Notes under the pieces: generated by a model
Seen by the model: the letters and a program-made list of their open reading frames with translations, nothing else
Databases searched by the model: none
Told to the model about the DNA's origin: nothing
Assembly: GCF_011082085.1 (NCBI RefSeq)
Contig: NZ_CP041063.1
Coordinates: 4,140,001 to 4,204,000 of the forward strand
Length of the DNA: 64,000 bases
Reading direction: 5' to 3'
DNA from: Bacillus sp. Cs-700
GTDB lineage: Bacteria > Bacillota > Bacilli > Bacillales > Guptibacillaceae
In this document: piece after piece, positions 1 to 64,000 of the stretch
Layout of the letters: each line of letters begins with the position of its first letter
Numbering within the stretch: position 1 is the stretch's first letter
Translations under genes and position numbers: made by a program

Positions 1-669
1 CTCAACCCATTTTGTAAGATTACTTAAGTTCTCATAAATGGAATCAGGAAGAAGATTAAGCTGTTCAACGGGCAAGTTGTTACGATTAATCCACGCAGTA
101 TGGAATCCAAAATTTTTGGCACCTGAAATATCCCATCCATTTGATGACATAAAGAGAATATTTTCTCGACTTAATTCAAGAAAGTTCAGCGCATGGGTAT
201 AAGAGGCAGGTGTAGGTTTAAACTGTTTAATATCATCCGCACTGATAACATAATCCAGGTATTCAGCAAGAGGTGACTGTTTAACAAGAGGATCAAGCAT
301 ATCGTGAGACCCGTTCGAGAAAATGGCAAGTGTGATTCCTTCCGCTTTCAGGTCCTTTAATACTTGTGGCGCTTCTTCATACACAGAAAGCTTCTGGTAA
401 GCTTCAAAAAGGATCTCTTCGTTATCTTGAGTAAGCTCTGCACCTGCTTCCTCCACAGCGTAACGGAGGGCATCACGTGTCACTTGTGCAAATGGCTGGT
501 AGTTTCCCATCATTTGACGTAAGTAGCTGTACTCAAGCTGCTTCTTTCGCCATGTTTGACTGATTTGGTCACCTTTATTGGGATAAAGTTCTTCGCATTT
601 TTTAGTAACCGAAAAAACATCAAATAATGTTCCGTAGGCATCAAATACAAAAGCTTTTAGTTGGCTCAT
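1..669 (-). CDS. Haloacid dehalogenase type II-like hydrolase (3' end cut by window)
   Basis: The frame is open from an ATG at 669 to the window edge (223 codons), so only the last few residues are missing. The N-terminus has the HAD nucleophile motif DAYGTLFD (Asp10 is the expected nucleophile), and SSNGWDISGAKNFGF followed by WINR matches the C-terminal part of L-2-haloacid dehalogenases, whose usual length is about 220-230 residues. Members hydrolyse short 2-haloacids, but many homologues have other or unknown phosphatase-like substrates, so the substrate here is inferred. A GGGGGAT ribosome site precedes the ATG. It is divergent from the signal peptidase gene. Confidence 0.8.
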   Translation of the reverse strand, partial: MSQLKAFVFDAYGTLFDVFSVTKKCEELYPNKGDQISQTWRKKQLEYSYLRQMMGNYQPFAQVTRDALRYAVEEAGAELTQDNEEILFEAYQKLSVYEEAPQVLKDLKAEGITLAIFSNGSHDMLDPLVKQSPLAEYLDYVISADDIKQFKPTPASYTHALNFLELSRENILFMSSNGWDISGAKNFGFHTAWINRNNLPVEQLNLLPDSIYENLSNLTKWVE

Positions 670-878
670 ATCCATCCCCCTTTTGTCCATTTCTGTTAGT
701 TCCCTCATTATTGTTTCGTAAAACCTATTGAATAATGAATTTAATCACGATTAAACTGATTTCAACATCTCTATCAATTTTTAGCTAAAAATAGTTAAAT
801 GGACCGTGGCGTTAAGATGGAACATTGTAGGAAAATTATGCTAGACTAAACATAGAAAGTTCTTTTATGGAGGGGCAT

Positions 879-1433
879 ATGAAGAGTGATGGAGAACCAA
901 ATTGGTTGAAAGATTGGGGAGCACCGTTATTATTCGCTATTATTCTGGCATTTGTCGTTAAAATGTTTGTAATGGCGCCGTACATTGTGGAAGGGGCTTC
1001 CATGGACCCAACGCTACATGATGGTGATCGCCTCCTTGTTAATAAGTTTATTTCATATGTTCAGGAGAATCCTGAACGAGGAGACATCATTATTATTAAG
1101 GACGAAGATGCGAAGAAGCATTATGTTAAACGCGTAATTGGGTTACCTGGAGATATCGTTGAAATGAAGCAAGATAAGCTTTACGTAAATGAAACCGAGT
1201 TAAAAGAGCCCTATCTGGATGCTAACCGAGATGATGCTAAGACGATGGGAATGAGGTTAACAGAAGATTTTGGACCTGTTGAAGTTCCTGAAGGTCAGCT
1301 ATTTGTAATGGGAGATAATCGGTTAAGAAGCATGGATAGTCGGAATGGACTTGGAAAAATAGAACTTGAAGAAGTTGTCGGAAAGGCCGAAGTGGTCTGG
1401 TATCCATTTCAAGATGTAAGACCGACGAAGTAA
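879..1433 (+). CDS. lepB: Type I signal peptidase
   Basis: Membrane serine protease that removes signal peptides from secreted proteins at the outer face of the membrane. From the ATG at 879 the protein has 184 residues, typical of Bacillus SipS/SipT enzymes. One N-terminal membrane segment (about residues 15-36) is followed by box B with the catalytic serine (EGASMDPTL, Ser41), the catalytic lysine in KRVIGLPGD (Lys84) and the GDNR...DSR box. An in-frame ATG at 867 lies inside the GGAGGGG ribosome site, so 879 is preferred. A hairpin terminator follows directly. The CAP-domain protein downstream is a plausible substrate but is a separate unit. Confidence 0.93.
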   Translation: MKSDGEPNWLKDWGAPLLFAIILAFVVKMFVMAPYIVEGASMDPTLHDGDRLLVNKFISYVQENPERGDIIIIKDEDAKKHYVKRVIGLPGDIVEMKQDKLYVNETELKEPYLDANRDDAKTMGMRLTEDFGPVEVPEGQLFVMGDNRLRSMDSRNGLGKIELEEVVGKAEVVWYPFQDVRPTK

Positions 1434-1435
1434 GA

Positions 1436-1470
1436 AAAGAGGTAGAGCGAGCCGCTCTTCCTCTTTTTTT
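1436..1470 (+). terminator. Intrinsic terminator of the signal peptidase gene
   Basis: A 14-position stem with one mismatch (AAAGAGGTAGAGCG / CGCTCTTCCTCTTT) and a T-run begin 3 bases after the stop codon. The rest of the 308-base gap up to 1741 holds the promoter region of the CAP-protein gene, but no clear -35/-10 pair was recognised there. Confidence 0.8.
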
Positions 1471-1741
1471 GTTACGGTTTTGAAATACTTGAAATAAAAC
1501 GTTAATGGTTTTTCTCTCCCTAAAATATGACATCATTTCCATTTCTCAAAACCGTAGATGGAATGGAGAAAGAGCATCTAAGCCCTGTCAATAAAGGCTT
1601 TATATACCTAAATAGTCTCATTAGTCGAAATTTACTTCTGGTATGGATTACCGGTACAGGAAGTTATTACGGTCTTTTAGACTAGCAATCTTGTGATATT
1701 CTCATCATGTAAGAAATTTCACCAATCAGGGAGGAATCACA

Positions 1742-2569
1742 TTGAAAAAATCAATTATTCTAGGTGTCACAGCGGCAGCAGCCCTGCTGGCAGCAAATCC
1801 ATCAGCAAGTTCTGCAAGCGAAGGAAATCAATTCGCAAATGCGGAGGTAAAAGCTCAAACTTTCCAGGTCAACAATATAAATGAACTTCAATCCATTCTT
1901 GACCGTTTTGAAAAACAATATAATATCTCAATTAACGACTCTATTAATTTAGATCAGCTTCTTCAACAGGCAACTGAACAAGCAGAGCAAGCGCCTAAAG
2001 CAGATGCACCAGTAGAAGAAAAGACAGAAGCACCTAAAGCGAAAGCGCCAGTAGAAGAAAAGGCAGAAGCGCCTAAAGCTGAAGAACCGGTAGAAGAAAA
2101 GGCAGCGCCTGCAAAGACTGAGGCAGCCCCTTCAGAGTCAAAGCAAGCTGAACAAGCCGAACCTGCAAAAGAAACAGAAGCTGACACTGGCCTATCAGAA
2201 TTTGAACAGCAAGTTGTGAACCTTACAAATGATGAACGCGCAAAAGCTGGTCTACCTGCACTTGAAGTAGATACTGAGCTTAGTAAAGTAGCACAGGCAA
2301 AATCTGAAGATATGAGAGACAATAACTACTTTGCCCACAACAGCCCAACTTACGGATCACCATTTGATATGATGAATCAATTTGGTGTAGATTATCAATC
2401 AGCAGGTGAAAACATCGCAAAAGGGCAACAAACACCTGAAGAAGTAGTCAATGCATGGATGAACAGTGAAGGTCACCGTAAAAACATTATGAATGGTAGC
2501 TTTACTCACATTGGTGTTGGCTATGTAGAAGAAGGCAACATTTGGACGCAGCAATTCATTGGTAAATAA
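1742..2569 (+). CDS. Secreted CAP/SCP-domain protein (YkwD-like)
   Basis: 275 residues from a TTG at 1742, set by the GGGAGGAAT ribosome site. Residues 1-26 form a Sec signal peptide with a likely SASSAS cleavage region. Residues about 83-125 are a repetitive Ala/Pro/Lys/Glu linker (APKA...PVEEK units repeated three times), of the kind that spans the cell wall. Residues about 150-275 are a CAP (PR-1/SCP) domain with SAGENIAKG and NSEGHRKNIMN. YkwD-type proteins are common extracellular proteins of Bacillaceae, and the biochemical role is not established. The repeat linker suggests copy-number variation between strains. A strong terminator follows. Confidence 0.88.
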   Translation: MKKSIILGVTAAAALLAANPSASSASEGNQFANAEVKAQTFQVNNINELQSILDRFEKQYNISINDSINLDQLLQQATEQAEQAPKADAPVEEKTEAPKAKAPVEEKAEAPKAEEPVEEKAAPAKTEAAPSESKQAEQAEPAKETEADTGLSEFEQQVVNLTNDERAKAGLPALEVDTELSKVAQAKSEDMRDNNYFAHNSPTYGSPFDMMNQFGVDYQSAGENIAKGQQTPEEVVNAWMNSEGHRKNIMNGSFTHIGVGYVEEGNIWTQQFIGK

Positions 2570-2580
2570 CATGTAAATCG

Positions 2581-2611
2581 AGCCCATCCTGCTTAAGGAT
2601 GGGCTTGTTTT
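2581..2611 (+). terminator. Intrinsic terminator of the CAP-protein gene
   Basis: Perfect 10-bp stem AGCCCATCCT / AGGATGGGCT with a 4-base loop followed by TGTTTTG. It starts 11 bases after the stop codon. Confidence 0.8.
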
Positions 2612-2753
2612 GTGAAAAAGTTGAGTTTTTTATTTGGCTTTATTTGTAGTTGCTGCTTTTAGAGAAGTGGTTAATTTCCGCTTCAATTAGCGAAGTGTGG
2701 TTTTTTTATTTAATAATTGATCCAAGTTCAATAATCTATTAGAAAAGATGCTT

Positions 2754-3440
2754 TTATTTTTGACGTTCTTGTTCGTTCTTCTTGATGATTTTACTAGCTT
2801 CGCGCTTACTTAAAGGTGCTAGAGAAGTTTCTCCGATAAAATTCTTTACAGTACTAGGGGCTGTTTTCGAGTATTCTCTAAGGGCCCAACCGATCGCTTT
2901 TTGGATGAAAAACTCTTTTGATTCAGAATGAACAAGAATAGAACGTTTCAAGAGGGGCCAGTCTGTCTTTTCCTTATACGAAATTTGAAAAAGGATAGCG
3001 CTTCGATTAAGCCACATGTTCTCGCTTGTCATCCACTTTTCTGAAATAAGGTAGATTTGATCCGGGTGTTGCTTAAAATATTTCCCCGCACTGTGAACCG
3101 CAAGGCTATCAACTGTATCCCACCAAGATTTTGTGACAATTAGCTGTTCAATGAGAGCAACAGCTTCTTTCGGAAACTGTTTGACACGGCCGAGTAAATC
3201 AAGTGCGGCGTTTTGGTATTCACGTTCTGGTAATAACCATAGCTGTTCAACTAAAGGTTTAATGACTTGGAAATCCGGCTTACTCGTTTGGCCTAACGCG
3301 TTTATGACTGCTTTTCTTCTCTCGGGCGTTTTAACTCCGAGAAAAGGGAACTGATTTCGCATATACTTTTCCATCTTTACGGCTTGATCCTTATCTTGAA
3401 ATGATTCTAGTTTTTCTTGTAGCTTTTCAACTGTAAGCAT
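2754..3440 (-). CDS. DNA alkylation repair protein, AlkD-like DNA glycosylase
   Basis: HEAT-like-repeat glycosylase that excises alkylated bases. The start at 3440 is set by AAAGGAG seven bases upstream, giving 228 residues; the frame runs 22 codons further upstream without a ribosome site. SWWDTVDSLA carries the Trp and Asp of the B. cereus AlkD active site, MWLNRSAI carries the matching Arg, and IGWALREY a further Trp, so the catalytic set looks complete. Length fits the family (about 220-240). It stands alone. A candidate small RNA is encoded upstream on the same strand. Confidence 0.88.
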   Translation of the reverse strand: MLTVEKLQEKLESFQDKDQAVKMEKYMRNQFPFLGVKTPERRKAVINALGQTSKPDFQVIKPLVEQLWLLPEREYQNAALDLLGRVKQFPKEAVALIEQLIVTKSWWDTVDSLAVHSAGKYFKQHPDQIYLISEKWMTSENMWLNRSAILFQISYKEKTDWPLLKRSILVHSESKEFFIQKAIGWALREYSKTAPSTVKNFIGETSLAPLSKREASKIIKKNEQERQK

Positions 3441-3504
3441 TTGCTCTCTCCTTTCTATAAGAAGTTTGTTCGTTGAAAGACGCTTCATTTCCTGTATAAA
3501 ACCC

Positions 3505-3645
3505 AAAAGAAAAAGCAGCGGCCATGCCGCTGCTTTTTCAAACTAAAATAAGGAGGTTTCCCGGGGGAGGGAAGGGATGCATTATTTTACTATACGTTGG
3601 ATTCCAGGAAAGCTTTCCGGGTTGAGGAGAAAGCTTTTCTGGATT
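3505..3645 (-). ncRNA. Candidate C-rich trans-acting small RNA
   Basis: Not a recognised Rfam family; inferred from layout. On the minus strand a TATACT -10 (3652-3657) is followed by a long hairpin (CCAG-AAAGCTTTC pairing with GAAAGCTTT-CTGG, 3602-3641) with a C-rich loop. Next comes an unpaired stretch with CCCTTCCCTCCCCC and CCTCCTT, an exact complement of AAGGAGG. It ends in a 14-bp terminator hairpin (3509-3539) with a T-rich tail. This is the plan of Gram-positive C-rich small RNAs that block ribosome binding sites. No good -35 is visible, so the start is approximate. A 31-codon plus-strand frame (3577-3672) is the alternative reading. Confidence 0.5.
3509..3539 (-). terminator. Strong terminator hairpin
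   Basis: Stem GAAAAAGCAGCGGC / GCCGCTGCTTTTTC with a 3-base loop. Read on the minus strand it is followed by TTTTGGGTTTT. It can end the candidate small RNA and read-through from the STAS-protein gene, and it insulates the alkD-like gene. Confidence 0.75.
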
Positions 3646-3735
3646 GACTTTAGTATAGCAGGCCTCATTTAAAAAATGAGCAATATGGGATAGTTTTGAT
3701 AAGAATGACAGAATTGTGAACGACGTGTAAGCAGA

Positions 3736-4581
3736 TTAAGTTGCTGGATTTGAAAGAACCGCAAGGTCTGTTAATGCATTATGAAGACTTGATTTAATGG
3801 TTAGCTTATGAAGATCGATTCCTAATTGAACGGCTGAAATGGAGATCGATGGACTGATGCCTGTTAAGGTAACCTGAACGCCCATGAGACTGAGTGCTTC
3901 TGTAATATCAAACAAGTGCTTGGCAACCATCGTATCCATTGTCACAACCCCTGATAAGTCAATGATCATGTGATTAAGCTGTAATTTGCGCGTGTGCTCG
4001 AGCGTTTTCTCCATGATGAGCGTTGCTCGGTATGTATCAATATTTCCAACAAGCGGAAGAATTGCCAGGTTTTTTATAATCGGAATAATTGGAGTTGATA
4101 GTTCTTCAAGGGTTGAATCATACTTGGTTTTAAGCTGTTGATTGCTTGTAATATAAGTACTACCATAGCTATAAACAAATTGATCAAGGAGTGGATCGAT
4201 TTTTCCAGGAAGTTTAATAACGTCCCGTGGCTTCATGTTTAGCTCTTCAACAATGGGCTCAATGGCTTCCCAAATTGCCTCGCGAATGAGCGGTACCGTA
4301 ACGATTAGCGAGATGATCATCTCATTTTCATCTTGAACGAGCTCACCAGATTCTTCTCCAAACTCTTCAATAGCAGTCATCGCATTCGTAGTGTTTTGCT
4401 GCAGGCTTTTACCAATCAATTTCACTAAATAAGTCGTATTTGTTAAAGATAATTTGGTTTCGTTGGTAAAGTCAGCTTCATCCAAATCATGACGCTGTCT
4501 TTTGTATGTACTTTGTGCAATCTCAGATGCCTGTTCAAGAATATAGCTTCCTACTTTTTGAGTGGATGTCTCAGCAGTCAC
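3736..4581 (-). CDS. RsbR-family STAS protein (stressosome component)
   Basis: 281 residues. The N-terminal half (about 1-155) looks like the non-haem globin-like sensor region of RsbR paralogues, and the C-terminal part (about 160-275) is a STAS domain. In RsbR proteins two threonines in STAS are phosphorylated by RsbT. The first is kept (MDTMVAKH), while the second position, EIAQT in RsbRA, reads SISIS here, a serine, so it can still be phosphorylated. Such proteins form stressosomes with RsbS and control sigma-B. No rsbS, rsbT or sigB gene is adjacent, so this is a stand-alone paralogue. The alignment to RsbRA is from memory. Confidence 0.83.
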   Translation of the reverse strand: MTAETSTQKVGSYILEQASEIAQSTYKRQRHDLDEADFTNETKLSLTNTTYLVKLIGKSLQQNTTNAMTAIEEFGEESGELVQDENEMIISLIVTVPLIREAIWEAIEPIVEELNMKPRDVIKLPGKIDPLLDQFVYSYGSTYITSNQQLKTKYDSTLEELSTPIIPIIKNLAILPLVGNIDTYRATLIMEKTLEHTRKLQLNHMIIDLSGVVTMDTMVAKHLFDITEALSLMGVQVTLTGISPSISISAVQLGIDLHKLTIKSSLHNALTDLAVLSNPAT

Positions 4582-4751
4582 TTTATTGCCTCCCTTAAGA
4601 TAGCTCTATAAACAAAACGTGTTAACGTCAATATAACTTGAAATTGAACAGTTAACACGTGTAAGTAAAAGAGTTCTGTCATGTTTAAATCATACCATTT
4701 CAGTAGATTGTTTGTTTTTTAAACGTTCATTTTGCTTAAGCAAAGTGTATT

Positions 4752-5780
4752 CTAGTTCAAAACAGGTGTAAATCGCTCGTGAAATGCTTTGTATTTACTA
4801 GAAATACTAGATGCAGATGTTCCGTATTTTTTAGCAAGAGCGCTTTGACTAATTGGTAAATCAAAGACTTTAGAGGCAAGGTACTCAAGAGAAGCTGCAA
4901 AAATAGCAGGTTTTCGGACAGATGGCTGTTCTTCTTGAATATATCCCTTCCAGAATTGAAGGATTTCTTGAACTTGCTCTTTTGAAAATTCATCACTAAC
5001 GTGCTCATTAAAGAGAGAAGCCACTTCAGCATCTTCTTTTCTAGACCAGATCATGTCAATCGAATCATCTGTTTCTTCTGATCCGTTACCATGCTTCACG
5101 ATTTCACTAAGAATTTCTGGGAAGTCGCTTTGCATCATAGAGCGTACGTTGTTAGCGGCATCTTCAGTTGCTAATTTTTGTTCTACCAATTGCATGGCAT
5201 CAGGGGCAATTTTAAGAAGTTCGATAAATGGCATCGCACCGTTTTTAACCGGTAGAAGAATACCAGCTAGGCTTTCTCCTTTTTCGAGAATCACTTCCTC
5301 ATGCAATAAAATGCTGATTGGTTGATTTGAGCTAAGTTCTGTCACAACAGCTGTATTGCCTGATACTTCTTCCACTGTGTAAATGGACATATAAGCATCG
5401 CGCCAGTCGTTAACCGTTTCTTTGACTTTCTCAGTAGAGAAAGTGTGTGAATAGAGTTGTATGTACTCTTTCACGATGGTTTTATTCCACTGATTGACTG
5501 CCTGATGGAAAATCGCCCACGGGAAAATACCATGCATATAAGCTTCTTCAAGGTTTTTAGGAATATCATATCTAGTAAATAACTCATTTGCTAGAGAAAC
5601 CATTTTCTGATCATGTTGGCTCATCGCGTATTCAACGAGCTGAGCTTGAACCGTGTAAAGTTCTTGTGTGTATAGCTGTTCTTCTAATTGATCCTGTGCA
5701 CTTTCAGATTTCATACAGCATTTTTTATATTTTTTGCCGCTGCCACAAGGACAGGGATCATTTCGTTTCGTTTTTTGCAA
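4752..5780 (-). CDS. SEC-C motif protein with C-terminal helix-turn-helix-like segment
   Basis: The N-terminus carries a SEC-C zinc motif (DPCPCGSGKKYKKCC), as in the SecA tail. An upstream in-frame ATG at 5813 exists, but AAGGAGG lies eight bases before a TTG at 5780, so the shorter 342-residue form is preferred. The central part (about 30-280) is not recognised. The C-terminal about 55 residues (KPAIFAASLEYLA then ISQSALAKKYGTSASSISSKY) look like a helix-turn-helix segment. Function is unknown; zinc-dependent nucleic-acid or ribosome binding is a guess. No operon partner is evident. Confidence 0.75.
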   Translation of the reverse strand: MQKTKRNDPCPCGSGKKYKKCCMKSESAQDQLEEQLYTQELYTVQAQLVEYAMSQHDQKMVSLANELFTRYDIPKNLEEAYMHGIFPWAIFHQAVNQWNKTIVKEYIQLYSHTFSTEKVKETVNDWRDAYMSIYTVEEVSGNTAVVTELSSNQPISILLHEEVILEKGESLAGILLPVKNGAMPFIELLKIAPDAMQLVEQKLATEDAANNVRSMMQSDFPEILSEIVKHGNGSEETDDSIDMIWSRKEDAEVASLFNEHVSDEFSKEQVQEILQFWKGYIQEEQPSVRKPAIFAASLEYLASKVFDLPISQSALAKKYGTSASSISSKYKAFHERFTPVLN

Positions 5781-5907
5781 TGTTGCTTCCTCCTTCAGGT
5801 CAAACTTATTCAAGAATAAGAGACGAATGATATTTTAGCATACATAGGGTTATAGCACAAAAAATAGATAAAAAGACCTACTTTTATTTGAGGTTTTCGA
5901 AAGATCA

Positions 5908-7563
5908 TCACTGAGAACCATTACTATTTTTAGGGAAACGTATGGTTACTTTTGTTCCAATTCCAACCTCACTTATAAAATCGATGGTTCCATGATGATT
6001 CTCGATAATTTTAAAGCTAGATAAAAGGCCAAGACCAGTGCCTTCTTCTTTGGTCGTATAGAAAGGTTCACCGAGCGTTTTAAGTTTATGTGCAGGTATT
6101 CCAACACCTTCATCCGTTAAAGTTACTTCGACTTCGGCCTCTTTTACGGCTGTTTTTAAGCTGACGCAGCCACCTTCAGGCATCGCCTCAATGGCATTTT
6201 TAATTAAATTGATGAAAACTTGTTTAAGCTGATTCTCCTCACCGTAAAGCGTGTCGTCTTCATCCGTGAAATCTTTCATAAACGTAATATTGTAAAGGCT
6301 TGCTTGCGTACTTAATAACTGCAATACGTAGGAAAGCAGCTTGTTCACCTTGAAATAAGTAAAATGAGAAGCTTGTGGTTTTGCTAACACAAGCAGGTCT
6401 TTAATGATGGCGTCCATTCGATCGATTTCTGACAGCATAATTGAAAGAAACGGTGTTTTCTCTGCGAATGGTTTATCGTCGTTTAGCAACTGAATAAATC
6501 CTTTAACGGAAGTTAGCGGATTTCGTATTTCATGCGCTACGCTGGCAGCTAACTGACCAACTGCTGATAATTTTTCTGTTTTGAGAAGAGCTTCTTCCGT
6601 TTTCTTTTTATCCGTAATATCCATAAAAGCGGCCATAATCCCATTAATTTGACCGTTCTCATCTTGAATAGGAGCTGTGGATAGAGCAGTGTAAACGATT
6701 GAACCGTCTTTTGTCATCCGCTGAACTTCCTTATTCACTATATGGCCATGTTCAATGATTTCAGGTATCGTAATATCTTTTTCCCCTTGAGGGACAATTG
6801 GACTTTTCTTGCCAATTACTTCGTCACTATGCCAGCCAAATATTTTTTCGGCTGCTGGGTTCCAAAGACGAATGTTTGCGTTCATATCCAGCGCGAGTGT
6901 TGCAATGGGCGAGGCACTTATAATAGCCTGAATCAATTGTTTTGCTTCCCATAGTTCTTTTACCGCTTGCTTTCGTTCGGTAATGTCGCGTGTTTGAATA
7001 ATGGTCATAACTTTTTTATCAAAAGTGATTGGAATAAGGGTTGATTCGACGTCGATTATTTCGTTATTCGAGCGCAATAGCTGATATTCAATCGTTTCAG
7101 GGATTTCATTTTCATTGGTATGGATGCTATGCAAGATTTCTTTAATTTTCTTTTGATCATGGTGGTTTACGACTAAGGATTCGCGATTTTGATAAAGGTC
7201 ACTGAGTGAATGAACACCTGCCATTTTAAGACCAGTTTGATTTGTATAAGTAATTTCCCCATCTCGAAGTAAACAGATCGCATAGGGGGATGACTCAACA
7301 AGACGTCTGTATCGTTCTTCACTTTCTAGAAGTTGGCTTTCCATCTCTTTGTTTTTTTGGAGGAGATGCTTTAAGAGGAAATATAGAAAGATACACGTTA
7401 AGAAGATGAAAAACCAACCTTTATATAGTCCCAATTCTTTGTTTGTTATAAAATCAGTAGAAAAGCGATAAAGAATAGTATCTGAAAGCAAGATCCACAT
7501 TGAGCCAAACAAAAAATAGCTGCCAATGATAATCCATGGAATTGATTTTGTTTTTATATGCAA
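5908..7563 (-). CDS. Membrane PAS-domain sensor histidine kinase (orphan, sporulation-kinase type)
   Basis: 551 residues from a TTG with AAAGGA nine bases upstream. Two membrane segments (about 8-32 and 46-66) are followed by PAS domains at about 80-195 and 205-325. A HisKA domain has the phospho-acceptor motif VAHEIRNPLTSVKGF (His near 344), and a HATPase domain has N-box NLIKNAIEAMPEGG, DEGVGIP and GTGLGL. No response regulator is adjacent. This architecture matches KinA-E-type kinases feeding the Spo0F/Spo0A phosphorelay, but partner and signal are inferred. Two further orphan kinases of the same class lie at 9825 and 32216. Confidence 0.88.
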   Translation of the reverse strand: MHIKTKSIPWIIIGSYFLFGSMWILLSDTILYRFSTDFITNKELGLYKGWFFIFLTCIFLYFLLKHLLQKNKEMESQLLESEERYRRLVESSPYAICLLRDGEITYTNQTGLKMAGVHSLSDLYQNRESLVVNHHDQKKIKEILHSIHTNENEIPETIEYQLLRSNNEIIDVESTLIPITFDKKVMTIIQTRDITERKQAVKELWEAKQLIQAIISASPIATLALDMNANIRLWNPAAEKIFGWHSDEVIGKKSPIVPQGEKDITIPEIIEHGHIVNKEVQRMTKDGSIVYTALSTAPIQDENGQINGIMAAFMDITDKKKTEEALLKTEKLSAVGQLAASVAHEIRNPLTSVKGFIQLLNDDKPFAEKTPFLSIMLSEIDRMDAIIKDLLVLAKPQASHFTYFKVNKLLSYVLQLLSTQASLYNITFMKDFTDEDDTLYGEENQLKQVFINLIKNAIEAMPEGGCVSLKTAVKEAEVEVTLTDEGVGIPAHKLKTLGEPFYTTKEEGTGLGLLSSFKIIENHHGTIDFISEVGIGTKVTIRFPKNSNGSQ

Positions 7564-7815
7564 GAGTTTTTGTCCTTTCTCTCTATCATCTTGTATTTTA
7601 CAAAGTTAATGGACGAATGCAAAGGAAACCTGAACAATGGAAAAATATTTAGGTAGAAAGTAATAAGAAAGAATGGTACATTTATAGCTAGGGTTAACGC
7701 AAAGGGACACGTTTAGCCATTTTTCAGCAATGATTGACCGTCGATCTTTCTGATGATGATGCGAATGGTCTATAAATAAAGAATGAAGATTTATATTGAA
7801 GGAGATAAAATTTCT

Positions 7816-8850
7816 ATGAATGAAGACCAAATGGAACCTCGAAGTCGATATAAACCTAAGAAAAAACGCCGTGGATTGCGCATTACACTCTTGCTTTTAT
7901 TATTTATTATAGTTGGTATTGGTGGCTATGGAGGATATCTTTATTATAAAGTATCTAGCGTATCTGACCAATCCCTGATGGAACCTAATCGCGGAAATCA
8001 GTCCGACCTAAGAAACAGTGCAGTCGATATAGGTAAAGATCATTTTTCAGTATTATTATTAGGTGTAGACGATGAAGAAAATACATCGAATGGTCGAAGT
8101 GACTCGATGATGGTTGCTACATTTAATCAAGATGACAAATCAATGAAGCTTCTTAGTATACCGCGTGATTCGTACGTTGAAATTCCAGGTAGAGGTATGG
8201 ACAAAATTACTCACGCTCATGCCTATGGGGGGATTGATTTAACGATTGATACAGTCGAAGGTTTACTAGGAATTCCGATTGATGAGGTTGTCCGAGTGAA
8301 TTTTGATGCTTTTAAAACCGTCATTGATGAGCTCGGCGGTATTGATGTTACAATTGATTCACAGCTTGTCGCTGACCAACTGTACAAAGAATCGAAAGGA
8401 AAAATCGATTTAGAAGTTGGGGAGCAGACGCTTAATGGTAAAGAGGCGCTTGCATTTGCTAGAACACGTAAAGCCGACTCTGATTTAAAACGCGGTCAAC
8501 GTCAAATGGAAGTGATTACTGCTGCAATGGATAAGGTTAGCTCACTTTCTTCTATACCGAAGTATGGTGATGTAGTCGATCGTATCGGAGAGAACCTTAC
8601 AATGAGCTTTACTTTTAATGAAGCCATTGGCATGTATCCGTTTATCTCAAAGATCGATACAGTTGAAAAACTTCAGCTAACAGGAACCGATTTCCAACCA
8701 GCTGGAACCTACTATTTTAAGCTTGATGATCAGTCTTTAGCAACTGCTAAAACAGAGCTTAAATCTCACTTAAACCTTGAGGATCAAAATAATGATCCAA
8801 ATGGAAATATGAATGCATTAGACGGTGAACAGGGTGACACGACACCTTAA
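7816..8850 (+). CDS. LytR-CpsA-Psr (LCP) family cell-wall glycopolymer ligase
   Basis: 344 residues from an ATG at 7816 with GAAGGAG upstream. A longer start at 7783 would place that ribosome site inside the gene. A basic cytoplasmic tail (PKKKRRG) precedes one membrane segment (about 18-42), then the extracellular LCP domain with SNGRSDSMM, SIPRDSYVEI and ALAFARTRKADSDLKRGQRQ, the Arg/Asp set that binds polyprenyl pyrophosphate and metal. LCP enzymes (TagTUV type) transfer teichoic acids or other polymers to peptidoglycan. The gene is monocistronic with its own terminator. Confidence 0.9.
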   Translation: MNEDQMEPRSRYKPKKKRRGLRITLLLLLFIIVGIGGYGGYLYYKVSSVSDQSLMEPNRGNQSDLRNSAVDIGKDHFSVLLLGVDDEENTSNGRSDSMMVATFNQDDKSMKLLSIPRDSYVEIPGRGMDKITHAHAYGGIDLTIDTVEGLLGIPIDEVVRVNFDAFKTVIDELGGIDVTIDSQLVADQLYKESKGKIDLEVGEQTLNGKEALAFARTRKADSDLKRGQRQMEVITAAMDKVSSLSSIPKYGDVVDRIGENLTMSFTFNEAIGMYPFISKIDTVEKLQLTGTDFQPAGTYYFKLDDQSLATAKTELKSHLNLEDQNNDPNGNMNALDGEQGDTTP

Positions 8851-8872
8851 CCTTAGATGGTAATGATGATAC

Positions 8873-8905
8873 GAAAAGGAGCAGACGCATTGTCTGCTCC
8901 TTTTC
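8873..8905 (+). terminator. Intrinsic terminator of the LCP gene
   Basis: Perfect 14-bp stem GAAAAGGAGCAGAC / GTCTGCTCCTTTTC with a 5-base loop. A frame from 8857 would translate through it, which supports the later start of the next gene at 8977. Confidence 0.85.
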
Positions 8906-8976
8906 ATTATGAAGGACGATTACAGCGGGAGATTATAGGGAAAGGGTCTAAAGAATGTAAGAAAGGGGTTAATGAA

Positions 8977-9828
8977 ATGGGTGGATTTTCATTTGTTAAA
9001 AAACTTGGGAAAGAGATCGGAGAGGATCGGGTTACGAGTCTTGCAGCGGAATTGGCCTATTACTTTATGTTATCGATCTTTCCATTACTTATTCTCATTC
9101 TCTCGATTCTTCCTTACTTGTCAATTGACAAACAGGAAGCGGTGAATTTCCTTACAAAATATGCTCCTGGAGAGACAGGGAGCATCCTACAGGATAATGT
9201 TCTCTCCATCATTAGTGAGCCTCAGGGCGGCTTATTAACCTTAGGTATACTTGGGACGATCTGGTCAGCTTCAAACGGTATGATGGCGATGATGAGAGCG
9301 TTGAATCTTGCTTACGATGTGGAAGAAACAAGATCCTTTATTAAAGCAAGGCTTCTGTCTATTTTGTTGACAATTGGACTTGTTCTTGTGTTTATTGTCA
9401 CGCTAGTATTACCGGTTTTTGGAGACGTAATTATTGACGCAGTAAGCTCTTCATTAAATTTGCCGAGCTCAACCGAATTTTTGTTTCGTATTCTTCGTTG
9501 GGTAGTAGCTGTGGCAATTATGGCATGTATCCTTGCAGCGTTATACCGATTTGCACCAAATAAACATTTCCCATTTAAAGAGGTGATCATTGGAGCCCTT
9601 GTAGCAACGTTAGGCTGGCAGGTAATTTCGCTTGCATTTGCATTTTACGTTAGTAATTTCGGTAACTATTCTGCTACTTATGGAAGTCTTGGCGGTGTGA
9701 TTATTTTAATGCTTTGGTTTTATTTAACCGGCATTATTCTTCTTGTAGGTGGAGAGGTTAATGCACTACTTCATAAAAACAAGCGAAAAACACAGCTTTC
9801 AAGTGAGGAAGAGCAAATTGGTTTTTAA
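8977..9828 (+). CDS. YihY/BrkB-family integral membrane protein
   Basis: 283 residues from an ATG at 8977 preceded by AAAGGGG. The frame extends to 8857 but that part contains the upstream terminator. About six hydrophobic segments are present, with family signatures near the N-terminus (VTSLAAELAYYFMLSIFPLL), SNGMMAMMRALNLAYDV and a C-terminal YGSLGGVIILMLWFYLTG helix. YihY proteins were once called ribonuclease BN, which is wrong, and their function is unknown. The stop overlaps the convergent histidine kinase gene by four bases. Confidence 0.87.
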   Translation: MGGFSFVKKLGKEIGEDRVTSLAAELAYYFMLSIFPLLILILSILPYLSIDKQEAVNFLTKYAPGETGSILQDNVLSIISEPQGGLLTLGILGTIWSASNGMMAMMRALNLAYDVEETRSFIKARLLSILLTIGLVLVFIVTLVLPVFGDVIIDAVSSSLNLPSSTEFLFRILRWVVAVAIMACILAALYRFAPNKHFPFKEVIIGALVATLGWQVISLAFAFYVSNFGNYSATYGSLGGVIILMLWFYLTGIILLVGGEVNALLHKNKRKTQLSSEEEQIGF

Positions 9829-10616
9829 ACCGGATGGAGCAAAGGTAATTGAATAGAAAATGTTGTACCAAACGAAGGAGAACTCTTTACTTTTATCGTC
9901 CCTTTGTGGTTTTGAATAATTTGTTTACTAAGGAACAGGCCGAGGCCCGTTCCTTTTTCTTTTGTTGTGTAAAAGGGTTTGAAAATACGACTCTGAGTCG
10001 ATGCATCCATTCCAACGCCATTGTCACGTATAGCGATTGTCACCCCATTATCGTGCTGTCCTACTGTTAGTGAGATCACCCCATTGCTACGTTTCGTCAT
10101 GCGAATGGCTTCGATACTGTTTTTCAAGACATTTAGAAAAACTTGCTTGAACTGTCCGGGGTTGATCATGACTTCAATAGGAAGTTTGAACTGTTGTAGA
10201 TTTGTGGTCAGGTCACACTTGCTTAATTTTGCCTGGCTATGAAAAAGAAGGAGAATATTTTTTAGGAAGGGGATAAGATCAATACGTTCAGATGTAAGCT
10301 CTGCAGGGCGTGCAAGTTGAAGAAACTCTTCAACTAGATCGGTCGTTCGTTGGATTTCTGTTAACAGTAGATCAGCAATGTCGCTTTTTTGTAGTTTATC
10401 AAGGTCAGGTTTTATTAGCTGAAGGAAGCCTTTCATAATCGTAAGAGGATTTTTAATTTCATGAGCAACGCCAGCAACAAGCGTGTTAACGTTGCTTAGT
10501 GCTTGATTTTTATAAGTTAACGCTTCTAATTGTTCAAGTAAGTGAGAATAGTCCTCTACTGATGGCAATACATTCTGTCTAGGCATTTCCTTAGCATTTA
10601 AATTAGACTGTTCCAA
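9825..10616 (-). CDS. Soluble orphan sensor histidine kinase
   Basis: 263 residues from a TTG with AAAGGGG eight bases upstream. No membrane segment or recognised sensor domain: about 60 N-terminal residues with coiled-coil character precede HisKA (VAGVAHEIKNPLTIMKGF, His near 53) and a HATPase domain (NVLKNSIEAI, DNGVGMD, GTGLGL). The catalytic half closely resembles the other two orphan kinases in this window. Without a response regulator nearby, a role in the sporulation phosphorelay is possible but unproven. A cytosolic kinase this short must sense its signal through the N-terminal helix or a partner. Confidence 0.87.
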   Translation of the reverse strand: MEQSNLNAKEMPRQNVLPSVEDYSHLLEQLEALTYKNQALSNVNTLVAGVAHEIKNPLTIMKGFLQLIKPDLDKLQKSDIADLLLTEIQRTTDLVEEFLQLARPAELTSERIDLIPFLKNILLLFHSQAKLSKCDLTTNLQQFKLPIEVMINPGQFKQVFLNVLKNSIEAIRMTKRSNGVISLTVGQHDNGVTIAIRDNGVGMDASTQSRIFKPFYTTKEKGTGLGLFLSKQIIQNHKGTIKVKSSPSFGTTFSIQLPLLHPV

Positions 10617-10746
10617 GTCCGTTACCCCTTTCGTTAACTTATCCTTAACGCATAGTTATAGAGTAACACCCATGAATTGCGAAGATTGAATGTTTGTAGG
10701 AAAGAATTAGAGTGTTTTTGAAGAATATTGTTTCATTTTGGTATAA

Positions 10747-10775
10747 AAAAGAATCTGCGCTAGGCAGATTCTTTT
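10747..10775 (-). terminator. Terminator after the copper-chaperone-like gene
   Basis: Perfect 12-bp stem AAAAGAATCTGC / GCAGATTCTTTT with a 5-base loop, placed just after the stop codon at 10780 in the minus direction. It may serve both strands. Confidence 0.8.
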
Positions 10776-10779
10776 GGAA

Positions 10780-10986
10780 TTAGGCAGGTTGATAGCCTGC
10801 TTCTTCAATTGTTTGCATGATTGTTGCTTCGTCTAAGGCTTCTTCATCATACATAATCGTGACTGTTTCTTCTTTCAGATCAGCCAAAGCCCGTTCAATG
10901 CCGTTTAAAGAAAGGAGGGCAGCTTCGATTTTCTGGATACATTCTTCGCCCTTCATCCCTTGTACGGATACAGTCATTTCATTCAT
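10780..10986 (-). CDS. Heavy-metal-associated (CopZ-like) domain protein with a degenerate metal site
   Basis: 68 residues, the full length of a CopZ-type HMA domain (beta-alpha-beta-beta-alpha-beta pattern, ending EEAGYQPA). Copper chaperones bind Cu(I) with a GMxCxxC loop. Here the loop reads GMKGEEC: the first cysteine is replaced by glycine and only the second remains. No copA or csoR is adjacent. It may have lost copper binding or bind another ligand. The ribosome site AAAGGAG precedes the ATG. The fold assignment is good; function is uncertain because of the missing cysteine. Confidence 0.8.
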   Translation of the reverse strand: MNEMTVSVQGMKGEECIQKIEAALLSLNGIERALADLKEETVTIMYDEEALDEATIMQTIEEAGYQPA

Positions 10987-11056
10987 ATCGCTAAACTCCT
11001 TTCATCATCTAAAACCCTTTACCCGAATTAAGAGGAGTTTAATCTATCTTAATAGG

Positions 11057-11176
11057 CTAAGGCTTATTTGGAGTTTCGTTCGAAAGCTGCTCCAATGATT
11101 TAATTTTACCATGTGGATTTTGTGCTTCTTTTCTTTTGCGGAATTGTCTTTCTCGTTGTCCTTTAGACTGACTCAT
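11057..11176 (-). CDS. Small basic hypothetical protein (39 aa)
   Basis: ATG at 11176 with AAGGGGTGAAAA upstream, stop TAG at 11057-11059. The sequence starts MSQSKGQRERQFRKRKEAQN and is strongly basic in its first half, with no cysteines or membrane segment. The good ribosome site, the compact fit between neighbours on the same strand and the basic composition suggest a real small gene. I do not recognise the family, and a nucleic-acid-binding or spore-associated role is only a guess. Confidence 0.6.
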   Translation of the reverse strand: MSQSKGQRERQFRKRKEAQNPHGKIKSLEQLSNETPNKP

Positions 11177-11236
11177 CAGTTTTTCACCCCTTATCATAGT
11201 GTTCATTAATAAGGTGGCCAACAGAACAAATTGTAC

Positions 11237-12088
11237 TCACTGCAAATGTTGGGAGTGAAGTTGAACAAATGTATACCCATTTTTTTGTAAGACGGGTATC
11301 GCTTTTTTAACACCTTCTGCTGTGCCGCTAGTCGGTTGATTCATATGAAGGAGAGCAATGTCGCCGGGTTGTGCCCGCAAAAGAGCATCGTTCACCTGTT
11401 GGGCGTTATAAGTTGCACCGGCGTCTCCAAGTAAAGTGTAATTCACAATTTGAACACCAAGGTCTTGAGCGATTTGAACGGCTACGTCATCATAGTAAGC
11501 TGTTCCTGAACGGAAAAGTGTCGGTTTATTACCAGTTAGTTCTTCAATTTTGTTTTGGTTCTCCCTCATTTCTTCAATCACTTCTTTTACCGATGCTGTC
11601 CCTGAGATGCCCCAGGCTGACTGCCCGTTCACAGAAAGAGGTTTGTGGTGCGTGCCGTGATTTTCAATTTGAAACAGCGGGTCACGAGCAAGTTCTTGGA
11701 ATAAAGCGGTGTTTTGATCAATCCATCTACTGTTTATAAATAGGGTGGAAGGGAGTTTGTTTTCTTTTAAAAATGCGATCAATGCCTCATCTACATCATT
11801 CCCATGTGACCCACCACAAGCATCAAATGTTAAGGCGATTTCCTTTTTAGATGAATGAAAATGAGTGTAAACACCTGCTATATTTTCACCAAATTCAGTA
11901 GGGGTTTTGTTTTCGTATTTTGCAATTAGCTGTTCCTTTCCATTATCAACTAAAAAAGAAGGAATGGGTCTTTTCACATTCGATTCTTCAAGAAGAGAGA
12001 GGCTACTAGCTTGTTGGGCCTGACAACCTATTAGGACGAAAAAAATAAGGACTAGAACAGTTTGTTTTACAGTTATCATGTTTATCAC
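11237..12088 (-). CDS. Polysaccharide deacetylase lipoprotein (NodB domain)
   Basis: 283 residues from a GTG at 12088 (an ATG at 12079 is equally possible). A short signal peptide ends in a lipobox (FFVLIGC, Cys about 22), so it is probably anchored on the outer membrane face. The NodB domain shows motif 1 TFDACGG, motif 2 ENHGTHHKPLS, where the two His bind metal, and motif 3 FRSGTAYYDD, all intact. Family members remove N- or O-acetyl groups from peptidoglycan or other glycans; the exact substrate cannot be read from sequence. Alone in its unit. Confidence 0.87.
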   Translation of the reverse strand: MINMITVKQTVLVLIFFVLIGCQAQQASSLSLLEESNVKRPIPSFLVDNGKEQLIAKYENKTPTEFGENIAGVYTHFHSSKKEIALTFDACGGSHGNDVDEALIAFLKENKLPSTLFINSRWIDQNTALFQELARDPLFQIENHGTHHKPLSVNGQSAWGISGTASVKEVIEEMRENQNKIEELTGNKPTLFRSGTAYYDDVAVQIAQDLGVQIVNYTLLGDAGATYNAQQVNDALLRAQPGDIALLHMNQPTSGTAEGVKKAIPVLQKNGYTFVQLHSQHLQ

Positions 12089-12125
12089 CAGAATTTAGCA
12101 TATCACAAAAAAGATAGGATGAAAT

Positions 12126-12161
12126 GGAAAAAACCTCCTTGAATGAAGATCAAGGAGGTTT
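12126..12161 (-). terminator. Terminator of the purine permease gene
   Basis: Perfect 12-bp stem AAACCTCCTTGA / TCAAGGAGGTTT with a T-run on the minus strand, about 20 bases after the permease stop. Confidence 0.82.
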
Positions 12162-12179
12162 GGAAGGCTTTCTTACTCT

Positions 12180-13454
12180 TTAGATGGTGTGTAAGAAAAA
12201 GTTTATGAAAAAGAGGCTTGCGATAATGTACATCGGTACAGGAACTTCTTTTCCTTTCCCTAAGGCGATTTTTAGAAATGGATATGCAATAAAGCCAAAT
12301 GCAATACCGTCAACAATGCTGTAGGTGAGCGGAATCATGACGATAATTAAAAAGGCAGGAAACCCTTCAGAAAAATCTTGTAGGGAAATGTTTTGAATGG
12401 ATGTAATCATCAAACCACCAATAATAATCAGAACTGGCGCAATCGCCGAGTCTGGTATGATTTTAAAAATAGGGATAAAGAATAGTGATGTTAAGAACAA
12501 TAACCCTGTTGTAATCGCAGTAAGTCCTGTTCGACCACCAGCTGAAATCCCTGAAGCACTTTCAACCGTCGAAACGGTTGGACTCGTACCGAAAAGGCCA
12601 GATGATATGGCTGAAATCGCATTGGCTTGATATGATTTAGTAAACTTCCGCTGATCTGGCAGTAAACCGGTTAACAAACCCATATTCTCAAAGACAAGAA
12701 TCATTGCCATGGAGAACGTTGCGATCCAAAAAGGGAGCATCAGAATGTCATCGAAAGACATAGCAGCAAATACCGATCCGTAGGATGAGAATGAAAAGCT
12801 ACTTTGTTGACCTGTCTCAATTAGTCCGAGCGACCAGGCAAGTGCAGTCCCAGCTAACATACTGATAAGAAAGTGGCCTTTCACATTTCGAATGAAGAGA
12901 ATGGCAGCTAATGCTAGCGTGGCGAGAGTAGCAATCACATGAGCGGACCCAAGGTTTCCAAGTGCCACAAATGTAGAATCGCTGGAAACGACGATCCCGC
13001 CTTTTTGTAAACCGATGAATGTAAGAAATAATCCAATTCCGACGGTAATCGCTTCTTTTAATGAACGCGGGATTGCTTTTGAAAGAACACCAGACAGCGG
13101 TGTAAAAGCGGTTATCGCAAATAATATCCCTGCAACAAAGACAGAAGCGAGCGCCACCTCCCATCTTAGTCCCATTGATTCAACCATTGTATACGTAAAG
13201 AACGCATTTACACCCATCCCTGGAACGAGGATAATTGGTGCATTTGCGTAAAACCCAATTAACAGGCAGCCGACCACTGACGTCAGGACTGTTGCAATCA
13301 TTCCTGCTTCAAAAGGAATTCCTGCATCAGCAAGTATTGACGCGTTAACCGCTGCAATATAAACAATCGTAAAAAATGACGTAATGCCGGCAAGAATTTC
13401 TTTCTTCAGTGAAGTATCGTGAGCCTGAAAATCAAAATGAATTTTCGTTTTCAC
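12180..13454 (-). CDS. AzgA-type NCS2 purine permease (adenine/guanine/hypoxanthine)
   Basis: 424 residues from a GTG with GAAGGGA upstream, about 12 membrane segments. The N-terminal FFTIVYIAAVNASILADAG, the VPGMGVNAFFTYT segment and TSPTVSTVESASG are typical of the AzgA/PbuG/PbuO branch of the nucleobase-cation symporters. It imports purine bases by proton symport. It is divergent from a second purine transporter at 13638, giving a small purine-uptake locus. I saw no purine riboswitch in the 183-base divergent gap, unlike pbuG of B. subtilis. The exact base transported is inferred. Confidence 0.88.
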   Translation of the reverse strand: MKTKIHFDFQAHDTSLKKEILAGITSFFTIVYIAAVNASILADAGIPFEAGMIATVLTSVVGCLLIGFYANAPIILVPGMGVNAFFTYTMVESMGLRWEVALASVFVAGILFAITAFTPLSGVLSKAIPRSLKEAITVGIGLFLTFIGLQKGGIVVSSDSTFVALGNLGSAHVIATLATLALAAILFIRNVKGHFLISMLAGTALAWSLGLIETGQQSSFSFSSYGSVFAAMSFDDILMLPFWIATFSMAMILVFENMGLLTGLLPDQRKFTKSYQANAISAISSGLFGTSPTVSTVESASGISAGGRTGLTAITTGLLFLTSLFFIPIFKIIPDSAIAPVLIIIGGLMITSIQNISLQDFSEGFPAFLIIVMIPLTYSIVDGIAFGFIAYPFLKIALGKGKEVPVPMYIIASLFFINFFLHTI

Positions 13455-13637
13455 TTTATTCCCTTCTTACTTGTGTTTCCCTCTCCCACCCGTGTATTTG
13501 AAAAATCAAATCACCAATAAAACAGTATATCAGAGCAAGAGATGTTTTTATAGTGGAAAAAAACGTAATGACCTGTGCGAACCGCTTTGATAAGATGAAG
13601 GTGTACATAATTCGTTTTGATGAAAGAAGGCTTTTAC

Positions 13638-14912
13638 ATGCGTAATACGTTATCTGCCCTTCAATGGGCGATCTTTATGATTGCAGGCTCCATTGTGGCT
13701 CCAGTTGCGATTGCAAGCTTGTTCCACTTAGATCCTGCAATGGCAGCAGGATTTGTTCAGAGAACGATGTTTGTTCTAGGTGTAGCTGGAATCTTGCAGG
13801 CAACCCTCGGTCACCGCCTACCGATTAATGAAGGTCCTGCAGGGTTATGGTGGGGCGTCTTTGTTTTATATGCAGGATTAAGCTCCACGCTATTTGGGTC
13901 GGAGGTAGAGACACTTCAAGCACTCGAACTTGCCATGATTGTTAGCGGAATTGTTTTTATCTTACTTAGCGCATTTGGTTTAGTGGAGAAGCTATCCCGT
14001 CTTTTTACACCAGTTGTAACAGGGATTTATCTTCTACTTCTTGTCGCTCAGTTAAGTGGCTCCTTTCTTAACGGCATGATGGGGGTCGGCTACTTAAAAG
14101 AGGGGATTGACCTTCGTATTGCAGGGCTATCTCTCCTACTTGTATTTGTTTCCATATGGTTTTCAAGATCGATGCCTGCTATGATTCAGCAGTATAGTAT
14201 CCTGATTATATTAATTGTCGGATGGATTTTATTTGCTGTGCTTGGATTAGCAAAACCAGTCGTTCTTCCAGAGGGAGGGTTCATTCAATTACCAGAGGTA
14301 TTTGCGTTTGGTTATCCAACTTGGGATTCTGGCATGATTGTCACGGCGCTCCTTGTCACACTTCTTCTACTTACAAATATGATTGCAAGTATTCGGGTCG
14401 TGGAAGAAGTATTAAATAAGTTATCAAATTCTAAGCCAATGGGTCGGTACAGACAAGCAGGATTTATATCAGGTATTAATCAACTATTAGGGGGCGTCTT
14501 TTCGGCAGTGGGAAGTGTTCCCATATCGGGTGCTGCAGGATTTATTTTAACGACAGGGCTTAAACGAAAGTTACCGTTTATTTTAGGTAGTGGATTTATT
14601 ATCGTCATTAGCTTATTCCCAGCGCTGATGGCATTCTTTGCAGCATTACCTGAACCGGTTGGCTATGCTGTCATTTTTATTGTTTTCGTAAACATGGTAG
14701 GCATTGCGTTTAACGAGTTTAAAAAGGATGATTCAGAGGGAAAACCATTTATAATAGGCATTTCCTTTATGGTTGGAATTGGTACGATGTTTATTCCACC
14801 AGAAGCTTTTCAACAAGCCCCACCAATTGCGGCTTCGATTTTGAATAATGGTCTTATACTTGGTTCGATTACCGCGATTTTGACAGAGCAAATTCTTTAT
14901 AAGAAGCATTAA
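13638..14912 (+). CDS. Purine/xanthine permease of the NCS2 family (YwdJ-like)
   Basis: 424 residues from an ATG at 13638, with GAAGG eight bases upstream; in-frame starts at 13617/13620 lack a ribosome site. About 12 membrane helices, with HRLPINEGPAGLWWGVFVLY and the SVPISGAAGFI segment near the usual binding-site helices. It resembles B. subtilis YwdJ, a putative purine transporter of the uracil-xanthine branch. Substrate is not proven. It is divergent from the AzgA-type permease and followed after about 90 bases by a UspA gene. Confidence 0.82.
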   Translation: MRNTLSALQWAIFMIAGSIVAPVAIASLFHLDPAMAAGFVQRTMFVLGVAGILQATLGHRLPINEGPAGLWWGVFVLYAGLSSTLFGSEVETLQALELAMIVSGIVFILLSAFGLVEKLSRLFTPVVTGIYLLLLVAQLSGSFLNGMMGVGYLKEGIDLRIAGLSLLLVFVSIWFSRSMPAMIQQYSILIILIVGWILFAVLGLAKPVVLPEGGFIQLPEVFAFGYPTWDSGMIVTALLVTLLLLTNMIASIRVVEEVLNKLSNSKPMGRYRQAGFISGINQLLGGVFSAVGSVPISGAAGFILTTGLKRKLPFILGSGFIIVISLFPALMAFFAALPEPVGYAVIFIVFVNMVGIAFNEFKKDDSEGKPFIIGISFMVGIGTMFIPPEAFQQAPPIAASILNNGLILGSITAILTEQILYKKH

Positions 14913-15000
14913 AAGGAAACGTCTATTCGTGATACATGTCACAGGGCTTGTTCCGTTTTCGTGGTAGTATGAAAGTAGATCAGGGGAGGAGAATGTTGAG

Positions 15001-15435
15001 ATGAAAAAATACAATAAAATCCTTGTTGCGTTTGATGGATCTGATTTAAGTGTTAAGGCATTAAATGAAGCGATTGCTATGGCAAAAGAAAATGAAGCGA
15101 TGGAAATTGATGTTGTTACTGCACTAAATCCTACTGCGCAAATTAGCTCAGCTGTAGTGTATGCAAGTATCCTTAATGAGCTTAGAAAAGAAGCCGTTGA
15201 TCTGTTAAAAGGCATTAGTGAAAAACTCGATGTTCAGCTACCGAATCATAAAGTGAAAACAATGGTACTAGAAGGTAACCCTGGAAATGAAATTGTAAAA
15301 TATGCAGATGATCATGATCGGGATCTTATCATTATGGGAAGCAGAGGATTGAATGGCTTAAGAGAATGGTTTCTTGGAAGCGTCAGTCATGCCGTGCTTC
15401 AGAGGTCTCATTGTCCTGTCCTTATTATTAAATAA
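15001..15435 (+). CDS. Universal stress protein (UspA family)
   Basis: 144 residues, the standard single-domain length. KKYNKILVAFDGSDLS at the N-terminus and GSRGLNGLREWFLGSVSHAV near the C-terminus fit the ATP-binding subgroup (G-2x-G-9x-G-S/T). GGGGAGGAG lies upstream of the ATG. UspA proteins accumulate under starvation and stress, and their molecular role is unclear. A bidirectional terminator separates it from rpiA. A second Usp is at 34258. Confidence 0.9.
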   Translation: MKKYNKILVAFDGSDLSVKALNEAIAMAKENEAMEIDVVTALNPTAQISSAVVYASILNELRKEAVDLLKGISEKLDVQLPNHKVKTMVLEGNPGNEIVKYADDHDRDLIIMGSRGLNGLREWFLGSVSHAVLQRSHCPVLIIK

Positions 15436-15437
15436 TG

Positions 15438-15472
15438 AAAGTGCCCGGCATATCTAGCCGGGCACTTTTTTA
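15438..15472 (+). terminator. Bidirectional terminator between uspA-like gene and rpiA
   Basis: Perfect 12-bp stem AAAGTGCCCGGC / GCCGGGCACTTT with a T-run on the plus strand and A-run/T-run symmetry for the minus strand. It overlaps the rpiA stop codon. Confidence 0.85.
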
Positions 15473-16135
15473 ATTTTCAACATATGTAATGGTATTGTCT
15501 TGGCCGATGATCGCTTTTGCTGCATAACCAATAAATAGCCCATTTTCAACGACTCCTGGAAGTTGATTAAGGTGATCATGTAAAGTAGTAGGGAAGCTAA
15601 TTTCGTCAAATAAACAATCCACAATAAAGTTCCCGTTGTCTGTTACAAAAAGAGAACCATTCTCTTTACGCAAGTTTGCTTCACAACCCAAATTTTGAAT
15701 GGCGTTTACCGTTTTTAAATAACCAAACTGCGTGATCTCAACAGGAAGAGGGAATGTCCCCAGTTTTTTTACATACTTACTGGAATCAGCAACGACAATC
15801 ATGTGCGTGGAATGATAAGCGATGATTTTTTCTCGAAGCAGTGCGCCACCTCCCCCTTTTATGAGGGTTAAATCTTCCGTTAGTTCATCTGCCCCATCAA
15901 TCGTTAAATCAATGGTAGAAACGTCCTCAAGTGATGAAAGTGGAATGCCTTGTTCCTGTGCAAGCTTTTCTGTACTTTTAGATGTGGCAACTCCTGTAAT
16001 GCTCAAGCCTTCTTTCACCATTCTGGCAATTTCAAGAATCGTCCAATAAACGGTACTTCCTGTTCCAAGTCCAACAATCATACCGTCTTGAATATAGGAT
16101 GCTGCTTTTTTACCGGCAAGTTGTTTTTCATTCAC
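15470..16135 (-). CDS. rpiA: Ribose-5-phosphate isomerase A
   Basis: Interconverts ribose-5-phosphate and ribulose-5-phosphate in the pentose phosphate pathway. 221 residues from a GTG start with AGGAG upstream, normal family length. Signatures GLGTGSTVYW, TIDGADEL and LIKGGGGALLREK are intact; the Asp and Lys in the last two are catalytic in RpiA. The gene is divergent from the 6-phosphogluconate dehydrogenase gene across a 340-base gap, so two consecutive enzymes of the pathway are neighbours. B. subtilis uses an RpiB-type enzyme, so the RpiA type is a difference from that model. Confidence 0.95.
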   Translation of the reverse strand: MNEKQLAGKKAASYIQDGMIVGLGTGSTVYWTILEIARMVKEGLSITGVATSKSTEKLAQEQGIPLSSLEDVSTIDLTIDGADELTEDLTLIKGGGGALLREKIIAYHSTHMIVVADSSKYVKKLGTFPLPVEITQFGYLKTVNAIQNLGCEANLRKENGSLFVTDNGNFIVDCLFDEISFPTTLHDHLNQLPGVVENGLFIGYAAKAIIGQDNTITYVEN

Positions 16136-16317
16136 AATCCATTCACTCCTCTATTATTTCAATTGTCTTATTAAGTATAATCTTTATACGGAGTGTTTCC
16201 CAATGATGAATTTTGAAAACGCCTTCTTTCTTGTAAACAAAGGGGAAGTATAAAAAAAGAATGAATAGAATGAGTACGAAATCGATTCTTTTCACCCTTT
16301 TTCCTAGTTACTAATCT

Positions 16318-16346
16318 TTGCACGGTTACACGGAAAGACGTATAAT
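16318..16346 (+). promoter_or_regulatory. Sigma-A promoter of the 6-phosphogluconate dehydrogenase gene
   Basis: A consensus -10 TATAAT (16341-16346) lies 17 bases after TTGCAC (16318-16323), a weak -35 matching at TTG. It predicts a transcript with about 120 bases of leader before the start codon at 16476. The remaining part of the rpiA-gnd gap (16136-16317) shows nothing else I can name. Confidence 0.6.
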
Positions 16347-16351
16347 GCATA

Positions 16352-16386
16352 CTGTCAGGCTGTACGCGTGACTAGCTTAATGACAG
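16352..16386 (+). other. Leader hairpin upstream of gnd
   Basis: The predicted 5' leader begins with an inverted repeat, CTGTCA (16352-16357) and TGACAG (16381-16386), with inner GCT/AGC pairing. It sits at the expected transcript 5' end, where it could stabilise the mRNA or be a regulatory site. No known riboswitch is recognised. Confidence 0.35.
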
Positions 16387-16475
16387 GTGCACATACTAAA
16401 AAGTGTTACTCCTGTAATCAAATGAGTTCGCGTCAGTGAGTTCATGAAAACAAGAAATGAGCTGGAGGGAATAAG

Positions 16476-17885
16476 ATGTCAAAACAACAAATTGGTGTAA
16501 TTGGGTTAGCCGTTATGGGGAAAAACCTTGCGATGAATATCGAAAGTCGCGGCTATTCCGTTTCAGTGTACAATCGTTCGGAAGAAAAAACGAAAGAAAT
16601 GATGTCTGAAGTTGAAGGACGAAACTTTCAGGATACATACAGCATTGAAGAGTTCGTTCAATCACTTGAAACACCTAGAAAAATCTTGCTAATGGTTAAA
16701 GCAGGCATGCCAACAGATGCAACGATTGATCAGCTTCTTCCACATCTTGATAAAGATGATATTATCATTGACGGCGGGAATGCGTTCTTTAAAGACACGC
16801 AGAAGCGTAGCGAAGATTTGAAAGAAAAAGGTATTCGCTTTATTGGTACTGGCGTTTCAGGTGGAGAAGAAGGCGCATTAAACGGTCCTTCAATCATGCC
16901 TGGTGGACAACCGGATGCATTTAGTGAAGTTGAAGATATTTTTAAAGCAATCGCTGCAAACGTTGATGGTGATCCTTGTACAACTTACATTGGTCCAGAC
17001 GGCGCTGGTCACTATGTAAAAATGGTGCATAACGGCATCGAGTATGGTGACATGCAGTTAATCGGCGAAGCTTATTACATGATGAAGAATGTGCTTGGTC
17101 TTTCGACTGACGAGCTTCACGAAGTATTTAAAGAATGGAATAAAGGTGAACTTGATAGCTACCTAATTGAAATCACAGCAGATATCTTTACGAAGAAAGA
17201 TCCTGAAACAGGCAAAGCGCTTGTTGATGTGATTCTTGATACAGCTGGTCAGAAAGGTACTGGTAAATGGACAAGCCAGAGTGCTCTAGACCTTGGTGTA
17301 CCACTTTCCATCATTACGGAATCTGTTTTCTCTCGCTTTATTTCAGCAATGAAGGAAGAGCGTGTGAAAGCAAGCAAGATTCTTGCAGGCCCTAATGTAC
17401 CAGCATTTGATGGTAATAAAGAAGAGCTAATTGAGAAGATCCGCAAAGCACTATATTTAAGTAAAATCTGTTCATACGCCCAAGGCTTCGCTCAAATGCG
17501 CTCGGCATCAGATGAGTATGATTGGAATCTTGATTACGGTTCAATCGCAATGATTTTCCGTGGTGGTTGCATTATTCGTGCAGGTTTCCTTCAAAACATT
17601 AAAGAAGCATATGACCGTGAGCCTAGCTTAACGAACCTTCTTCTAGATCCTTACTTCAAAGAGATCGTTGAATCTTACCAAAGCGCAGCTCGTGATATCG
17701 TATCACTTGCTGTACAGCGCGGAATTCCGGTTCCTGGTCTTGCAAGTGCAATTGCTTATTATGATAGCTATCGTAGCGAAACATTGCCAGCAAACCTTCT
17801 ACAAGCACAGCGCGACTACTTTGGCGCTCATACGTATCAACGTATTGACCGCGAAGGTGTATTCCACACAGAATGGCTTGATTAA
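16476..17885 (+). CDS. gnd: 6-phosphogluconate dehydrogenase (decarboxylating)
   Basis: Oxidises 6-phosphogluconate to ribulose-5-phosphate and CO2 with NADP+. 469 residues, the usual length of the dimeric long form (GndA type). The N-terminal Rossmann motif [12 protein letters not shown], the substrate loop [20 protein letters not shown], the catalytic-lysine segment [15 protein letters not shown] and the C-terminal RIDREG segment are all intact. GGAGGG lies upstream of the ATG. Its own promoter and leader precede it and a run of palindromic repeats starts right after its stop. With zwf at 19974 it forms the oxidative branch of the pathway. Confidence 0.96.
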
Positions 17886-18283
17886 AAGAAAAGCGGAAGT
17901 GGGCGTTTAGAAACGGAGATATTGGAACTTTTGAACTAGAACACGTCCTTTGTGTTCTGGTGAAAAAGTGAAATATCGCAGTTTCTGCGAGTCGCAGCTA
18001 GCCAAGAAAAGCGAAAGTGTGCATTTAGACACGGTAGGCACTGGAACCCTATAACTTGAACACGGTCTTTGTGTTCGAGTTATAGGGTGAAGTGACCGAG
18101 TGTCTGCCCACTGCAGCTGGATCTAAGAAAAGCGGAAGCGCCCGTTTAGCCTCGACAAGCGCTGGAGCCCTATAAAAAGAACACGGTCTTTGTGTTCATT
18201 TTATGGGGTGAAGTGATCGAGAGGCTGGGCGCTGCAGCTAGATCAAGAAAAGCGGAAGCGCCCGAGTGTCTGAGCTCTTCCGC
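17886..18283 (+). repeat. Palindromic repeat cluster A (three full units plus one partial)
   Basis: Three tandem units of about 118-121 bases start at 17886, 18004 and 18125, each opening AAGAAAAGCG(G)AAG and ending GCAGCTAG/TGGATC. Each can fold into one long hairpin whose apex is GAACACGGTCTTTGTGTTC or a variant. A partial fourth copy (18245-18283) folds alone through AGCGGAAG / CTTCCGCT. Outer stems differ between units but stay complementary. The first unit starts at the base after the gnd stop codon. Related clusters are at 19728-19973 and 45541-46027. Confidence 0.85.
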
Positions 18284-18293
18284 TAAACAGCAT

Positions 18294-18347
18294 AAAAAAA
18301 CGCTACTCACTCCCCTTTCAAAGGGGGAGCGAAGTAGCGTTTTTTTT
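18294..18347 (+). terminator. Long bidirectional terminator
   Basis: Stem AAAAAAACGCTACT / AGTAGCGTTTTTTT with an inner CTCCCC / GGGGAG stem. It lies between repeat cluster A and the convergent membrane-protein gene and can end transcripts from both sides. Confidence 0.85.
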
Positions 18348-18355
18348 AGTTAAAC

Positions 18356-18928
18356 CTAAGCCTTGTGATTAAGTTCATTGCGAATCTTTTTCCCGAACTG
18401 AATGACCTGAAGGACACAACCAATGATGATAACAAGGAAGCTTGCATAAATCAGTGACCATTTAATCGATGTGAAAAATGGTGCACACCAGGCGATGAGT
18501 GAAAAGCTACGTGGATAAAAGAACATGACAAGTGAAGTTGCGATGTTTTCTAAGTAGTCGAACACTACACCAAATGAGGGAAGCAAGCTTAAGAATAACC
18601 ATTTTCCATTCGTGACTGATCGATATAAGATCGTAATCGAAGCGATTAAAAAGAACCAATACACTAGCGGCCAAATAAGGTCAAAACTAAAGCGTTCTTT
18701 AATGTAATAGCTTCTCCCAGCTTCTCCATATGCTTCCGCAACGTCATAGAGTTTCTCCGGAGTGTAAAAGAATGAGCCATCAGGGGATTCAGTCGTTTGG
18801 GTGACTTCATAAGATTTGTTTGAGACTTGAGGGAGCACAAAGGTAAGGAAGAGTGTAAAAATGACGACAGAAATGAACCAGATCGTTAGCGTTAGACGCG
18901 AACGAAGCTTTAGAAATTGGAATTTCAT
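18356..18928 (-). CDS. Hypothetical four-helix membrane protein
   Basis: 190 residues from the ATG at 18928, placed by GGAGG five bases upstream; the frame extends four codons to a GTG. Hydrophobic segments at about 10-35, 85-105, 110-135 and 150-180 suggest four membrane helices, with an outside loop after the first (residues about 35-80, rich in Tyr, Glu and Ser). I do not recognise the family or any catalytic motif. It stands between repeat cluster A and the cyclase gene on the same strand. Confidence 0.7.
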   Translation of the reverse strand: MKFQFLKLRSRLTLTIWFISVVIFTLFLTFVLPQVSNKSYEVTQTTESPDGSFFYTPEKLYDVAEAYGEAGRSYYIKERFSFDLIWPLVYWFFLIASITILYRSVTNGKWLFLSLLPSFGVVFDYLENIATSLVMFFYPRSFSLIAWCAPFFTSIKWSLIYASFLVIIIGCVLQVIQFGKKIRNELNHKA

Positions 18929-19004
18929 CATTACCTCCACTCGTGTTTTGGATTATCATCTCGAGGTAGAATGAAAGCCAGGGGAGCCCCTGGCTTATGA
19001 GATC

Positions 19005-19628
19005 TTATGCTTCTTTTAATCCTTCAAATAATAAAACGCGAGCGGGTGATGCATCTGTTCCCTGAAGCTTTAAAGGTGCAGCAACCATGAAGTATTCTCC
19101 AGCTGTCACGTCTTTTAGGCGTAAGCCCTCCATGATGATAACATCCTTCTCGAATAAAGAGCGGTGTGTAGGGTGCTCCGGCTGGCTACGTTCAATACCA
19201 AGGCCGTCTACGCCAACTCCGCGAATGTTTCGCTCTGCAAGATAGCGTGCAGCGTCTTCACCTACGAAAACAAAGTCAAAATTAAATTCTTCTTCAAAAG
19301 AGTTTTGAGATTTGAAAAGAATGAAGTCGCCTTCTTGAATGTCTTCCGCTTCAATATCTTTATCAGAGATCGCGCCTTTTACATCTGTAACGTCAATTAC
19401 TTTCGCTTTTCCAACAAGATCTTCTTGATTAATCGATTCAAACGTTGCTCCATCATTCATCATATGAAGCGGTGCATCAACGTGAGTGCCCGTATGTACA
19501 TCGAGTGAAAGACGAGACTCTGTTACATGTCCATTTGTCTTCGTGTTGATTTCAGGTTGTTTTTCTTCTTTGTTCTTATAAACAGCCATTCCATTAAAAA
19601 TTGGTGCACTTACATCATACATTTTCAT
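19005..19628 (-). CDS. Cyclase family protein (kynurenine formamidase-like metal hydrolase)
   Basis: 207 residues with the defining metal-site motif HTGTHVDAPLH near residue 45, the usual length of the family, and AAAGGAAG before the ATG. Members include kynurenine formamidase and isatin hydrolase, but most are of unknown substrate. No tryptophan-degradation gene is nearby, so naming it kynB is not justified. FDFVFVGEDAARYLAERNIRGVGVDGLGIE is typical of the C-terminal half. Single gene between repeat cluster B and the hypothetical membrane protein. Confidence 0.85.
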   Translation of the reverse strand: MKMYDVSAPIFNGMAVYKNKEEKQPEINTKTNGHVTESRLSLDVHTGTHVDAPLHMMNDGATFESINQEDLVGKAKVIDVTDVKGAISDKDIEAEDIQEGDFILFKSQNSFEEEFNFDFVFVGEDAARYLAERNIRGVGVDGLGIERSQPEHPTHRSLFEKDVIIMEGLRLKDVTAGEYFMVAAPLKLQGTDASPARVLLFEGLKEA

Positions 19629-19665
19629 AAAAAAACACTTCCTTTCAAATAGTAGTGTATATGAT

Positions 19666-19698
19666 AAAGAAAGATACGTGAAGCACGTATCTTTCTTT
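19666..19698 (-). terminator. Hairpin beyond repeat cluster B
   Basis: Perfect 15-bp stem AAAGAAAGATACGTG / CACGTATCTTTCTTT with a 3-base loop, about 280 bases after the zwf stop on the minus strand. It probably ends zwf transcripts after the repeat RNA, or acts on the plus strand. Confidence 0.6.
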
Positions 19699-19727
19699 TG
19701 TCATTTTTAATTGCAATAAACTGCTCA

Positions 19728-19973
19728 CTTCCGCTTTACCGTGCTAGCTACGACTCGCAGAAACTACGATATTTCACTCTTTCATAGGAACACAATGACC
19801 GTGTTCCCATTCAAGAGTTCCAATATCTTCGTTTCTAAACGCTCGTCTTCGCTTTACATGATCCAGCTGCAGTGAGCAGACACTCGGTCACTTCACCCTA
19901 TAACTCGAACACAAAGGGCGTGTTCAATTTATAGGGCTCCAGTGCCTGCCGTGTCTAAACGCTCACTTCCGCT
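19728..19973 (-). repeat. Palindromic repeat cluster B (two units plus a partial)
   Basis: Same repeat family as at 17886-18283, here on the minus strand. The first unit (about 19857-19973) begins AGCGGAAGTGAGCG immediately after the zwf stop codon, and the second (about 19741-19856) carries a different stem set with AAACGAAGATATT opposite AATATCGTAGTTT. A partial start remains at 19728-19740. Apex hairpins GAACACGCCCTTTGTGTTC and GGAACACGGTCATTGTGTTCC are present. Confidence 0.83.
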
Positions 19974-21467
19974 TTACTCTTTCGGTAATGGCCACCAGTG
20001 GAGGTTGTCTTTTTCTAGAAGCTCATCTGCAGCTTTAGGTCCCATTGAACCTGCTGGATAGTTCGGGAATTCTTTTTCTTTCTCGTTTGCCCATGTAACT
20101 GAAATCGGGTCAATGAACTGCCATGAGAGAGCGACTTCATCCCAACGTGCAAAGTTCGTAGCATCACCGCGCATCACGTCATGTAGGAGGCGTTCATACG
20201 CTTCTGGTGAGTTCATATTGTTTTCTTGGTGGTTATTGAAGGTTAACTGGATTGGCGTTGTTTTACGCATATCTCCTGTATCTTTCGCATTCAAGTGAAG
20301 GGTAATGCCTTCTTCAGGTTGAATGTGAATCACGAGAATATTCGGTCCAAGTTTACCACTTTCATTTTTATAAAGATTCATTGGCAAGTCTTTAAACTCA
20401 ACCAGTATTTTAGTGGACTTATTTGTCATACGTTTACCAGTACGAATATAGAACGGCACACCTGCCCAGCGGAAATTATCAATCATCAGTTTCGCTGCAA
20501 CAAATGTTTCCGTATTTGATTCTTCATCGACATTATCTTCTTCGCGATAGCCTGGTAATGTTTCACCTTCTACTTCGCCTTGCTTATATTGTCCGCGAAC
20601 GAAGTAGTCGTTTACTTCTTCCGGTTTAACAGCACGAAGCGCGCGAAGTACTTTCACTTTCTCACCGCGAATCTCTTCTGTTGAAAGGCTAACAGGTGGT
20701 TCCATTGCTAGAAGGGAAACCATTTGAAGCACATGGTTTTGGACCATATCACGGAGAGCACCAGACTTTTCATAATATCCTCCACGTGTTTCAACACCGA
20801 CCGTTTCGCTAGAGGTAATTTGGATATTTGATATGTGTCGACTGTTCCATAGTGGTTCAAACATCGAATTAGCGAAACGAATCGCTTCGATATTTTGCAC
20901 CATTTCTTTTCCTAAGTAGTGATCGATACGATAAACTTCGTCTTCAGAAAAGACTTGACGAATTTCATCATTAAGCTTTTGAGCTGATGGGAAATTATGT
21001 CCAAAAGGTTTCTCAATAACAAGACGATTAAAGCCGTCTCCATTTGTTAATCCTTCAGAATCTAGATTGAGTGCAATTGTTCCAAAGAATTCCGGAGCCA
21101 TCGCCATATAAAAAATGCGATTTCCTGGAATATTAAATTTCTCATCGAGTGATTGTGTTAATTCATTTAATTCCTGGTAAGATTCTTTCTTTGTAACATC
21201 AAATGGTTGGTAGAAGAAATGACTGCTAAATTCCTCATGTTTGTCATCTTTATCCATGCATGCTGTATGTATAACAGAATCATGAACGTTTGAACGGAAT
21301 TCTTCATTAGTAAGCTGTCTTCTTGCTACTCCTACTACAGCGAAATCCTCAGCAAGTACACCTTTACAATAGAGGTTATACAGTGATGGGAATAGCTTGC
21401 GTTTGGCAAGATCTCCTGTTGCACCGAATATAACGATAACAGAAGCCTGTTTTGATGGTTGATTCAT
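19974..21467 (-). CDS. zwf: Glucose-6-phosphate 1-dehydrogenase
   Basis: First enzyme of the oxidative pentose phosphate pathway, oxidising glucose-6-phosphate to 6-phosphogluconolactone with NADP+. 497 residues, normal length. The coenzyme motif GATGDLAKRKLFPSLY is at about 15-30, the EKPFGHN motif follows, and the active-site signature RIDHYLGKE (His is the base) is near 181-189. A GTGAGGTCAC segment precedes the ATG. The leader has two interleaved inverted repeats (21495-21535). Separate from gnd but in the same 5-kb neighbourhood, with repeats right after both stop codons. Confidence 0.96.
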   Translation of the reverse strand: MNQPSKQASVIVIFGATGDLAKRKLFPSLYNLYCKGVLAEDFAVVGVARRQLTNEEFRSNVHDSVIHTACMDKDDKHEEFSSHFFYQPFDVTKKESYQELNELTQSLDEKFNIPGNRIFYMAMAPEFFGTIALNLDSEGLTNGDGFNRLVIEKPFGHNFPSAQKLNDEIRQVFSEDEVYRIDHYLGKEMVQNIEAIRFANSMFEPLWNSRHISNIQITSSETVGVETRGGYYEKSGALRDMVQNHVLQMVSLLAMEPPVSLSTEEIRGEKVKVLRALRAVKPEEVNDYFVRGQYKQGEVEGETLPGYREEDNVDEESNTETFVAAKLMIDNFRWAGVPFYIRTGKRMTNKSTKILVEFKDLPMNLYKNESGKLGPNILVIHIQPEEGITLHLNAKDTGDMRKTTPIQLTFNNHQENNMNSPEAYERLLHDVMRGDATNFARWDEVALSWQFIDPISVTWANEKEKEFPNYPAGSMGPKAADELLEKDNLHWWPLPKE

Positions 21468-21494
21468 CTTTGTGACCTCACTTTTTCATTATTG

Positions 21495-21535
21495 CTGTTC
21501 CAGAGGGAACGTATGGACGGAACAGTGAATTCCCT
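21495..21535 (-). promoter_or_regulatory. Interleaved inverted repeats in the zwf leader
   Basis: On the minus strand, AGGGAA (21535-21530) pairs with TTCCCT (21509-21504), and CTGTTCC (21525-21519) pairs with GGAACAG (21501-21495). The stems interleave, so the RNA could form an H-type pseudoknot or two exclusive hairpins, ending 27 bases before the start codon. Not a known riboswitch to me. The rest of the gap to 21857 holds no recognisable gene, and a TATAAT at 21820-21825 lacks a good -35. Confidence 0.45.
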
Positions 21536-21857
21536 ACTTCATTAGTAAAGATAAGACTAATCAAATGCTGATCAGATGATATCGATCCCGTAACAGAACT
21601 AGTTACTGGGTTCCCAAGTAAAAATTTTATAGCTTTTTCGCGTTAAAATCAAATCGTGTGATTGGGTATTAAGCTGAATTTTTAATATTAAATCGACTAA
21701 TTGAAATCTGTAAGCGATACCATGATAAGTAACTTGGGAAAAGGTTGTTAGTGACATCCAAAAGGAAAATGATAAACTTTTTCCTGAGAGATAGAATGGT
21801 TGCATTTAATTGTGGCGAATATAATAGATATGAGTGTTAATAGGGAGGATGAATAAG

Positions 21858-22472
21858 ATGATTCGAGTATTGACAATCTTCTTCCTGTTTTTTTGCATTA
21901 TTCTAGGGTGTGCAATTGAGAAGCCGCAAAATTTAGGCGAAGTAGAAGCCGATCGTCCAGCATCTGTACAAAGCATTGTTATGAAAAAAGCGTATCTCGT
22001 CTTAAATGCATTAAGTAAACAAGATATGGACAAAGTATCTCGTTATGTTCATCCACAAAAAGGGGTATTGCTATCTCCATTCGGAACGGTTGATAAAAAT
22101 CGTGCACAGGTATTGATGCCTTCTCAGGTGAAAGAGTTATTCCAGGTACCCAATCAAAAGCAGCTTGAATGGGGGACGGATGACGGTAAAGGAGATCCAA
22201 TTCGACTAACACCTCAAGCTTATTTTAAGAAATATGTTTATGATGTCGAATTTAGTGAGACTGAGTTAGTTACGTACGATGGGATATATAAAGAGACGAA
22301 TCGTATTCATAATATAGAGGAAGTTTTCCCAAATAGCCATTATGTTGAGTTCTTTGTACCTGGATCAGAAGAATATGAAGGAATGGATTGGAAGAGTCTT
22401 AAATTGGTGTTTTCTGAACATAATAATGACTACTATTTAATAGGGATTGTTCATGATCAGTGGTTGCCTTAA
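21858..22472 (+). CDS. Hypothetical lipoprotein
   Basis: 204 residues from the ATG at 21858, placed by GGGAGG nine bases upstream; the open frame starts earlier at a GTG. A hydrophobic signal ends in the lipobox FCIILGC, so the mature protein is predicted to be lipid-anchored outside the membrane. The mature part starts with a helical region (VLNALSKQDMDKVSRYVHP) followed by KGVLLSPFG and a mixed region resembling the small extracellular lipoproteins of Bacillaceae. I do not recognise a functional family. Single gene. Confidence 0.75.
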   Translation: MIRVLTIFFLFFCIILGCAIEKPQNLGEVEADRPASVQSIVMKKAYLVLNALSKQDMDKVSRYVHPQKGVLLSPFGTVDKNRAQVLMPSQVKELFQVPNQKQLEWGTDDGKGDPIRLTPQAYFKKYVYDVEFSETELVTYDGIYKETNRIHNIEEVFPNSHYVEFFVPGSEEYEGMDWKSLKLVFSEHNNDYYLIGIVHDQWLP

Positions 22473-22593
22473 TGTGAACAAAACGTGTCACGAAATGGAA
22501 TTTTACGTGTGAGATGTGTCACATAGGTTGCTCATTTAGAGAAACTTTCTTATCCTTAAAAGGTAGATTAATGTGATAAGGAGAAGAATTCGT

Positions 22594-23124
22594 ATGAGTG
22601 ATGTAAAACAACGGAATTATACACCATGGATCGTCGGGCTTTCCATTGCAGTTAACGTGCTCGTTGTTATCCTGTTTTTCTTACCCGAATATAGCGGTGA
22701 GGTAGGCTTCGATATTACACTTTTGCCTTTGCTTAACGCAGTTTTTAATAGCTTTACTTTTGTTTTTTTAGTAGCTGCGCTGATCTTTATTAAGCAAAAG
22801 AATATTAAATTGCACAAACGGTTTATTTTTGCCGCTTTTACGACGACAGCATTATTTTTAGTTTCTTACGTAACATATCATGGATTGTCTGAATCAACTT
22901 CTTTTGGAGGAGAAGGACTGATTCGATCGGTCTATTTCTTTATTTTGATTTCACATATTATCCTTGCGGCTGCGATTGTTCCTCTTGCTTTAATCACAGT
23001 TACCCGAGGTCTGAATATGCAAGTTGCAAAACATAGGAAAATTGCAAGATGGACGATGCCGATCTGGTTGTATGTGAGTATGACAGGTGTTGTCGTTTAT
23101 TTGATGATTTCTCCGTACTATTGA
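22594..23124 (+). CDS. DUF420 membrane protein (YozB-like)
   Basis: 176 residues from the ATG at 22594 with AAGGAGA upstream. About five membrane helices. Conserved His residues fall in LHKRFIFAAF, VTYHGL and AKHRKIARW, the pattern of the DUF420/YozB family, often found near cytochrome oxidase and haem-A genes. In B. subtilis the homologue is linked to CtaG-type genes, but no oxidase genes are near here. A redox or haem-related role is inference. A terminator follows. Confidence 0.82.
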   Translation: MSDVKQRNYTPWIVGLSIAVNVLVVILFFLPEYSGEVGFDITLLPLLNAVFNSFTFVFLVAALIFIKQKNIKLHKRFIFAAFTTTALFLVSYVTYHGLSESTSFGGEGLIRSVYFFILISHIILAAAIVPLALITVTRGLNMQVAKHRKIARWTMPIWLYVSMTGVVVYLMISPYY

Positions 23125-23131
23125 TAGTTAG

Positions 23132-23158
23132 AAAAACAGGCTAACGCCTGTTTTTTTA
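23132..23158 (+). terminator. Terminator after the DUF420 gene
   Basis: AAAAACAGGC / GCCTGTTTTT stem with a 4-base loop and a T-run, 8 bases after the stop. Confidence 0.82.
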
Positions 23159-23285
23159 TTTGCATTAGTAGCTGCATTGCATGGAAAAGTTGTGGAGAGA
23201 CTACCGATATGTGAATGGATGTGGCATATCCTCTCATCTTATGCTACTTTTGATAGTGAACGTATTTATTCAAGGAGGTACGATT

Positions 23286-23996
23286 ATGAGTGTTCATATT
23301 GGTGCGAAACAAGGAGATATTGCGGAAACGATTTTATTACCCGGAGATCCGCTTCGTGCGAAGTACATTGCAGAAACGTTCTTAGAAGACGTTGTCTGCT
23401 ATAACGAAGTTAGAGGAATGCTTGGATACACTGGTACATATAAAGGGGAACGAATTTCTGTTCAAGGAACCGGCATGGGCGTGCCGTCGATTTCAATCTA
23501 TGTGAATGAGCTTATTCAAAGCTATGGCGTAAAGAATTTGATTCGAGTTGGCACATGTGGCGCCTTGAAGAAAGAAGTGAAAGTAAGAGACATTATTCTT
23601 GCGATGAGTGCCACTTCTGATTCTGGTGTGAACCGTCTTCAATTTAATGGCATGGACTTTGCTCCAACAGCTGATTTTAACCTTCTAAAAAATGCTTATG
23701 ATGCTGCAGCCGAAAAAGAAATGAGTGTGCATGTCGGGAATGTGTTTACAAGTGATTCCTTCTATCGTGACAATCCGGAAATATTCCAACAGCTTGCTGA
23801 CTATCAAGTGCTAGGTGTTGAAATGGAAACTTCCGCTCTTTATACGATCGCAGCAAAATACGGCGTGAATGCACTGACCGTACTGACTGTTAGTGATCAT
23901 ATTGTAACGGGTGAAGAAACGACTTCTGAAGAGCGTCAAACAACCTTTAAAGAAATGATGATTATTGCTCTAGAAGCGGCTTTAAAACAAAAGTAA
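23286..23996 (+). CDS. deoD: Purine nucleoside phosphorylase, DeoD type
   Basis: Cleaves purine (deoxy)nucleosides with phosphate to the base and (deoxy)ribose-1-phosphate. 236 residues from the ATG at 23286, placed by CAAGGAGG; the open frame begins about 105 bases earlier without a ribosome site. [18 protein letters not shown] holds the phosphate-binding Gly and Arg, [10 protein letters not shown] and VGTCGAL form the core, GVEMETSAL binds the ribose, and the catalytic Asp lies in [12 protein letters not shown]. Length fits hexameric DeoD. It joins the purine permeases upstream in purine salvage. A terminator follows. Confidence 0.95.
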
Positions 23997-24003
23997 AACA
24001 TGG

Positions 24004-24035
24004 AGAAGACGAGCGTAAAGCTAGTCTTCTTTTTT
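24004..24035 (+). terminator. Terminator of deoD
   Basis: AGAAGACGAGC / GCTAGTCTTCT stem with one mismatch, 5-base loop, then TTTTT. It begins 7 bases after the stop and lies inside the longest frame of the next gene, arguing for that gene's later start. Confidence 0.82.
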
Positions 24036-24113
24036 GTTATTCTGAAGAGCCAATGCATATTTCCATTCACATCTCCAAAAGCTACAACAAGAGGGCGCAT
24101 GGGGGTGAATAGG

Positions 24114-25580
24114 ATGAAAAGGAGAACGACAAAGTTACTTCATAAGTTAAAAGAATTAAAGCAGGAAGCAATAGAAAAAGATTATTCAGCTTCTTTTCAG
24201 AAACAAATTACCGAAAACTTTAGCGGCTGTGATGATCTCGTACAACGCACGTTTCCTGAATTAAATATAACGATTATTTATTTCTTACATATGGTTAACG
24301 AAAATTTACTTGAAATGGATTTGCTTGTTCCCATTTATCATGCTTCAGATGAAACCAGACTTCCATTCTTAAAAAGGTCTAACTTTCATAAAACCGATGA
24401 TGAAAAGAAAATAATCGATGGAATTCTAAATGGAGAAGCGGCGGTTTTTCACCAGGACCATGCTTACCTGATTAACATTTCTGGACCTAAGCAGCGTGAA
24501 ATCCAACCTTCAGAAACGGAAACAACGATTACAGGGCCACATGAAGGATTTGTGGAAAGTAGCGAAATTAATCTTTCCATGATTCGAAGACGGGTGAAAA
24601 GCGCGCAGTTGAAAATTAACGAAATTCCTGTCGGAGAAGTTTCGAAAGGGAGCGTCTTTGTCCTTCATATAAAAGGAATTGCTAATGATGAAGTAGTGGG
24701 TGACATGATAAATCGGATCGAGAAAATCGAGATTGACGCGGTGTATGATGCCCATATGTTAACGCAGTTGATTGAAGATCAGCCAAATGCGCTCTTTCCA
24801 CAGTTTATGCTTCGAGAGCGGCCTGATGCAATTGCGGCTGCGCTTGTTGAAGGGAAAATTGTGGTCGTAGTTGATGGTAGTCCCGCAGTAATCATCAGTC
24901 CCTCAAGTTTTTTTGACTTTTTTCAAACAGGTGATGATTATTATCAAAGATGGATTACAGGAACGGCTACAAGGCTACTTCGGTTTGGGGCTTTTATCAT
25001 TACGATTGGGTTTACTGCTCTTTATGTTTCCGTTACGACTTTTCAATATGAAATGATTCCACAATCGCTGTTAACAACGCTGGCAGGTTCAAGAAGTAAG
25101 GTGCCATTTAATCCTTTATACGAAGCGCTAATCATGGAAATTACCCTTGAATTTTTACGTGAAGCAGGGGCCAGATTGCCAACAAAAGTTGGACAAACGA
25201 TCGGTATCGTTGGTGGTATTGTTATCGGACAAGCGGCAGTGCAAGCTGGGATTACTAGTAATGTTCTTATTATTGTTGTAGCCAGTTCTGCCATTACTTC
25301 ATTTGTCGTCCCTAGTTATGTGATGAGTGCGAGTATTCGATTAGCGCGTTTTGGTTTAATTCTTTTAGCGGGACTCCTTGGTAATCTCGGAATTGTCATT
25401 GGAGTCATCCTTTTGGTAATCCACTTAAGTAGTTTAACGAGTGCTGGTGCACCTTACTTAGCTCCTCTATCTCCGTTCTTCCGCAAAGATTGGGTCGATT
25501 TTTTATTGCGAGCTCCCTATTCTTTAATGAAAACAAGGCCAGCTTTACCTAGAACTTCTAATAAGAAAAGAAAGCAATAA
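24114..25580 (+). CDS. Spore germinant receptor A subunit (GerA/GerKA family)
   Basis: 488 residues from the ATG at 24114, set by GGGGGTG upstream; earlier frame starts run through the deoD terminator. The large N-terminal hydrophilic domain (about 1-270) is followed by about five membrane helices in the C-terminal half and a short basic tail. EVVGDMINRIEKIEIDAV, ERPDAIAAALVEGKIVVVVDGSP and FNPLYEALIMEITLEFLREAG are family signatures. In spores, A, B and C subunits form an inner-membrane receptor that triggers germination on amino acids or sugars. First of a three-gene A-B-C operon; the germinant is unknown. Confidence 0.92.
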   Translation: MKRRTTKLLHKLKELKQEAIEKDYSASFQKQITENFSGCDDLVQRTFPELNITIIYFLHMVNENLLEMDLLVPIYHASDETRLPFLKRSNFHKTDDEKKIIDGILNGEAAVFHQDHAYLINISGPKQREIQPSETETTITGPHEGFVESSEINLSMIRRRVKSAQLKINEIPVGEVSKGSVFVLHIKGIANDEVVGDMINRIEKIEIDAVYDAHMLTQLIEDQPNALFPQFMLRERPDAIAAALVEGKIVVVVDGSPAVIISPSSFFDFFQTGDDYYQRWITGTATRLLRFGAFIITIGFTALYVSVTTFQYEMIPQSLLTTLAGSRSKVPFNPLYEALIMEITLEFLREAGARLPTKVGQTIGIVGGIVIGQAAVQAGITSNVLIIVVASSAITSFVVPSYVMSASIRLARFGLILLAGLLGNLGIVIGVILLVIHLSSLTSAGAPYLAPLSPFFRKDWVDFLLRAPYSLMKTRPALPRTSNKKRKQ

Positions 25581-25607
25581 GCAGCTAGAAGAAATTGAGG
25601 GATACTA

Positions 25608-26696
25608 ATGTCGGAAAAAATCGCGCCATTTCACCTCGCCATTCTCATTTATATGATCCAGTCTGGTGTAACCTTATACAAGTTACCTCGCATGCTAGCC
25701 GTTAATTTTGGTACGAACGGATGGATTATGGTACTCATTGTATCTTTTGTAGCTGGAATAAATATTTTTCTCATTTCCCTCGTGAACCGTTTTAGTAAAG
25801 GAGAGAGTGTATTTGAGATTATGGAAGGACTTATCCCTCGTAAAGCAATGGCGCCTTTTTATATCCTCCTTGCATTGATCTGGTCGATTTTTGCCTTACT
25901 TGTAGGAAAAGATTATATCCTTATTACCCAGGTGTTAACTTTTCAAAATTCAAGTCTACTTTTGCTGTATAGCATCGTTCTAATTCTTGCCTTCTATCTT
26001 GTCGTAAAGGATATATATACGATATCTAAGACAACGACCATTTTCTTTTTTTTAACAATTTGGATGACCTTTTTGTTAATTTATCATATCCCGTATTCTT
26101 CCGTTATGAGGTTAACGCCATTTATATTTAAAGAAGGAACGCATTCAATTCGTGGATTGATTGAGGTATATACGGCTTTTCTTGGATTTGAAATTGTTTT
26201 GTTTTTATTTCCTTATATTGATCAGAAAAAGCCAAAATGGTTTCTAAGCGTTTATGTAGGCCATATCATTACAACGGTTGTCTATACGCTTACATGCTTC
26301 GTATCCTTCATGTACTTTTCATTTGAACAGCTTAAGCTTATTAGTTTTCCAGTGTTGAATTTAATTTCGTACGTTGAAATTGAATTAATAGAGCGAATTG
26401 AAAGCCTCGTTTTTAATTTGTTTTTAATGAAAATTCTCATTACAGTAGTGATGTATTTATGGGCTGCAAAATTACTCCTTCACCGCGCAATACCAGCTAT
26501 TAATGAAAAATGGTTAGCTACGCTCTCAATTTTAATTGCGTTTTTTGTTACGCTGCGAGTAGACGTGGTTTACGAATTAGCACCATGGTTATTGATTTTT
26601 GGATTCGCTGCTGCAGGAATAGCCATTGGTTTACCCGTATTGCTGCTGTTTGTTCTGTGGGTTAGGAGAATAGGGAGGAGGCGCCGCCATGGATAG
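25608..26696 (+). CDS. Spore germinant receptor B subunit (GerAB family)
   Basis: 362 residues, about ten membrane helices, related to amino-acid permeases (GerAB/ArcD/ProY superfamily). KIAPFHLAILIYMIQSGVTLYKLPR at the N-terminus is typical. In the receptor the B subunit is thought to bind the germinant. It begins 28 bases after the A gene and its 3' end overlaps the C gene by eight bases, so translation is probably coupled. Expression under sigma-G is expected from homologues, but I did not identify the promoter. Confidence 0.92.
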   Translation: MSEKIAPFHLAILIYMIQSGVTLYKLPRMLAVNFGTNGWIMVLIVSFVAGINIFLISLVNRFSKGESVFEIMEGLIPRKAMAPFYILLALIWSIFALLVGKDYILITQVLTFQNSSLLLLYSIVLILAFYLVVKDIYTISKTTTIFFFLTIWMTFLLIYHIPYSSVMRLTPFIFKEGTHSIRGLIEVYTAFLGFEIVLFLFPYIDQKKPKWFLSVYVGHIITTVVYTLTCFVSFMYFSFEQLKLISFPVLNLISYVEIELIERIESLVFNLFLMKILITVVMYLWAAKLLLHRAIPAINEKWLATLSILIAFFVTLRVDVVYELAPWLLIFGFAAAGIAIGLPVLLLFVLWVRRIGRRRRHG

Positions 26697-27792
26697 GCGA
26701 ATAATGATAGGTGGCTTACTCGCCTTTCTAATGCTCATGCTCGCAGGATGTAACGATCAAAAAGTAATTGAAGATTTGGCGATTATTAGTATGATGAGTT
26801 TTGATCAAACAGATGAACCTGCTGGTGATTTAAAGATAACCGCCTCTTTTCCAAACTTAACGAGTGAAACGTCTAATGAAGAGCAAATCATTGAAACAAT
26901 TGCGAATTCAAAAAAAGAAGCAGAGGACCTCCTTTCATCCAAAACAAGACAACAAGTTGTAAACGGTCAAATTCATTCCGTCATACTAGGTGAACAGTTC
27001 GCTAGAGATGGTGTGAAAAGTGTTATTAATTCGATGGAAAGAGATCAAGAAATTGGGTCTCAGGTAAAAGTCGTGGTGGCTGATCAAGAAGGCTCTGAGA
27101 TTATTAGAACAAAAGTCGTGCCTGATATCGGGAGCTACATTGATAAAATGTTGAAAACCGAGTCAGATAAATTCACGATACCAGAAACGGATATTTACCA
27201 CTTTTCTCGAGATTATTATGATGATGGGATTGATCCGGTCGCTCCTCTCTTTAGTAAGCAGGATGGAAGAATTGTACTGATTGGTACTGCTTTATTCCAA
27301 AAAGATCGCTATGTTGATCACCTTGATTTGACCCAATCAAAAATATTCATGCTATTGCTTAAAAAGGTAGAGAGAAGTGAGTTAACGATTAAAATGGCTC
27401 AAGAGGAAAAAATTCGTAATGTTCATTTTGACTATGTCACAAGTCACCGAAAAGTAAAGGTGTATAAAAAGGCAGGCAAGATCGATCATATAACGATTAG
27501 GGTAAAGATGAGAGGATCAGTTTTAGAAGACACGGGGAAAGAGGGGATTTCCTCTACTAACGAAATTCGTCGTTTAGAGAATCTGGTTGGAAGGCACATT
27601 CAAGGTAAAGCCGAGGAAATCATCGAGATTTTAAAAGAAAATCAAACAGATAGCCTTGGCTTAGGTCAGTATATTCGGCAATCACTATCTTATGAAGAAT
27701 GGACTGCGTTAGACAAAGAACGTCTGATTGAAACCGTACCCGTATCTGTTGAAATTGATGTGACGATCAAAGATACAGGTATGTCTCAGTAG
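26689..27792 (+). CDS. Spore germinant receptor C subunit lipoprotein (Ger(x)C family)
   Basis: 367 residues with a lipoprotein signal ending in the lipobox MLMLAGC (Cys 21), so it is anchored on the outer face of the inner spore membrane. DQKVIEDLAIISMMSFDQ and the conserved RQQVVNGQIHSVILGEQFA are Ger(x)C hallmarks, and the C-terminal third (YVTSHRKVKVYKKAG onward) fits domain 3 of GerBC. Last gene of the receptor operon. Its stop abuts the stop of the convergent oxidoreductase with no spacer, so no terminator can lie between. Confidence 0.92.
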   Translation: MDRRIMIGGLLAFLMLMLAGCNDQKVIEDLAIISMMSFDQTDEPAGDLKITASFPNLTSETSNEEQIIETIANSKKEAEDLLSSKTRQQVVNGQIHSVILGEQFARDGVKSVINSMERDQEIGSQVKVVVADQEGSEIIRTKVVPDIGSYIDKMLKTESDKFTIPETDIYHFSRDYYDDGIDPVAPLFSKQDGRIVLIGTALFQKDRYVDHLDLTQSKIFMLLLKKVERSELTIKMAQEEKIRNVHFDYVTSHRKVKVYKKAGKIDHITIRVKMRGSVLEDTGKEGISSTNEIRRLENLVGRHIQGKAEEIIEILKENQTDSLGLGQYIRQSLSYEEWTALDKERLIETVPVSVEIDVTIKDTGMSQ

Positions 27793-28410
27793 TTAGTAAG
27801 CGATTCCTACGCGTTTTCTGATATGATTTCTTTCAATGAGTTCTTGATACACATAATGAGCCGTGTCTGCAGTTGAGATTTCTTTTCCATCTTCAGGAAG
27901 GTAATTTTCTTCAACTCGGTAACCACCCCGAGCGTCTCCTTCTGGTAAGTACGTAGGGCAAATAATGGTCCATTCCACTTGGCTTTTATTCAGCATCTCG
28001 TAGACAGCGAGGTGCTCTTTTGCTGCTCGGGTAGTTTTACGTTTTGATTCGGATGACTCAAAACGATAAACCCCAGGATCGGTACGACTGTTTAGTATAC
28101 CTGCTGTACCAACTGTAATAATGCGTTTTATACCCTGCTTCTTCATAACGTTTAGCAGAATTGGTGTACTCTCAGATAGCGTTGTGGTTTTATCAGTTCC
28201 AAGCGCACTAATTATCACGTCGGCTCCTTCGCTTGCTTTCATTACGTCATCCTCATTTAACACATCGCCTTCTACAATTGTTACTCCATCTTTTATTGAA
28301 AGCTTTTCTGGTGATCGTACAAGAACACATACGTTATGGTGATCTCTAATAGCTTGTTTTAGTACTTTGCTACCGACTCGGCCAGTAGCTCCTAAAATGC
28401 ATATATTCAT
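27793..28410 (-). CDS. NAD(P)H-binding oxidoreductase/epimerase-like protein (atypical SDR)
   Basis: 205 residues with an N-terminal Rossmann motif, ICILGATGRVGSKVLKQA, and NADP-favouring VLVRSPEKL after the second strand, as in NmrA-like and YwnB-type proteins. GAGGAGG lies seven bases upstream of the ATG. The catalytic Tyr-x3-Lys of classical SDRs is not obvious, so enzymatic activity is uncertain. It may be a redox sensor or a flavin/quinone reductase. Convergent with the germination operon, with zero intergenic bases. Confidence 0.83.
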   Translation of the reverse strand: MNICILGATGRVGSKVLKQAIRDHHNVCVLVRSPEKLSIKDGVTIVEGDVLNEDDVMKASEGADVIISALGTDKTTTLSESTPILLNVMKKQGIKRIITVGTAGILNSRTDPGVYRFESSESKRKTTRAAKEHLAVYEMLNKSQVEWTIICPTYLPEGDARGGYRVEENYLPEDGKEISTADTAHYVYQELIERNHIRKRVGIAY

Positions 28411-28644
28411 CCTATATCCTCCTCATAAGCGGTCTTCACTTTATTTTAGAAAACGTAGTGATCCATTGCAAATCAGAGGGTTCTTTTTTTATTCCGATTG
28501 AACTGCTCTTAGTAGGTGCACGTCTTTCATAATATTTCACAATAGATTTGCAAGTTTCCCTTATAAAGTTCAGAATTTTTGTTAAAATACTCATAACGTA
28601 TGTTACGTGTTTGCTTTAGATAGAGGAGAGGGGAAGATCTTACA

Positions 28645-29850
28645 ATGAGAACTGCACTGTTTAAGAGGTTAGAAGAACTTTATCCACAAATGGTTGAACT
28701 ACGAAGAGAGTTTCATCAGCAACCCGAGCTTTCTTTCCATGAAGTTCACACACCAAAACGAATCGCTGAATTTTATGAAAAGCTTGGAATACCTATTCGA
28801 ACTGAAGTTGGTGGAAGAGGTGTTGTAGCTGTTCTAGAAGGAGCATTACCTGGTAAAACAGTAGCCTTACGAGCCGATTTCGATGCTCTTCCAATAAATG
28901 ATGAAAAAGACGTTCCATATAAATCGACGGTGCCCGGCGTGATGCATGCTTGCGGACACGACGGACATACGTCTACGCTTTTACATCTTGCAAAAGCGTT
29001 AAACGAACAACGTGATCAGTTAGCTGGACGAGTTGTTTTTATTCATCAATTTGCTGAAGAAATCACGCCTGGTGGTGCAAAGCCGATGATCGAAGATGGG
29101 TGTCTTGATGGGGTTGACGTGCTCTTTGGAACGCATCTCTGGTCAGGGTTTCCTACAGGCACCGTCGCATACAAAACAGGACGCATAATGGCAGCTGCCG
29201 ACTCGTTTGAAATTGTCGTAAAGGGAAGAGGTGGGCATGGAGGTATTCCGCACGAAGCGGTCGATTCCATTGTCATTGCTAGTCAGCTTGTTAGTCAGTT
29301 GCAGCAAATCGTTAGTCGATTTATTGATCCAGGTCATACAGCAGTCTTGTCAATTGGCTCCTTTCATGCAGGATCGGCGTTTAACGTTATTTCAGAAACG
29401 GCTACGCTGAAAGGAACCGTTCGTACTTTTGATCGAGATGTTCGTGAGAAAATTATTGCGTTAATGGAACGAATGATTAAAGGGACGTGTGCGAGTAGCG
29501 GGGCTGACTATAGGTTTACCTATGATCGAGGATACCCTCCTGTCGTGAACCACGAGAAGGAAACGATGATGCTTAAGGAGGCGGCCCAAAGAGTAGGAAA
29601 TGTAAAAAATGTGGTCGAAACAGAAGCATTAATGGTCGGAGAAGATGTTGCTTATTATCTTGAAAAAGTACCGGGAACGTTCTTTTTAACTGGTTCAGGA
29701 AATAAGGAGCTGTCATCGACTTATCCTCATCATCATCCGATGTTTGATATTGATGAGGAAGCAATGTTGATTGCTGCTCAAACGCTTGGAGAGGCGACTT
29801 TATCTTATTTAGAACAACATCGTTATAAAGCAGAAGAGATAAAGAGTTAA
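28645..29850 (+). CDS. M20 family amidohydrolase (N-acyl-amino-acid/aminoacylase type)
   Basis: 401 residues, normal for the M20D branch. Metal-binding motifs are intact: HACGHDGHTS (Cys and His ligands), AEEITPGGA (Glu pair), GTHLW and the C-terminal HHHPMFD. Members cleave N-acyl groups from amino acids, hippurate, or indole-acetyl conjugates; the substrate cannot be told here. AGGAGAGGGGA lies upstream. Only 21 bases separate it from a PucR-type regulator gene, suggesting co-transcription and possibly control by it. Confidence 0.9.
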   Translation: MRTALFKRLEELYPQMVELRREFHQQPELSFHEVHTPKRIAEFYEKLGIPIRTEVGGRGVVAVLEGALPGKTVALRADFDALPINDEKDVPYKSTVPGVMHACGHDGHTSTLLHLAKALNEQRDQLAGRVVFIHQFAEEITPGGAKPMIEDGCLDGVDVLFGTHLWSGFPTGTVAYKTGRIMAAADSFEIVVKGRGGHGGIPHEAVDSIVIASQLVSQLQQIVSRFIDPGHTAVLSIGSFHAGSAFNVISETATLKGTVRTFDRDVREKIIALMERMIKGTCASSGADYRFTYDRGYPPVVNHEKETMMLKEAAQRVGNVKNVVETEALMVGEDVAYYLEKVPGTFFLTGSGNKELSSTYPHHHPMFDIDEEAMLIAAQTLGEATLSYLEQHRYKAEEIKS

Positions 29851-29871
29851 GAGAATAGGAGGAGGAAATGA

Positions 29872-31710
29872 ATGGCGAGAGGGTTGCTTGAAAATGAAGC
29901 AGAATTAAGTAAAAGACAACTACATTTATTGATGCAAATCTCAACTATCTTTAACTCATCACTTGATTTCTATGCAGTGATTCAGTCCGTCATTGAAGAG
30001 ACTGTCTCTGTCATTGATGCTGCAGACGGTGGCGTGCTCTTTTTATACGATGATGAGCGGAAGAGATTGAAAGTTGTGGGATCGACTGGGTTCCGAAAGA
30101 AAACGGTAAATGAAGTATTGCTTCAACCTGGAGAATCGATGACAGGCCTGGCATTTGAAAAAAAAGAAACGCTCCATTTTAAAACAAACCTTGAAGTAGA
30201 AGAAGCGATGAAAACGATGACGCCTCAGAATGCAACGCTCTACCATCAGTCCGCAGATGATTTACCTATGAGTACCATTTGTATTCCAATTATTAAAGAA
30301 GACGATTGTACAGGGGTTATTGTATTAGATCAATTTAATCTAGAAAAAGAGTTTACGAAGGACGATATTCGGTTGGTTGAAGCCATCTCATCTCAGGCGG
30401 CGATTGCTCTCATGAATGCGAATTTGTATCGGAATAAGGAGGCTTCTCTTCAAAAATTAAAGGAATTTAACAAGACAATGATAAATCAAAATGAAAGTTT
30501 ATCAAAATCTGTAGAAACCCACCATGCCCTATCTGATATCGGAATGAATGAAGGGTCTTTTCAAGAAATTTGTTCTTATCTTACAAATTCTATCGGTAAA
30601 GCCGTTATGATTTTTGATCCATTTGGTGAAGTGAAGGCGTCGAGCAACTTTGAATGGTCATCAACTGAAAACTTGCAAAAGATGATTTTGAAGCACCTCA
30701 ATACCATTAAGCAAAAAAAACATGAGGTTGAAGTGTTTCACGCTAAAGAAGATTTCTTGTTATTCCCACTTGGTAGACTTTCCTTCCCACTAGGCTATCT
30801 TGCGATTATTTCCGAATCGCTACCGCTTACAAGGTTTGAACATTCTGCTGTTTTTCATGCATGCACAGTGGCGGGTCTACAATTAATGAAACAAGAAGCG
30901 GAGCATAAAGAACGGCAGCGGCTTACCGGTGAACTAATCATCAATCTTCTATCTGCTCAGGAAGAGGAAGCGGATCTAAGCTACCTTGCCGATCGACTTC
31001 AAGCTGATTGGAATGATTTTTTTACCGTGGCGGTTCTCGATGTTCCCCAAGAAGTAGAGCAGGGGCACGAAGAATGGTTGCGGAGTTGCATTCATGCATC
31101 AGTTAGTCATTTGCTTCAAAAAGGTGATACGAAATTGCTTGTGACAGAGTGGGGGAGACAGATTGTTATCCTCTTCCACGATGCACATGGGGTAGAATCA
31201 TCAATCGTATCAGTTAATCGCTTTATCCGTGATTTCAAAGCACTGACTTCATCTATTACGTCAGAAAAAATGTGTAGAATCGGAATCGGAAAATCAGTTA
31301 AAGGAATACGCGCATTAGACCAGTCCTTCAGTGAAGCCAAGAAAACAATTAAATTTTTAGAACGCTTTACATTTGCTGGGTATTCGTCTTGGTATGGAGA
31401 AATTGGAGCGCTTCGTTTATTGTTAAACAACAACGAGGAGGAGCTTGCTAATTATGCGCTTGAGTATCTCTCTCCCCTACTTGCTTATGAGAAGCGACGC
31501 AAAGGAGAGCTTTTTCAAACATTGTTTGTGTACTTATCGACAGGACAGGATATCAAAAACGCTTCGGAACAACTACACGTTCATGTGAACACAATGAATT
31601 ACCGCATTCAACGTATCCAAGAGATTTTAACGATTAATTTTAACGATCCATCTGACCTTTTGAACATTCAAGTTGCTTGTAGTATTTACCGCTATTTATT
31701 TGAAGCGTAA
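29872..31710 (+). CDS. GAF-domain PucR/CdaR-type transcriptional regulator
   Basis: 612 residues. An N-terminal GAF domain (about 20-185, ending AISSQAAIALMNANLY) precedes a short coiled coil and a middle region (about 210-480). The C-terminal PucR-type helix-turn-helix (about 545-605) has LFVYLSTGQDIKNASEQLHV and VNTMNYRIQRIQEI. This family activates catabolic or permease operons in response to small molecules. The open frame begins right at 29872 with AGGAGGAAATGA upstream. Located after the M20 amidohydrolase, which is a plausible target, inferred from position only. Confidence 0.87.
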   Translation: MARGLLENEAELSKRQLHLLMQISTIFNSSLDFYAVIQSVIEETVSVIDAADGGVLFLYDDERKRLKVVGSTGFRKKTVNEVLLQPGESMTGLAFEKKETLHFKTNLEVEEAMKTMTPQNATLYHQSADDLPMSTICIPIIKEDDCTGVIVLDQFNLEKEFTKDDIRLVEAISSQAAIALMNANLYRNKEASLQKLKEFNKTMINQNESLSKSVETHHALSDIGMNEGSFQEICSYLTNSIGKAVMIFDPFGEVKASSNFEWSSTENLQKMILKHLNTIKQKKHEVEVFHAKEDFLLFPLGRLSFPLGYLAIISESLPLTRFEHSAVFHACTVAGLQLMKQEAEHKERQRLTGELIINLLSAQEEEADLSYLADRLQADWNDFFTVAVLDVPQEVEQGHEEWLRSCIHASVSHLLQKGDTKLLVTEWGRQIVILFHDAHGVESSIVSVNRFIRDFKALTSSITSEKMCRIGIGKSVKGIRALDQSFSEAKKTIKFLERFTFAGYSSWYGEIGALRLLLNNNEEELANYALEYLSPLLAYEKRRKGELFQTLFVYLSTGQDIKNASEQLHVHVNTMNYRIQRIQEILTINFNDPSDLLNIQVACSIYRYLFEA

Positions 31711-31711
31711 A

Positions 31712-31996
31712 TTAGTCATCATCTGGCTGAAGATAAGGACGAAGCTTTCGAACATATCGTCGAATATCAAATAAAAGTTTCGCTTGTAACTTCTTGTTTT
31801 CTTCAAACGTTTGAATGTGGGAGATGGAAGGGAAGGATCCATGCTCATTAAATTGAACTGGAATTAGCCCTGTTTTTAATAGTTCGCCATTTTCACGTTT
31901 AATAATTTCGACTTCGACGGATGCTTCAAATGTATCCGGAATATGATGGTCGACGAGTCGCTTTACATTTTGTACTTTAAATAATATTTGAGCCAT
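31712..31996 (-). CDS. Hypothetical conserved small protein (94 aa)
   Basis: From the ATG at 31996, set by AAGGAGG seven bases upstream. It is a soluble alpha/beta-looking protein with no cysteines; segments ASVEVEIIKRENGELLKTG and KLQAKLLFDIRRYVRKLRPYL stand out. I do not recognise the family. It is convergent with the regulator gene and separated from it by one base, without a visible terminator. Confidence 0.65.
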   Translation of the reverse strand: MAQILFKVQNVKRLVDHHIPDTFEASVEVEIIKRENGELLKTGLIPVQFNEHGSFPSISHIQTFEENKKLQAKLLFDIRRYVRKLRPYLQPDDD

Positions 31997-32215
31997 TGAA
32001 AATCCTCCTTCATCTACCATTACCCATTCTTATTAAAAAATAGCCTTCAAAACATGTAAAAGCAGCCTGCTCATAGAGGCTGTTTTTATTCGTTTAGGAG
32101 GTCGCGAAGGAAAGTAATCGCTATTTTTTTGGATGTGGAAGGATTTTGAAGAAATTTGTCAAATTGATACATAGAAATACAGTATGTCGATATCAAAAAT
32201 GGAGTGGAGTACGCA

Positions 32216-34006
32216 ATGGAAGGACTCACTTACGAGTTTCATTTTTTTCTAATTATTATTTCAATATTAATGATTGTAAGCTACACTTTTGTAGCATTTG
32301 ATTTTCATGAAAAAGCTCACATCATGACGCGTCCATATCGGAAATTTTGGGTGTTTGGAAGTTCACTTGCAATGGGTGCAGGAATATGGATTCTGCAATA
32401 CCTTGTTTTATTAGGTCTATCAACAGCAGATACTTCTTTTTACGCGCCCTGGTTTGTATGCTTATCTCTAGCTTTCCCAGTCTTTGGATCTCTCTTAGCT
32501 TTTATGACCCTTTCATCGAGAGGACAGTTTAAGCAAATCGTTAAAGCAAGTCTTTGGATTGCGCTATCGTTATTGTTATTACAAATGATTAGTTCTCATT
32601 ATTTATTGGGGTTAACTTATTCGATCGATGACTGGTGGAGAGTCGTTCTTCCTTTGTTGATGGTTTTTTTCTCTACAGTTAGTAGTTTGTGGCTTGTATA
32701 TGGAGTCTCTAATGAAAGAAGTAGCTCCTTTGGAAGAGTGTTAGGAGCGCTTGTTTTTGGTCTCGGAACGCTTGCGGTTCATTACTTTACAATGATCACA
32801 TCTTCTGTTGCAACTAAATTTGAAGTTGAGAGCTATAGTGAAAACCACCTCGTGCAATACATGGCTTTAACAGGCATCTTTATTATTTCTGTTTTAATGT
32901 TAATTCGTATGATGCGGAATCGAGAGCTTGAAAGTCAGGAATCGATGCTACGAGAAAGCGAAAGAAAATACCATTCTCTTGTTGAGAATTGTCCTGATGG
33001 CATTATGGTGTTAGACATTCAAGGTCATATTCTAAATATTAATCCTGCCTTAGAACGTATGAGTGGGTATACGCTTGAACATGTGAGTCATAAATTAAGC
33101 TTTCATTTTGTTGAGGAGCGATACATCGAGCAAACAACGTATTGTTTTGAAAGAACAAAAGAAGGTGTTCCACAAAAATGTGAATCAGCGATTACCCATC
33201 GCAATGGTCATTCCATTCATGTGAAACTAATTTCTATTCCACATATGATTGAAAACAAGATGCAAGGTATTATTGTTATTGTAGAGGATATTACGGAGTT
33301 TAAAGAAACGGAGGAACTTTTAAGACGCTCTGAAAAACTAACGGCTGTCGGTGAGCTTGCGGCAGGAGTGGCGCATGAGATCCGGAATCCTCTGACATCG
33401 CTAAAAGGATTTGCGAGCCTTGTTTATAACTCCTCTAATGATGAGAAATCAAAAGAGTTTTTGCAAATTATGCTTTCGGAAATCGATCGGATTAATTTTA
33501 TTGTTAGTGAATTTATGCTTCTAGCAAGGCCACATGAAAAAGAATTCGCCAGGAGTGATCTGGTTTCTCTGCTCAGGCATGTGGTTTCTTTATTAAAATC
33601 CCAGGCGATTTTAAAGAACATTGAGATCCGAACACAGTATGATTGTGAAGAGTTTCCAATTTTAGGTGAAGAAAATCAGCTGAAGCAAGTATTTGTAAAT
33701 GTGCTAAAAAATGCTATTGAAGCGATGGAAGATGGAGGGATTATTTACGTTAAAGTTACTGAATCCGGGACGGGTGTGACTGTTCATATAAAAGACCAAG
33801 GAGTGGGGATTCCTGAGCATCAATTATCAAGAATAGGGGAACCCTTTTACACATTAAAGGAAAACGGAACAGGACTTGGTCTGATGGTAAGCTTTGGCAT
33901 CATTGATAATCATAATGGAAAAATGAGTTTATCAAGTGTGGAAGGAAAGGGGACAACAGTTACAGTTTCTTTACCGTTATATGAAAGAAGGTTAGTGAAA
34001 GCATAA
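32216..34006 (+). CDS. Orphan sensor histidine kinase with degenerate MHYT-like membrane sensor and PAS domain
   Basis: 596 residues from the ATG at 32216 (GGAG six bases upstream; a GTG at 32204 also exists). Residues about 5-235 hold seven membrane helices. LAMGAGIWILQYLVLLGL and GLGTLAVHYFTM match the MHYT repeat pattern, but the first His is Gln, so the proposed metal/ligand site is partly lost. A PAS domain (about 250-370), HisKA (VAHEIRNPLTSLKGF) and HATPase with DQGVGIP and GTGLGL follow. No response regulator is adjacent. Closest in style to the kinase at 5908. A sporulation phosphorelay role is inferred. A terminator follows at once. Confidence 0.85.
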   Translation: MEGLTYEFHFFLIIISILMIVSYTFVAFDFHEKAHIMTRPYRKFWVFGSSLAMGAGIWILQYLVLLGLSTADTSFYAPWFVCLSLAFPVFGSLLAFMTLSSRGQFKQIVKASLWIALSLLLLQMISSHYLLGLTYSIDDWWRVVLPLLMVFFSTVSSLWLVYGVSNERSSSFGRVLGALVFGLGTLAVHYFTMITSSVATKFEVESYSENHLVQYMALTGIFIISVLMLIRMMRNRELESQESMLRESERKYHSLVENCPDGIMVLDIQGHILNINPALERMSGYTLEHVSHKLSFHFVEERYIEQTTYCFERTKEGVPQKCESAITHRNGHSIHVKLISIPHMIENKMQGIIVIVEDITEFKETEELLRRSEKLTAVGELAAGVAHEIRNPLTSLKGFASLVYNSSNDEKSKEFLQIMLSEIDRINFIVSEFMLLARPHEKEFARSDLVSLLRHVVSLLKSQAILKNIEIRTQYDCEEFPILGEENQLKQVFVNVLKNAIEAMEDGGIIYVKVTESGTGVTVHIKDQGVGIPEHQLSRIGEPFYTLKENGTGLGLMVSFGIIDNHNGKMSLSSVEGKGTTVTVSLPLYERRLVKA

Positions 34007-34035
34007 GAAAAAAGCGCTGTTTGAGCGCTTTTTTC
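34007..34035 (+). terminator. Terminator between histidine kinase and XRE regulator genes
   Basis: GAAAAAAGCGCT / AGCGCTTTTTTC stem of 12 bp with a 5-base loop. It is symmetric, so it can serve the convergent minus-strand Usp-XRE unit as well. Confidence 0.85.
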
Positions 34036-34049
34036 TTATGCTTTCATGT

Positions 34050-34283
34050 TTATATGCCAGAGTCCGCCTTTTTCAACGCCTCAATCGTATCTTTTTCAAG
34101 AAATTCAGAGGCTGGTATATCAAGCGCAGTCGAGATTTTCAACAATGTTTGGACGTCTGGCTGATAACGATTTTCTTCAATTTTTTGCATAAGACCGGCT
34201 CCAATACGAACTTTTACAGCCAATTCTTGAATGGTCATATTTGCTTCTAAACGATGTTTACGTATTTTGTCTGCTATGTTCAT
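34050..34283 (-). CDS. XRE-family helix-turn-helix regulator (77 aa)
   Basis: From the ATG at 34283 with AAGGAGG nine bases upstream. The protein is a single Cro/cI-type helix-turn-helix: NMTIQELAVKVRIGAGLMQKIEENRYQPDVQTLLKIS. The short acidic C-terminal tail has no sensor domain. Its first codons overlap the last 26 bases of the Usp gene upstream, so the two are co-transcribed and probably translationally coupled. Targets are unknown. Confidence 0.87.
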   Translation of the reverse strand: MNIADKIRKHRLEANMTIQELAVKVRIGAGLMQKIEENRYQPDVQTLLKISTALDIPASEFLEKDTIEALKKADSGI

Positions 34284-34746
34284 CGTGATGCCCCTCCTTA
34301 CTTGAAACTTTGACACCACGTACAACCATCACATCGCAAGTGGCATTACGTGTAATATGTTCTGAAACGCTGCCCATAAGCAATCTCTCAACACGATTCA
34401 TACCAGTTGCACCACAAACGATTAAATCAATTTTATTTTGTGGAGCAATGGTTTTAGCAATTTTCACTTTCGGTGATCCATACTCAATTACGGTTTTCAC
34501 GTTCGTTACTCCAGCGATCATTGCTTTTTCTTCATATTCTTTCAATAGCCGCTTTCCGAAATCTTCAGCTCTCTCTGTTGCGATATCATATAGCTCAAAT
34601 GTGGAAAAATTTCTTGTGTCGATAACGTGGGCAATGATTAGGGATGCTTGATCTTGAATAGAAAGTTCGACCGCTCTTGAGAAAGCGACCTCAGCAGACT
34701 CAGAACCATCAACAGCAACAAGTATGTTTGTGTGTTTTACACTCAT
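34258..34746 (-). CDS. Universal stress protein (UspA family)
   Basis: 162 residues from the ATG at 34746 (GGAGG eight bases upstream). NILVAVDGSESAEVAFSRA at the N-terminus and GATGMNRVERLLMGSVSEHI near the end fit the ATP-binding Usp type. The C-terminal VSSKEGHHDEHSRQNT extension is unusual and is encoded by the DNA that also carries the ribosome site and start of the XRE gene, so it may be a by-product of the overlap. Divergent from mntABCD. Confidence 0.9.
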   Translation of the reverse strand: MSVKHTNILVAVDGSESAEVAFSRAVELSIQDQASLIIAHVIDTRNFSTFELYDIATERAEDFGKRLLKEYEEKAMIAGVTNVKTVIEYGSPKVKIAKTIAPQNKIDLIVCGATGMNRVERLLMGSVSEHITRNATCDVMVVRGVKVSSKEGHHDEHSRQNT

Positions 34747-34878
34747 TTGCAATCCCTCCATTAATAATTCTTGTACTTCACATCTTTATTGTAGATGTTA
34801 TTTTTGTAAAAAACTGTGATCTTTCTCACACCTTTTCAGAAAAACTTCTACTTTTTCACTTTTTTGAATAAACTAATG

Positions 34879-34921
34879 TTGACAAATATGCATTCGCGCG
34901 ATAGTTTTGTATTAAGGAAAC
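34879..34921 (+). promoter_or_regulatory. mnt promoter with MntR-like operator
   Basis: TTGACA (34879-34884) and, 17 bases on, TAGTTT (34902-34907) form a likely sigma-A promoter. TTTGTATTAAGGAAAC (34906-34921) matches the B. subtilis MntR site TTTGCCTTAAGGAAAC, quoted from memory, at 14 of 16 positions. It overlaps the expected transcription start, a classic repressor position, so Mn2+-bound MntR should shut the operon off. Confidence 0.7.
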
Positions 34922-34980
34922 AATTGTGCGGATGGGCACAGAAGAGGATATGAACTGATTGCTTATTTTTTTATCTTAAA

Positions 34981-34996
34981 GTTGCCTTTGGGAAAA
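34981..34996 (+). promoter_or_regulatory. Second MntR-like box in the mnt leader
   Basis: GTTGCCTTTGGGAAAA agrees with the same consensus at 12 of 16 positions and lies about 60 bases downstream of the first box. The rest of the leader to 35141 shows nothing I can name. Weak evidence alone. Confidence 0.35.
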
Positions 34997-35141
34997 AAAT
35001 GTTCAGAAGGTGAAGAATAGAGCTGTTAAGCAAATGTTTTTCGCGAAAGAGACTTGGAAAAGCACATCAAGAGAAGAAAGCCCATACGTTAGGTTAAAGA
35101 ATTGTATATCGGATTAAATGAATGAGAGAGAGGTTATTTAA

Positions 35142-36068
35142 ATGAAAAAGTGGATTGGGTATCTTTTAGGGGCATCATTGTTTTTACTTATACTGGCAGG
35201 ATGTAGCAGTGAGGCGGATAAACAAAGTGAAGGCAAGATTATAGTCACAACAACGATCGGTCAAATTGGTGATATTGCCAAAAATGTGGGTAAAGAGCAT
35301 GTTGCAGTTGATTCTCTTATGGGACCGGGAATTGATCCTCATTTATACAAAGCTTCTCAGGGAGATATTAATAAGCTATCGCAAGCAGATATCATTTTTT
35401 ACAATGGTCTTCACCTCGAAGGGAAAATGGGAGATATCTTTGCAAAGATGAAGGAAGACAAACCGACCTATCCCGTTGCTGAAGCAATTCCGGAAGATAA
35501 GCTATTGGTTGATCAAGCGAATGCGAAAGCTATTGATCCACACGTATGGTTCGATATTGAATTATGGCAATATGCTGTAATGGAAGTTCGCGATGCATTA
35601 ATTGAGTATGATCCTGATCATAAAGCAGACTATGAGAAAAATGCAGAAACCTATTTAAATGAGTTAAAGAAACTAGAAGAAGAAGCTCAGGCAAAGATTA
35701 ATGAAATACCAGAAGAGAGTCGTGTGCTTGTTACTGCCCATGATGCTTTCCAATACTTCGGTCAGGCGTATGGGATGGAAGTAAAGGGGCTGCAGGGCTT
35801 GAGTACAGATTCAGAATATGGTCTAAGAGACGTACAGAACCTTGTTAATACTCTCGCTGATCGCAATATTAAAGCTGTCTTTATAGAAAGTAGTATTTCA
35901 GAAAGATCGATCAATGCTGTTGTCGAAGGTGCAAGAGAAAAAGGGCATGAAGTGAAAATCGGCGGTGAACTTTATTCAGATGCAATGGGTGAAAAAGGTT
36001 CACCAGAGGGCACGTATACAGGCATGTATCGTCATAATATAGAGACGATTGCCAAGGCTTTGAAATAG
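35142..36068 (+). CDS. mntA: Manganese ABC transporter substrate-binding lipoprotein
   Basis: 308 residues with a lipoprotein signal (LILAGC, Cys 21). It belongs to cluster A-I metal-binding proteins: GPGIDPHLYKASQGDINKL and IDPHVWFDIELW supply His ligands, VTAHDAFQYFG continues the site, and SSISERSINAV with the late Asp completes it. It captures Mn2+ outside the cell and passes it to the MntC/MntD channel. Specificity for Mn rather than Zn is supported by the MntR-like operator upstream. First gene of a four-gene operon. Confidence 0.92.
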   Translation: MKKWIGYLLGASLFLLILAGCSSEADKQSEGKIIVTTTIGQIGDIAKNVGKEHVAVDSLMGPGIDPHLYKASQGDINKLSQADIIFYNGLHLEGKMGDIFAKMKEDKPTYPVAEAIPEDKLLVDQANAKAIDPHVWFDIELWQYAVMEVRDALIEYDPDHKADYEKNAETYLNELKKLEEEAQAKINEIPEESRVLVTAHDAFQYFGQAYGMEVKGLQGLSTDSEYGLRDVQNLVNTLADRNIKAVFIESSISERSINAVVEGAREKGHEVKIGGELYSDAMGEKGSPEGTYTGMYRHNIETIAKALK

Positions 36069-36088
36069 ATGTTGAAGGGAGCTTAAAA

Positions 36089-36844
36089 ATGAATCCAATT
36101 CAAGTATCAAATTTAACAGTGGCATATGACCGGAAACCAGTTCTTCAGGAAGTAACTTTTCAAATGCCAGAAGGAAAATTAATTGGTGTTGTGGGACCAA
36201 ATGGTGCAGGGAAATCAACGTTAATTAAAGCCATTTTGGGGTTGATTCCTAAAGCTTCTGGATCTGTTGAAATATATGGAAAGTCTTATCGTACCCAGCG
36301 GAAATTAGTTGGGTATGTGCCGCAGCGAGGTTCAGTGGATTGGGATTTTCCTACAAATGCTCTTGATGTTGTTCTCATGGGTAGGTACGGTCATATTGGA
36401 TGGTTTCGCCGACCAGGGAAGAAGGATACGGCGATTGCGATGCAGGCCCTTGATAAAGTAGGAATGAAAGAATATGCTGGTCGTCAAATTAGTCAGCTTT
36501 CAGGTGGCCAGCAGCAAAGAGTCTTCCTTGCTAGGGCTCTTGCTCAGGATGCAACAGTCTACTTCATGGATGAACCGTTTGTAGGTGTGGATGCAGCAAC
36601 AGAGAAAGCGATCATTTCTTTACTAAACGAACTCAAAGCACAGGGGAAAACGGTGCTTGTTGTGCACCATGATTTACAAACCGTAAAAGAGTATTTTGAT
36701 TGGACGCTGTTATTAAATAAACAAAAAATTGCGCTTGGACCTACAGAAGAAGTATTTACAGTGGAAAATTTACAAAAAACATATGGAGGCCGTCTAGCCT
36801 TTCTCGATTCTCAGGTTAGTCCTTCCTATGTGGTGCAGCCATAA
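36089..36844 (+). CDS. mntB: Manganese ABC transporter ATP-binding protein
   Basis: 251 residues. Walker A GPNGAGKST, Q-loop VPQRGSVDWDFP, ABC signature LSGGQQQR, Walker B VYFMDEPF and the switch His in VVHHDL are intact. It drives Mn2+ import by MntC/MntD. It starts 20 bases after mntA with GAAGGGAG upstream. Normal length for the metal-type family. Confidence 0.94.
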   Translation: MNPIQVSNLTVAYDRKPVLQEVTFQMPEGKLIGVVGPNGAGKSTLIKAILGLIPKASGSVEIYGKSYRTQRKLVGYVPQRGSVDWDFPTNALDVVLMGRYGHIGWFRRPGKKDTAIAMQALDKVGMKEYAGRQISQLSGGQQQRVFLARALAQDATVYFMDEPFVGVDAATEKAIISLLNELKAQGKTVLVVHHDLQTVKEYFDWTLLLNKQKIALGPTEEVFTVENLQKTYGGRLAFLDSQVSPSYVVQP

Positions 36845-36856
36845 GGGGGACCAAGT

Positions 36857-38218
36857 ATGTTTAATGACTTAATCTTAACGTTACAAGATGCAAACACACA
36901 GTGGGTCCTTTTTGGAACCATTCTTCTGGGGGTTGCAAGTGGTGTTTTAGGTAGTTTTGCTCTTTTGCGTAAGCAAAGCTTGATCGGCGATGCAATGGCG
37001 CACGCAGCCCTTCCAGGTATTTGCCTTGCCTTCTTACTTTATGGAACGAAATCAATAGGATGGTTTCTAGTTGGTGCTGCTTTATCTGGTTTACTTGCCA
37101 CATACTTCATTCAGGTCATTATTAATCATTCGCGTATTAAGGAAGATACGGCGATTGGACTTGTCTTATCTGTGTTCTTCGGATTTGGTATTGTTCTACT
37201 TACCAAGATAGCTCAATCCGAAAATGGAAATCAAAGCGGGTTAGATGACTTTATTTTCGGTCAGGCAGCATCGCTAGTAGGGAATGATGTTCGCGTCATA
37301 TCTGGCGTAGCGATCGTCCTTCTTATTGTGACCTGGTTATTGTTTAAGGAATTGAAATTGTTTACTTTTGATCGTCAATTTGCGCAAGGAATTGGGTTGC
37401 CTACAGGTCTGCTTAATGGACTATTGATGGCTTTGATCGTAAGTGCTGTCGTTATTGGGCTTCAGGCAGTTGGTGTAATCCTAATGGCGGCAATGCTCAT
37501 TACGCCTGCTATTTCAGCGAGATATTGGACCGATCGACTTGATCGTATGGTAATCGTAGCTGGAACGATTGGAGCTTTATCAGGCATGCTTGGAACGTTG
37601 TTAAGTTCGATGGCAAATCGACTTCCGACAGGTCCAGTCATTGTTCTTGCGGCAACGGCTATCTTTTTAATTTCACTGATCTTTGCTCCTAACCGTGGGT
37701 TAGTTTCAAAAGGATTAAAGCTCTATCGAATTCGAAAAATCGTTGCAAGAGAAACTGTACTTCAAACGATGTATGATCTTTCAGAAGAAGCAAGCATAAC
37801 GAATAATAAACTTCTTTTCTCTAAGGAAGAGCTTCTTTCTAGAAGAAAAATGGCGGTTCGAAAGCTTGATTCGAACCTAAAACGACTTCAAAAAGAAGGG
37901 TATGTTCTCAGAAAAGAAGACCTGTGGCATTTAACAGAGTCGGGCGGATATGAAGCATATGAAATTGTATTAAATAATCGCCTTTTCGAAATATATACGA
38001 TGTATGAGATGAAATTTGCTTCTCTTCAATTTGCTACGAATGATGTTTGGGATTATAAAAATATTGGTTCATCCACTCTTCAAGAGCTTGAACAACTAAT
38101 GGCCATTCATGAGCGGACACCAAAGCTTGAGCCCGAATATTTTGGTGAAGGAGAAACGTTACGAAAGGAAAAGTCATCTCAAAGGGAAAAACGTAAGAAA
38201 GAGGTGAAGTCATTATGA
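36857..38218 (+). CDS. mntC: Manganese ABC transporter permease with C-terminal winged-helix extension
   Basis: 453 residues. The first about 285 are a standard ABC-3 permease with about eight membrane helices (LIGDAMAHAALPG, GLQAVGVILMAAMLITPA). The last about 165 form a hydrophilic cytoplasmic extension with a winged-helix-like part (ELLSRRKMAVRKLDSNLKRL, LTESGGYEAYEIV) resembling the DtxR/MntR N-terminal domain. B. subtilis MntC is of similar length, so this is a family trait. The extension may sense Mn or regulate gating, which is inference. The gene overlaps mntD by four bases. Confidence 0.9.
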   Translation: MFNDLILTLQDANTQWVLFGTILLGVASGVLGSFALLRKQSLIGDAMAHAALPGICLAFLLYGTKSIGWFLVGAALSGLLATYFIQVIINHSRIKEDTAIGLVLSVFFGFGIVLLTKIAQSENGNQSGLDDFIFGQAASLVGNDVRVISGVAIVLLIVTWLLFKELKLFTFDRQFAQGIGLPTGLLNGLLMALIVSAVVIGLQAVGVILMAAMLITPAISARYWTDRLDRMVIVAGTIGALSGMLGTLLSSMANRLPTGPVIVLAATAIFLISLIFAPNRGLVSKGLKLYRIRKIVARETVLQTMYDLSEEASITNNKLLFSKEELLSRRKMAVRKLDSNLKRLQKEGYVLRKEDLWHLTESGGYEAYEIVLNNRLFEIYTMYEMKFASLQFATNDVWDYKNIGSSTLQELEQLMAIHERTPKLEPEYFGEGETLRKEKSSQREKRKKEVKSL

Positions 38219-39093
38219 GTTATGGAGCATGGATTATGCTTACTGGATCTCTTGTAGGTGTATCATGTGGCATCATTGGCTGTTTTCTTATTTTAAGAAA
38301 GATGGCGATGCTTGCCGATGCCATTAGCCATACCGTTTTGCTTGGCATCGTACTTGCTTACCTTGTTAGCCATTCATTAGAAGGGATTTATATGCTAGTT
38401 GGTGCTGGTATCATTGGGTTGTTAACTGCATTTCTAGTGCAGGTGCTACATTCTAGTGGCGTTCAATCAGATGCGGCAATCGGAGTGGTTTTCACTTCTT
38501 TGTTTGCCTTTGGTGTTATCCTGTTATCTGCTTTTGCAGGTAAAGTTCACCTAGATGTGAACCATGCCTTAATGGGCGAGATTACATTCATTCCATGGAA
38601 CACATTAACGATCGGTGGTATGGATCTTGGTCCATCAGCAGTGTGGATGCTTGGTACTGTTCTGATTATTAATCTGATTCTCATTTTTCTCTTCTATAAA
38701 GAAATTAAAATCAGTTCGTTTGATCCAGCGATGGCCACGGCTATTGGGATTCCCGTCATGTTCATTCACTATTTATTAATGTCGATGGTATCCATTACAA
38801 CCGTTGCTTCATTTGATAGTGTTGGTGCAATTCTGGTCGTGGCCATGTTAATTGTTCCAGGAGCTACCGCCTATCTATTAACAGATAAACTTCTTGCCAT
38901 GCTTTTCATTAGTGCAGTTATCGGCGTGATTTCAGCAATAGGTGGTTATTATGCTGCGCTCGTTTGGAATATTTCCATCTCAGGTTCGATGGCTTCTATT
39001 GCAGGGCTTATCTTCGCCGCAACGTTTATTTTGTCACCTCGATATGGTTTATTATCAAAGCTACTCGCAAGGAAAAGCGTCATCACTGAATGA
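38215..39093 (+). CDS. mntD: Manganese ABC transporter permease
   Basis: 292 residues, about eight membrane helices, ABC-3 family (KMAMLADAISHTVLLG, FDSVGAILVVAMLIVPGATAYLL). Pairs with MntC to form the channel. It lacks the C-terminal extension of MntC. Translationally coupled by a four-base overlap. The next strong terminator is at 39218, after a predicted small RNA promoter. Confidence 0.92.
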   Translation: MSYGAWIMLTGSLVGVSCGIIGCFLILRKMAMLADAISHTVLLGIVLAYLVSHSLEGIYMLVGAGIIGLLTAFLVQVLHSSGVQSDAAIGVVFTSLFAFGVILLSAFAGKVHLDVNHALMGEITFIPWNTLTIGGMDLGPSAVWMLGTVLIINLILIFLFYKEIKISSFDPAMATAIGIPVMFIHYLLMSMVSITTVASFDSVGAILVVAMLIVPGATAYLLTDKLLAMLFISAVIGVISAIGGYYAALVWNISISGSMASIAGLIFAATFILSPRYGLLSKLLARKSVITE

Positions 39094-39176
39094 TCTTAAC
39101 TGTTTAACGCGATGAATCGCAAAAGAAATGATTCGAAACTATATGAAAATTTTGTGATCTGTAGTATAGTTAAGAA

Positions 39177-39262
39177 ATGCGATAGCTTGTGCCCACAAGT
39201 CTATCTCCTCAATTAACAGCTCTGTAAGCGAATGCTGGATTCGCTTACAGAGCTATTTTTTT
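39177..39262 (+). ncRNA. Candidate small RNA (two-hairpin) after mntD
   Basis: A possible promoter, ATGAAA (39143-39148), 16 bases, TATAGT (39165-39170), precedes an about 86-base segment. It has a first hairpin (39181-39205: GATAG-CTTGT, loop GCCC, ACAAG-T-CTATC), an open TCTCCTCAATTAAC segment, and a perfect 16-bp terminator stem (39218-39233/39239-39254) with seven T. The open UCUCCUC can pair with Shine-Dalgarno sequences. Alternatively this is just the mnt operon's 3' end. No known family recognised. Confidence 0.4.
39218..39262 (+). terminator. Strong terminator (mnt operon and/or small RNA)
   Basis: Perfect 16-bp stem AGCTCTGTAAGCGAAT / ATTCGCTTACAGAGCT with a 5-base loop followed by ATTTTTTT. 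Confidence 0.9.
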
Positions 39263-39388
39263 ATAATTCATTAATTTTCCTAATAATGGTTTTAAAAAAA
39301 ATTACCCTTTTAGGTTGAAAGTAATAATTTTTGGGAATAGAGAGAGTGGATAAATAAATGATCTGAAATTAATGGAAGGGGAATGATG

Positions 39389-40228
39389 ATGGACACTGGG
39401 ACAGCAGCAAAACACAAAGCACAACAAGCATCAAAGGATGTAAAGCCCTGGATTAGAGGACTTGCAAGAGTGGGGTATGCAGCAAAAGGCGTTATATATT
39501 TAATTATAGGTATTCTAGCATTTCAGGCAGCGTTTGGTCCTGGAGGAAAAACAACGGACTCTAAAGGCGCTTTCGCAACGATTGCAGGCAAACCTTTTGG
39601 TGAAGCCCTGCTGTGGATTCTTATTGTAGGATTAATAGGTTATTCCGTTTGGAAAGCAATTCAGGCAATTAAAGATCCTGATAATTATGGCAATGATACG
39701 AAAGGTATTTTAATACGAACAGGATTCTTTGGCGCTGGCGTCATCCATTTATTCCTTGCGTATAACGCTGTTTCGATTATTTCGAGAGCAGGTAGTTCAT
39801 CTTCTGGTGGTAAACAATCAATGTCTGCTAAACTTTTAGGCCAACCATTTGGCCAGTGGGTTATTGGATTTATCGGCTTATGTTTTATAGGTTTTGGTGT
39901 TTATCAGGTAATCAGAGGGTATAAGAAATCATTTATGAAGCAACTAAAGCAGTATGAAATGCATAATCAAGAAGAATGGTGGGGTAAGCGAGCTGGACAA
40001 ATTGGCCTTGCAGCGCGAGGCGTTGTTTTTACTATGATGGGTGTGTTCTTTATTCAAACAGCGATTACAGCTAACCCTGATAAAACAAAAGGGCTTGATG
40101 GCGCATTGTCAGAACTAGCGAAACAACCGTACGGCGCTATTCTGCTTGGATTAGTAGCTATTGGATTTATTGCTTACGGCATCTTTATGTTCGTTAAAGG
40201 GAAGAATAGAAGAATGAATTTTTCATAA
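39389..40228 (+). CDS. DUF1206 membrane protein (three repeats)
   Basis: 279 residues from the third of three consecutive in-frame ATGs, the one best spaced from GGAAGGGG. Three internal DUF1206 repeats, each of two membrane helices, start at GLARVGYAAKGVIYLIIG, ILIRTGFFGAGVIHLFLA and GQIGLAARGVVFTMMG, so six helices in all. The family is widespread, of unknown function. A short thioredoxin-like gene follows 21 bases later and may be co-transcribed. Confidence 0.87.
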   Translation: MDTGTAAKHKAQQASKDVKPWIRGLARVGYAAKGVIYLIIGILAFQAAFGPGGKTTDSKGAFATIAGKPFGEALLWILIVGLIGYSVWKAIQAIKDPDNYGNDTKGILIRTGFFGAGVIHLFLAYNAVSIISRAGSSSSGGKQSMSAKLLGQPFGQWVIGFIGLCFIGFGVYQVIRGYKKSFMKQLKQYEMHNQEEWWGKRAGQIGLAARGVVFTMMGVFFIQTAITANPDKTKGLDGALSELAKQPYGAILLGLVAIGFIAYGIFMFVKGKNRRMNFS

Positions 40229-40249
40229 TCGCAACGATGTAAGAAGGTG

Positions 40250-40576
40250 ATGGAACTGAAAAAAGTTACACTTGAAGAAGCAAAAGAAGGAATTGAACAG
40301 AATAGCCTGTACTTTTTGTACTTATATGGTACGAATTGTTCAGTGTGTCATGCACTGTTGCCTCAAGTTGAGGATGTACTTAAGGATTTTTCACAAATTA
40401 CACGGGAAAAGCTTAATGTTCATGAAATTCCTGAAGCGGCTGGAGCTTTTTCGGTTTTTACAATACCTGTTCTTTTGCTGTATGTTAATGGAAAAGAAAG
40501 CATTAGAGAAGCCAGGTTTGTCAACATCGAATCTTTTCGTTCTTCGCTTAATCGAATTGTGACAATGATGGACTAA
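40250..40576 (+). CDS. Thioredoxin-family protein with CSVC active site
   Basis: About 108 residues. LYGTNCSVCHALLPQVEDVL matches a thioredoxin active site with CxxC (CSVC) and the cis-Pro in FTIPVLLLYVNG, so it should be redox active; small size and no signal peptide place it in the cytosol. The ribosome site AAGAAGG is only two bases from the ATG at 40250, while a CTG at 40256 has ideal spacing, so the true start is unsure. A strong terminator follows. Confidence 0.85.
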   Translation: MELKKVTLEEAKEGIEQNSLYFLYLYGTNCSVCHALLPQVEDVLKDFSQITREKLNVHEIPEAAGAFSVFTIPVLLLYVNGKESIREARFVNIESFRSSLNRIVTMMD

Positions 40577-40595
40577 AAACACTCATTTGGTGGTG

Positions 40596-40640
40596 CACCC
40601 CGAAAGTTAGAGTTAAAAACTAACTTTCGGGGTGTTTTTT
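40596..40640 (+). terminator. Terminator after the thioredoxin-like gene
   Basis: Perfect 15-bp stem CACCCCGAAAGTTAG / CTAACTTTCGGGGTG with a 9-base loop and six T. Confidence 0.9.
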
Positions 40641-40642
40641 GT

Positions 40643-42115
40643 ATGAAAAAAACATATACACTCGAATGGAAAATTCAGTATACTGAACATATCACTTTTA
40701 AAAAGGAATTATGTGACAGTAGAATGAATCACTCCAAACAATTAACTTCAACCTCTGAAACATCTCTATTTATTATTTTATTAGTATTTAGTATTCTTAC
40801 TTATATTTTCTTGTTTTTTTCAGTTATTGGAATCGTGATTATTGCACTATTATGGTTGATTTCCTTTTTTAGCCATGGCCTTTTTCTTGGTCAAATCAGA
40901 AGCAATGGAGTAAAGATAACTGACAACCAGTACCCTCAAATCAATCAAAAGGTTTATGATCTATGTAAGGAAATGAATATTTTTAAGATTCCGAGTGTCT
41001 ATGTAGTGGAATCGGCAGGGATCTTGAATGCATTTGCGACGCGGCTATTAGGTCGTAATTTTGTTGTACTCTATTCAGATATCTTTGAACTGATTGAAGA
41101 AGGTGCTGAGGATGAAGTGACGTTTATTCTTGCTCATGAGCTCGCTCATATTAAACGAAATCACATTTTAAAACAAATCCTTCTTTTACCAGGTAATGTC
41201 GTTCCTTTTCTAGGTTCAGCCTATTCTAGAGCATGTGAATATACATGTGATCGAATGGGGGCGTATTTCATTGAAAATGGAGAGTGTGCAGGGAACGGAT
41301 TAATGATTCTTGCGGTAGGCAAGCGCTTATACCAAAGTGTGAACAAAGATGCTTACATCATGCAACTCCAATCTGAGAGAAGCTTTTTTGTTTGGTTAAG
41401 TGAATTGTTGTCGACCCATCCACCACTACCTAAACGAATAGCTGCAGTAGAGACATTTATGTATATGCGGGAAGAAACGCATTTTCCTGCTCCTCGAAAG
41501 AAAATAGTCATTCTTTCACTAATCATTTTTCTTTTCTTTGTAGGTGGAGTTGGATCAGCTGTAGTTGCATCGGAAGTGATTATTCCGTCCCTTTCCTCAG
41601 TATTTGAGGAGGAAAGCGTGTTTGATGATGGGGAGGTTACCGGCATTACCCCACTTATGGAAGCCATTATGTCAGAAGATGAAGCGGAATTTCAGTCGCT
41701 GATCTCAACCGGCAATCTGGAGGCAACGGATTCTGACGGTTGGAATGCACTTCATTATGCAGCGGAATATCCGGAAGATGAAAAAATGCTTGAAACGCTC
41801 CTGGATCTTGGAATGGATCCTAATCAACATGATCATTATGGTATGACCCCGCTCATGGTTTCAAGTCAAAATGGCTTTGTTTCTAAAGTTGAGCATTTAC
41901 TTGTCGCTGGAGCAGATCCAAATCTTGAAGATCAGGAAGGGTGGACCCCACTAATTTATATCGCTTACATGGAGCCAACCAATCGTAACGATCTTTATGA
42001 AATGCTTCTTGCAGCTGGTGCAGACCCTTTCAAGGAAGATGAAGCAGGTTATACTGCAATTGACTATGCACGAGATGCGGGAAATGAAGCAGACGTTAAG
42101 TTATTATCTCAATAA
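40643..42115 (+). CDS. M48 metalloprotease fused to C-terminal ankyrin repeats
   Basis: 490 residues if started at the ATG at 40643, but that ATG directly follows a terminator and has no ribosome site. An ATG at 40724 (463 residues) is likely, though its ribosome site is also weak. Two membrane helices (about 40-80) lead into an M48 domain with the zinc motif HELAHIKRNH and the downstream Glu region ACEYTCDRMG. A third helix (about 285-310) precedes four or five ankyrin repeats (TPLMEAIMS, ALHYAAEYP, TPLMVSSQNG, TPLIYIAYM). HtpX-type topology would put the ankyrin part outside the membrane, which is unusual. Substrate unknown. Confidence 0.85.
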   Translation: MKKTYTLEWKIQYTEHITFKKELCDSRMNHSKQLTSTSETSLFIILLVFSILTYIFLFFSVIGIVIIALLWLISFFSHGLFLGQIRSNGVKITDNQYPQINQKVYDLCKEMNIFKIPSVYVVESAGILNAFATRLLGRNFVVLYSDIFELIEEGAEDEVTFILAHELAHIKRNHILKQILLLPGNVVPFLGSAYSRACEYTCDRMGAYFIENGECAGNGLMILAVGKRLYQSVNKDAYIMQLQSERSFFVWLSELLSTHPPLPKRIAAVETFMYMREETHFPAPRKKIVILSLIIFLFFVGGVGSAVVASEVIIPSLSSVFEEESVFDDGEVTGITPLMEAIMSEDEAEFQSLISTGNLEATDSDGWNALHYAAEYPEDEKMLETLLDLGMDPNQHDHYGMTPLMVSSQNGFVSKVEHLLVAGADPNLEDQEGWTPLIYIAYMEPTNRNDLYEMLLAAGADPFKEDEAGYTAIDYARDAGNEADVKLLSQ

Positions 42116-42127
42116 TGGAACAGTCAC

Positions 42128-42146
42128 AGGGTGTTGACCCTTTTTA
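42128..42146 (+). terminator. Short terminator after the M48-ankyrin gene
   Basis: AGGGT / ACCCT stem with a 4-base loop followed by TTTT. A short stem, so efficiency is doubtful. Confidence 0.5.
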
Positions 42147-42179
42147 TGAAGTGACACTAATAGGAGAGGCGGAAGTAGA

Positions 42180-42677
42180 ATGAATGATTCGCAAGTGTTA
42201 AAGCAATTTACGTTTTGGCGCTATCGTACAATTCAAGCGCTGGATGCTGTCACAGAAGAACAAGCTGATTGTCTTCCGGAAGGTTTTACGAATACGGTTC
42301 GATGGAATTTAGGACATATTCTCGTGACGGCTGAATTTGCTTTAGATCGCTTTACAGGTATGGAAAAGAGCCTGCCAGGAAATTTCTCACCATTATTTAA
42401 AGCGGGTACGCGACCTGAGCAATGGGCGGAATCACCGCCTTCACTTGCAGAAATAAAATATTACTTGTTAGAGCAAATTAACCTTATAAAGGAGTTGGAA
42501 GGTAAACTTCGCGATCCGCTTCAACATGAATTTTCAATAGGCTCTTATTTGGAACTCGAGACAATTGGAGAACTTTTATTATTTCTAATGAATCACGAGA
42601 ATCTTCATCTTGGAACAATTAGTGGCATTAAACGAGCTCAAGGCATAAAAGAACTTTGGAAAAAAGCATCTGTATGA
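42180..42677 (+). CDS. DinB-family four-helix protein
   Basis: 165 residues with the DinB/YfiT fold pattern. VRWNLGHILVTAEFALDR gives the first metal-ligand His, and FLMNHENLHLGTISGIKR gives the C-terminal H-x3-H pair. Members are metal-binding and include bacillithiol transferases; many have no known role, and despite the name most are not damage-induced. AGGAGAGG lies upstream. Single gene with its own terminator. Confidence 0.87.
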   Translation: MNDSQVLKQFTFWRYRTIQALDAVTEEQADCLPEGFTNTVRWNLGHILVTAEFALDRFTGMEKSLPGNFSPLFKAGTRPEQWAESPPSLAEIKYYLLEQINLIKELEGKLRDPLQHEFSIGSYLELETIGELLLFLMNHENLHLGTISGIKRAQGIKELWKKASV

Positions 42678-42686
42678 GTACAGTCA

Positions 42687-42715
42687 AAAACGCGTGTGAT
42701 TCACGCGTTTTTTTG
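42687..42715 (+). terminator. Terminator of the DinB-family gene
   Basis: Perfect 10-bp stem AAAACGCGTG / CACGCGTTTT with a 5-base loop followed by further T. Confidence 0.85.
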
Positions 42716-42802
42716 TTTGGTTACAAAAAACGTGTAAAAAGGCAAGCTTAGACGTTAGGTATTTGTAAATAACACAGGAATTTTAAATTTTCTAAAAAAA
42801 GG

Positions 42803-42832
42803 TTGAACACTTTCGAAAAGTTGTTATATAAT
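42803..42832 (+). promoter_or_regulatory. Sigma-A promoter of the zinc-finger / malate-synthase-like / aceA operon
   Basis: TTGAAC (42803-42808) and TATAAT (42827-42832) with an 18-base spacer. A TTTCGAAA palindrome lies between the boxes and could be an operator half, but this is weak. The leader to 42881 is short. Confidence 0.65.
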
Positions 42833-42880
42833 ACTAACAAATAAAACAAATTGTATTATAACAGATGGAGGGGGTTTAAA

Positions 42881-43027
42881 ATGGATTGCTACACTTGTTA
42901 TGGAAATGGTGAACTTGAATGTCCGCACTGTCATGGGAAAGAAAGAAAAAATGAAGGTTGTCACCACTGTGAAGGAGAAGGATGCGTTGGATGTCACCGT
43001 TGTAACAGTAGCGGTAGGCTAGAATAG
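42881..43027 (+). CDS. 48-residue DnaJ-type zinc-finger protein
   Basis: ATG at 42881 after GGAGGGGG, stop TAG at 43025-43027. It is packed with Cys-x2-Cys units: CYTCYGNGELECPHCHGKE, then GCHHCEGEGCVGCHRCNSS. This is the DnaJ/anti-TRAP type of zinc fold (CxxCxGxG), with about five CxxC pairs in 48 residues. It is first in an operon with the malate-synthase-like gene (11 bases later) and isocitrate lyase. A protein-binding, chaperone-like or regulatory role for the operon is conceivable, by analogy with anti-TRAP. I know of no described homologue tied to the glyoxylate shunt. Confidence 0.8.
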   Translation: MDCYTCYGNGELECPHCHGKERKNEGCHHCEGEGCVGCHRCNSSGRLE

Positions 43028-43038
43028 GAGGGAAAGCT

Positions 43039-44067
43039 GTGCTTGATGGAATTGTTGAAAGCGCTAACGTTCACGGAAGTGACTTACTAACAAATGAAGC
43101 GATGATGTTTCTACAGAAGCTTCATCGTCGCTTTCATCAAGATCTACATCAGTTAGAAGAACAGCAAAATCGCACATCGAATGGTCAACTTCTAATGGAA
43201 ACAAAGGATATCAGAGAAGCTAGTTGGGAAGTAAAGGCTGTTCGTAAAGACCTTCAAGAGAGACGCGTCGTTCTCAAGAATACGGCTTCTCCATTAGAGT
43301 CGGTACCTCAAAAATCTGGGGCTAATCTTTTTATAGCTGATTATTTTGCTGAATCGCTTTCTTTCACTGATCGTTTGATCGCACAAGAAAATCTGAAGTT
43401 GTTTATTCAAAAGAATTTTTTTCACACGGTCCAAAAACCAATTGCCGTAATGATTACACCTTCTGACTGGAGAAGGAAAGATACGATTAATGGTTTGCAA
43501 ATGTCAGCTAGTCTAGTAGATTTTGGTCTTTATGTTTTTCATCATACTGAAACTTTAAAAAGAAATGGTTCAGCTCCATACCTTTGCTTAAAAGGGCTAG
43601 AGACTTATGAGGAGGCGAAGTGGTGGAATAACGTTCTTACTTATTTAGAAAGAGAAATGAATTTGAAGGAAGGCACAATGAAAGCAACAATCACGATCAC
43701 AATGGAAAATGTTCATCAAACAGACGAAATGCTTTATGAACTCCGTAACCATTGTGCGGGAATTCACTTGTTAGAAGAAAACAGGGGGATAACGGACGTA
43801 GCAAGGTATGTTATTAGTATTGGACACAAGCGAAAAACCCACGTCATTAGTGAGGGTAGTGAAAAGAAAAGACAGGCGGATCTTTTCGAAATACTCACGC
43901 GAGAAGCGGTAGAAGGATTTGATGGTAAATGCGTCACAGACGCTAGTTTGATACAGATGATAAAAGGCATTTGGAATCATTATATGCCTGAACCAAATCA
44001 AATGTGGAAAAAACGACATGAATATTTAAGTATATTAGCTGATTTGAATCAAACAAAGGTTGTCTAA
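43039..44067 (+). CDS. Shortened malate-synthase-like protein lacking catalytic motifs
   Basis: 342 residues from a GTG with TAGGAGGG upstream. It aligns along its length with the first two thirds of malate synthase A (about 530 residues): ETKDIREASWEVKAVRKDLQERRV, LVDFGLYVFHHTETLKRNGSAPYLCLKGLETYEEAKWWNNV in two pieces, TMKATITITMENVHQTDEMLYELRNH and NHYMPEPNQMWKKR. Active-site segments are altered or missing: ADFEDS reads ADYFAES, GRWDY is gone, the AHPGL segment is changed and the C-terminal domain with the catalytic Asp is absent. The frame is intact, so it looks retained as a non-catalytic relative. Alignment is by eye and memory. Confidence 0.75.
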   Translation: MLDGIVESANVHGSDLLTNEAMMFLQKLHRRFHQDLHQLEEQQNRTSNGQLLMETKDIREASWEVKAVRKDLQERRVVLKNTASPLESVPQKSGANLFIADYFAESLSFTDRLIAQENLKLFIQKNFFHTVQKPIAVMITPSDWRRKDTINGLQMSASLVDFGLYVFHHTETLKRNGSAPYLCLKGLETYEEAKWWNNVLTYLEREMNLKEGTMKATITITMENVHQTDEMLYELRNHCAGIHLLEENRGITDVARYVISIGHKRKTHVISEGSEKKRQADLFEILTREAVEGFDGKCVTDASLIQMIKGIWNHYMPEPNQMWKKRHEYLSILADLNQTKVV

Positions 44068-44093
44068 CGTAAAAAACTTAGGGGGAATTAATT

Positions 44094-45374
44094 ATGACAA
44101 AGCAAACGGCAGCATCACTTCAAGAAAATTGGAAGCAAGAACGTTTTAAAGGAATCGAACGTCCATATTCACCTGAGGAAGTGTTGAGGTTGCAGGGATC
44201 CATTCAAATTGAGTACACCCTTGCAAAGAGAGGGTCAGAAAGGTTATGGAAGCTCGTTAACGAAGAGGATTTTGTTAACGCGCTAGGTGCTCTTACTGGT
44301 AACCAGGCAGTTCAGCAGGTGAAGGCTGGCTTAAAAGCCATATACTTAAGCGGTTGGCAAGTAGCCGCAGATGCGAATGTATCAGGTCAAATGTATCCTG
44401 ACCAAAGTTTGTATCCTGTAAACAGCGTACCACAAGTTGTAAAACGAATTAATCAAGCGCTCCAACGAGCGGATCAAATTGAACATTCAGAGGGTATTCA
44501 TGATCGAGATTGGTTTGTGCCAATTGTGGCTGATGCTGAAGCCGGTTTTGGTGGGGCGCTAAATGTTTTTGAACTTATGAAGTCCATGATTGAAGCAGGT
44601 GCAGCTGCTGTCCACTTTGAGGATCAACTTTCTTCAGAGAAGAAATGTGGTCACCTTGGAGGAAAGGTTCTTCTTCCAACACAGCAGGCCGTGAAAAATT
44701 TAATTTCAGCACGTTTAGCAGCAGATGTGATGGGCGTACCCACGTTAATCATTGCGCGGACGGATGCGAATGCAGCTAACTTAATTACGAGCGATGTTGA
44801 TAAATATGATGGTGAATTTTTAACAGGTGAACGCACTCCTGAAGGCTTTTTCTACACGAAACCAGGTCTTGACCAGGCGATTGCAAGAGGCCTTGCTTAT
44901 GCGCCGTACGCTGATCTTATCTGGTGTGAAACGTCTGAACCTAATTTGGAAGAAGCTCAGAAATTCGCAAATGCTATACATGAGCGTTTCCCTGGGAAAT
45001 TGCTAGCTTACAACTGTTCGCCTTCTTTTAACTGGAAAAAGAAGTTGGATGATGAAACGATCGCTAAATTCCAACGCGAATTAGGTAAGATGGGCTATAA
45101 GTTCCAATTTGTTACACTTGCTGGTTTCCATGCGCTCAATCACAGCATGTTCGAACTTGCACGAGACTATAAGGATAATGGAATGGCAGCTTACTCAAGA
45201 CTTCAGCAAGCAGAATTTGCTAGTGAGGCAGATGGTTACTCTGCTACAAGACACCAGCGTGAGGTTGGAACAGGTTACTTTGATACTGTATCACAGGTTA
45301 TTACAGGAGGAACATCTTCTACGACTGCTTTAAAAGGTTCAACAGAAGAAGAGCAGTTTACTTCAACGAAATAA
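44094..45374 (+). CDS. aceA: Isocitrate lyase
   Basis: Splits isocitrate into glyoxylate and succinate, the first step of the glyoxylate shunt. 426 residues, the typical prokaryotic length. The catalytic [11 protein letters not shown] loop (Cys near 185), the metal-binding [19 protein letters not shown] and the substrate-binding [13 protein letters not shown] are all intact. AGGGGGA lies before the ATG. Third gene of the operon. A functional malate synthase, needed to use the glyoxylate, is not evident in this window. Confidence 0.96.
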
Positions 45375-45377
45375 GAA

Positions 45378-45406
45378 AAAAACCGGCTGAAATTCAGCCG
45401 GTTTTT
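45378..45406 (+). terminator. Terminator of the aceA operon
   Basis: AAAACCGGCTGAA / TTCAGCCGGTTTT stem with a T-run, right after the stop codon. Confidence 0.88.
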
Positions 45407-45540
45407 GTGTGGCATGCGCTTAAATAGAGAAAGCGGATGAGAAAGAGTACTAGAAAACGGAAGGATAATGAGTGAAAAACACTTATTTCCGCGATAGTTC
45501 CAAGAATTCCGCGAAATTAGTTTTGGATCTCTCAGGGACG

Positions 45541-46027
45541 GCTTCCGCTTTTCATGTCTAGCTACGACTCGCAGAAACTGCGATATTTCGCTCTTTCACC
45601 AGAACACAAAGGGCGTGTTCTAGTTCAAGCGCTCCAATATCTCCGTTTCTAAACGCTCGTCTCCGCTTTTCATGTCTAGCTGCGCGGGCCAAATCCTCCG
45701 GCTGTTTCGCCCTTTCGATTGAGACAAAAAGCGTCTCATTCGAAAGGGCTCCAACATCCTGCGGATTTAGGCAGGCCCGCTCCGCTTTTCTTGTCTAGCT
45801 ACGACTCGCAGAAACTGCGATATTTCGCTCTTTCACCAGAACACAAAGGGCGTGTTCTAATTCAAGCGCTCCAATATCTCCGTTTCTAAACGCTCGTCTC
45901 CGCTTTTCATGTCTAGCTGCAGCGCCCAGCCTCTCGATCGCTTCACCATTTCATCCAAACACAAAGACCGTGTTCAAATGAAATGGCTCCAGTGCCTGTC
46001 GAGGCTTAACGGGCGCTTCCGTTTTTC
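45541..46027 (-). repeat. Palindromic repeat cluster C (four units plus a partial)
   Basis: Minus-strand orientation. Units of about 118 bases lie at roughly 45909-46027, 45790-45908, 45672-45789 and 45554-45671, with a partial start at 45541-45553. The first begins right after the selenoprotein-gene stop codon. The second and fourth units are nearly identical to each other. The third has a distinct stem set (GCGGGCC / GGCCCGC, inner GAGACGCTTTTTGTCTC) but the same architecture. The 45407-45540 stretch before the cluster shows only loosely related GCGGAA fragments. Confidence 0.85.
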
Positions 46028-46028
46028 G

Positions 46029-46766
46029 TTATTTAAACTTAATTCCTGATTCTTCTACGTTTCCGCCTTCTTTGGCTTCGACTAGGGTGTCGAGGGCTTT
46101 GTTTAGGACTTGTTTGTGTTGTTCTTTGTTGTTAGGTTGTCCTACGGCGCTGCCGAATGGGAAGCGGTTATATAGGGAGCGAGGTACGTTAACTTGTTCG
46201 CTGATTTCTTTAGACATTGTTAATGTGATTGTTGGAATGCCGTTTTCTTCAAGTACGCGTGCGACCAGACCGGCCGACTGTTGACAGACTGGTCAGGAAG
46301 GCACCAACAAAGCGAAGTCTACGTTTTCTTTAAGTAATTTTTGCGCCACCTCTTGAGCTGTCACATTTTTTAGTGGGTGAGGTGTTGGGATATATCCCAT
46401 AAAGCTATAGTGCGTTTCGGCAAGTTCACCGATACGTCCTTCTTCTTGAAGTTCTTTCATGACATCAAGAGGGAAAAGGACGTTTGCATCTTGCCTCGCA
46501 TTTGTTTGATCATAGTGCTCATGTGATATAGAAAGATCTTTTAATGAAGTTGAAACAGGAATCTCACGATAGGATGGGTCACCAAGTCCAAAGTTATCAT
46601 TAAACGGTGTTTGTCCTTTTACATAAAAGCCACCAGTTGAGATTAAAGCACCTTTGGCATTACTTAAGTCTTTATTAAACGGTGTAAAGGGGCTCGTTTC
46701 ATTCTTTTCGTAACGAAAAGAGGGTACCCAATTTTGTTGAACTGCTTGTTCGACTTTTTCAATCAT
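46029..46766 (-). CDS. GrdB-related selenoprotein (in-frame TGA read as selenocysteine)
   Basis: A single frame of 245 residues is interrupted only by TGA at 46293-46295 (residue 158). Before it: SPFTPFNKDLSNAKGALIST, GDPSYREIP, ISHEHYDQ, VLFPLD and HYSFMGYIPT, all typical of the glycine/sarcosine/betaine reductase selenoprotein B-related family. Around it: LLVPS-U-PVCQQSAGLVAR, where homologues have Cys or Sec in a (C/U)PVC motif; after it the family sequence continues. A hairpin follows the TGA. AAGGAGG lies seven bases before the ATG. A thiol/selenol redox role is likely; the substrate is unknown. The alternative, a Cys-to-stop pseudogene, is less likely given the intact downstream frame. 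Confidence 0.82.
46263..46294 (-). other. SECIS-like hairpin following the UGA codon
   Basis: On the minus strand, GACCAG (starting at the GA of the TGA) pairs perfectly with CTGGTC (46268-46263). CTG/CGG continue the stem after a U-U mismatch, leaving a loop of about 12 bases. Bacterial SECIS elements lie directly after the UGA, with the apical loop about 15-25 bases on. The fit is by eye. Confidence 0.5.
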
Positions 46767-46913
46767 ATATTTTCCTCCTTCATATAAAATTTATGGTACC
46801 TGTTTGTTTTAGCATGTATACAAAAAAAACAAAAGTAAAACGTCCTGACCAGCATAAACGGCTTCCTTATGAAATAGGATGAATAGTAAAAGAGCAAGGA
46901 GGGACAGGCCGCT

Positions 46914-46946
46914 ATGATAAAGAGAAGAAACGCCTTAGTCAAATGA
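46914..46946 (+). CDS. Possible 10-residue leader peptide coupled to the next gene
   Basis: The only strong ribosome site here (AAGGAGGGA, about 46897-46904) points to an ATG at 46914 that opens a 10-codon frame (MIKRRNALVK). Its TGA overlaps the ATG of the membrane-protein frame as ATGA, a typical coupling arrangement. Alternatively one base was lost in the start region of a longer gene. Confidence 0.35.
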   Translation: MIKRRNALVK

Positions 46947-47146
46947 TCATTCGCTTCTTCACTTTCTTAATCGGATTTGGCCTCTCCGTTGCGGGCGGTG
47001 TTACGTTAATTCTTCAACTAAATTTAATTATTATTGGACATAGCTTGTTTGAATATTTTGCGTATATTTCACAAACAACGGAACTTTATTTATTTGTGTC
47101 GGGGGTTATCGTCGTTTGGTTTAGTGTTTACTGGCCGAGGTTGTAG
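46943..47146 (+). CDS. Small membrane protein (67 aa)
   Basis: Two predicted membrane helices (about 3-28 and 45-64) separated by IIGHSLFEYFAYISQTTELY. The start ATG at 46943 has no ribosome site of its own and overlaps the stop of a 10-codon frame at 46914. Family not recognised. It lies alone between the selenoprotein and the Gly/Tyr/Pro-rich protein genes. Confidence 0.6.
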   Translation: MIIRFFTFLIGFGLSVAGGVTLILQLNLIIIGHSLFEYFAYISQTTELYLFVSGVIVVWFSVYWPRL

Positions 47147-47256
47147 CTCTTAAGAATTCGAATATCTCCGCTAATGCCCCTTCCCGAATAAGAAACCTCT
47201 CATACCCTATACTGTAGGCAACCATCATGATAGCCAACAGGAAAGGGAGGAGACGT

Positions 47257-47568
47257 ATGGACAATTATCTCCCCTCACAGGGGAATTTCTTTCAATATCC
47301 AGAAACAAGAGTGACTCATGAAATGAGACAATATGCTTACCAGCGGCCATATCCCTTCATTGGTGGTTTTGCAGGAGGACTCGCTGGAGGACTTGCAGGA
47401 GGTTTATTAGGTGCTTTTCTAATTCCAGGATTATATGGTGGTGGATATGGCTATCCTCCGCCGCGACCAGGATATGGTTATCCAGGTCCTGGCTATGGCG
47501 GTTATCCGGGATATCCCGGAAATCCTGGAGGATACTCTCCTTATGGATATGGACCATACCGATCATAA
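47257..47568 (+). CDS. Gly/Tyr/Pro-rich small protein
   Basis: 103 residues from the ATG at 47257, placed by GGGAGGAG. The N-terminal 40 residues are hydrophilic. They precede a glycine-zipper-like hydrophobic segment (GGFAGGLAGGLAGGLLGAFL) and a C-terminal GYGYP/GYPG-rich tail with about 15 Tyr. Such tails occur in spore coat and surface proteins of Bacillaceae. No signal peptide. A spore-surface or membrane-anchored role is only suggested by composition. Confidence 0.7.
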   Translation: MDNYLPSQGNFFQYPETRVTHEMRQYAYQRPYPFIGGFAGGLAGGLAGGLLGAFLIPGLYGGGYGYPPPRPGYGYPGPGYGGYPGYPGNPGGYSPYGYGPYRS

Positions 47569-47575
47569 TCGTAAT

Positions 47576-47603
47576 AAAAAGCAAAGGACTTCCTTTGCTT
47601 TTT
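47576..47603 (+). terminator. Bidirectional terminator before the SOD gene
   Basis: AAAAAGCAAAGGA / TCCTTTGCTTTTT stem with a very short loop, between convergent genes. Confidence 0.8.
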
Positions 47604-47614
47604 ATTTTGTCAAT

Positions 47615-48469
47615 TTAAAAAGGTTTCCATGTTAATTGACGAGCTTTCGCGAATCGCTTGTTTACTTCATTCCAATTAACAATACTCCACCAGTTATCAA
47701 TGTATTGCTTTCGTTTATTTTCGTACTGTAAATAATAAGCATGCTCCCATACGTCAATGGCAAGGAGGGGAACGATATCCCATTGGCTCAAGTTTTGATG
47801 TTTCTCTGCCTGAAGAATTTCAAGTCTTCTTGATACAGGTGACCAAACTAAGATTGCCCAGCCGGAACCTTCTACTTTATTTGCAGCATTCGTAAACTGT
47901 TGCTTAAATTGATTAAAGGAGCCAAAACTCTTTTGAATTTCAGATAGGAGTTCACTATCCGGTTTTCCACCTTTAGGACTCATAACACGCCAAAATAAGG
48001 TGTGAAGATAATGACCCGCTCCGTTGAAAGCTAATTCACGTTCCCAATGCTTAATGAGGTCAAAGTCATTGTTCTTTCTAGCTTCCTGTAAGGCAAGTTC
48101 CGCTTTGTTTAATCCATCAACATAGCTTTTGTGGTGAATATCATGGTGTAGCTCCATTATCCTTGCACTAATTGCTGGTTCAAGTGCATTGTACTTGTAT
48201 GGCAATGGAGGTAGTGTATGTTCTCCGATTGGAACGGAGGTCGTATTTTCTTGCAAGTTTCGCCATTGATCATATAAGTTTTGAGCTACTTCATACCATG
48301 CCTTTTCTTGGTCACCATCAAAACGCTCTTCTGAACGTTGCATGTCGTCTAACCACTTTTCTGTTTGACGAAGTAAGGGGGATTTCAATTGATCATGAGC
48401 TTTACTAGCTAAGACTCGATCTCTTAGTAGATATCCCCATTCAAGAAGTTTATCTGACAATTCTTTCAT
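47615..48469 (-). CDS. Superoxide dismutase (Fe/Mn family) with N-terminal extension
   Basis: Converts superoxide to hydrogen peroxide and oxygen. 284 residues: a helical N-terminal extension of about 85 residues (LLEWGYLLRDRVLASKAHDQL, RSEERFDGDQEKAWYEVAQNL) precedes a normal Fe/Mn SOD domain. Metal ligands are present in MELHHDIHHKSYVDGLN, NGAGHYLHTLFWRVMSP and AIDVWEHAYYLQY. The length matches B. subtilis SodF-type proteins (about 280). No export signal. Metal preference cannot be told. Confidence 0.92.
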   Translation of the reverse strand: MKELSDKLLEWGYLLRDRVLASKAHDQLKSPLLRQTEKWLDDMQRSEERFDGDQEKAWYEVAQNLYDQWRNLQENTTSVPIGEHTLPPLPYKYNALEPAISARIMELHHDIHHKSYVDGLNKAELALQEARKNNDFDLIKHWERELAFNGAGHYLHTLFWRVMSPKGGKPDSELLSEIQKSFGSFNQFKQQFTNAANKVEGSGWAILVWSPVSRRLEILQAEKHQNLSQWDIVPLLAIDVWEHAYYLQYENKRKQYIDNWWSIVNWNEVNKRFAKARQLTWKPF

Positions 48470-48604
48470 CCCCTCAATTCTTATTTAGACGTTATTACTA
48501 TATGAGTCGTGTTACTAAATTGTTTCAATCTCTTAATAAATGTTTTTAATATGAAACATTTGGGTAACCCCTCTTTATGGAGTTTTACGTTAAGGGGGAT
48601 TATT

Positions 48605-51331
48605 ATGGGGAAAAAAATGAACGAAGAACCACATACAGGGAAAAAAGAAGGGTTAAGGAAAAAGAAGCGTTTTGCTCGAAATGTATTATTAACAGCAGCT
48701 TTTTTAATGGTGTTTGTCTTAACTTTTGGGGGTTACCAAACGTATGCGTACATTAACGAAGCACCAACGCTTGAAGGAAATAAATTAAGCTTACCGCAAT
48801 CTTCTACTTTATTTGATGCTGAAGGAAACAAAATAACTGACATCGTCGGGAAAGAACATCGGAAGGTTGTTTCATTTGATGAAATTCCTGAACATGTCGT
48901 GAATGCTTTTATTGCAGTTGAAGATGTAAGGTATTGGGATCACAACGGTGTTGATATTAAACGAATTGGTGGAGCCGTTGTCGCAAATATCCAAGATGGG
49001 TTTGGGGCAGAAGGAGCAAGTACGATTACACAACAGGTCGTTAAAAATATGCTTCTTGAACCTGAAAAGACCGTAAAACGTAAAGTACAGGAAGCTTACC
49101 TTGCAATGGAATTAGAAAAGCAGTATTCCAAAGAAGAAATTTTAGAAATGTATTTAAATAAAATTTATTTTGGTCAGGGAGCCTATGGCGTTGCAACGGC
49201 AGCTGAGACATATTTTAATAAGTCACTTGAAGAGTTAACAACGGCTGAAGCTGCTTTATTAGCGGGACTTCCACAGCGTCCGTCTGGATATGATCCATAT
49301 AAACATCCGGACATCGCAACTGATCGTCGGGCCACGGTACTAAGCTTAATGGAGCAACATGGGTTTATTTCTGTTCAAGAACGTGAAGAGGCGGCTTCTG
49401 TCGCTATTGAAGACACAATTGTAGAGAAGAAAAATCAGTCTACAACGAACGATGCTTTTATTGATCAAGTGATCGATGATTTAGAGAAAGCAGGTATCCC
49501 TGAAGATGCTCTTTATTCAGGAGGATTAGAAATTCATACAACGTTAGACGCTCAAGCACAGGAAATTGTCGACGAGTCGCTTACAACAAATCAAGTAGTT
49601 GAATACCCCGATGAGGAATTTAGAGCGGGTATTTCTCTTGTTGATACTCAGTCTGGTGCTATTCGTGCCATAGGTGGCAATCGTCAAACCGGGGAAGACG
49701 ACGTGCAAAAAGGGTTTAATTATGCAACGCAATTAGAACGTTCACCAGGTTCTACGATCAAGCCAATTCTTGATTATGCACCAGGTATAGAAAAACTTAA
49801 ATGGTCAACAAATCAACAGTTTATCGATGAAGAACTTGAATTGAATGGAAAAGAATTTAGTAATTGGAATGACGAGTTTCAAGGCAGTGTTTCAATTCGA
49901 GAAGCACTACAATGGTCTTATAATATTCCTGCTATTAAAGCATTTATGGAAGTTGGAGGAGAAGAAGCGCAAAGCTTTGCTGAGAAACTTGGCATTTCAA
50001 TTGAAGAAACATATCCGGCCTATGCAATCGGTGGCTTTGCGAATGGAATCTCACCTTTACAGCTTTCAGGAGCGTATGCGGCGTTTGGTTCTGGCGGAAC
50101 TTTTCACGAACCTTATAGTGTAGAGAAAGTAGTCTATCCAAACGGAAAAGAAATGCAACTTTCCTCAGAACCTGAAAAAGCAATGAGTGAAGGAACAGCT
50201 TATATGATTACAGATATGTTACGAACCGTCGTTAAAGAAGGGACGGGCATGCAGGCAGCTGTCAAAGGGTTAGATATAGCCGGAAAGACGGGAACAACGA
50301 GTCTTGAAGAAGGCATTCATGGAGATGGTGTATCAGACGCATGGTTCTCTGGATATACAACAAACTACACTGCAGCAGTTTGGACCGGATACGATAAAAC
50401 CACTCAAAATGCTTACATTCATAAAGAAGATGATGACATTGCAAAATTGTTATTCCAACATGTAATGAGTGAAGTATCAAAAGGAAAAGATACGCCAGAT
50501 TTTGAACAGCCTGATTCAGTTGAAGAGATTGAAATTGATAAAACATCTGGACTACGTGCAAATAATGCAACGCCTTCATCAAATATTATTAAAGAACTTT
50601 ATTTTAAAGGAGAAGAGCCGAAAAAAGCTCCTTTGCCTAAAAAGAAAGAACCATTAAATGATAGTGAAAATGATCAAACCGATAAGAAACGCGAGACCGA
50701 AAAAACTGCAGATAACGCTGCAAAAGAAAAAAAGCAACCTGAGAAAAAAGTAGAAGAAAAGCCACAGCCAAAACCAAATAATTCTGTAAAGGAAAAAGAA
50801 AAGGAAGAGGAAAAGCAAAAACCTAAGAAACAGAAAGAGCCGGAAGTAAAACAAGAGGAACAAAATAAACCAGAAGAAAAAAAGGAAGAACAGAATAAAC
50901 CAGAAGAGCCATCAACCGATCCAGTAGAAAGTTCAGAGTCCGATAACCCTGGAAATGCTGATGGTGAGAGTACCGAAGAAAACGGGACGACACCAGATCC
51001 AAATAATAGTGAAACAGGTAATGGAGACTCAGGTAATGAAGAAACGAGTGAAGATGAAACTGGTACCGAAGAAAATGGTGACAACTCAGGAAACGCTGAT
51101 CAGTCTGACGATACGGGAGGAGGTACGACTGGCAGTAACTCCTCATCAGGTACAAATGATGACAGCGGAAGTAGTGAAGAAGGCGAGGAGTCAGAACCTG
51201 TGGAAAGTGAAGAAGCAAGTGAACCATCAGAAAGTCCAGAAAATAAGCCTTCTGAAGAAGAGACTTCCTCTTCTCAGAAGACCAACGATTCTACTGTAGA
51301 AGAAAAAAAGAAAGAAAATCCAACTGAATAA
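48605..51331 (+). CDS. Class A penicillin-binding protein (PBP1A type) with long acidic C-terminal tail
   Basis: 908 residues from the ATG at 48605 with AAGGGGGATT upstream. A basic cytoplasmic start and one membrane helix (about 22-45) precede a GT51 glycosyltransferase domain (AVEDVRYWDHNGVDIKRIGG, GASTITQQVVKN, LEMYLNKIYFGQGAYGV). A transpeptidase domain follows with SPGSTIKP (active Ser about 382), WSYN and KTGTT (about 560). From about residue 675 the chain is low complexity: a Lys/Glu/Pro part, then a Ser/Gly/Asp/Glu part, about 230 residues in all. It polymerises and cross-links peptidoglycan outside the membrane. Confidence 0.93.
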   Translation: MGKKMNEEPHTGKKEGLRKKKRFARNVLLTAAFLMVFVLTFGGYQTYAYINEAPTLEGNKLSLPQSSTLFDAEGNKITDIVGKEHRKVVSFDEIPEHVVNAFIAVEDVRYWDHNGVDIKRIGGAVVANIQDGFGAEGASTITQQVVKNMLLEPEKTVKRKVQEAYLAMELEKQYSKEEILEMYLNKIYFGQGAYGVATAAETYFNKSLEELTTAEAALLAGLPQRPSGYDPYKHPDIATDRRATVLSLMEQHGFISVQEREEAASVAIEDTIVEKKNQSTTNDAFIDQVIDDLEKAGIPEDALYSGGLEIHTTLDAQAQEIVDESLTTNQVVEYPDEEFRAGISLVDTQSGAIRAIGGNRQTGEDDVQKGFNYATQLERSPGSTIKPILDYAPGIEKLKWSTNQQFIDEELELNGKEFSNWNDEFQGSVSIREALQWSYNIPAIKAFMEVGGEEAQSFAEKLGISIEETYPAYAIGGFANGISPLQLSGAYAAFGSGGTFHEPYSVEKVVYPNGKEMQLSSEPEKAMSEGTAYMITDMLRTVVKEGTGMQAAVKGLDIAGKTGTTSLEEGIHGDGVSDAWFSGYTTNYTAAVWTGYDKTTQNAYIHKEDDDIAKLLFQHVMSEVSKGKDTPDFEQPDSVEEIEIDKTSGLRANNATPSSNIIKELYFKGEEPKKAPLPKKKEPLNDSENDQTDKKRETEKTADNAAKEKKQPEKKVEEKPQPKPNNSVKEKEKEEEKQKPKKQKEPEVKQEEQNKPEEKKEEQNKPEEPSTDPVESSESDNPGNADGESTEENGTTPDPNNSETGNGDSGNEETSEDETGTEENGDNSGNADQSDDTGGGTTGSNSSSGTNDDSGSSEEGEESEPVESEEASEPSESPENKPSEEETSSSQKTNDSTVEEKKKENPTE

Positions 51332-51421
51332 CCTCAATTTGTGACCAATGTAACAGCCATAGAAAGTAGCCTCCATTATGATGAAGAAGGAAATAAAATT
51401 CATCAAATGGAGGTTTTTAAT

Positions 51422-52435
51422 ATGAAAGCAGCCGTTGTACATGCATTTAAAGAGCCCTTATCTGTTAAAAATGTGGACAAACCTATTATTGGTCATGGTG
51501 AAATATTAGTGCGTATTAAAGCATGTGGCGTGTGTCATACGGATTTACATGCTGCACACGGAGATTGGCCAGTAAAACCTAAACTACCGCTTATCCCTGG
51601 TCATGAAGGTGCAGGAATTATTGAGGAAATAGGAGACGGCGTAACACATTTGAAGGTAGGAGACCGCGTTGGTGTACCGTGGCTCTACTCTGCGTGTGGC
51701 CACTGTGAGTATTGCTTGACTGGACGCGAAACGCTTTGTAAAGAGCAACAAAATGCTGGCTATTCTGTAGATGGTGGCTATGCACAGTATTGCAAAGCAG
51801 ATGCTGATTACGCAGTTAAAATTCCAGATAACTTAAGCTTTGAAGAAGTAGCGCCAATCTTTTGTGCAGGAGTTACAACTTACAAAGCTCTGAAAGTGAC
51901 GGAGGCAAAGCCTGGGCAGTGGGTCGGTATTTATGGAGTTGGTGGCTTAGGACACGTTGCTGTTCAATACGCGAAAGCGATGGGACTTCACGTCGTTGCT
52001 GTTGATACGCATAATGAAAAGCTTGCTTTAGCAAAAGAACTTGGCGCAGATCTTACAGTGAATCCTCTAGAAGAAAACTCAGCAGAATTTATTCAACGAG
52101 AAATTGGAGGGGCCCATAGTACAGTTTGTACAGCTGTTTCTAAGCCCGCTTTTAGTGAAGCTTACGCAGCTGTTCGCCGAGGTGGTAGTGTCGTTGCCGT
52201 TGGATTACCACCAGAGGAGATGCCGATTCCTATTTTTGATACGGTCCTAAATGGAGTGAAAGTAATTGGTTCTATTGTTGGGACGCGTAAGGATTTAATG
52301 GAAGCTCTCCAATTTGCTGCTGAAGGAAAAGTGAAAACGATCATTGAGACTCGTCCGCTAGAAGAGATTAATCAAATTTTTGAAGAACTCGAAAATGGAG
52401 ACATTAATGGAAGAGTTGTTCTTACGTTCGAATAA
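51422..52435 (+). CDS. adhP: Zinc-dependent alcohol dehydrogenase, AdhP type
   Basis: 337 residues from the ATG at 51422 with GGAGG nine bases upstream; the frame extends 27 codons further without a ribosome site. Catalytic zinc ligands are in [11 protein letters not shown] and [14 protein letters not shown], and four structural-zinc Cys in [15 protein letters not shown]. The Rossmann motif [17 protein letters not shown] with a following Asp favours NAD. It interconverts alcohols and aldehydes in the cytosol. A bidirectional terminator separates it from gerPB. Confidence 0.94.
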
Positions 52436-52459
52436 AAAAACCGCCACTGGCGGTTTTTT
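52435..52459 (+). terminator. Bidirectional terminator between adhP and the gerP operon
   Basis: AAAAAACCGCC / GGCGGTTTTTT with a 3-base loop directly after the adhP stop, overlapping the gerPB end. Confidence 0.85.
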
Positions 52460-52670
52460 ATGTTGGAGGAGCTAATGGTACATATGGTGTTGTTTCAGAA
52501 GTTTGTGCACTTGGGAGGTCAGGAGCGGGTTCGGTATATCCCCCCGTGTTATATAGGTTCGAAAGTGGTTTAATCATACCAGCACTGCCAATTTGGAGAA
52601 CGGAAGAATTCGAGATTCCATCGACTCTTAGCTGGTGAATGACGATGTTTTGGTTCACAAAGAAATTCAC
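52458..52670 (-). CDS. gerPB: Spore germination protein GerPB
   Basis: 70 residues. NFFVNQNIVIHQLRVDGISN, SSVLQIGSAGMIKPLSNLYN and the Pro-rich end match GerPB. GerP proteins are made in the mother cell and help nutrients pass the spore coat to the germinant receptors. In B. subtilis the order is A-B-C-D-E-F; here gerPB lies last, 14 bases after gerPF, instead of after gerPA. Confidence 0.87.
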   Translation of the reverse strand: MNFFVNQNIVIHQLRVDGISNSSVLQIGSAGMIKPLSNLYNTGGYTEPAPDLPSAQTSETTPYVPLAPPT

Positions 52671-52684
52671 GAATCCTCAGCTCC

Positions 52685-52900
52685 CTAATTGTTAGCAGTG
52701 ATGTTTTCATCGGCAACGTCTGGATCAAGCGAATTTGTTAAGCTGAATCCATTGTTTACAATATGAAAGTCCCCTGTATTGAATCCTCCTGAACCAGCAT
52801 ATGTTTTAGAAGTTGATTTCGGTGTGGTGTTAAAACTGTCGCCAAAGTTAACGACTCCACCTGCGCTATTAATTTTAACTGGTCCTACAATTGAAGGCAT
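52685..52900 (-). CDS. gerPF: Spore germination protein GerPF (GerPA/GerPF family)
   Basis: 71 residues. PSIVGPVKINSAGGVVNFGD, SKTYAGSGGFNTGDFHIVNN and DPDVADENI are typical of the GerPA/GerPF paralogues. I assign it to GerPF because of position after gerPE and the VVNFGD/SKTYAG/DFHIVNN features, from memory of the B. subtilis proteins. It could be exchanged with the paralogue at 54227. Confidence 0.8.
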   Translation of the reverse strand: MPSIVGPVKINSAGGVVNFGDSFNTTPKSTSKTYAGSGGFNTGDFHIVNNGFSLTNSLDPDVADENITANN

Positions 52901-52959
52901 GGTTGAACACCCTTTAATTTGTTATACAGTAGTGTATGTGCTTGTAAGTCGATACGTTC

Positions 52960-53349
52960 TTAATCTTCATCTGCATAAGGATCCGAGAAATACTCGCGGT
53001 TATGTTTTACTCGAGCTTCTGTGCGAATCGTTCTTGTAGATCCTACGTGAAGAACAGATGACGCAGCGATACCTGTGATACGTATGCTACCAACTTTAAT
53101 AATTGGATTCTCATGTATCGTCGTTTGCCTTAGATCTTCAGTAAGAAGAGGAAGGGGCAGGGGTTGTGAGTAAATTGGGAATTGTGTCAGGTCTTCAACT
53201 TCATTGCCATCAAATATGGGTTGTTCTCTTTGTAAGGCATAAATTTTTGTTTCAGGTGTAATTTGATTGCTATCACCAATTTGCACAATGCCACTACTAT
53301 CGAGTGAGGTGACATAAACCCAGTTTACAAGCGAGGATCGGCTATACAT
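52960..53349 (-). CDS. gerPE: Spore germination protein GerPE
   Basis: 129 residues. It starts with RSSLVNWVYVTSLDSSGIVQ, and IIKVGSIRITGIAASSVLHVG is the same short beta-type motif repeated in GerP proteins. Length and position after gerPD fit GerPE. Part of the coat-permeability gerP operon. Confidence 0.87.
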   Translation of the reverse strand: MYSRSSLVNWVYVTSLDSSGIVQIGDSNQITPETKIYALQREQPIFDGNEVEDLTQFPIYSQPLPLPLLTEDLRQTTIHENPIIKVGSIRITGIAASSVLHVGSTRTIRTEARVKHNREYFSDPYADED

Positions 53350-53361
53350 AAAATCATATCC

Positions 53362-53541
53362 TTATGACGTTGATAGCGGTACAAAAGGTCTTGAGATGAT
53401 TAAAGATTCCGGAGGCGTATCAAAAATAGATGAGCAAACAATCGATTCGGTGTCACCTACTAGAAATACAGAAGAACTTGCGACCGCCGTAATATCAACA
53501 TGACCAACTGATAACCCCCTATTAATAACGGTGTAATTCAC
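53362..53541 (-). CDS. gerPD: Spore germination protein GerPD
   Basis: 59 residues from a GTG at 53541, AGGAG nine bases upstream, overlapping the gerPC stop by four bases (GTGA). YTVINRGLSVGHVDITAVA, SSVFLVGDTESIVCSSIFD and the PPESLIISRPFVPL end match GerPD. The gene is too short to be picked up by length-based calling. The four-base overlap shows tight coupling with gerPC. Confidence 0.85.
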   Translation of the reverse strand: MNYTVINRGLSVGHVDITAVASSSVFLVGDTESIVCSSIFDTPPESLIISRPFVPLSTS

Positions 53542-54146
53542 TTTAAATCACTCCTTCCAGGTAAATTTTTCAGGAAAGCTTCCATACCGTTTGAGATGTC
53601 TCGCTTGATTTTTGCTGATACATCTTCTACTAGTTTCTCTATATTTCCGTCAGGTGAGCGCGTCGCTTGTTGGCTCACATAATAATTAATTCTTTGATCA
53701 AGCTGCTTTTGAATGTCATTTAAAATAAAGTGGCGGTACGGGTCATCGAGTGGATACTGATATGTCTTTTCTAATTCGCCTAATTTTTGTAACGCACCAT
53801 TTTGCATATACGACTGCACATTCTGTTGAATTGATTGGATTGCTTCAGGTGGAACATTAGAAGAATTCATCCCATTTCCGCCATTTACGGTGAAGTCATC
53901 AAGCACATCGGCCCCTCCATTAGGTGTTAGACCAATATTTAATGTACCATCCAGTCTTTCAATTTTTAATTGATCGAATTTGTATTCGATTTTTTCGATA
54001 TTGGTTCTTGGGGATTTAGATAATTCATTGCAATTATCTCTTAACTCATCAATCATATCTTCAAGCATCTTGATACGATTGTTTTGTTGTTCAATGCTTT
54101 GTTGCATCCGCTGTAAGATCGCGTAGAAATTATCGTTTGGATACAT
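53538..54146 (-). CDS. gerPC: Spore germination protein GerPC
   Basis: 202 residues. The N-terminal coiled coil (about 8-45, LQRMQQSIEQQNNRIKMLED) is followed by KFDQLKIERLDGTLNIGLTP, the hallmark of GerPC, and a helical C-terminal half. It is the largest GerP protein. An 80-base gap to the upstream gerPA gene is where gerPB sits in B. subtilis. Confidence 0.9.
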   Translation of the reverse strand: MYPNDNFYAILQRMQQSIEQQNNRIKMLEDMIDELRDNCNELSKSPRTNIEKIEYKFDQLKIERLDGTLNIGLTPNGGADVLDDFTVNGGNGMNSSNVPPEAIQSIQQNVQSYMQNGALQKLGELEKTYQYPLDDPYRHFILNDIQKQLDQRINYYVSQQATRSPDGNIEKLVEDVSAKIKRDISNGMEAFLKNLPGRSDLK

Positions 54147-54226
54147 TGACCATCAACTCCCGTATCAAAATGTTGGTTTCACCTTATTTAATTGTATGTT
54201 GTAAATAAATTTAGGTGAATGCCCTC

Positions 54227-54448
54227 TTATATATTCGCAACAACATTTTGATCCGCAACATCACTATCGTTTACACTTGTCACGCTATAAGAGCTGCTCA
54301 CGTTTAAGGCATCCCCAGTATTAAAAGACCCTCCACCTGCAAAGGTTCTTATGGCACTGGTTGGAGATACAATAAAGACATCGCCGACGTGGAAAACACC
54401 ACTACTTCCGATCGTGTTTACTTTAATAGCTCCGACGATTGCCGGCAT
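54227..54448 (-). CDS. gerPA: Spore germination protein GerPA (GerPA/GerPF family)
   Basis: 73 residues. PAIVGAIKVNTIGSSGVFHV, RTFAGGGSFNTGD and DSDVADQNVV are family signatures. First gene of the cluster behind a sigma-K-like promoter, hence the GerPA call, but it is paralogous to the gene at 52685. AAGGATGTGAAACC carries its ribosome site. Confidence 0.82.
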   Translation of the reverse strand: MPAIVGAIKVNTIGSSGVFHVGDVFIVSPTSAIRTFAGGGSFNTGDALNVSSSYSVTSVNDSDVADQNVVANI

Positions 54449-54481
54449 GGTTTCACATCCTTATAAATAGATTTCACTTAT

Positions 54482-54510
54482 TACTGTATGCGGGATAATA
54501 GCGTATGTTC
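54482..54510 (-). promoter_or_regulatory. Sigma-K-like promoter of the gerP operon
   Basis: On the minus strand, ACA (54508-54506) lies 16 bases (counted from AC) before CATACAGTA (54490-54482), matching the sigma-K pattern AC...CATAnnnTA. B. subtilis gerP is transcribed by sigma-K in the mother cell, so the match is expected. Confidence 0.7.
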
Positions 54511-54557
54511 GAAATGAAGAGATATGGTAAACTACCTGAGTAAGGTAGGTGTGCAGA

Positions 54558-54821
54558 ATGAATGAAGTAAGCCAACTAAATAGAGAACTCGTCCGTATGA
54601 TTAAAGGATGGGATCCGCTGTCCATTGGGATCGATGATTATGATACGGAGGCAGCGGATGTGGTCCAGCTTGTTCATCAGCTAGATGATGTCGCCGAGTT
54701 AGGCAAAGAAATTCAAGCCATTTATCACTTTTCGTATGAAGAAGTGATTCCACTTTCGAAGTGTGAACAGTTAGCTGTTCAGCTTCTCGCGCTAAAGAAC
54801 AATTCATCTTGTGAACTTTGA
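54558..54821 (+). CDS. DUF1871 family protein (YugE-like)
   Basis: 87 residues from the ATG at 54558 with AAGGTAGG upstream. NRELVRMIKGWDPLSIGIDDYDTEAADVV, seen in two pieces (MIKGWDPLSIG and YDTEAADVVQLVHQ), fits the DUF1871 family, small helical proteins of unknown function in Bacillaceae. Divergent from the gerP operon. A terminator follows. Confidence 0.8.
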   Translation: MNEVSQLNRELVRMIKGWDPLSIGIDDYDTEAADVVQLVHQLDDVAELGKEIQAIYHFSYEEVIPLSKCEQLAVQLLALKNNSSCEL

Positions 54822-54826
54822 ACATC

Positions 54827-54857
54827 AAACAGATCCTAAGCGGGTCTGTTTTTTTAT
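54827..54857 (+). terminator. Terminator after the DUF1871 gene
   Basis: AAACAGATCC / GGGTCTGTTT stem (one G-T pair) with a T-run. Confidence 0.8.
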
Positions 54858-54918
54858 GAATAATAATTTTCTTTCGGTAAAAAATAGGCAAGTCACCAAA
54901 CAAATGAGAAAGGGTGTA

Positions 54919-55593
54919 ATGTTTATGAAATGGATATGCAGTTTCATGATGGTGGTTGCGCTTTTAGTAGCCGTCTCCCCACAAAGTTTCGCCGCAGAAA
55001 AGAATAACAATGCGAACGTTCGAGTCATCCATGCTTCACCAGATGCGCCAGCAGTTGATATTTATGTAGATGGGCAACCAGCCTTTAAGAACGCAGCTTT
55101 CAAAGATGTGACAGACTATGCAGTGTTGGCTCCAGGTGAGAAGACAATTCAAGTATTTGCTTCTTCTGCTAATGGAGAAGGAAAGCCAGTCCTTGAACAA
55201 AAACTATCTGTAGAAGCAGGAGAAAATTATTCCGTACTTGCGGTCGGTAAGCTCGAGAATCTTGCGTTAAAAGTACTAGAAGACCAAAAGGGATCAGGTG
55301 AAAAAGCTGGTTTAAGAGCCGTACATGCATCACCAAATGCGCCGGCAGTTGACATCGGGGTTAAGGGTGGAGATGCACTTATTAAAAACCTTGCTTTTAC
55401 CCAAAACTCGGAATACCAGTTTATTGATCCAGGAACGTACAATCTAGAAATTCGACCGGCCGGAACGGATAAAGCGGTGTTGGATCTACCTAATTTACCA
55501 GTAGAAGCTGGAGTAAACTACACCGCAATTGCATTAGGTTTATTAGATGGAGATCCATCATTAAATGTTATTCTTCTAAAAGATGGGAAATAA
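54919..55593 (+). CDS. Secreted protein with two DUF4397 repeats
   Basis: 224 residues from the ATG at 54919 (AAAGGG upstream; 54925 is also possible). The signal peptide ends around SPQSFAA. Two DUF4397 units begin VRVIHASPDAPAVDIYVDG and LRAVHASPNAPAVDIGVKG, each with a later PGxxxxxV/L and AGxNYxxxA/IA(V)G element, so it is a tandem beta-type domain protein. The family is extracellular with no known activity. Nothing in the neighbourhood points to a function. Confidence 0.87.
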   Translation: MFMKWICSFMMVVALLVAVSPQSFAAEKNNNANVRVIHASPDAPAVDIYVDGQPAFKNAAFKDVTDYAVLAPGEKTIQVFASSANGEGKPVLEQKLSVEAGENYSVLAVGKLENLALKVLEDQKGSGEKAGLRAVHASPNAPAVDIGVKGGDALIKNLAFTQNSEYQFIDPGTYNLEIRPAGTDKAVLDLPNLPVEAGVNYTAIALGLLDGDPSLNVILLKDGK

Positions 55594-55597
55594 TGAT

Positions 55598-55622
55598 AAA
55601 ACCGCAGCTTAGCTGCGGTTTT
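55598..55622 (+). terminator. Terminator after the DUF4397 gene
   Basis: AAAACCGCAGC / GCTGCGGTTTT with a 3-base loop. Confidence 0.83.
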
Positions 55623-55659
55623 ATTTATCTATAAAATCGATAAAGGAGCAGAAAGAAAG

Positions 55660-55899
55660 ATGCATACTAAACATACTGTAAGGTACATTTGTGAACGCTA
55701 TTCTAGCGGAAATTGTTACTATTATAAACAAGAGCTTATTACCCATGATTCCTGGCAAAATCCAACTTCAATCAATTGGTCAACGAAAAGACCAATATCT
55801 AGTAGAACGTTCTTTGCTAAGGAGAGGGAAGGGTATAAAACGGTCAACATTTTGCATCATAAAAAACCAGCTGAAGTTCTTCCATTCTCAAGAACATAA
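55660..55899 (+). CDS. Hypothetical small protein (79 aa)
   Basis: AAAGGAG about 12 bases upstream of the ATG. The protein is rich in Tyr, Lys and Arg, with RYICERYSSGNCYYYKQELI and INWSTKRPISSRTFFAKERE. No membrane segment. A second frame over the same DNA (55691-55933, 80 residues) lacks a ribosome site and looks less protein-like. No recognised family, so this is a tentative gene. Confidence 0.45.
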   Translation: MHTKHTVRYICERYSSGNCYYYKQELITHDSWQNPTSINWSTKRPISSRTFFAKEREGYKTVNILHHKKPAEVLPFSRT

Positions 55900-55954
55900 G
55901 AAGGTTTGTGTAATTAAGAAGGAAGGAATGTGATAGAAAAAGGGGGAATTATAA

Positions 55955-56164
55955 ATGATGAAAACAATTTATCATGTTCAAACAGGAAAGACCAAACCAT
56001 GGGAGATAAAAAAAGAAGGAGCCGAACAAGCGACAAAATCGTTTGACACTAAAGAAGAGGCTTACCAGTTTGGAAGGAAAATTTGTGATGAAAATCGCCC
56101 TTCAGAGCTAGTCGTTCACCAAGAAAACGGTCAAATTGATGATCGAAGTCTTTATAATAGCTAG
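55955..56164 (+). CDS. DUF2188 family protein
   Basis: 69 residues after AAAGGGGGAATT. YHVQTGKTKPWEIKKEGAEQ, SFDTKEEAYQFGRKICDENR and ELVVHQENGQID give the DUF2188 pattern (a short beta hairpin, helix, strand protein). Members are small cytosolic proteins of unknown function, common in Bacillaceae. No neighbour suggests a role. Confidence 0.8.
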   Translation: MMKTIYHVQTGKTKPWEIKKEGAEQATKSFDTKEEAYQFGRKICDENRPSELVVHQENGQIDDRSLYNS

Positions 56165-56249
56165 ACATTTCTTTTCGATTCGTACATATTTTTCAGCTAA
56201 TGAATAAACATAGTACTAACTACTATCCTGATGAAAGAAGGGAATATTC

Positions 56250-56732
56250 ATGGATTTTATAAGTCCAACAGCTGGAAAAGTAACGATCGAACAGGTAACA
56301 CATTTGATTGAGAATTATACGAAAGAAGATCCTAAGGGTACCTATCGGATTGTTATTGGAACCGATTCACAGACAAGCCGTAAAGCGACGCAGTTTGTGA
56401 CGGCGCTTATTATTCACCGTGTCGGCAAAGGAGCAAGGATATTCTACCGAAAAGTGAAACAAAAACCGATTCATGAGCTCAGGCATCGCATTTACAAAGA
56501 GACTGAAATGAGTCTTGAGCTCATGGAATCGTTAAAAAATGAAGGGTTTGCAGAACTATTAGAAACGTGGCCAATTGAAATTCATCTTGATGTTGGAAAA
56601 CAAGGTGAAACGCGGAAAGTGATTCAAGAAGTCGTTGGATGGGTTACTTCTGTAGGATATATCGCACGTATTAAGCCCGATTCATATGGAGCAAGTAGCG
56701 TTGCAGATCGTTACACGAAATCTATTAGCTAA
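56250..56732 (+). CDS. YkuK-like ribonuclease H-like protein (DUF458)
   Basis: 160 residues. VIGTDSQTSRKATQFVTALI starts an RNase H-like fold with a carboxylate in GTDS, FYRKVKQKPIHELRHRIYKE follows, and IEIHLDVGKQGETRKVIQEV supplies the second acidic strand. This matches B. subtilis YkuK, of unknown role. GAAGGGA precedes the ATG. Terminator immediately after. Confidence 0.85.
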   Translation: MDFISPTAGKVTIEQVTHLIENYTKEDPKGTYRIVIGTDSQTSRKATQFVTALIIHRVGKGARIFYRKVKQKPIHELRHRIYKETEMSLELMESLKNEGFAELLETWPIEIHLDVGKQGETRKVIQEVVGWVTSVGYIARIKPDSYGASSVADRYTKSIS

Positions 56733-56757
56733 ACTGGCCGAATGTGCCGGTTTTTTT
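56731..56757 (+). terminator. Terminator of the ykuK-like gene
   Basis: AAACTGGC / GCCGGTTT (one G-T pair) with a 7-base loop and a run of T, overlapping the stop codon. Confidence 0.8.
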
Positions 56758-56849
56758 GTTGTGTAAATAGGATGAAATGCACAATAAATGAAACCTCACC
56801 TCTGCTCACTCGTATTACTAGTAGAGTAAAAATATAGGAGGCGGGATAA

Positions 56850-57671
56850 ATGAAGTTTCGAATGATTGCAATGGTTAGTGCACTCATGCTTATCTTGGCT
56901 GCATGCAGTGGGACAACGGAATCTGGTGGAGAAGTGAGCGTGGAAGAAGGCGTCGACGCCAAAGAAGTTTTTGAAAAATCCATTTCAGCTCAGGAAGACA
57001 TAGAAAACTTCCATATGAAAGCGAATATGGTTCAGAGCATCGGTTCAGGTGAACAAGAGATGGAAGTGAAGAGCGTGATTGATGCTGACATGGTGTTGGA
57101 CCCAATGGCTTTTCATCAAATGATCGATATGACAGCAAATGGAGAAAGCATGCAGGTAGAATCATACTTTACTGAAGAAGGCTTTTTTATGAAGCAAGGT
57201 GAACAGTGGATGAAATTTCCTGATGATATGACGGATACGCTGCTATCTCTTCAGGAAACACAAGGGGATCCACAGGAACAAATGGAAATGTTAAAAGAAT
57301 TTGTTGATGAATTTACGTTAACAGATGAAGAAGATACGTATGTGATGACACTCAAAGCATCCGGCGAGAAATTTCAAGGTTTAATGGAAAAGACAGCGGA
57401 AGAAATGGGTGGACAAAATCAAATGATGGAAGAAGCAATGGATCAAATGAACGTAAATGAAGTTGCCTACACCTATACAATTGATAAGGAAAATTACCTT
57501 CCTGTGCAAATGAAAATGACGATGGATAGTGAGATGACCATGGAAGGTGAACCGATTTCAAGTGTGATGGAAATGGACTCCACTTATGATCAGTATAATA
57601 AAATCGATGAAGTAAAGGTGCCGGAAGAAGTGATTGAACAGGCCGAGGATATGCCAGGGATGAGTGAGTAA
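56850..57671 (+). CDS. DUF6612-type lipoprotein (LolA/LppX-like fold)
   Basis: 273 residues. The lipobox MLILAAC (Cys 19) anchors it outside. It is very rich in Met and Glu (for example QEQMEMLKEFVDEF, NQMMEEAMDQMNVNEV), with alternating strands and KVPEEVIEQAEDM near the C-terminus, as in the DUF6612 lipoproteins of Firmicutes. Probably a LolA-like beta-sheet hydrophobic-ligand carrier, by fold analogy. GGAGGCGGG precedes the ATG. The high Met content is notable. Confidence 0.8.
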   Translation: MKFRMIAMVSALMLILAACSGTTESGGEVSVEEGVDAKEVFEKSISAQEDIENFHMKANMVQSIGSGEQEMEVKSVIDADMVLDPMAFHQMIDMTANGESMQVESYFTEEGFFMKQGEQWMKFPDDMTDTLLSLQETQGDPQEQMEMLKEFVDEFTLTDEEDTYVMTLKASGEKFQGLMEKTAEEMGGQNQMMEEAMDQMNVNEVAYTYTIDKENYLPVQMKMTMDSEMTMEGEPISSVMEMDSTYDQYNKIDEVKVPEEVIEQAEDMPGMSE

Positions 57672-57678
57672 TCATACG

Positions 57679-57705
57679 AGTGCTGTGTAACGCAGCACTT
57701 TTTTT
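57679..57705 (+). terminator. Terminator after the DUF6612 lipoprotein gene
   Basis: AGTGCTG / CAGCACT stem extended by inner G/C pairs, followed by TTTTTTT. Confidence 0.8.
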
Positions 57706-57800
57706 GATGTTGAAAACCGAAGAAATGTGATATTACTGGAAAAAAGTGCACGAAAGCGTTACGATTAGCTCATTCGTATTGTTAGAAAGGAGCGAAGATA

Positions 57801-58820
57801 ATGCCATCAGAAAATCTTGTATACGATCAATATAAACGTCCACTAAGGGATCTTCGTATATCAGTTACAGACCGGTGTAACTTCCGCTGCCGTTATTGTA
57901 TGCCTGAAGAAACGTTCGGACCAGATTATGAATTTCTTCCAAAAACAAGTCTCCTTCAATTTGAAGAGATTACAAGGCTTGCTCGTTTGTTTGTTGAAAT
58001 GGGGGTTGAGAAAATTCGCCTTACTGGTGGTGAACCGCTTTTAAGAAGAGACCTAGATGTGCTGATTACCATGTTATCTAAGATAAACGGGTTAACTGAT
58101 ATAGCGCTTACGACAAATGCTTCGCTACTGAAAAAGCAAGCCTTCAAGTTAAAAAAGGCAGGATTAACTCGAGTGAATGTTAGTCTAGATGCCATTCATG
58201 ACGAAACATTTGGAAAGATGAATGGCAGAGGCACGAAGATTAAACCTGTCCTTGAAGGAATTCAAGCAGCCGCTGATGCCGGTCTTCAAGTCAAAATCAA
58301 TATGGTCGTTCAAAAAGGTGTTAATGACCATGAAATCGTACCTATGGCTTCTTATTTTAGAAATAGTGGTCACATCGTTCGTTTCATCGAGTATATGGAC
58401 GTAGGAAATTCAAACGGATGGAAATTTGATCATGTGATGAGTAAAAAGGAAATCATTGATCAATTATCAGAAGTTTATGATTTAGAACCTCTTCATGCAG
58501 CATACTTCGGAGAGGTCGCGTCCCGTTACCAATACAAAGATGGTAGTGGTGAGGTTGGCGTCATTTCCTCAGTTAGCGACTCGTTTTGTTCAAGTTGCAC
58601 AAGAGCGCGTCTTTCTGCTGATGGTGCTCTGTACACATGCTTATTTGCTTCAAAAGGGACTAGTCTTCGAAACCCACTAAGAAACGGAGCCACTGATGAA
58701 GAGCTAAGAACCTTGTTAGCAAATTTATGGAATGGACGAGATGATCGTTATTCAGATGAGCGAACGGAAGAAAGTGTATTAAATCGAGAAAAGATTGAAA
58801 TGTCCTTTATAGGTGGTTAA
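57801..58820 (+). CDS. moaA: GTP 3',8-cyclase (molybdenum cofactor biosynthesis)
   Basis: Radical-SAM enzyme that, with MoaC, converts GTP to cyclic pyranopterin phosphate. 339 residues. The N-terminal cluster motif is [25 protein letters not shown] is the SAM-binding GGEP, and the second cluster ligands are [19 protein letters not shown]. The C-terminal Gly-Gly (SFIGG) that completes the active site is intact. AAAGGAGCG precedes the ATG. It is only two bases ahead of fdhD, so both are probably for molybdo-formate dehydrogenase maturation. No other moa/moe gene is here. Confidence 0.95.
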
Positions 58821-58822
58821 CA

Positions 58823-59608
58823 ATGGAGAAACACTTAACAGATCGACTCGTATTAAGCTATCGTGAAGGCGAATGGATGGAAAAAAATGATCAAATTGCA
58901 TTAGAAAAGCCGTTCACCATTCGAGTGAATCGTACAGAGTTTGCAACGCTCGTTTGCACACCGGATCATTTAGAGGATATGGTTACAGGTTTTTTAGCAT
59001 CAGAGGGAGTCATCCGGTCTTACGCGGACATTGAGGAAATGCTCTTTAATGAAGGTCAAGGAATTGTGAATGTCAAAGCCAATGTTCACATTCCTTTAAC
59101 ATCGGAAACGTATACAAAACGAGTGATCGGCTCATGTTGTGGGAAAAGTAGACACTTTTACTTGCAAAGCGATTCCAGGACAGCTAGGACTATAACCAAG
59201 GCGCCACAGCTAACTGCGCAAGAATGCCTGGGGAACATGATGGCGCTACAGAGCCAATCAACCACTTTTAAAACAACCGGTGGTGTACATAATGCGGCTA
59301 TCTTTCTCAATGGTGAGCTTTTAGCTTCACGAACCGATATTGGAAGACACAATGCGCTCGATAAATTATATGGTTATGTTCTTCGTCAGCATCTTAAGCC
59401 GTCTGATCTTAGCGTAGCCTTTAGTGGCAGGATATCGTCTGAAGTCGTCATTAAACTTTCTAAAATGGGTATTGGTGTTCTTCTCTCGAAGTCTGCCCCT
59501 ACTGAGTTAGCGATTCAATTGGCAGAGGATTTAAACATAACAACCGTAGGTTTTATCCGAAACGGCGGATTTAATGTCTACACAAAGCCTGAACGCATTA
59601 AACGCTAA
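58823..59608 (+). CDS. fdhD: Formate dehydrogenase sulfurtransferase FdhD
   Basis: Transfers sulfur to the bis-MGD cofactor of formate dehydrogenase. 261 residues. The mobile Cys pair is in IGSCCGKSR (near residues 104-105), and the signatures TGGVHNAAIF, RTDIGRHNALDKLYGY and FSGRISSEVVIKLSKMGIG are complete. Coupled to moaA by a two-base gap. The target formate dehydrogenase is not in this window; in some Bacillaceae it is a selenoprotein, which would fit the Sec gene at 46029. Confidence 0.95.
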   Translation: MEKHLTDRLVLSYREGEWMEKNDQIALEKPFTIRVNRTEFATLVCTPDHLEDMVTGFLASEGVIRSYADIEEMLFNEGQGIVNVKANVHIPLTSETYTKRVIGSCCGKSRHFYLQSDSRTARTITKAPQLTAQECLGNMMALQSQSTTFKTTGGVHNAAIFLNGELLASRTDIGRHNALDKLYGYVLRQHLKPSDLSVAFSGRISSEVVIKLSKMGIGVLLSKSAPTELAIQLAEDLNITTVGFIRNGGFNVYTKPERIKR

Positions 59609-59636
59609 ACACCTCAACTTTTGAGGTGTTTTTTTT
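59608..59636 (+). terminator. Terminator of moaA-fdhD
   Basis: Perfect 10-bp stem AACACCTCAA / TTGAGGTGTT with a 3-base loop and T-run, starting at the fdhD stop. Confidence 0.88.
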
Positions 59637-59691
59637 GATGAAGTCGTTCATACTACAGAACAAAAGGCGTTTAGAGAAAGGCGGATCAAGT

Positions 59692-59964
59692 ATGGCTTGG
59701 ACAATAGCTGTCGTTTTTTGGGTTGCTGGTGTTGCGTTAGTAGGAAGTCCCCGGTATTTGTTTCATCGCCTTGAGGCTGTGAAGTCTAATACGGCTGGCC
59801 GGGCAAGAGCCTCTGAAGCTTCCAACAAAGATGAAAGCATTTTTTTCTTTATTGAAACTAAAGCCCTTGACTCAATACCATGGTGGGTCGTAACAATCAC
59901 TTGTGTGACAATCGGACTTTTTTTCATTGCGTTCGGTGTCATCGCCCTAGTTTTTTCATACTAA
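59692..59964 (+). CDS. Hypothetical two-helix membrane protein (90 aa)
   Basis: From the ATG at 59692 with AAGGCGG upstream; the longer frame begins in the fdhD terminator. Two membrane segments (about 2-22 and 62-88) are separated by a charged stretch (RARASEASNKDESI). I do not recognise the family. Position next to the LtaS-like gene may be chance. Confidence 0.65.
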   Translation: MAWTIAVVFWVAGVALVGSPRYLFHRLEAVKSNTAGRARASEASNKDESIFFFIETKALDSIPWWVVTITCVTIGLFFIAFGVIALVFSY

Positions 59965-60093
59965 ATTGAAACTTTCTTGTTCTTTTATTCGTTATTAATA
60001 GAGGAAGGAGACTGTGAGCGGTTTGGTTTCCCTTCTTTAGTGGTAAAGAAAGAGAAAGCTCGTTTGAGATAGGGAGATATGAGGGGTGCATAA

Positions 60094-61938
60094 TTGATGG
60101 ATGTAGAGAGAAGAAAAGAAAAGGATTTGTGGCGATTTTATTTTTTATTAATAGCGTTACTTTCCCTAAAAACCTACCTTGTTTATCGGTTTGAATTTAC
60201 TTTTTCATTAAATGGTATTGGGGAAGAGCTATTCCTGATGATAAATTCAATAGGATCAATCGCATTACTGCTAGGTATCGGTCTATTTAGAAAGCAGTCA
60301 AAACCAGGCCTGATGCTAGCAGTTTATTTTGTTTTGTCAGCACTACTTTATTGCAATATTTTATATTATCGTTTTTACATAGACTTTGTGACAGTACCCG
60401 TCCTCTTTCAGTTTGGAAATGTTGGAGGTCTTGGTCAGAGCACAGTTGAGTTATTGAACTTATATGATCCATTCATTGTTTTTGATTCAATCGTTTTATT
60501 TTGGTTATTAAAGCGTAAAGGACTACATAAATTAGCTCTTTCCAAGAACCTTAAGAAAAGGACAGCCATTAGTAGCGTCGCAGTTCTTCTATGTACTGGT
60601 GCGTTAGCACTTATCATGCATCCTCTTTTATTTGAAAAATCATATGATCGAGAACTTTTTGTTAAATCGTTAGGAGCCTATACGTATCATGTTTATGATA
60701 TCGGGTTTAATTCTTTTACATCAATAAATAGTGCATTTGCAGATGATACAGAGCTATCTGAAATTGAAAAGTATGTGAAAGATAAGGAAGTCGAACCTTC
60801 CTCTTATGAAGGAATCGCAAACGGGAAGAACCTTATTCTTATCTCACTAGAATCAACTCAAGCATTTATGCTTAATGAGAGTGTTGATGGAGAAGAAGCC
60901 ACACCTTTTTTAAATAAGTTAAAAGAAGACAGTTTTTTCTTTCCGAATTTCTACCATCAAACCGCACAGGGAAAAACTTCCGATGCTGAATTTATGATTG
61001 ATAGCAGTCTATACCCTCTTTCAGGAGGATCTGTTTTTGTAAGAAAGCCACAAAACGAATTTCTCTCTCTGCCAGAGGCATTAAATAACGAAGGGTATAC
61101 AACAACATCTTTTCACGGAAATGATCGTGAGTTTTGGAATCGATCAGAAATGTATGAGACGCTAGGTTATGATCGCTTTTATTCGAAAAAAGACTTTGAC
61201 GTTAGTGATGAGAATTCTATTAACTATGGTTTAAAAGACATTCCATTTTTTAAACAGTCGATTCCCTATTTAAAAGAGTTGGAACAGCCATATTCTGCTA
61301 AATTCTTAACGCTGACAAATCATTTCCCTTATTTATTAGAAGAAGAAGATACAATGATTTCTCTTCCTGAGACGGAAGAAGAGGTCGTGAACCGCTATTT
61401 TGCAACGGTGCGATATGAAGATGAATCGATTAAAACCTTTTTTGAAGAAATGAAAGCAGCCGGTTTATATGAAGATTCGATTTTTGTTTTATATGGTGAT
61501 CACTATGGTTTATCTGAAACGTACGATACGGCGCTTGGAGAATATCTTGGTAAAGAAATTGGTCCGGTTGAACACGTTGACCTCCAAAAAGTTCCTCTCA
61601 TCATTCATATTCCTGGAGAGGATGGAGAAGTCATTAATACGGTTGGTGGACAGGTTGATCTTAAACCAACAATATTAGAATTATTAGGTGTAGAAGAAAG
61701 TAAGAGTTTAAATTTCGGAACGAGTCTTTTTTCAGAAAAACGAAAAGACCTTGTGATTTTTCGTGATGGAAGCTTTATTACAAAGAACCTGATATATACA
61801 AAGAATACGTGTTATAACAAAGAAAGCACGTCAAAAACGAATCGAAACAAATGTGCTCGTTATTTTGGGGATGTTCAAGATGAACTCGATTATTCAGATC
61901 AGGTTATCTATGGTGACTTATTGCGTTTTATTCAATAA
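60094..61938 (+). CDS. LTA synthase/sulfatase-family membrane enzyme (LtaS-like)
   Basis: 614 residues from a TTG (GAGGGG seven bases upstream; ATG at 60097 also possible). Five N-terminal membrane helices (about 12-215) and a large extracellular sulfatase-fold domain. The catalytic threonine is in QGKTSDAEF (near 294). NLILISLESTQAFMLN gives a metal-binding Glu, SFHGNDREFWNRSEMYETLG and VLYGDHYGL continue the metal site. Such enzymes build polyglycerolphosphate lipoteichoic acid from phosphatidylglycerol. Whether it is a main synthase or a primase/paralogue (YfnI, YvgJ, YqgS types) cannot be told. Confidence 0.9.
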   Translation: MMDVERRKEKDLWRFYFLLIALLSLKTYLVYRFEFTFSLNGIGEELFLMINSIGSIALLLGIGLFRKQSKPGLMLAVYFVLSALLYCNILYYRFYIDFVTVPVLFQFGNVGGLGQSTVELLNLYDPFIVFDSIVLFWLLKRKGLHKLALSKNLKKRTAISSVAVLLCTGALALIMHPLLFEKSYDRELFVKSLGAYTYHVYDIGFNSFTSINSAFADDTELSEIEKYVKDKEVEPSSYEGIANGKNLILISLESTQAFMLNESVDGEEATPFLNKLKEDSFFFPNFYHQTAQGKTSDAEFMIDSSLYPLSGGSVFVRKPQNEFLSLPEALNNEGYTTTSFHGNDREFWNRSEMYETLGYDRFYSKKDFDVSDENSINYGLKDIPFFKQSIPYLKELEQPYSAKFLTLTNHFPYLLEEEDTMISLPETEEEVVNRYFATVRYEDESIKTFFEEMKAAGLYEDSIFVLYGDHYGLSETYDTALGEYLGKEIGPVEHVDLQKVPLIIHIPGEDGEVINTVGGQVDLKPTILELLGVEESKSLNFGTSLFSEKRKDLVIFRDGSFITKNLIYTKNTCYNKESTSKTNRNKCARYFGDVQDELDYSDQVIYGDLLRFIQ

Positions 61939-62007
61939 TTCCAGTGTTTTTCTGATAAATTCATGATAGGATTTAATTGGATATACTTTGCAAAGGGATG
62001 AGGATAT

Positions 62008-62262
62008 ATGGACTTACAAAGACTGCAAATACTCACTGAAGTTGTAAGAGAGTACAAAACCGCTCTTCACATGGATCAAAATAAAGGTGAAGTTGTAAGA
62101 GAAGTGCTTGATATTGTGATGAACTCTCAGGATCTTGTTTTATACGGTCACGTAAAAAGAGCAAAAGACATTGATAAATTCCCTGGTGAAGCAATTAAGC
62201 ATCTTGATCAGGCAACCTCATACCTACATGAAAAAATAGATGAACAATTAAAACACTCCTAG
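62008..62262 (+). CDS. Hypothetical conserved helical protein (84 aa)
   Basis: 84 residues, all-helical by composition, with DLQRLQILTEVVREYKTALH and AIKHLDQATSYLHEKIDEQL. AGGGATGAGG precedes the ATG. No cysteine, no membrane segment. Family not recognised. A terminator overlaps the stop codon. Confidence 0.6.
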   Translation: MDLQRLQILTEVVREYKTALHMDQNKGEVVREVLDIVMNSQDLVLYGHVKRAKDIDKFPGEAIKHLDQATSYLHEKIDEQLKHS

Positions 62263-62279
62263 TATCAGGAGTGTTTTTT
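62250..62279 (+). terminator. Terminator overlapping the end of the 84-aa gene
   Basis: AACACTCCT / AGGAGTGTT stem with a 6-base loop that includes the stop codon, then T-run. Confidence 0.85.
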
Positions 62280-62414
62280 GGTGTTTGTACTTTGTGATAA
62301 TATGCGAAAAATAGGAATAGTTTGCATTTTGAAGAGATCGTTGTAACAGTTGCAATGCAATGTCATATAGTGATAAGCTTTTGCTGTTTACTAGATTAAA
62401 GGAGAGTGAAATAA

Positions 62415-63278
62415 ATGACGAATTTCATGAAGCGACTGGCTCCTGTTCTTTTAATGGGACTAGTTGTTTTTGTTATAAGTGCTTGTTCGAATGGTGGGAA
62501 TGAATCGAATGGAGCTTCAGGCGAAAAAGAAGCAACGAAATGGGTAGAAATAAAAGAAGAAGGCAAACTTGTCGTTGCAACTTCAGGAACGCTTTACCCT
62601 ACTTCTTATTATGAAGAAGGATCGGATAAAGTTACGGGCTACGAAGTAGAAGTTGTAAGAGAAATGGCGAAACGCCTTGATCTTGATGTGGAATTTGAAG
62701 AAATGGGCTTTGATGGCATGTTAACAAGCATTAATTCGGGCAAAGTTGATTTAGCAGCCAACGATATTACTTCAACAGATGAAAGAATGGAAAAGTTCAC
62801 TTTCTCTGAGCCGGTTAAGTATTCTTATGGTACAGCGATCGTAAGAAAAGATGATCTATCCGGTATTCAATCTCTTGATGATCTAGAGGGAAAGATTGCG
62901 GCTGGTGCTTCTACGACGGTTTATATGGAAGTTGCCCGTGAGCATGGTGCAGAAGAAAAAATTTATGATAATGCGACGAATGAACAGTATTTACGTGATG
63001 TATCGAATGGTCGAACCGATATTATTTTAAATGATTATTACTTACAAACACTTGCTCTTGCTGCTTTTCCAGATTTAAACATAACCATCCATCCTGATAT
63101 TGAGTACTATCCTAACAACCAACATATTGTAATGAAAAAGGATAGTGGCGAATTAGAAACAAAAGTGAACGAGACGATAAAAGAAATGAAAGAAGACGGC
63201 ACGATGAAAGAACTATCTGAGAAGTTCTTCAATGGAGCTGATGTATCGGTTAAGCCAGATCTAGATATTGAAAAATAA
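62415..63278 (+). CDS. Amino-acid ABC transporter substrate-binding lipoprotein
   Basis: 287 residues with a lipobox (VFVISAC, Cys about 24). Typical of the cystine/polar amino-acid family (SBP_bac_3): KLVVATSGTLYPTSYYEEGS, TGYEVEVVREMAKRLDLDVE and FDGMLTSINSGKVDLAANDI are strongly like TcyJ/TcyK and YxeM types. Followed 16 bases later by a permease gene. Cystine or S-compound specificity is likely but not proven. Confidence 0.88.
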   Translation: MTNFMKRLAPVLLMGLVVFVISACSNGGNESNGASGEKEATKWVEIKEEGKLVVATSGTLYPTSYYEEGSDKVTGYEVEVVREMAKRLDLDVEFEEMGFDGMLTSINSGKVDLAANDITSTDERMEKFTFSEPVKYSYGTAIVRKDDLSGIQSLDDLEGKIAAGASTTVYMEVAREHGAEEKIYDNATNEQYLRDVSNGRTDIILNDYYLQTLALAAFPDLNITIHPDIEYYPNNQHIVMKKDSGELETKVNETIKEMKEDGTMKELSEKFFNGADVSVKPDLDIEK

Positions 63279-63294
63279 GTGGGAGTTGTAACAA

Positions 63295-63972
63295 GTGGGG
63301 GAAATACACTGGGAATATTTATTTGATGCAGGTCTTGCGTTAAAATCATTTCCCTATGTGATCCAGGGTCTTGGGTTAACGTTATTAATTGCATTTGTTG
63401 GAATGATTATTGGTTTAGTTATGGGCTTATTTCTTGCTCTTGGTAGAATGTCCAAATGGAAAGCCCTCAGATGGCCAGCGCGCCTCTACATTTCCTTTAT
63501 GAGAGGAACGCCAATTCTTGTTTTTCTTTATATTCTTTATTTTGGTCTACCGGTTGTAGGAATTCAATTCTCAGCGTTAACGTGTGCGTTAATTGGGTTT
63601 AGCTTAAATAGTGCAGCATATATTGCAGAAATTCAACGCTCGGCTCTTTCATCAGTTGAAAAAGGCCAATGGGAAGCTTCGACCGCTCTAGGTATGTCCT
63701 ATTGGACGACGATGAGAGAGGTGGTTTTGCCACAAGCAACGCGAATCGCCATACCGCCTCTATCGAACGTCATGCTCGATTTGATCAAAGCGTCTTCTTT
63801 AGCTGCGGTTATTACCGTTCCGGAACTACTCCATCATGCGAAAATTGTTGGCGGAAGAGAATTTGATTTTATGACAATGTATATCCTCGTAGCTTTTATT
63901 TATTGGGGAGTATGCGTTTGTGTTTCCTTCTTCCAGGAACGATTAGAAAAGCGATATCATTATTTACATTAA
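63295..63972 (+). CDS. Amino-acid ABC transporter permease
   Basis: 225 residues from a GTG (GGGAG nine bases upstream). About five membrane helices, with IQGLGLTLLIAFVGMIIGL, SFMRGTPILVFLYILYFG and the EAA loop EASTALGMSYWTTMREVVLP that contacts the ATPase. Pairs with the substrate-binding protein upstream. A terminator follows at its stop codon, so no ATP-binding gene belongs to this unit. Confidence 0.9.
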   Translation: MGEIHWEYLFDAGLALKSFPYVIQGLGLTLLIAFVGMIIGLVMGLFLALGRMSKWKALRWPARLYISFMRGTPILVFLYILYFGLPVVGIQFSALTCALIGFSLNSAAYIAEIQRSALSSVEKGQWEASTALGMSYWTTMREVVLPQATRIAIPPLSNVMLDLIKASSLAAVITVPELLHHAKIVGGREFDFMTMYILVAFIYWGVCVCVSFFQERLEKRYHYLH

Positions 63973-63998
63973 CCCTGGGTTTCTTTCCAGGGTTTTTT
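63971..63998 (+). terminator. Terminator of the amino-acid transporter unit
   Basis: AACCCTGG / CCAGGGTT with an 8-base loop and six T, at the permease stop codon near the window edge. Confidence 0.85.
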
Positions 63999-64000
63999 CT

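Follow-up and report, generated by a model that had tools for sequence, protein, structure and literature searches.

Whether a TGA codon inside a short gene of Bacillus sp. Cs-700 ends translation or is read as selenocysteine (Sec), and what kind of protein would carry such a residue, is the question raised by this locus. The source genome is a single contig of 4,297,839 bases, of which the window (the whole stretch of DNA analysed, 64,000 nucleotides) covers positions 4140001-4204000. In the list of open reading frames (ORFs), the gene is split into a 157-aa frame (46766..46293) and a 62-aa ORF starting at 46217. A sequence-only reading had placed these two pieces in one frame across a single TGA, with the translation LLVPS-U-PVCQQSAGLVAR, and had coding continue to a normal stop at 46029. 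The shared frame and the translation were reproduced when the TGA was read as U, a TAA was found at that end, and homology is present both before and after the TGA. The joined frame (Table 1) gives a protein of 245 aa containing ALLVPS-U-PVC-QQSAGLVAR, in which U158 and C161 are the only Cys/Sec residues; they form the UxxC pair U158-P-V-C161, the redox CxxC-type motif with Sec that had been proposed.

Table 1. Features of the locus, in window coordinates
Feature	Position	Strand	Description or basis
PrdB/GrdB-related gene, predicted UxxC selenoprotein	46766..46029	-	245 codons, one in-frame TGA, TAA end
TGA read as selenocysteine, codon 158	46295-46293	-	frame continuity, recurrence in other genomes
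Ribosome-binding site AGGAGG	46779-46774	-	sequence; similar in relatives
Inferred bacterial SECIS element	46251..46295	-	suppressed synonymous change, codons 158-172
Candidate SECIS apical hairpin	46264..46282	-	loop GGCCG from 17 nt after TGA

One reading frame across the TGA

Together with 12 named loci, the protein forms a set of 13 that align over 245 gap-free columns, with the residue encoded by TGA at position 158 in all of them. Across 16 sequences, including our own, the same 157 codons precede the TGA (the start is ATG in eleven, TTG in four, and none was found in L037), and 87-88 codons lie between the TGA and the next stop. Comparison with L028 gives a pN of 0.02 before the TGA and 0.04 after it, with pS of 0.52 and 0.29, respectively. 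More generally, wherever a ratio is computable, non-synonymous substitutions are few relative to synonymous ones both before and after the TGA; many distant pairs are saturated, and ratios for the 14 codons that follow it are unreliable. Since the 13 proteins align without gaps and non-synonymous change is low on both sides, the joining of the two pieces in one frame by a TGA is not a matter of chance.

Conservation of the TGA across genomes

A full-length copy with one TGA is present in 13 of the 15 genomes of the GTDB family, our own included. The exceptions are G001, which belongs to another genus and has no copy, and G007, which retains a 33-aa remnant at the gene site (L035, L070) and has kept its sel genes. 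The twelve named loci comprise nine from Pseudalkalibacillus, Alkalihalobacillus, and Bacillus sp. at 79-99% identity, the closest being P. hwajinpoensis at 99%, and three from Bacillus sp. at 69%; all twelve have the TGA, and nine of them are the same records as the family genomes. In a sample of the order, 35 of 249 genomes match the protein, 33 of them with at least one TGA copy and two (G161 and G028) with only a stop-free copy; G205 and G219 match solely through a long GrdB-type copy.

The aligned codon is TGA, never TAA or TAG, in 47 of 48 loci, or 38 of 39 distinct loci once nine duplicate records are removed, and the single exception is the G007 remnant; these loci are the best matches of several PrdB-like clades, and the known Cys copies are not among them. 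Within the clade of our gene, the site is TGA in all 25 copies sampled (13 from the genus, L036 and L037, L067-L069, and L105-L111, the membership of the last group depending on a fork with support of 83/83). In L110, the matched stretch contains a TAG in addition to the TGA. At the level of the phylum, at least 114 of 398 sampled genomes match at 1e-10. Stop-free sequences also occur among the phylum matches listed: that of G456 is a true PrdB of the Cys form, and L133 of G598, when aligned pairwise, lacks both Cys and Sec at the site. Both lie outside our clade as far as they have been placed, G598 not being shown in the tree. Plasmid records contribute 24 matches, all below 60% identity, and four of the 10 listed are annotated as prdB. 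A distant relative, L040 (G131), has two TGA codons that would give U-P-I-U, the second of which is replaced by TGC in its sister L042; L040 may be a UxxU selenoprotein or reflect a sequence error.

Selenocysteine machinery in the host and its relatives

The host was predicted to carry selA, selB, selC, and selD, and the absence of selB or selC had been named as evidence against Sec; all four genes are present. They are clustered at about 357-366 kb of the genome as tRNA-SeC (anticodon TCA), selB, a PhnD-PhnE-PhnC-like ABC transporter, selD on the opposite strand, and selA. The host selD has an in-frame TGA of its own, in GGUGCK, which we take to be the classical Sec site of that protein. Formate dehydrogenase was considered as a further user of Sec, and none of its four matched stretches in the host genome contains an in-frame stop.

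In the GTDB family, selA is above the cut-off in all 15 genomes, and in the sample of the order in 116 of 249. Among these 249 genomes, it is above the cut-off in every one of the 33 with a TGA copy and in neither of the two with only a Cys copy (below the cut-off in G161, no match in G028), an association with a Fisher p of 6.7e-13, uncorrected for kinship. The Sec trait is not maintained by the PrdB-like protein, since G007, which has lost the gene, and G001, which has none, both still have selA.

These data bear on two simpler readings of the codon. If the TGA were a true stop, the gene would be broken or would yield only a 157-aa product, as the two pieces in the ORF list might suggest; the Pfam GRDB model itself also ends here (profile position 345 of 347), and the 87 codons downstream of the TGA, taken alone, have no Pfam match. 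We nevertheless consider this extremely improbable, given that the codons after the TGA are in frame and protein-like in all 16 sequences, that no other stop codon occupies the site in the 38 distinct loci, and that selA is present in all 33 genomes of the order sample with TGA copies. The other reading, in which the TGA is a sequencing error or is translated as another residue such as Trp, found no supporting point; an identical TGA recurs in other genomes, which also disposes of a misread TGT or TGC, the host has tRNA-SeC, and its selD has a TGA at a Sec site. Its probability is close to negligible. On the sequence evidence, the gene very probably encodes a genuine selenoprotein.

The transporter within the sel cluster occupies 360184-362585 of the genome (L090:7185-9586), between selB and selD. 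PhnDEC-like transporters are found in the sel stretches of all five genomes examined that have the clade gene or its remnant (our own, G005, G007, G145, and G063) and in none of the six others examined (G001, G136, G047, G228, G083, and G131); for some of these six, the stretch covers only part of the sel set. Its binding protein scores 186.8 against TIGR04553, a putative selenate ABC transporter family, under the cut-off of 250. The clade gene of G292 has a PhnD-like gene at a distance of about 5 kb. Judged from sequence, the PhnDEC-like transporter is a candidate selenium uptake system, and the clade gene may travel with it, possibly as a selenium-specific system.

Selection and an inferred SECIS element after the TGA

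A SECIS element within the coding region would lower synonymous change just past the TGA, and this is what is observed. Measured across 11 sequences (55 pairs) in windows of 10 codons, the synonymous difference per site has a mean of 0.64 (sd 0.13), while the windows starting at codons 158-165, with pS of 0.156-0.22, are the eight lowest of the gene. The drop, approximately fourfold, occurs only just after the TGA, with the minimum of the gene at codons 158-174.

The pairing was approached through a helix at positions 14-20/26-32, counted from the T of the TGA. In a distant clade (seven sequences, ungapped), this helix is 100% paired with one compensatory change, and 57 of 500 shuffles pair as highly; in our own clade (nine sequences), it pairs at 71% with no covariation. 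For both clades together (16 sequences), it pairs in 83.9% of 112 cells, a value reached by none of 500 shuffles, and slid versions pair at most 46.4%; most of the compensatory cells merely separate one clade from the other and thus represent few events. The bacterial SECIS model, as described in the literature, has G in the first two loop positions, 16-37 nt from the UGA (PMC13188914). Our loop GGCCG, 17 nt after the TGA, fits this geometry, and RNAalifold favours a different pairing after the TGA in our own clade. By single-sequence folding, the RNA after the TGA is no more stable than its shuffles (z of 0.59, -0.46, and -1.12), and Rfam reports no family at its gathering score in window positions 40000-52000; a simple strong hairpin after the TGA is disfavoured by this ordinary fold stability and by the silence of Rfam. 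On the pattern of substitution, we take the SECIS element itself as probably real, with the helix a candidate pairing only.

Family placement and the missing partner

The protein matches the Pfam GRDB family (PF07355) with 55.4 bits against a gathering cut-off of 22, over profile positions 208-345, ending at the Sec residue. That the PF07355 profile stops at the Sec position (46293-46295) is perhaps the result of building it from deposited proteins cut at the TGA. In NCBIfam, the best match is TIGR04483 (PrdB), over residues 27-238 at 1.8e-46, and the GrdB model TIGR01918 is narrowly missed (64.7 versus 65.45). A weak Thioredoxin_3 match lies below its cut-off (E 0.086) and is not relied on.

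The TIGR04483 match invites the view that the protein serves as PrdB in a functional D-proline reductase. It shares with PrdB (compared with the Cys form, G161/L073) a similar length, the UxxC/CxxC pair, and G46, G62-D63, D93, P99, P195-R196, and G205, which are among the positions kept in all 27 rows of a comparison from which 12 near-identical genus rows were dropped. However, it scores only 158.6 bits against the PrdB equivalog cut-off of 300, whereas the Cys copy in G161, a true PrdB of the order used as control, reaches 472.5 and stands in a proline racemase-PrdC-PrdA-PrdB operon, the racemase match being below its own equivalog cut-off. The PrdA/GrdE family (PF09338) is unmatched in all 14 genomes of the genus. 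It was found in five of 41 genomes searched, beside long GrdB-type copies in G136, G205, and G219 and beside the Cys form in G028 and G161, and these matches serve as a positive control for its absence from the genus. Moreover, the true PrdB rows form their own clade. A tree of 39 rows, mostly of the order, supports the clade of our gene (17 rows) at 100/100; a tree of 45 rows, extended to other classes of the phylum, gives 100/100 for true PrdB (18 rows) and 96/98 for the seven Bacilli rows of our clade, but only 83/83 once seven rows from beyond the class are joined to them. Several branches of this tree are long, and the program warns of false joins. The motifs differ likewise, UP[VIL]C[QN]Q[ST] in our clade, with UPVCQQS in the genus, versus (U/C)GTCHR(S/T)A in true PrdB. 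Taken together, a role in D-proline reduction is very improbable.

Two earlier assignments need adjustment here. A (C/U)PVC motif had been expected; its Sec form stands, but no Cys form was found in our clade, the Cys copies seen having CGTC and belonging to the separate true-PrdB clade. The proposed relationship to GrdB, the selenoprotein B of glycine/sarcosine/betaine reductase, also stands in that the protein is homologous to the C-terminal half of GrdB and has its Sec in a UxxC pair. It is, however, 245 aa long versus about 430, and it lacks a GrdE family match. With PF09338 unmatched in the genus and the PrdB equivalog cut-off missed, the protein is better described as a relative of the PrdB-type half of GrdB and not as part of a working glycine or proline reductase. 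That the gene encodes Sec and that its product is not a proline or glycine reductase subunit is, as one joint claim, highly probable.

Gene neighbourhood

Among the loci of the genus that were examined, the large genes closest to the selenoprotein gene encode isocitrate lyase and a homologue of superoxide dismutase, with small ORFs lying in between. A short malate synthase-like protein of 342 aa (window 43039-44067; 308-356 aa in genus loci) adjoins isocitrate lyase. Just downstream of the selenoprotein gene lies a tandem array with a unit of approximately 118 bp (window 45544-45991), whose core GAAAAGCGGA recurs at 17.9-18.3 kb of the window. No neighbour is common to all relatives examined, and no partner is shared across the clade. 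Stretches of 9.5-19.5 kb surrounding the top eight matches from outside the order (L134-L141) showed no PrdA, PrdC, or racemase, and all three are present in each of three PrdB control stretches (L142-L144). One of the eight, L141, carries a gene (L112) that the tree places outside the clade.

Neighbours of the clade gene in other classes, with each family outside the order scanned on one representative, have a redox or stress character. A PNPOx-like gene follows directly in G631 and G293 and lies further on in G292; DsbA-like (G292, G293), 4Fe-4S (G292, G631), MerR (G631), and glyoxalase-like (G631, G293) genes are nearby, as are DUF1638 and Crp-like genes in some of the three, and in G631, ArsR-like and P-type ATPase-like genes, so named from sequence, precede the clade gene. 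These neighbours could point to a role in detoxification or in handling a metal or metalloid, which would be a narrower form of the preferred reading and compatible with it. We regard this role as unlikely but worth keeping in view, given the lack of a common neighbour and the different setting of the gene in the genus, beside isocitrate lyase and the superoxide dismutase homologue.

Proposed mechanism

The best reading of the sequence data is a stand-alone UxxC selenol-thiol oxidoreductase. SelB and Sec-tRNA(Sec) would decode the UGA at position 158 as Sec under the guidance of a SECIS element within the next approximately 45 bases, as sequence and genome content suggest. The product would be a stand-alone PrdB/GrdB-type protein with U158-P-V-C161 as its redox pair. 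The selenolate of U158 would attack the substrate as a nucleophile, a U158-C161 selenylsulfide, the only possible intramolecular redox pair, would form next, and thioredoxin or small thiols would reduce it again. We favour this cycle with some confidence because U158 and C161 are the only Cys/Sec residues of the protein. Reduction of D-proline, glycine, sarcosine, or betaine is not expected since there is no pyruvoyl PrdA/GrdE subunit, and the substrate may be another small molecule or an oxidised thiol.

An AlphaFold2 model built on 13 close rows has a mean pLDDT of 57.5, and at this low confidence, it has U158 follow a strand (151-155) and precede a helix (159-174). A strand-helix junction is a usual place for such a redox motif. 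Foldseek returned no match at E 0.001 in PDB and BFVD, and a sequence search of the PDB returned nothing at E up to 1. Given the low pLDDT and the lack of a Foldseek match, no fold relative is claimed.

Relation to known selenoproteins and significance

Another PrdB-like selenoprotein group in the order is the UYICHQS clade (e.g. L079 and G083), which resembles ours in length, in its UxxC pair, and in a candidate SECIS helix at the same spacing. Of its carriers, G083 is without PF09338, whereas G136 has PF09338 beside long GrdB-type copies. Its gene in L079 has ABC transporter, rhodanese, and VTT-domain genes nearby, whereas ours stands alone. UYICHQS loci L077, L079, L084, and L087 lie near genes for an ABC transporter, a VTT-domain protein, and a CDP-alcohol phosphatidyltransferase (neighbour families were scanned in L079 and assigned by clustering in the others), a neighbourhood that resembles the E. 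coli ynj operon.

UxxC selenoproteins of the PrdB/GrdB family are well known (PMC2398784, PMC1088965, PMC13188914). PrdB-type members are among the most abundant selenoproteins in marine surveys, with 42 in the Sargasso Sea (PMC1088965) and 235 in GOS (PMC2398784), and a further study catalogues 131 proline reductase selenoproteins from 110 organisms (PMC5029168). Our protein is like the marine sequences by their description, being of PrdB/pfam07355 type with Sec in a UxxC pair; the surveys class theirs as proline reductase PrdB (PMC1088965, PMC2398784). A literature search, mostly outside subscription papers, returned no paper that sets apart an orphan PrdB-like clade without PrdA. Thus, PrdB-type UxxC selenoproteins are known, and what appears new, well supported by the sequence comparisons, is an orphan clade without a PrdA partner.

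We suggest, tentatively and at somewhat less than even confidence, that proteins with the UP[VIL]C[QN]Q[ST] motif make up a selenoenzyme family of their own, which no longer reduces amino acids, acts as a single protein with no pyruvoyl subunit, and would represent a new Sec-dependent reaction in Bacilli, which are generally aerobes. The case is a reminder of how readily Sec genes are broken in two at the TGA; it also shows that an orphan clade without what proline reductase requires can be concealed under the label "PrdB". The gene would offer a small, single-gene target in Bacilli for studying the function of a stand-alone PrdB-type selenol.
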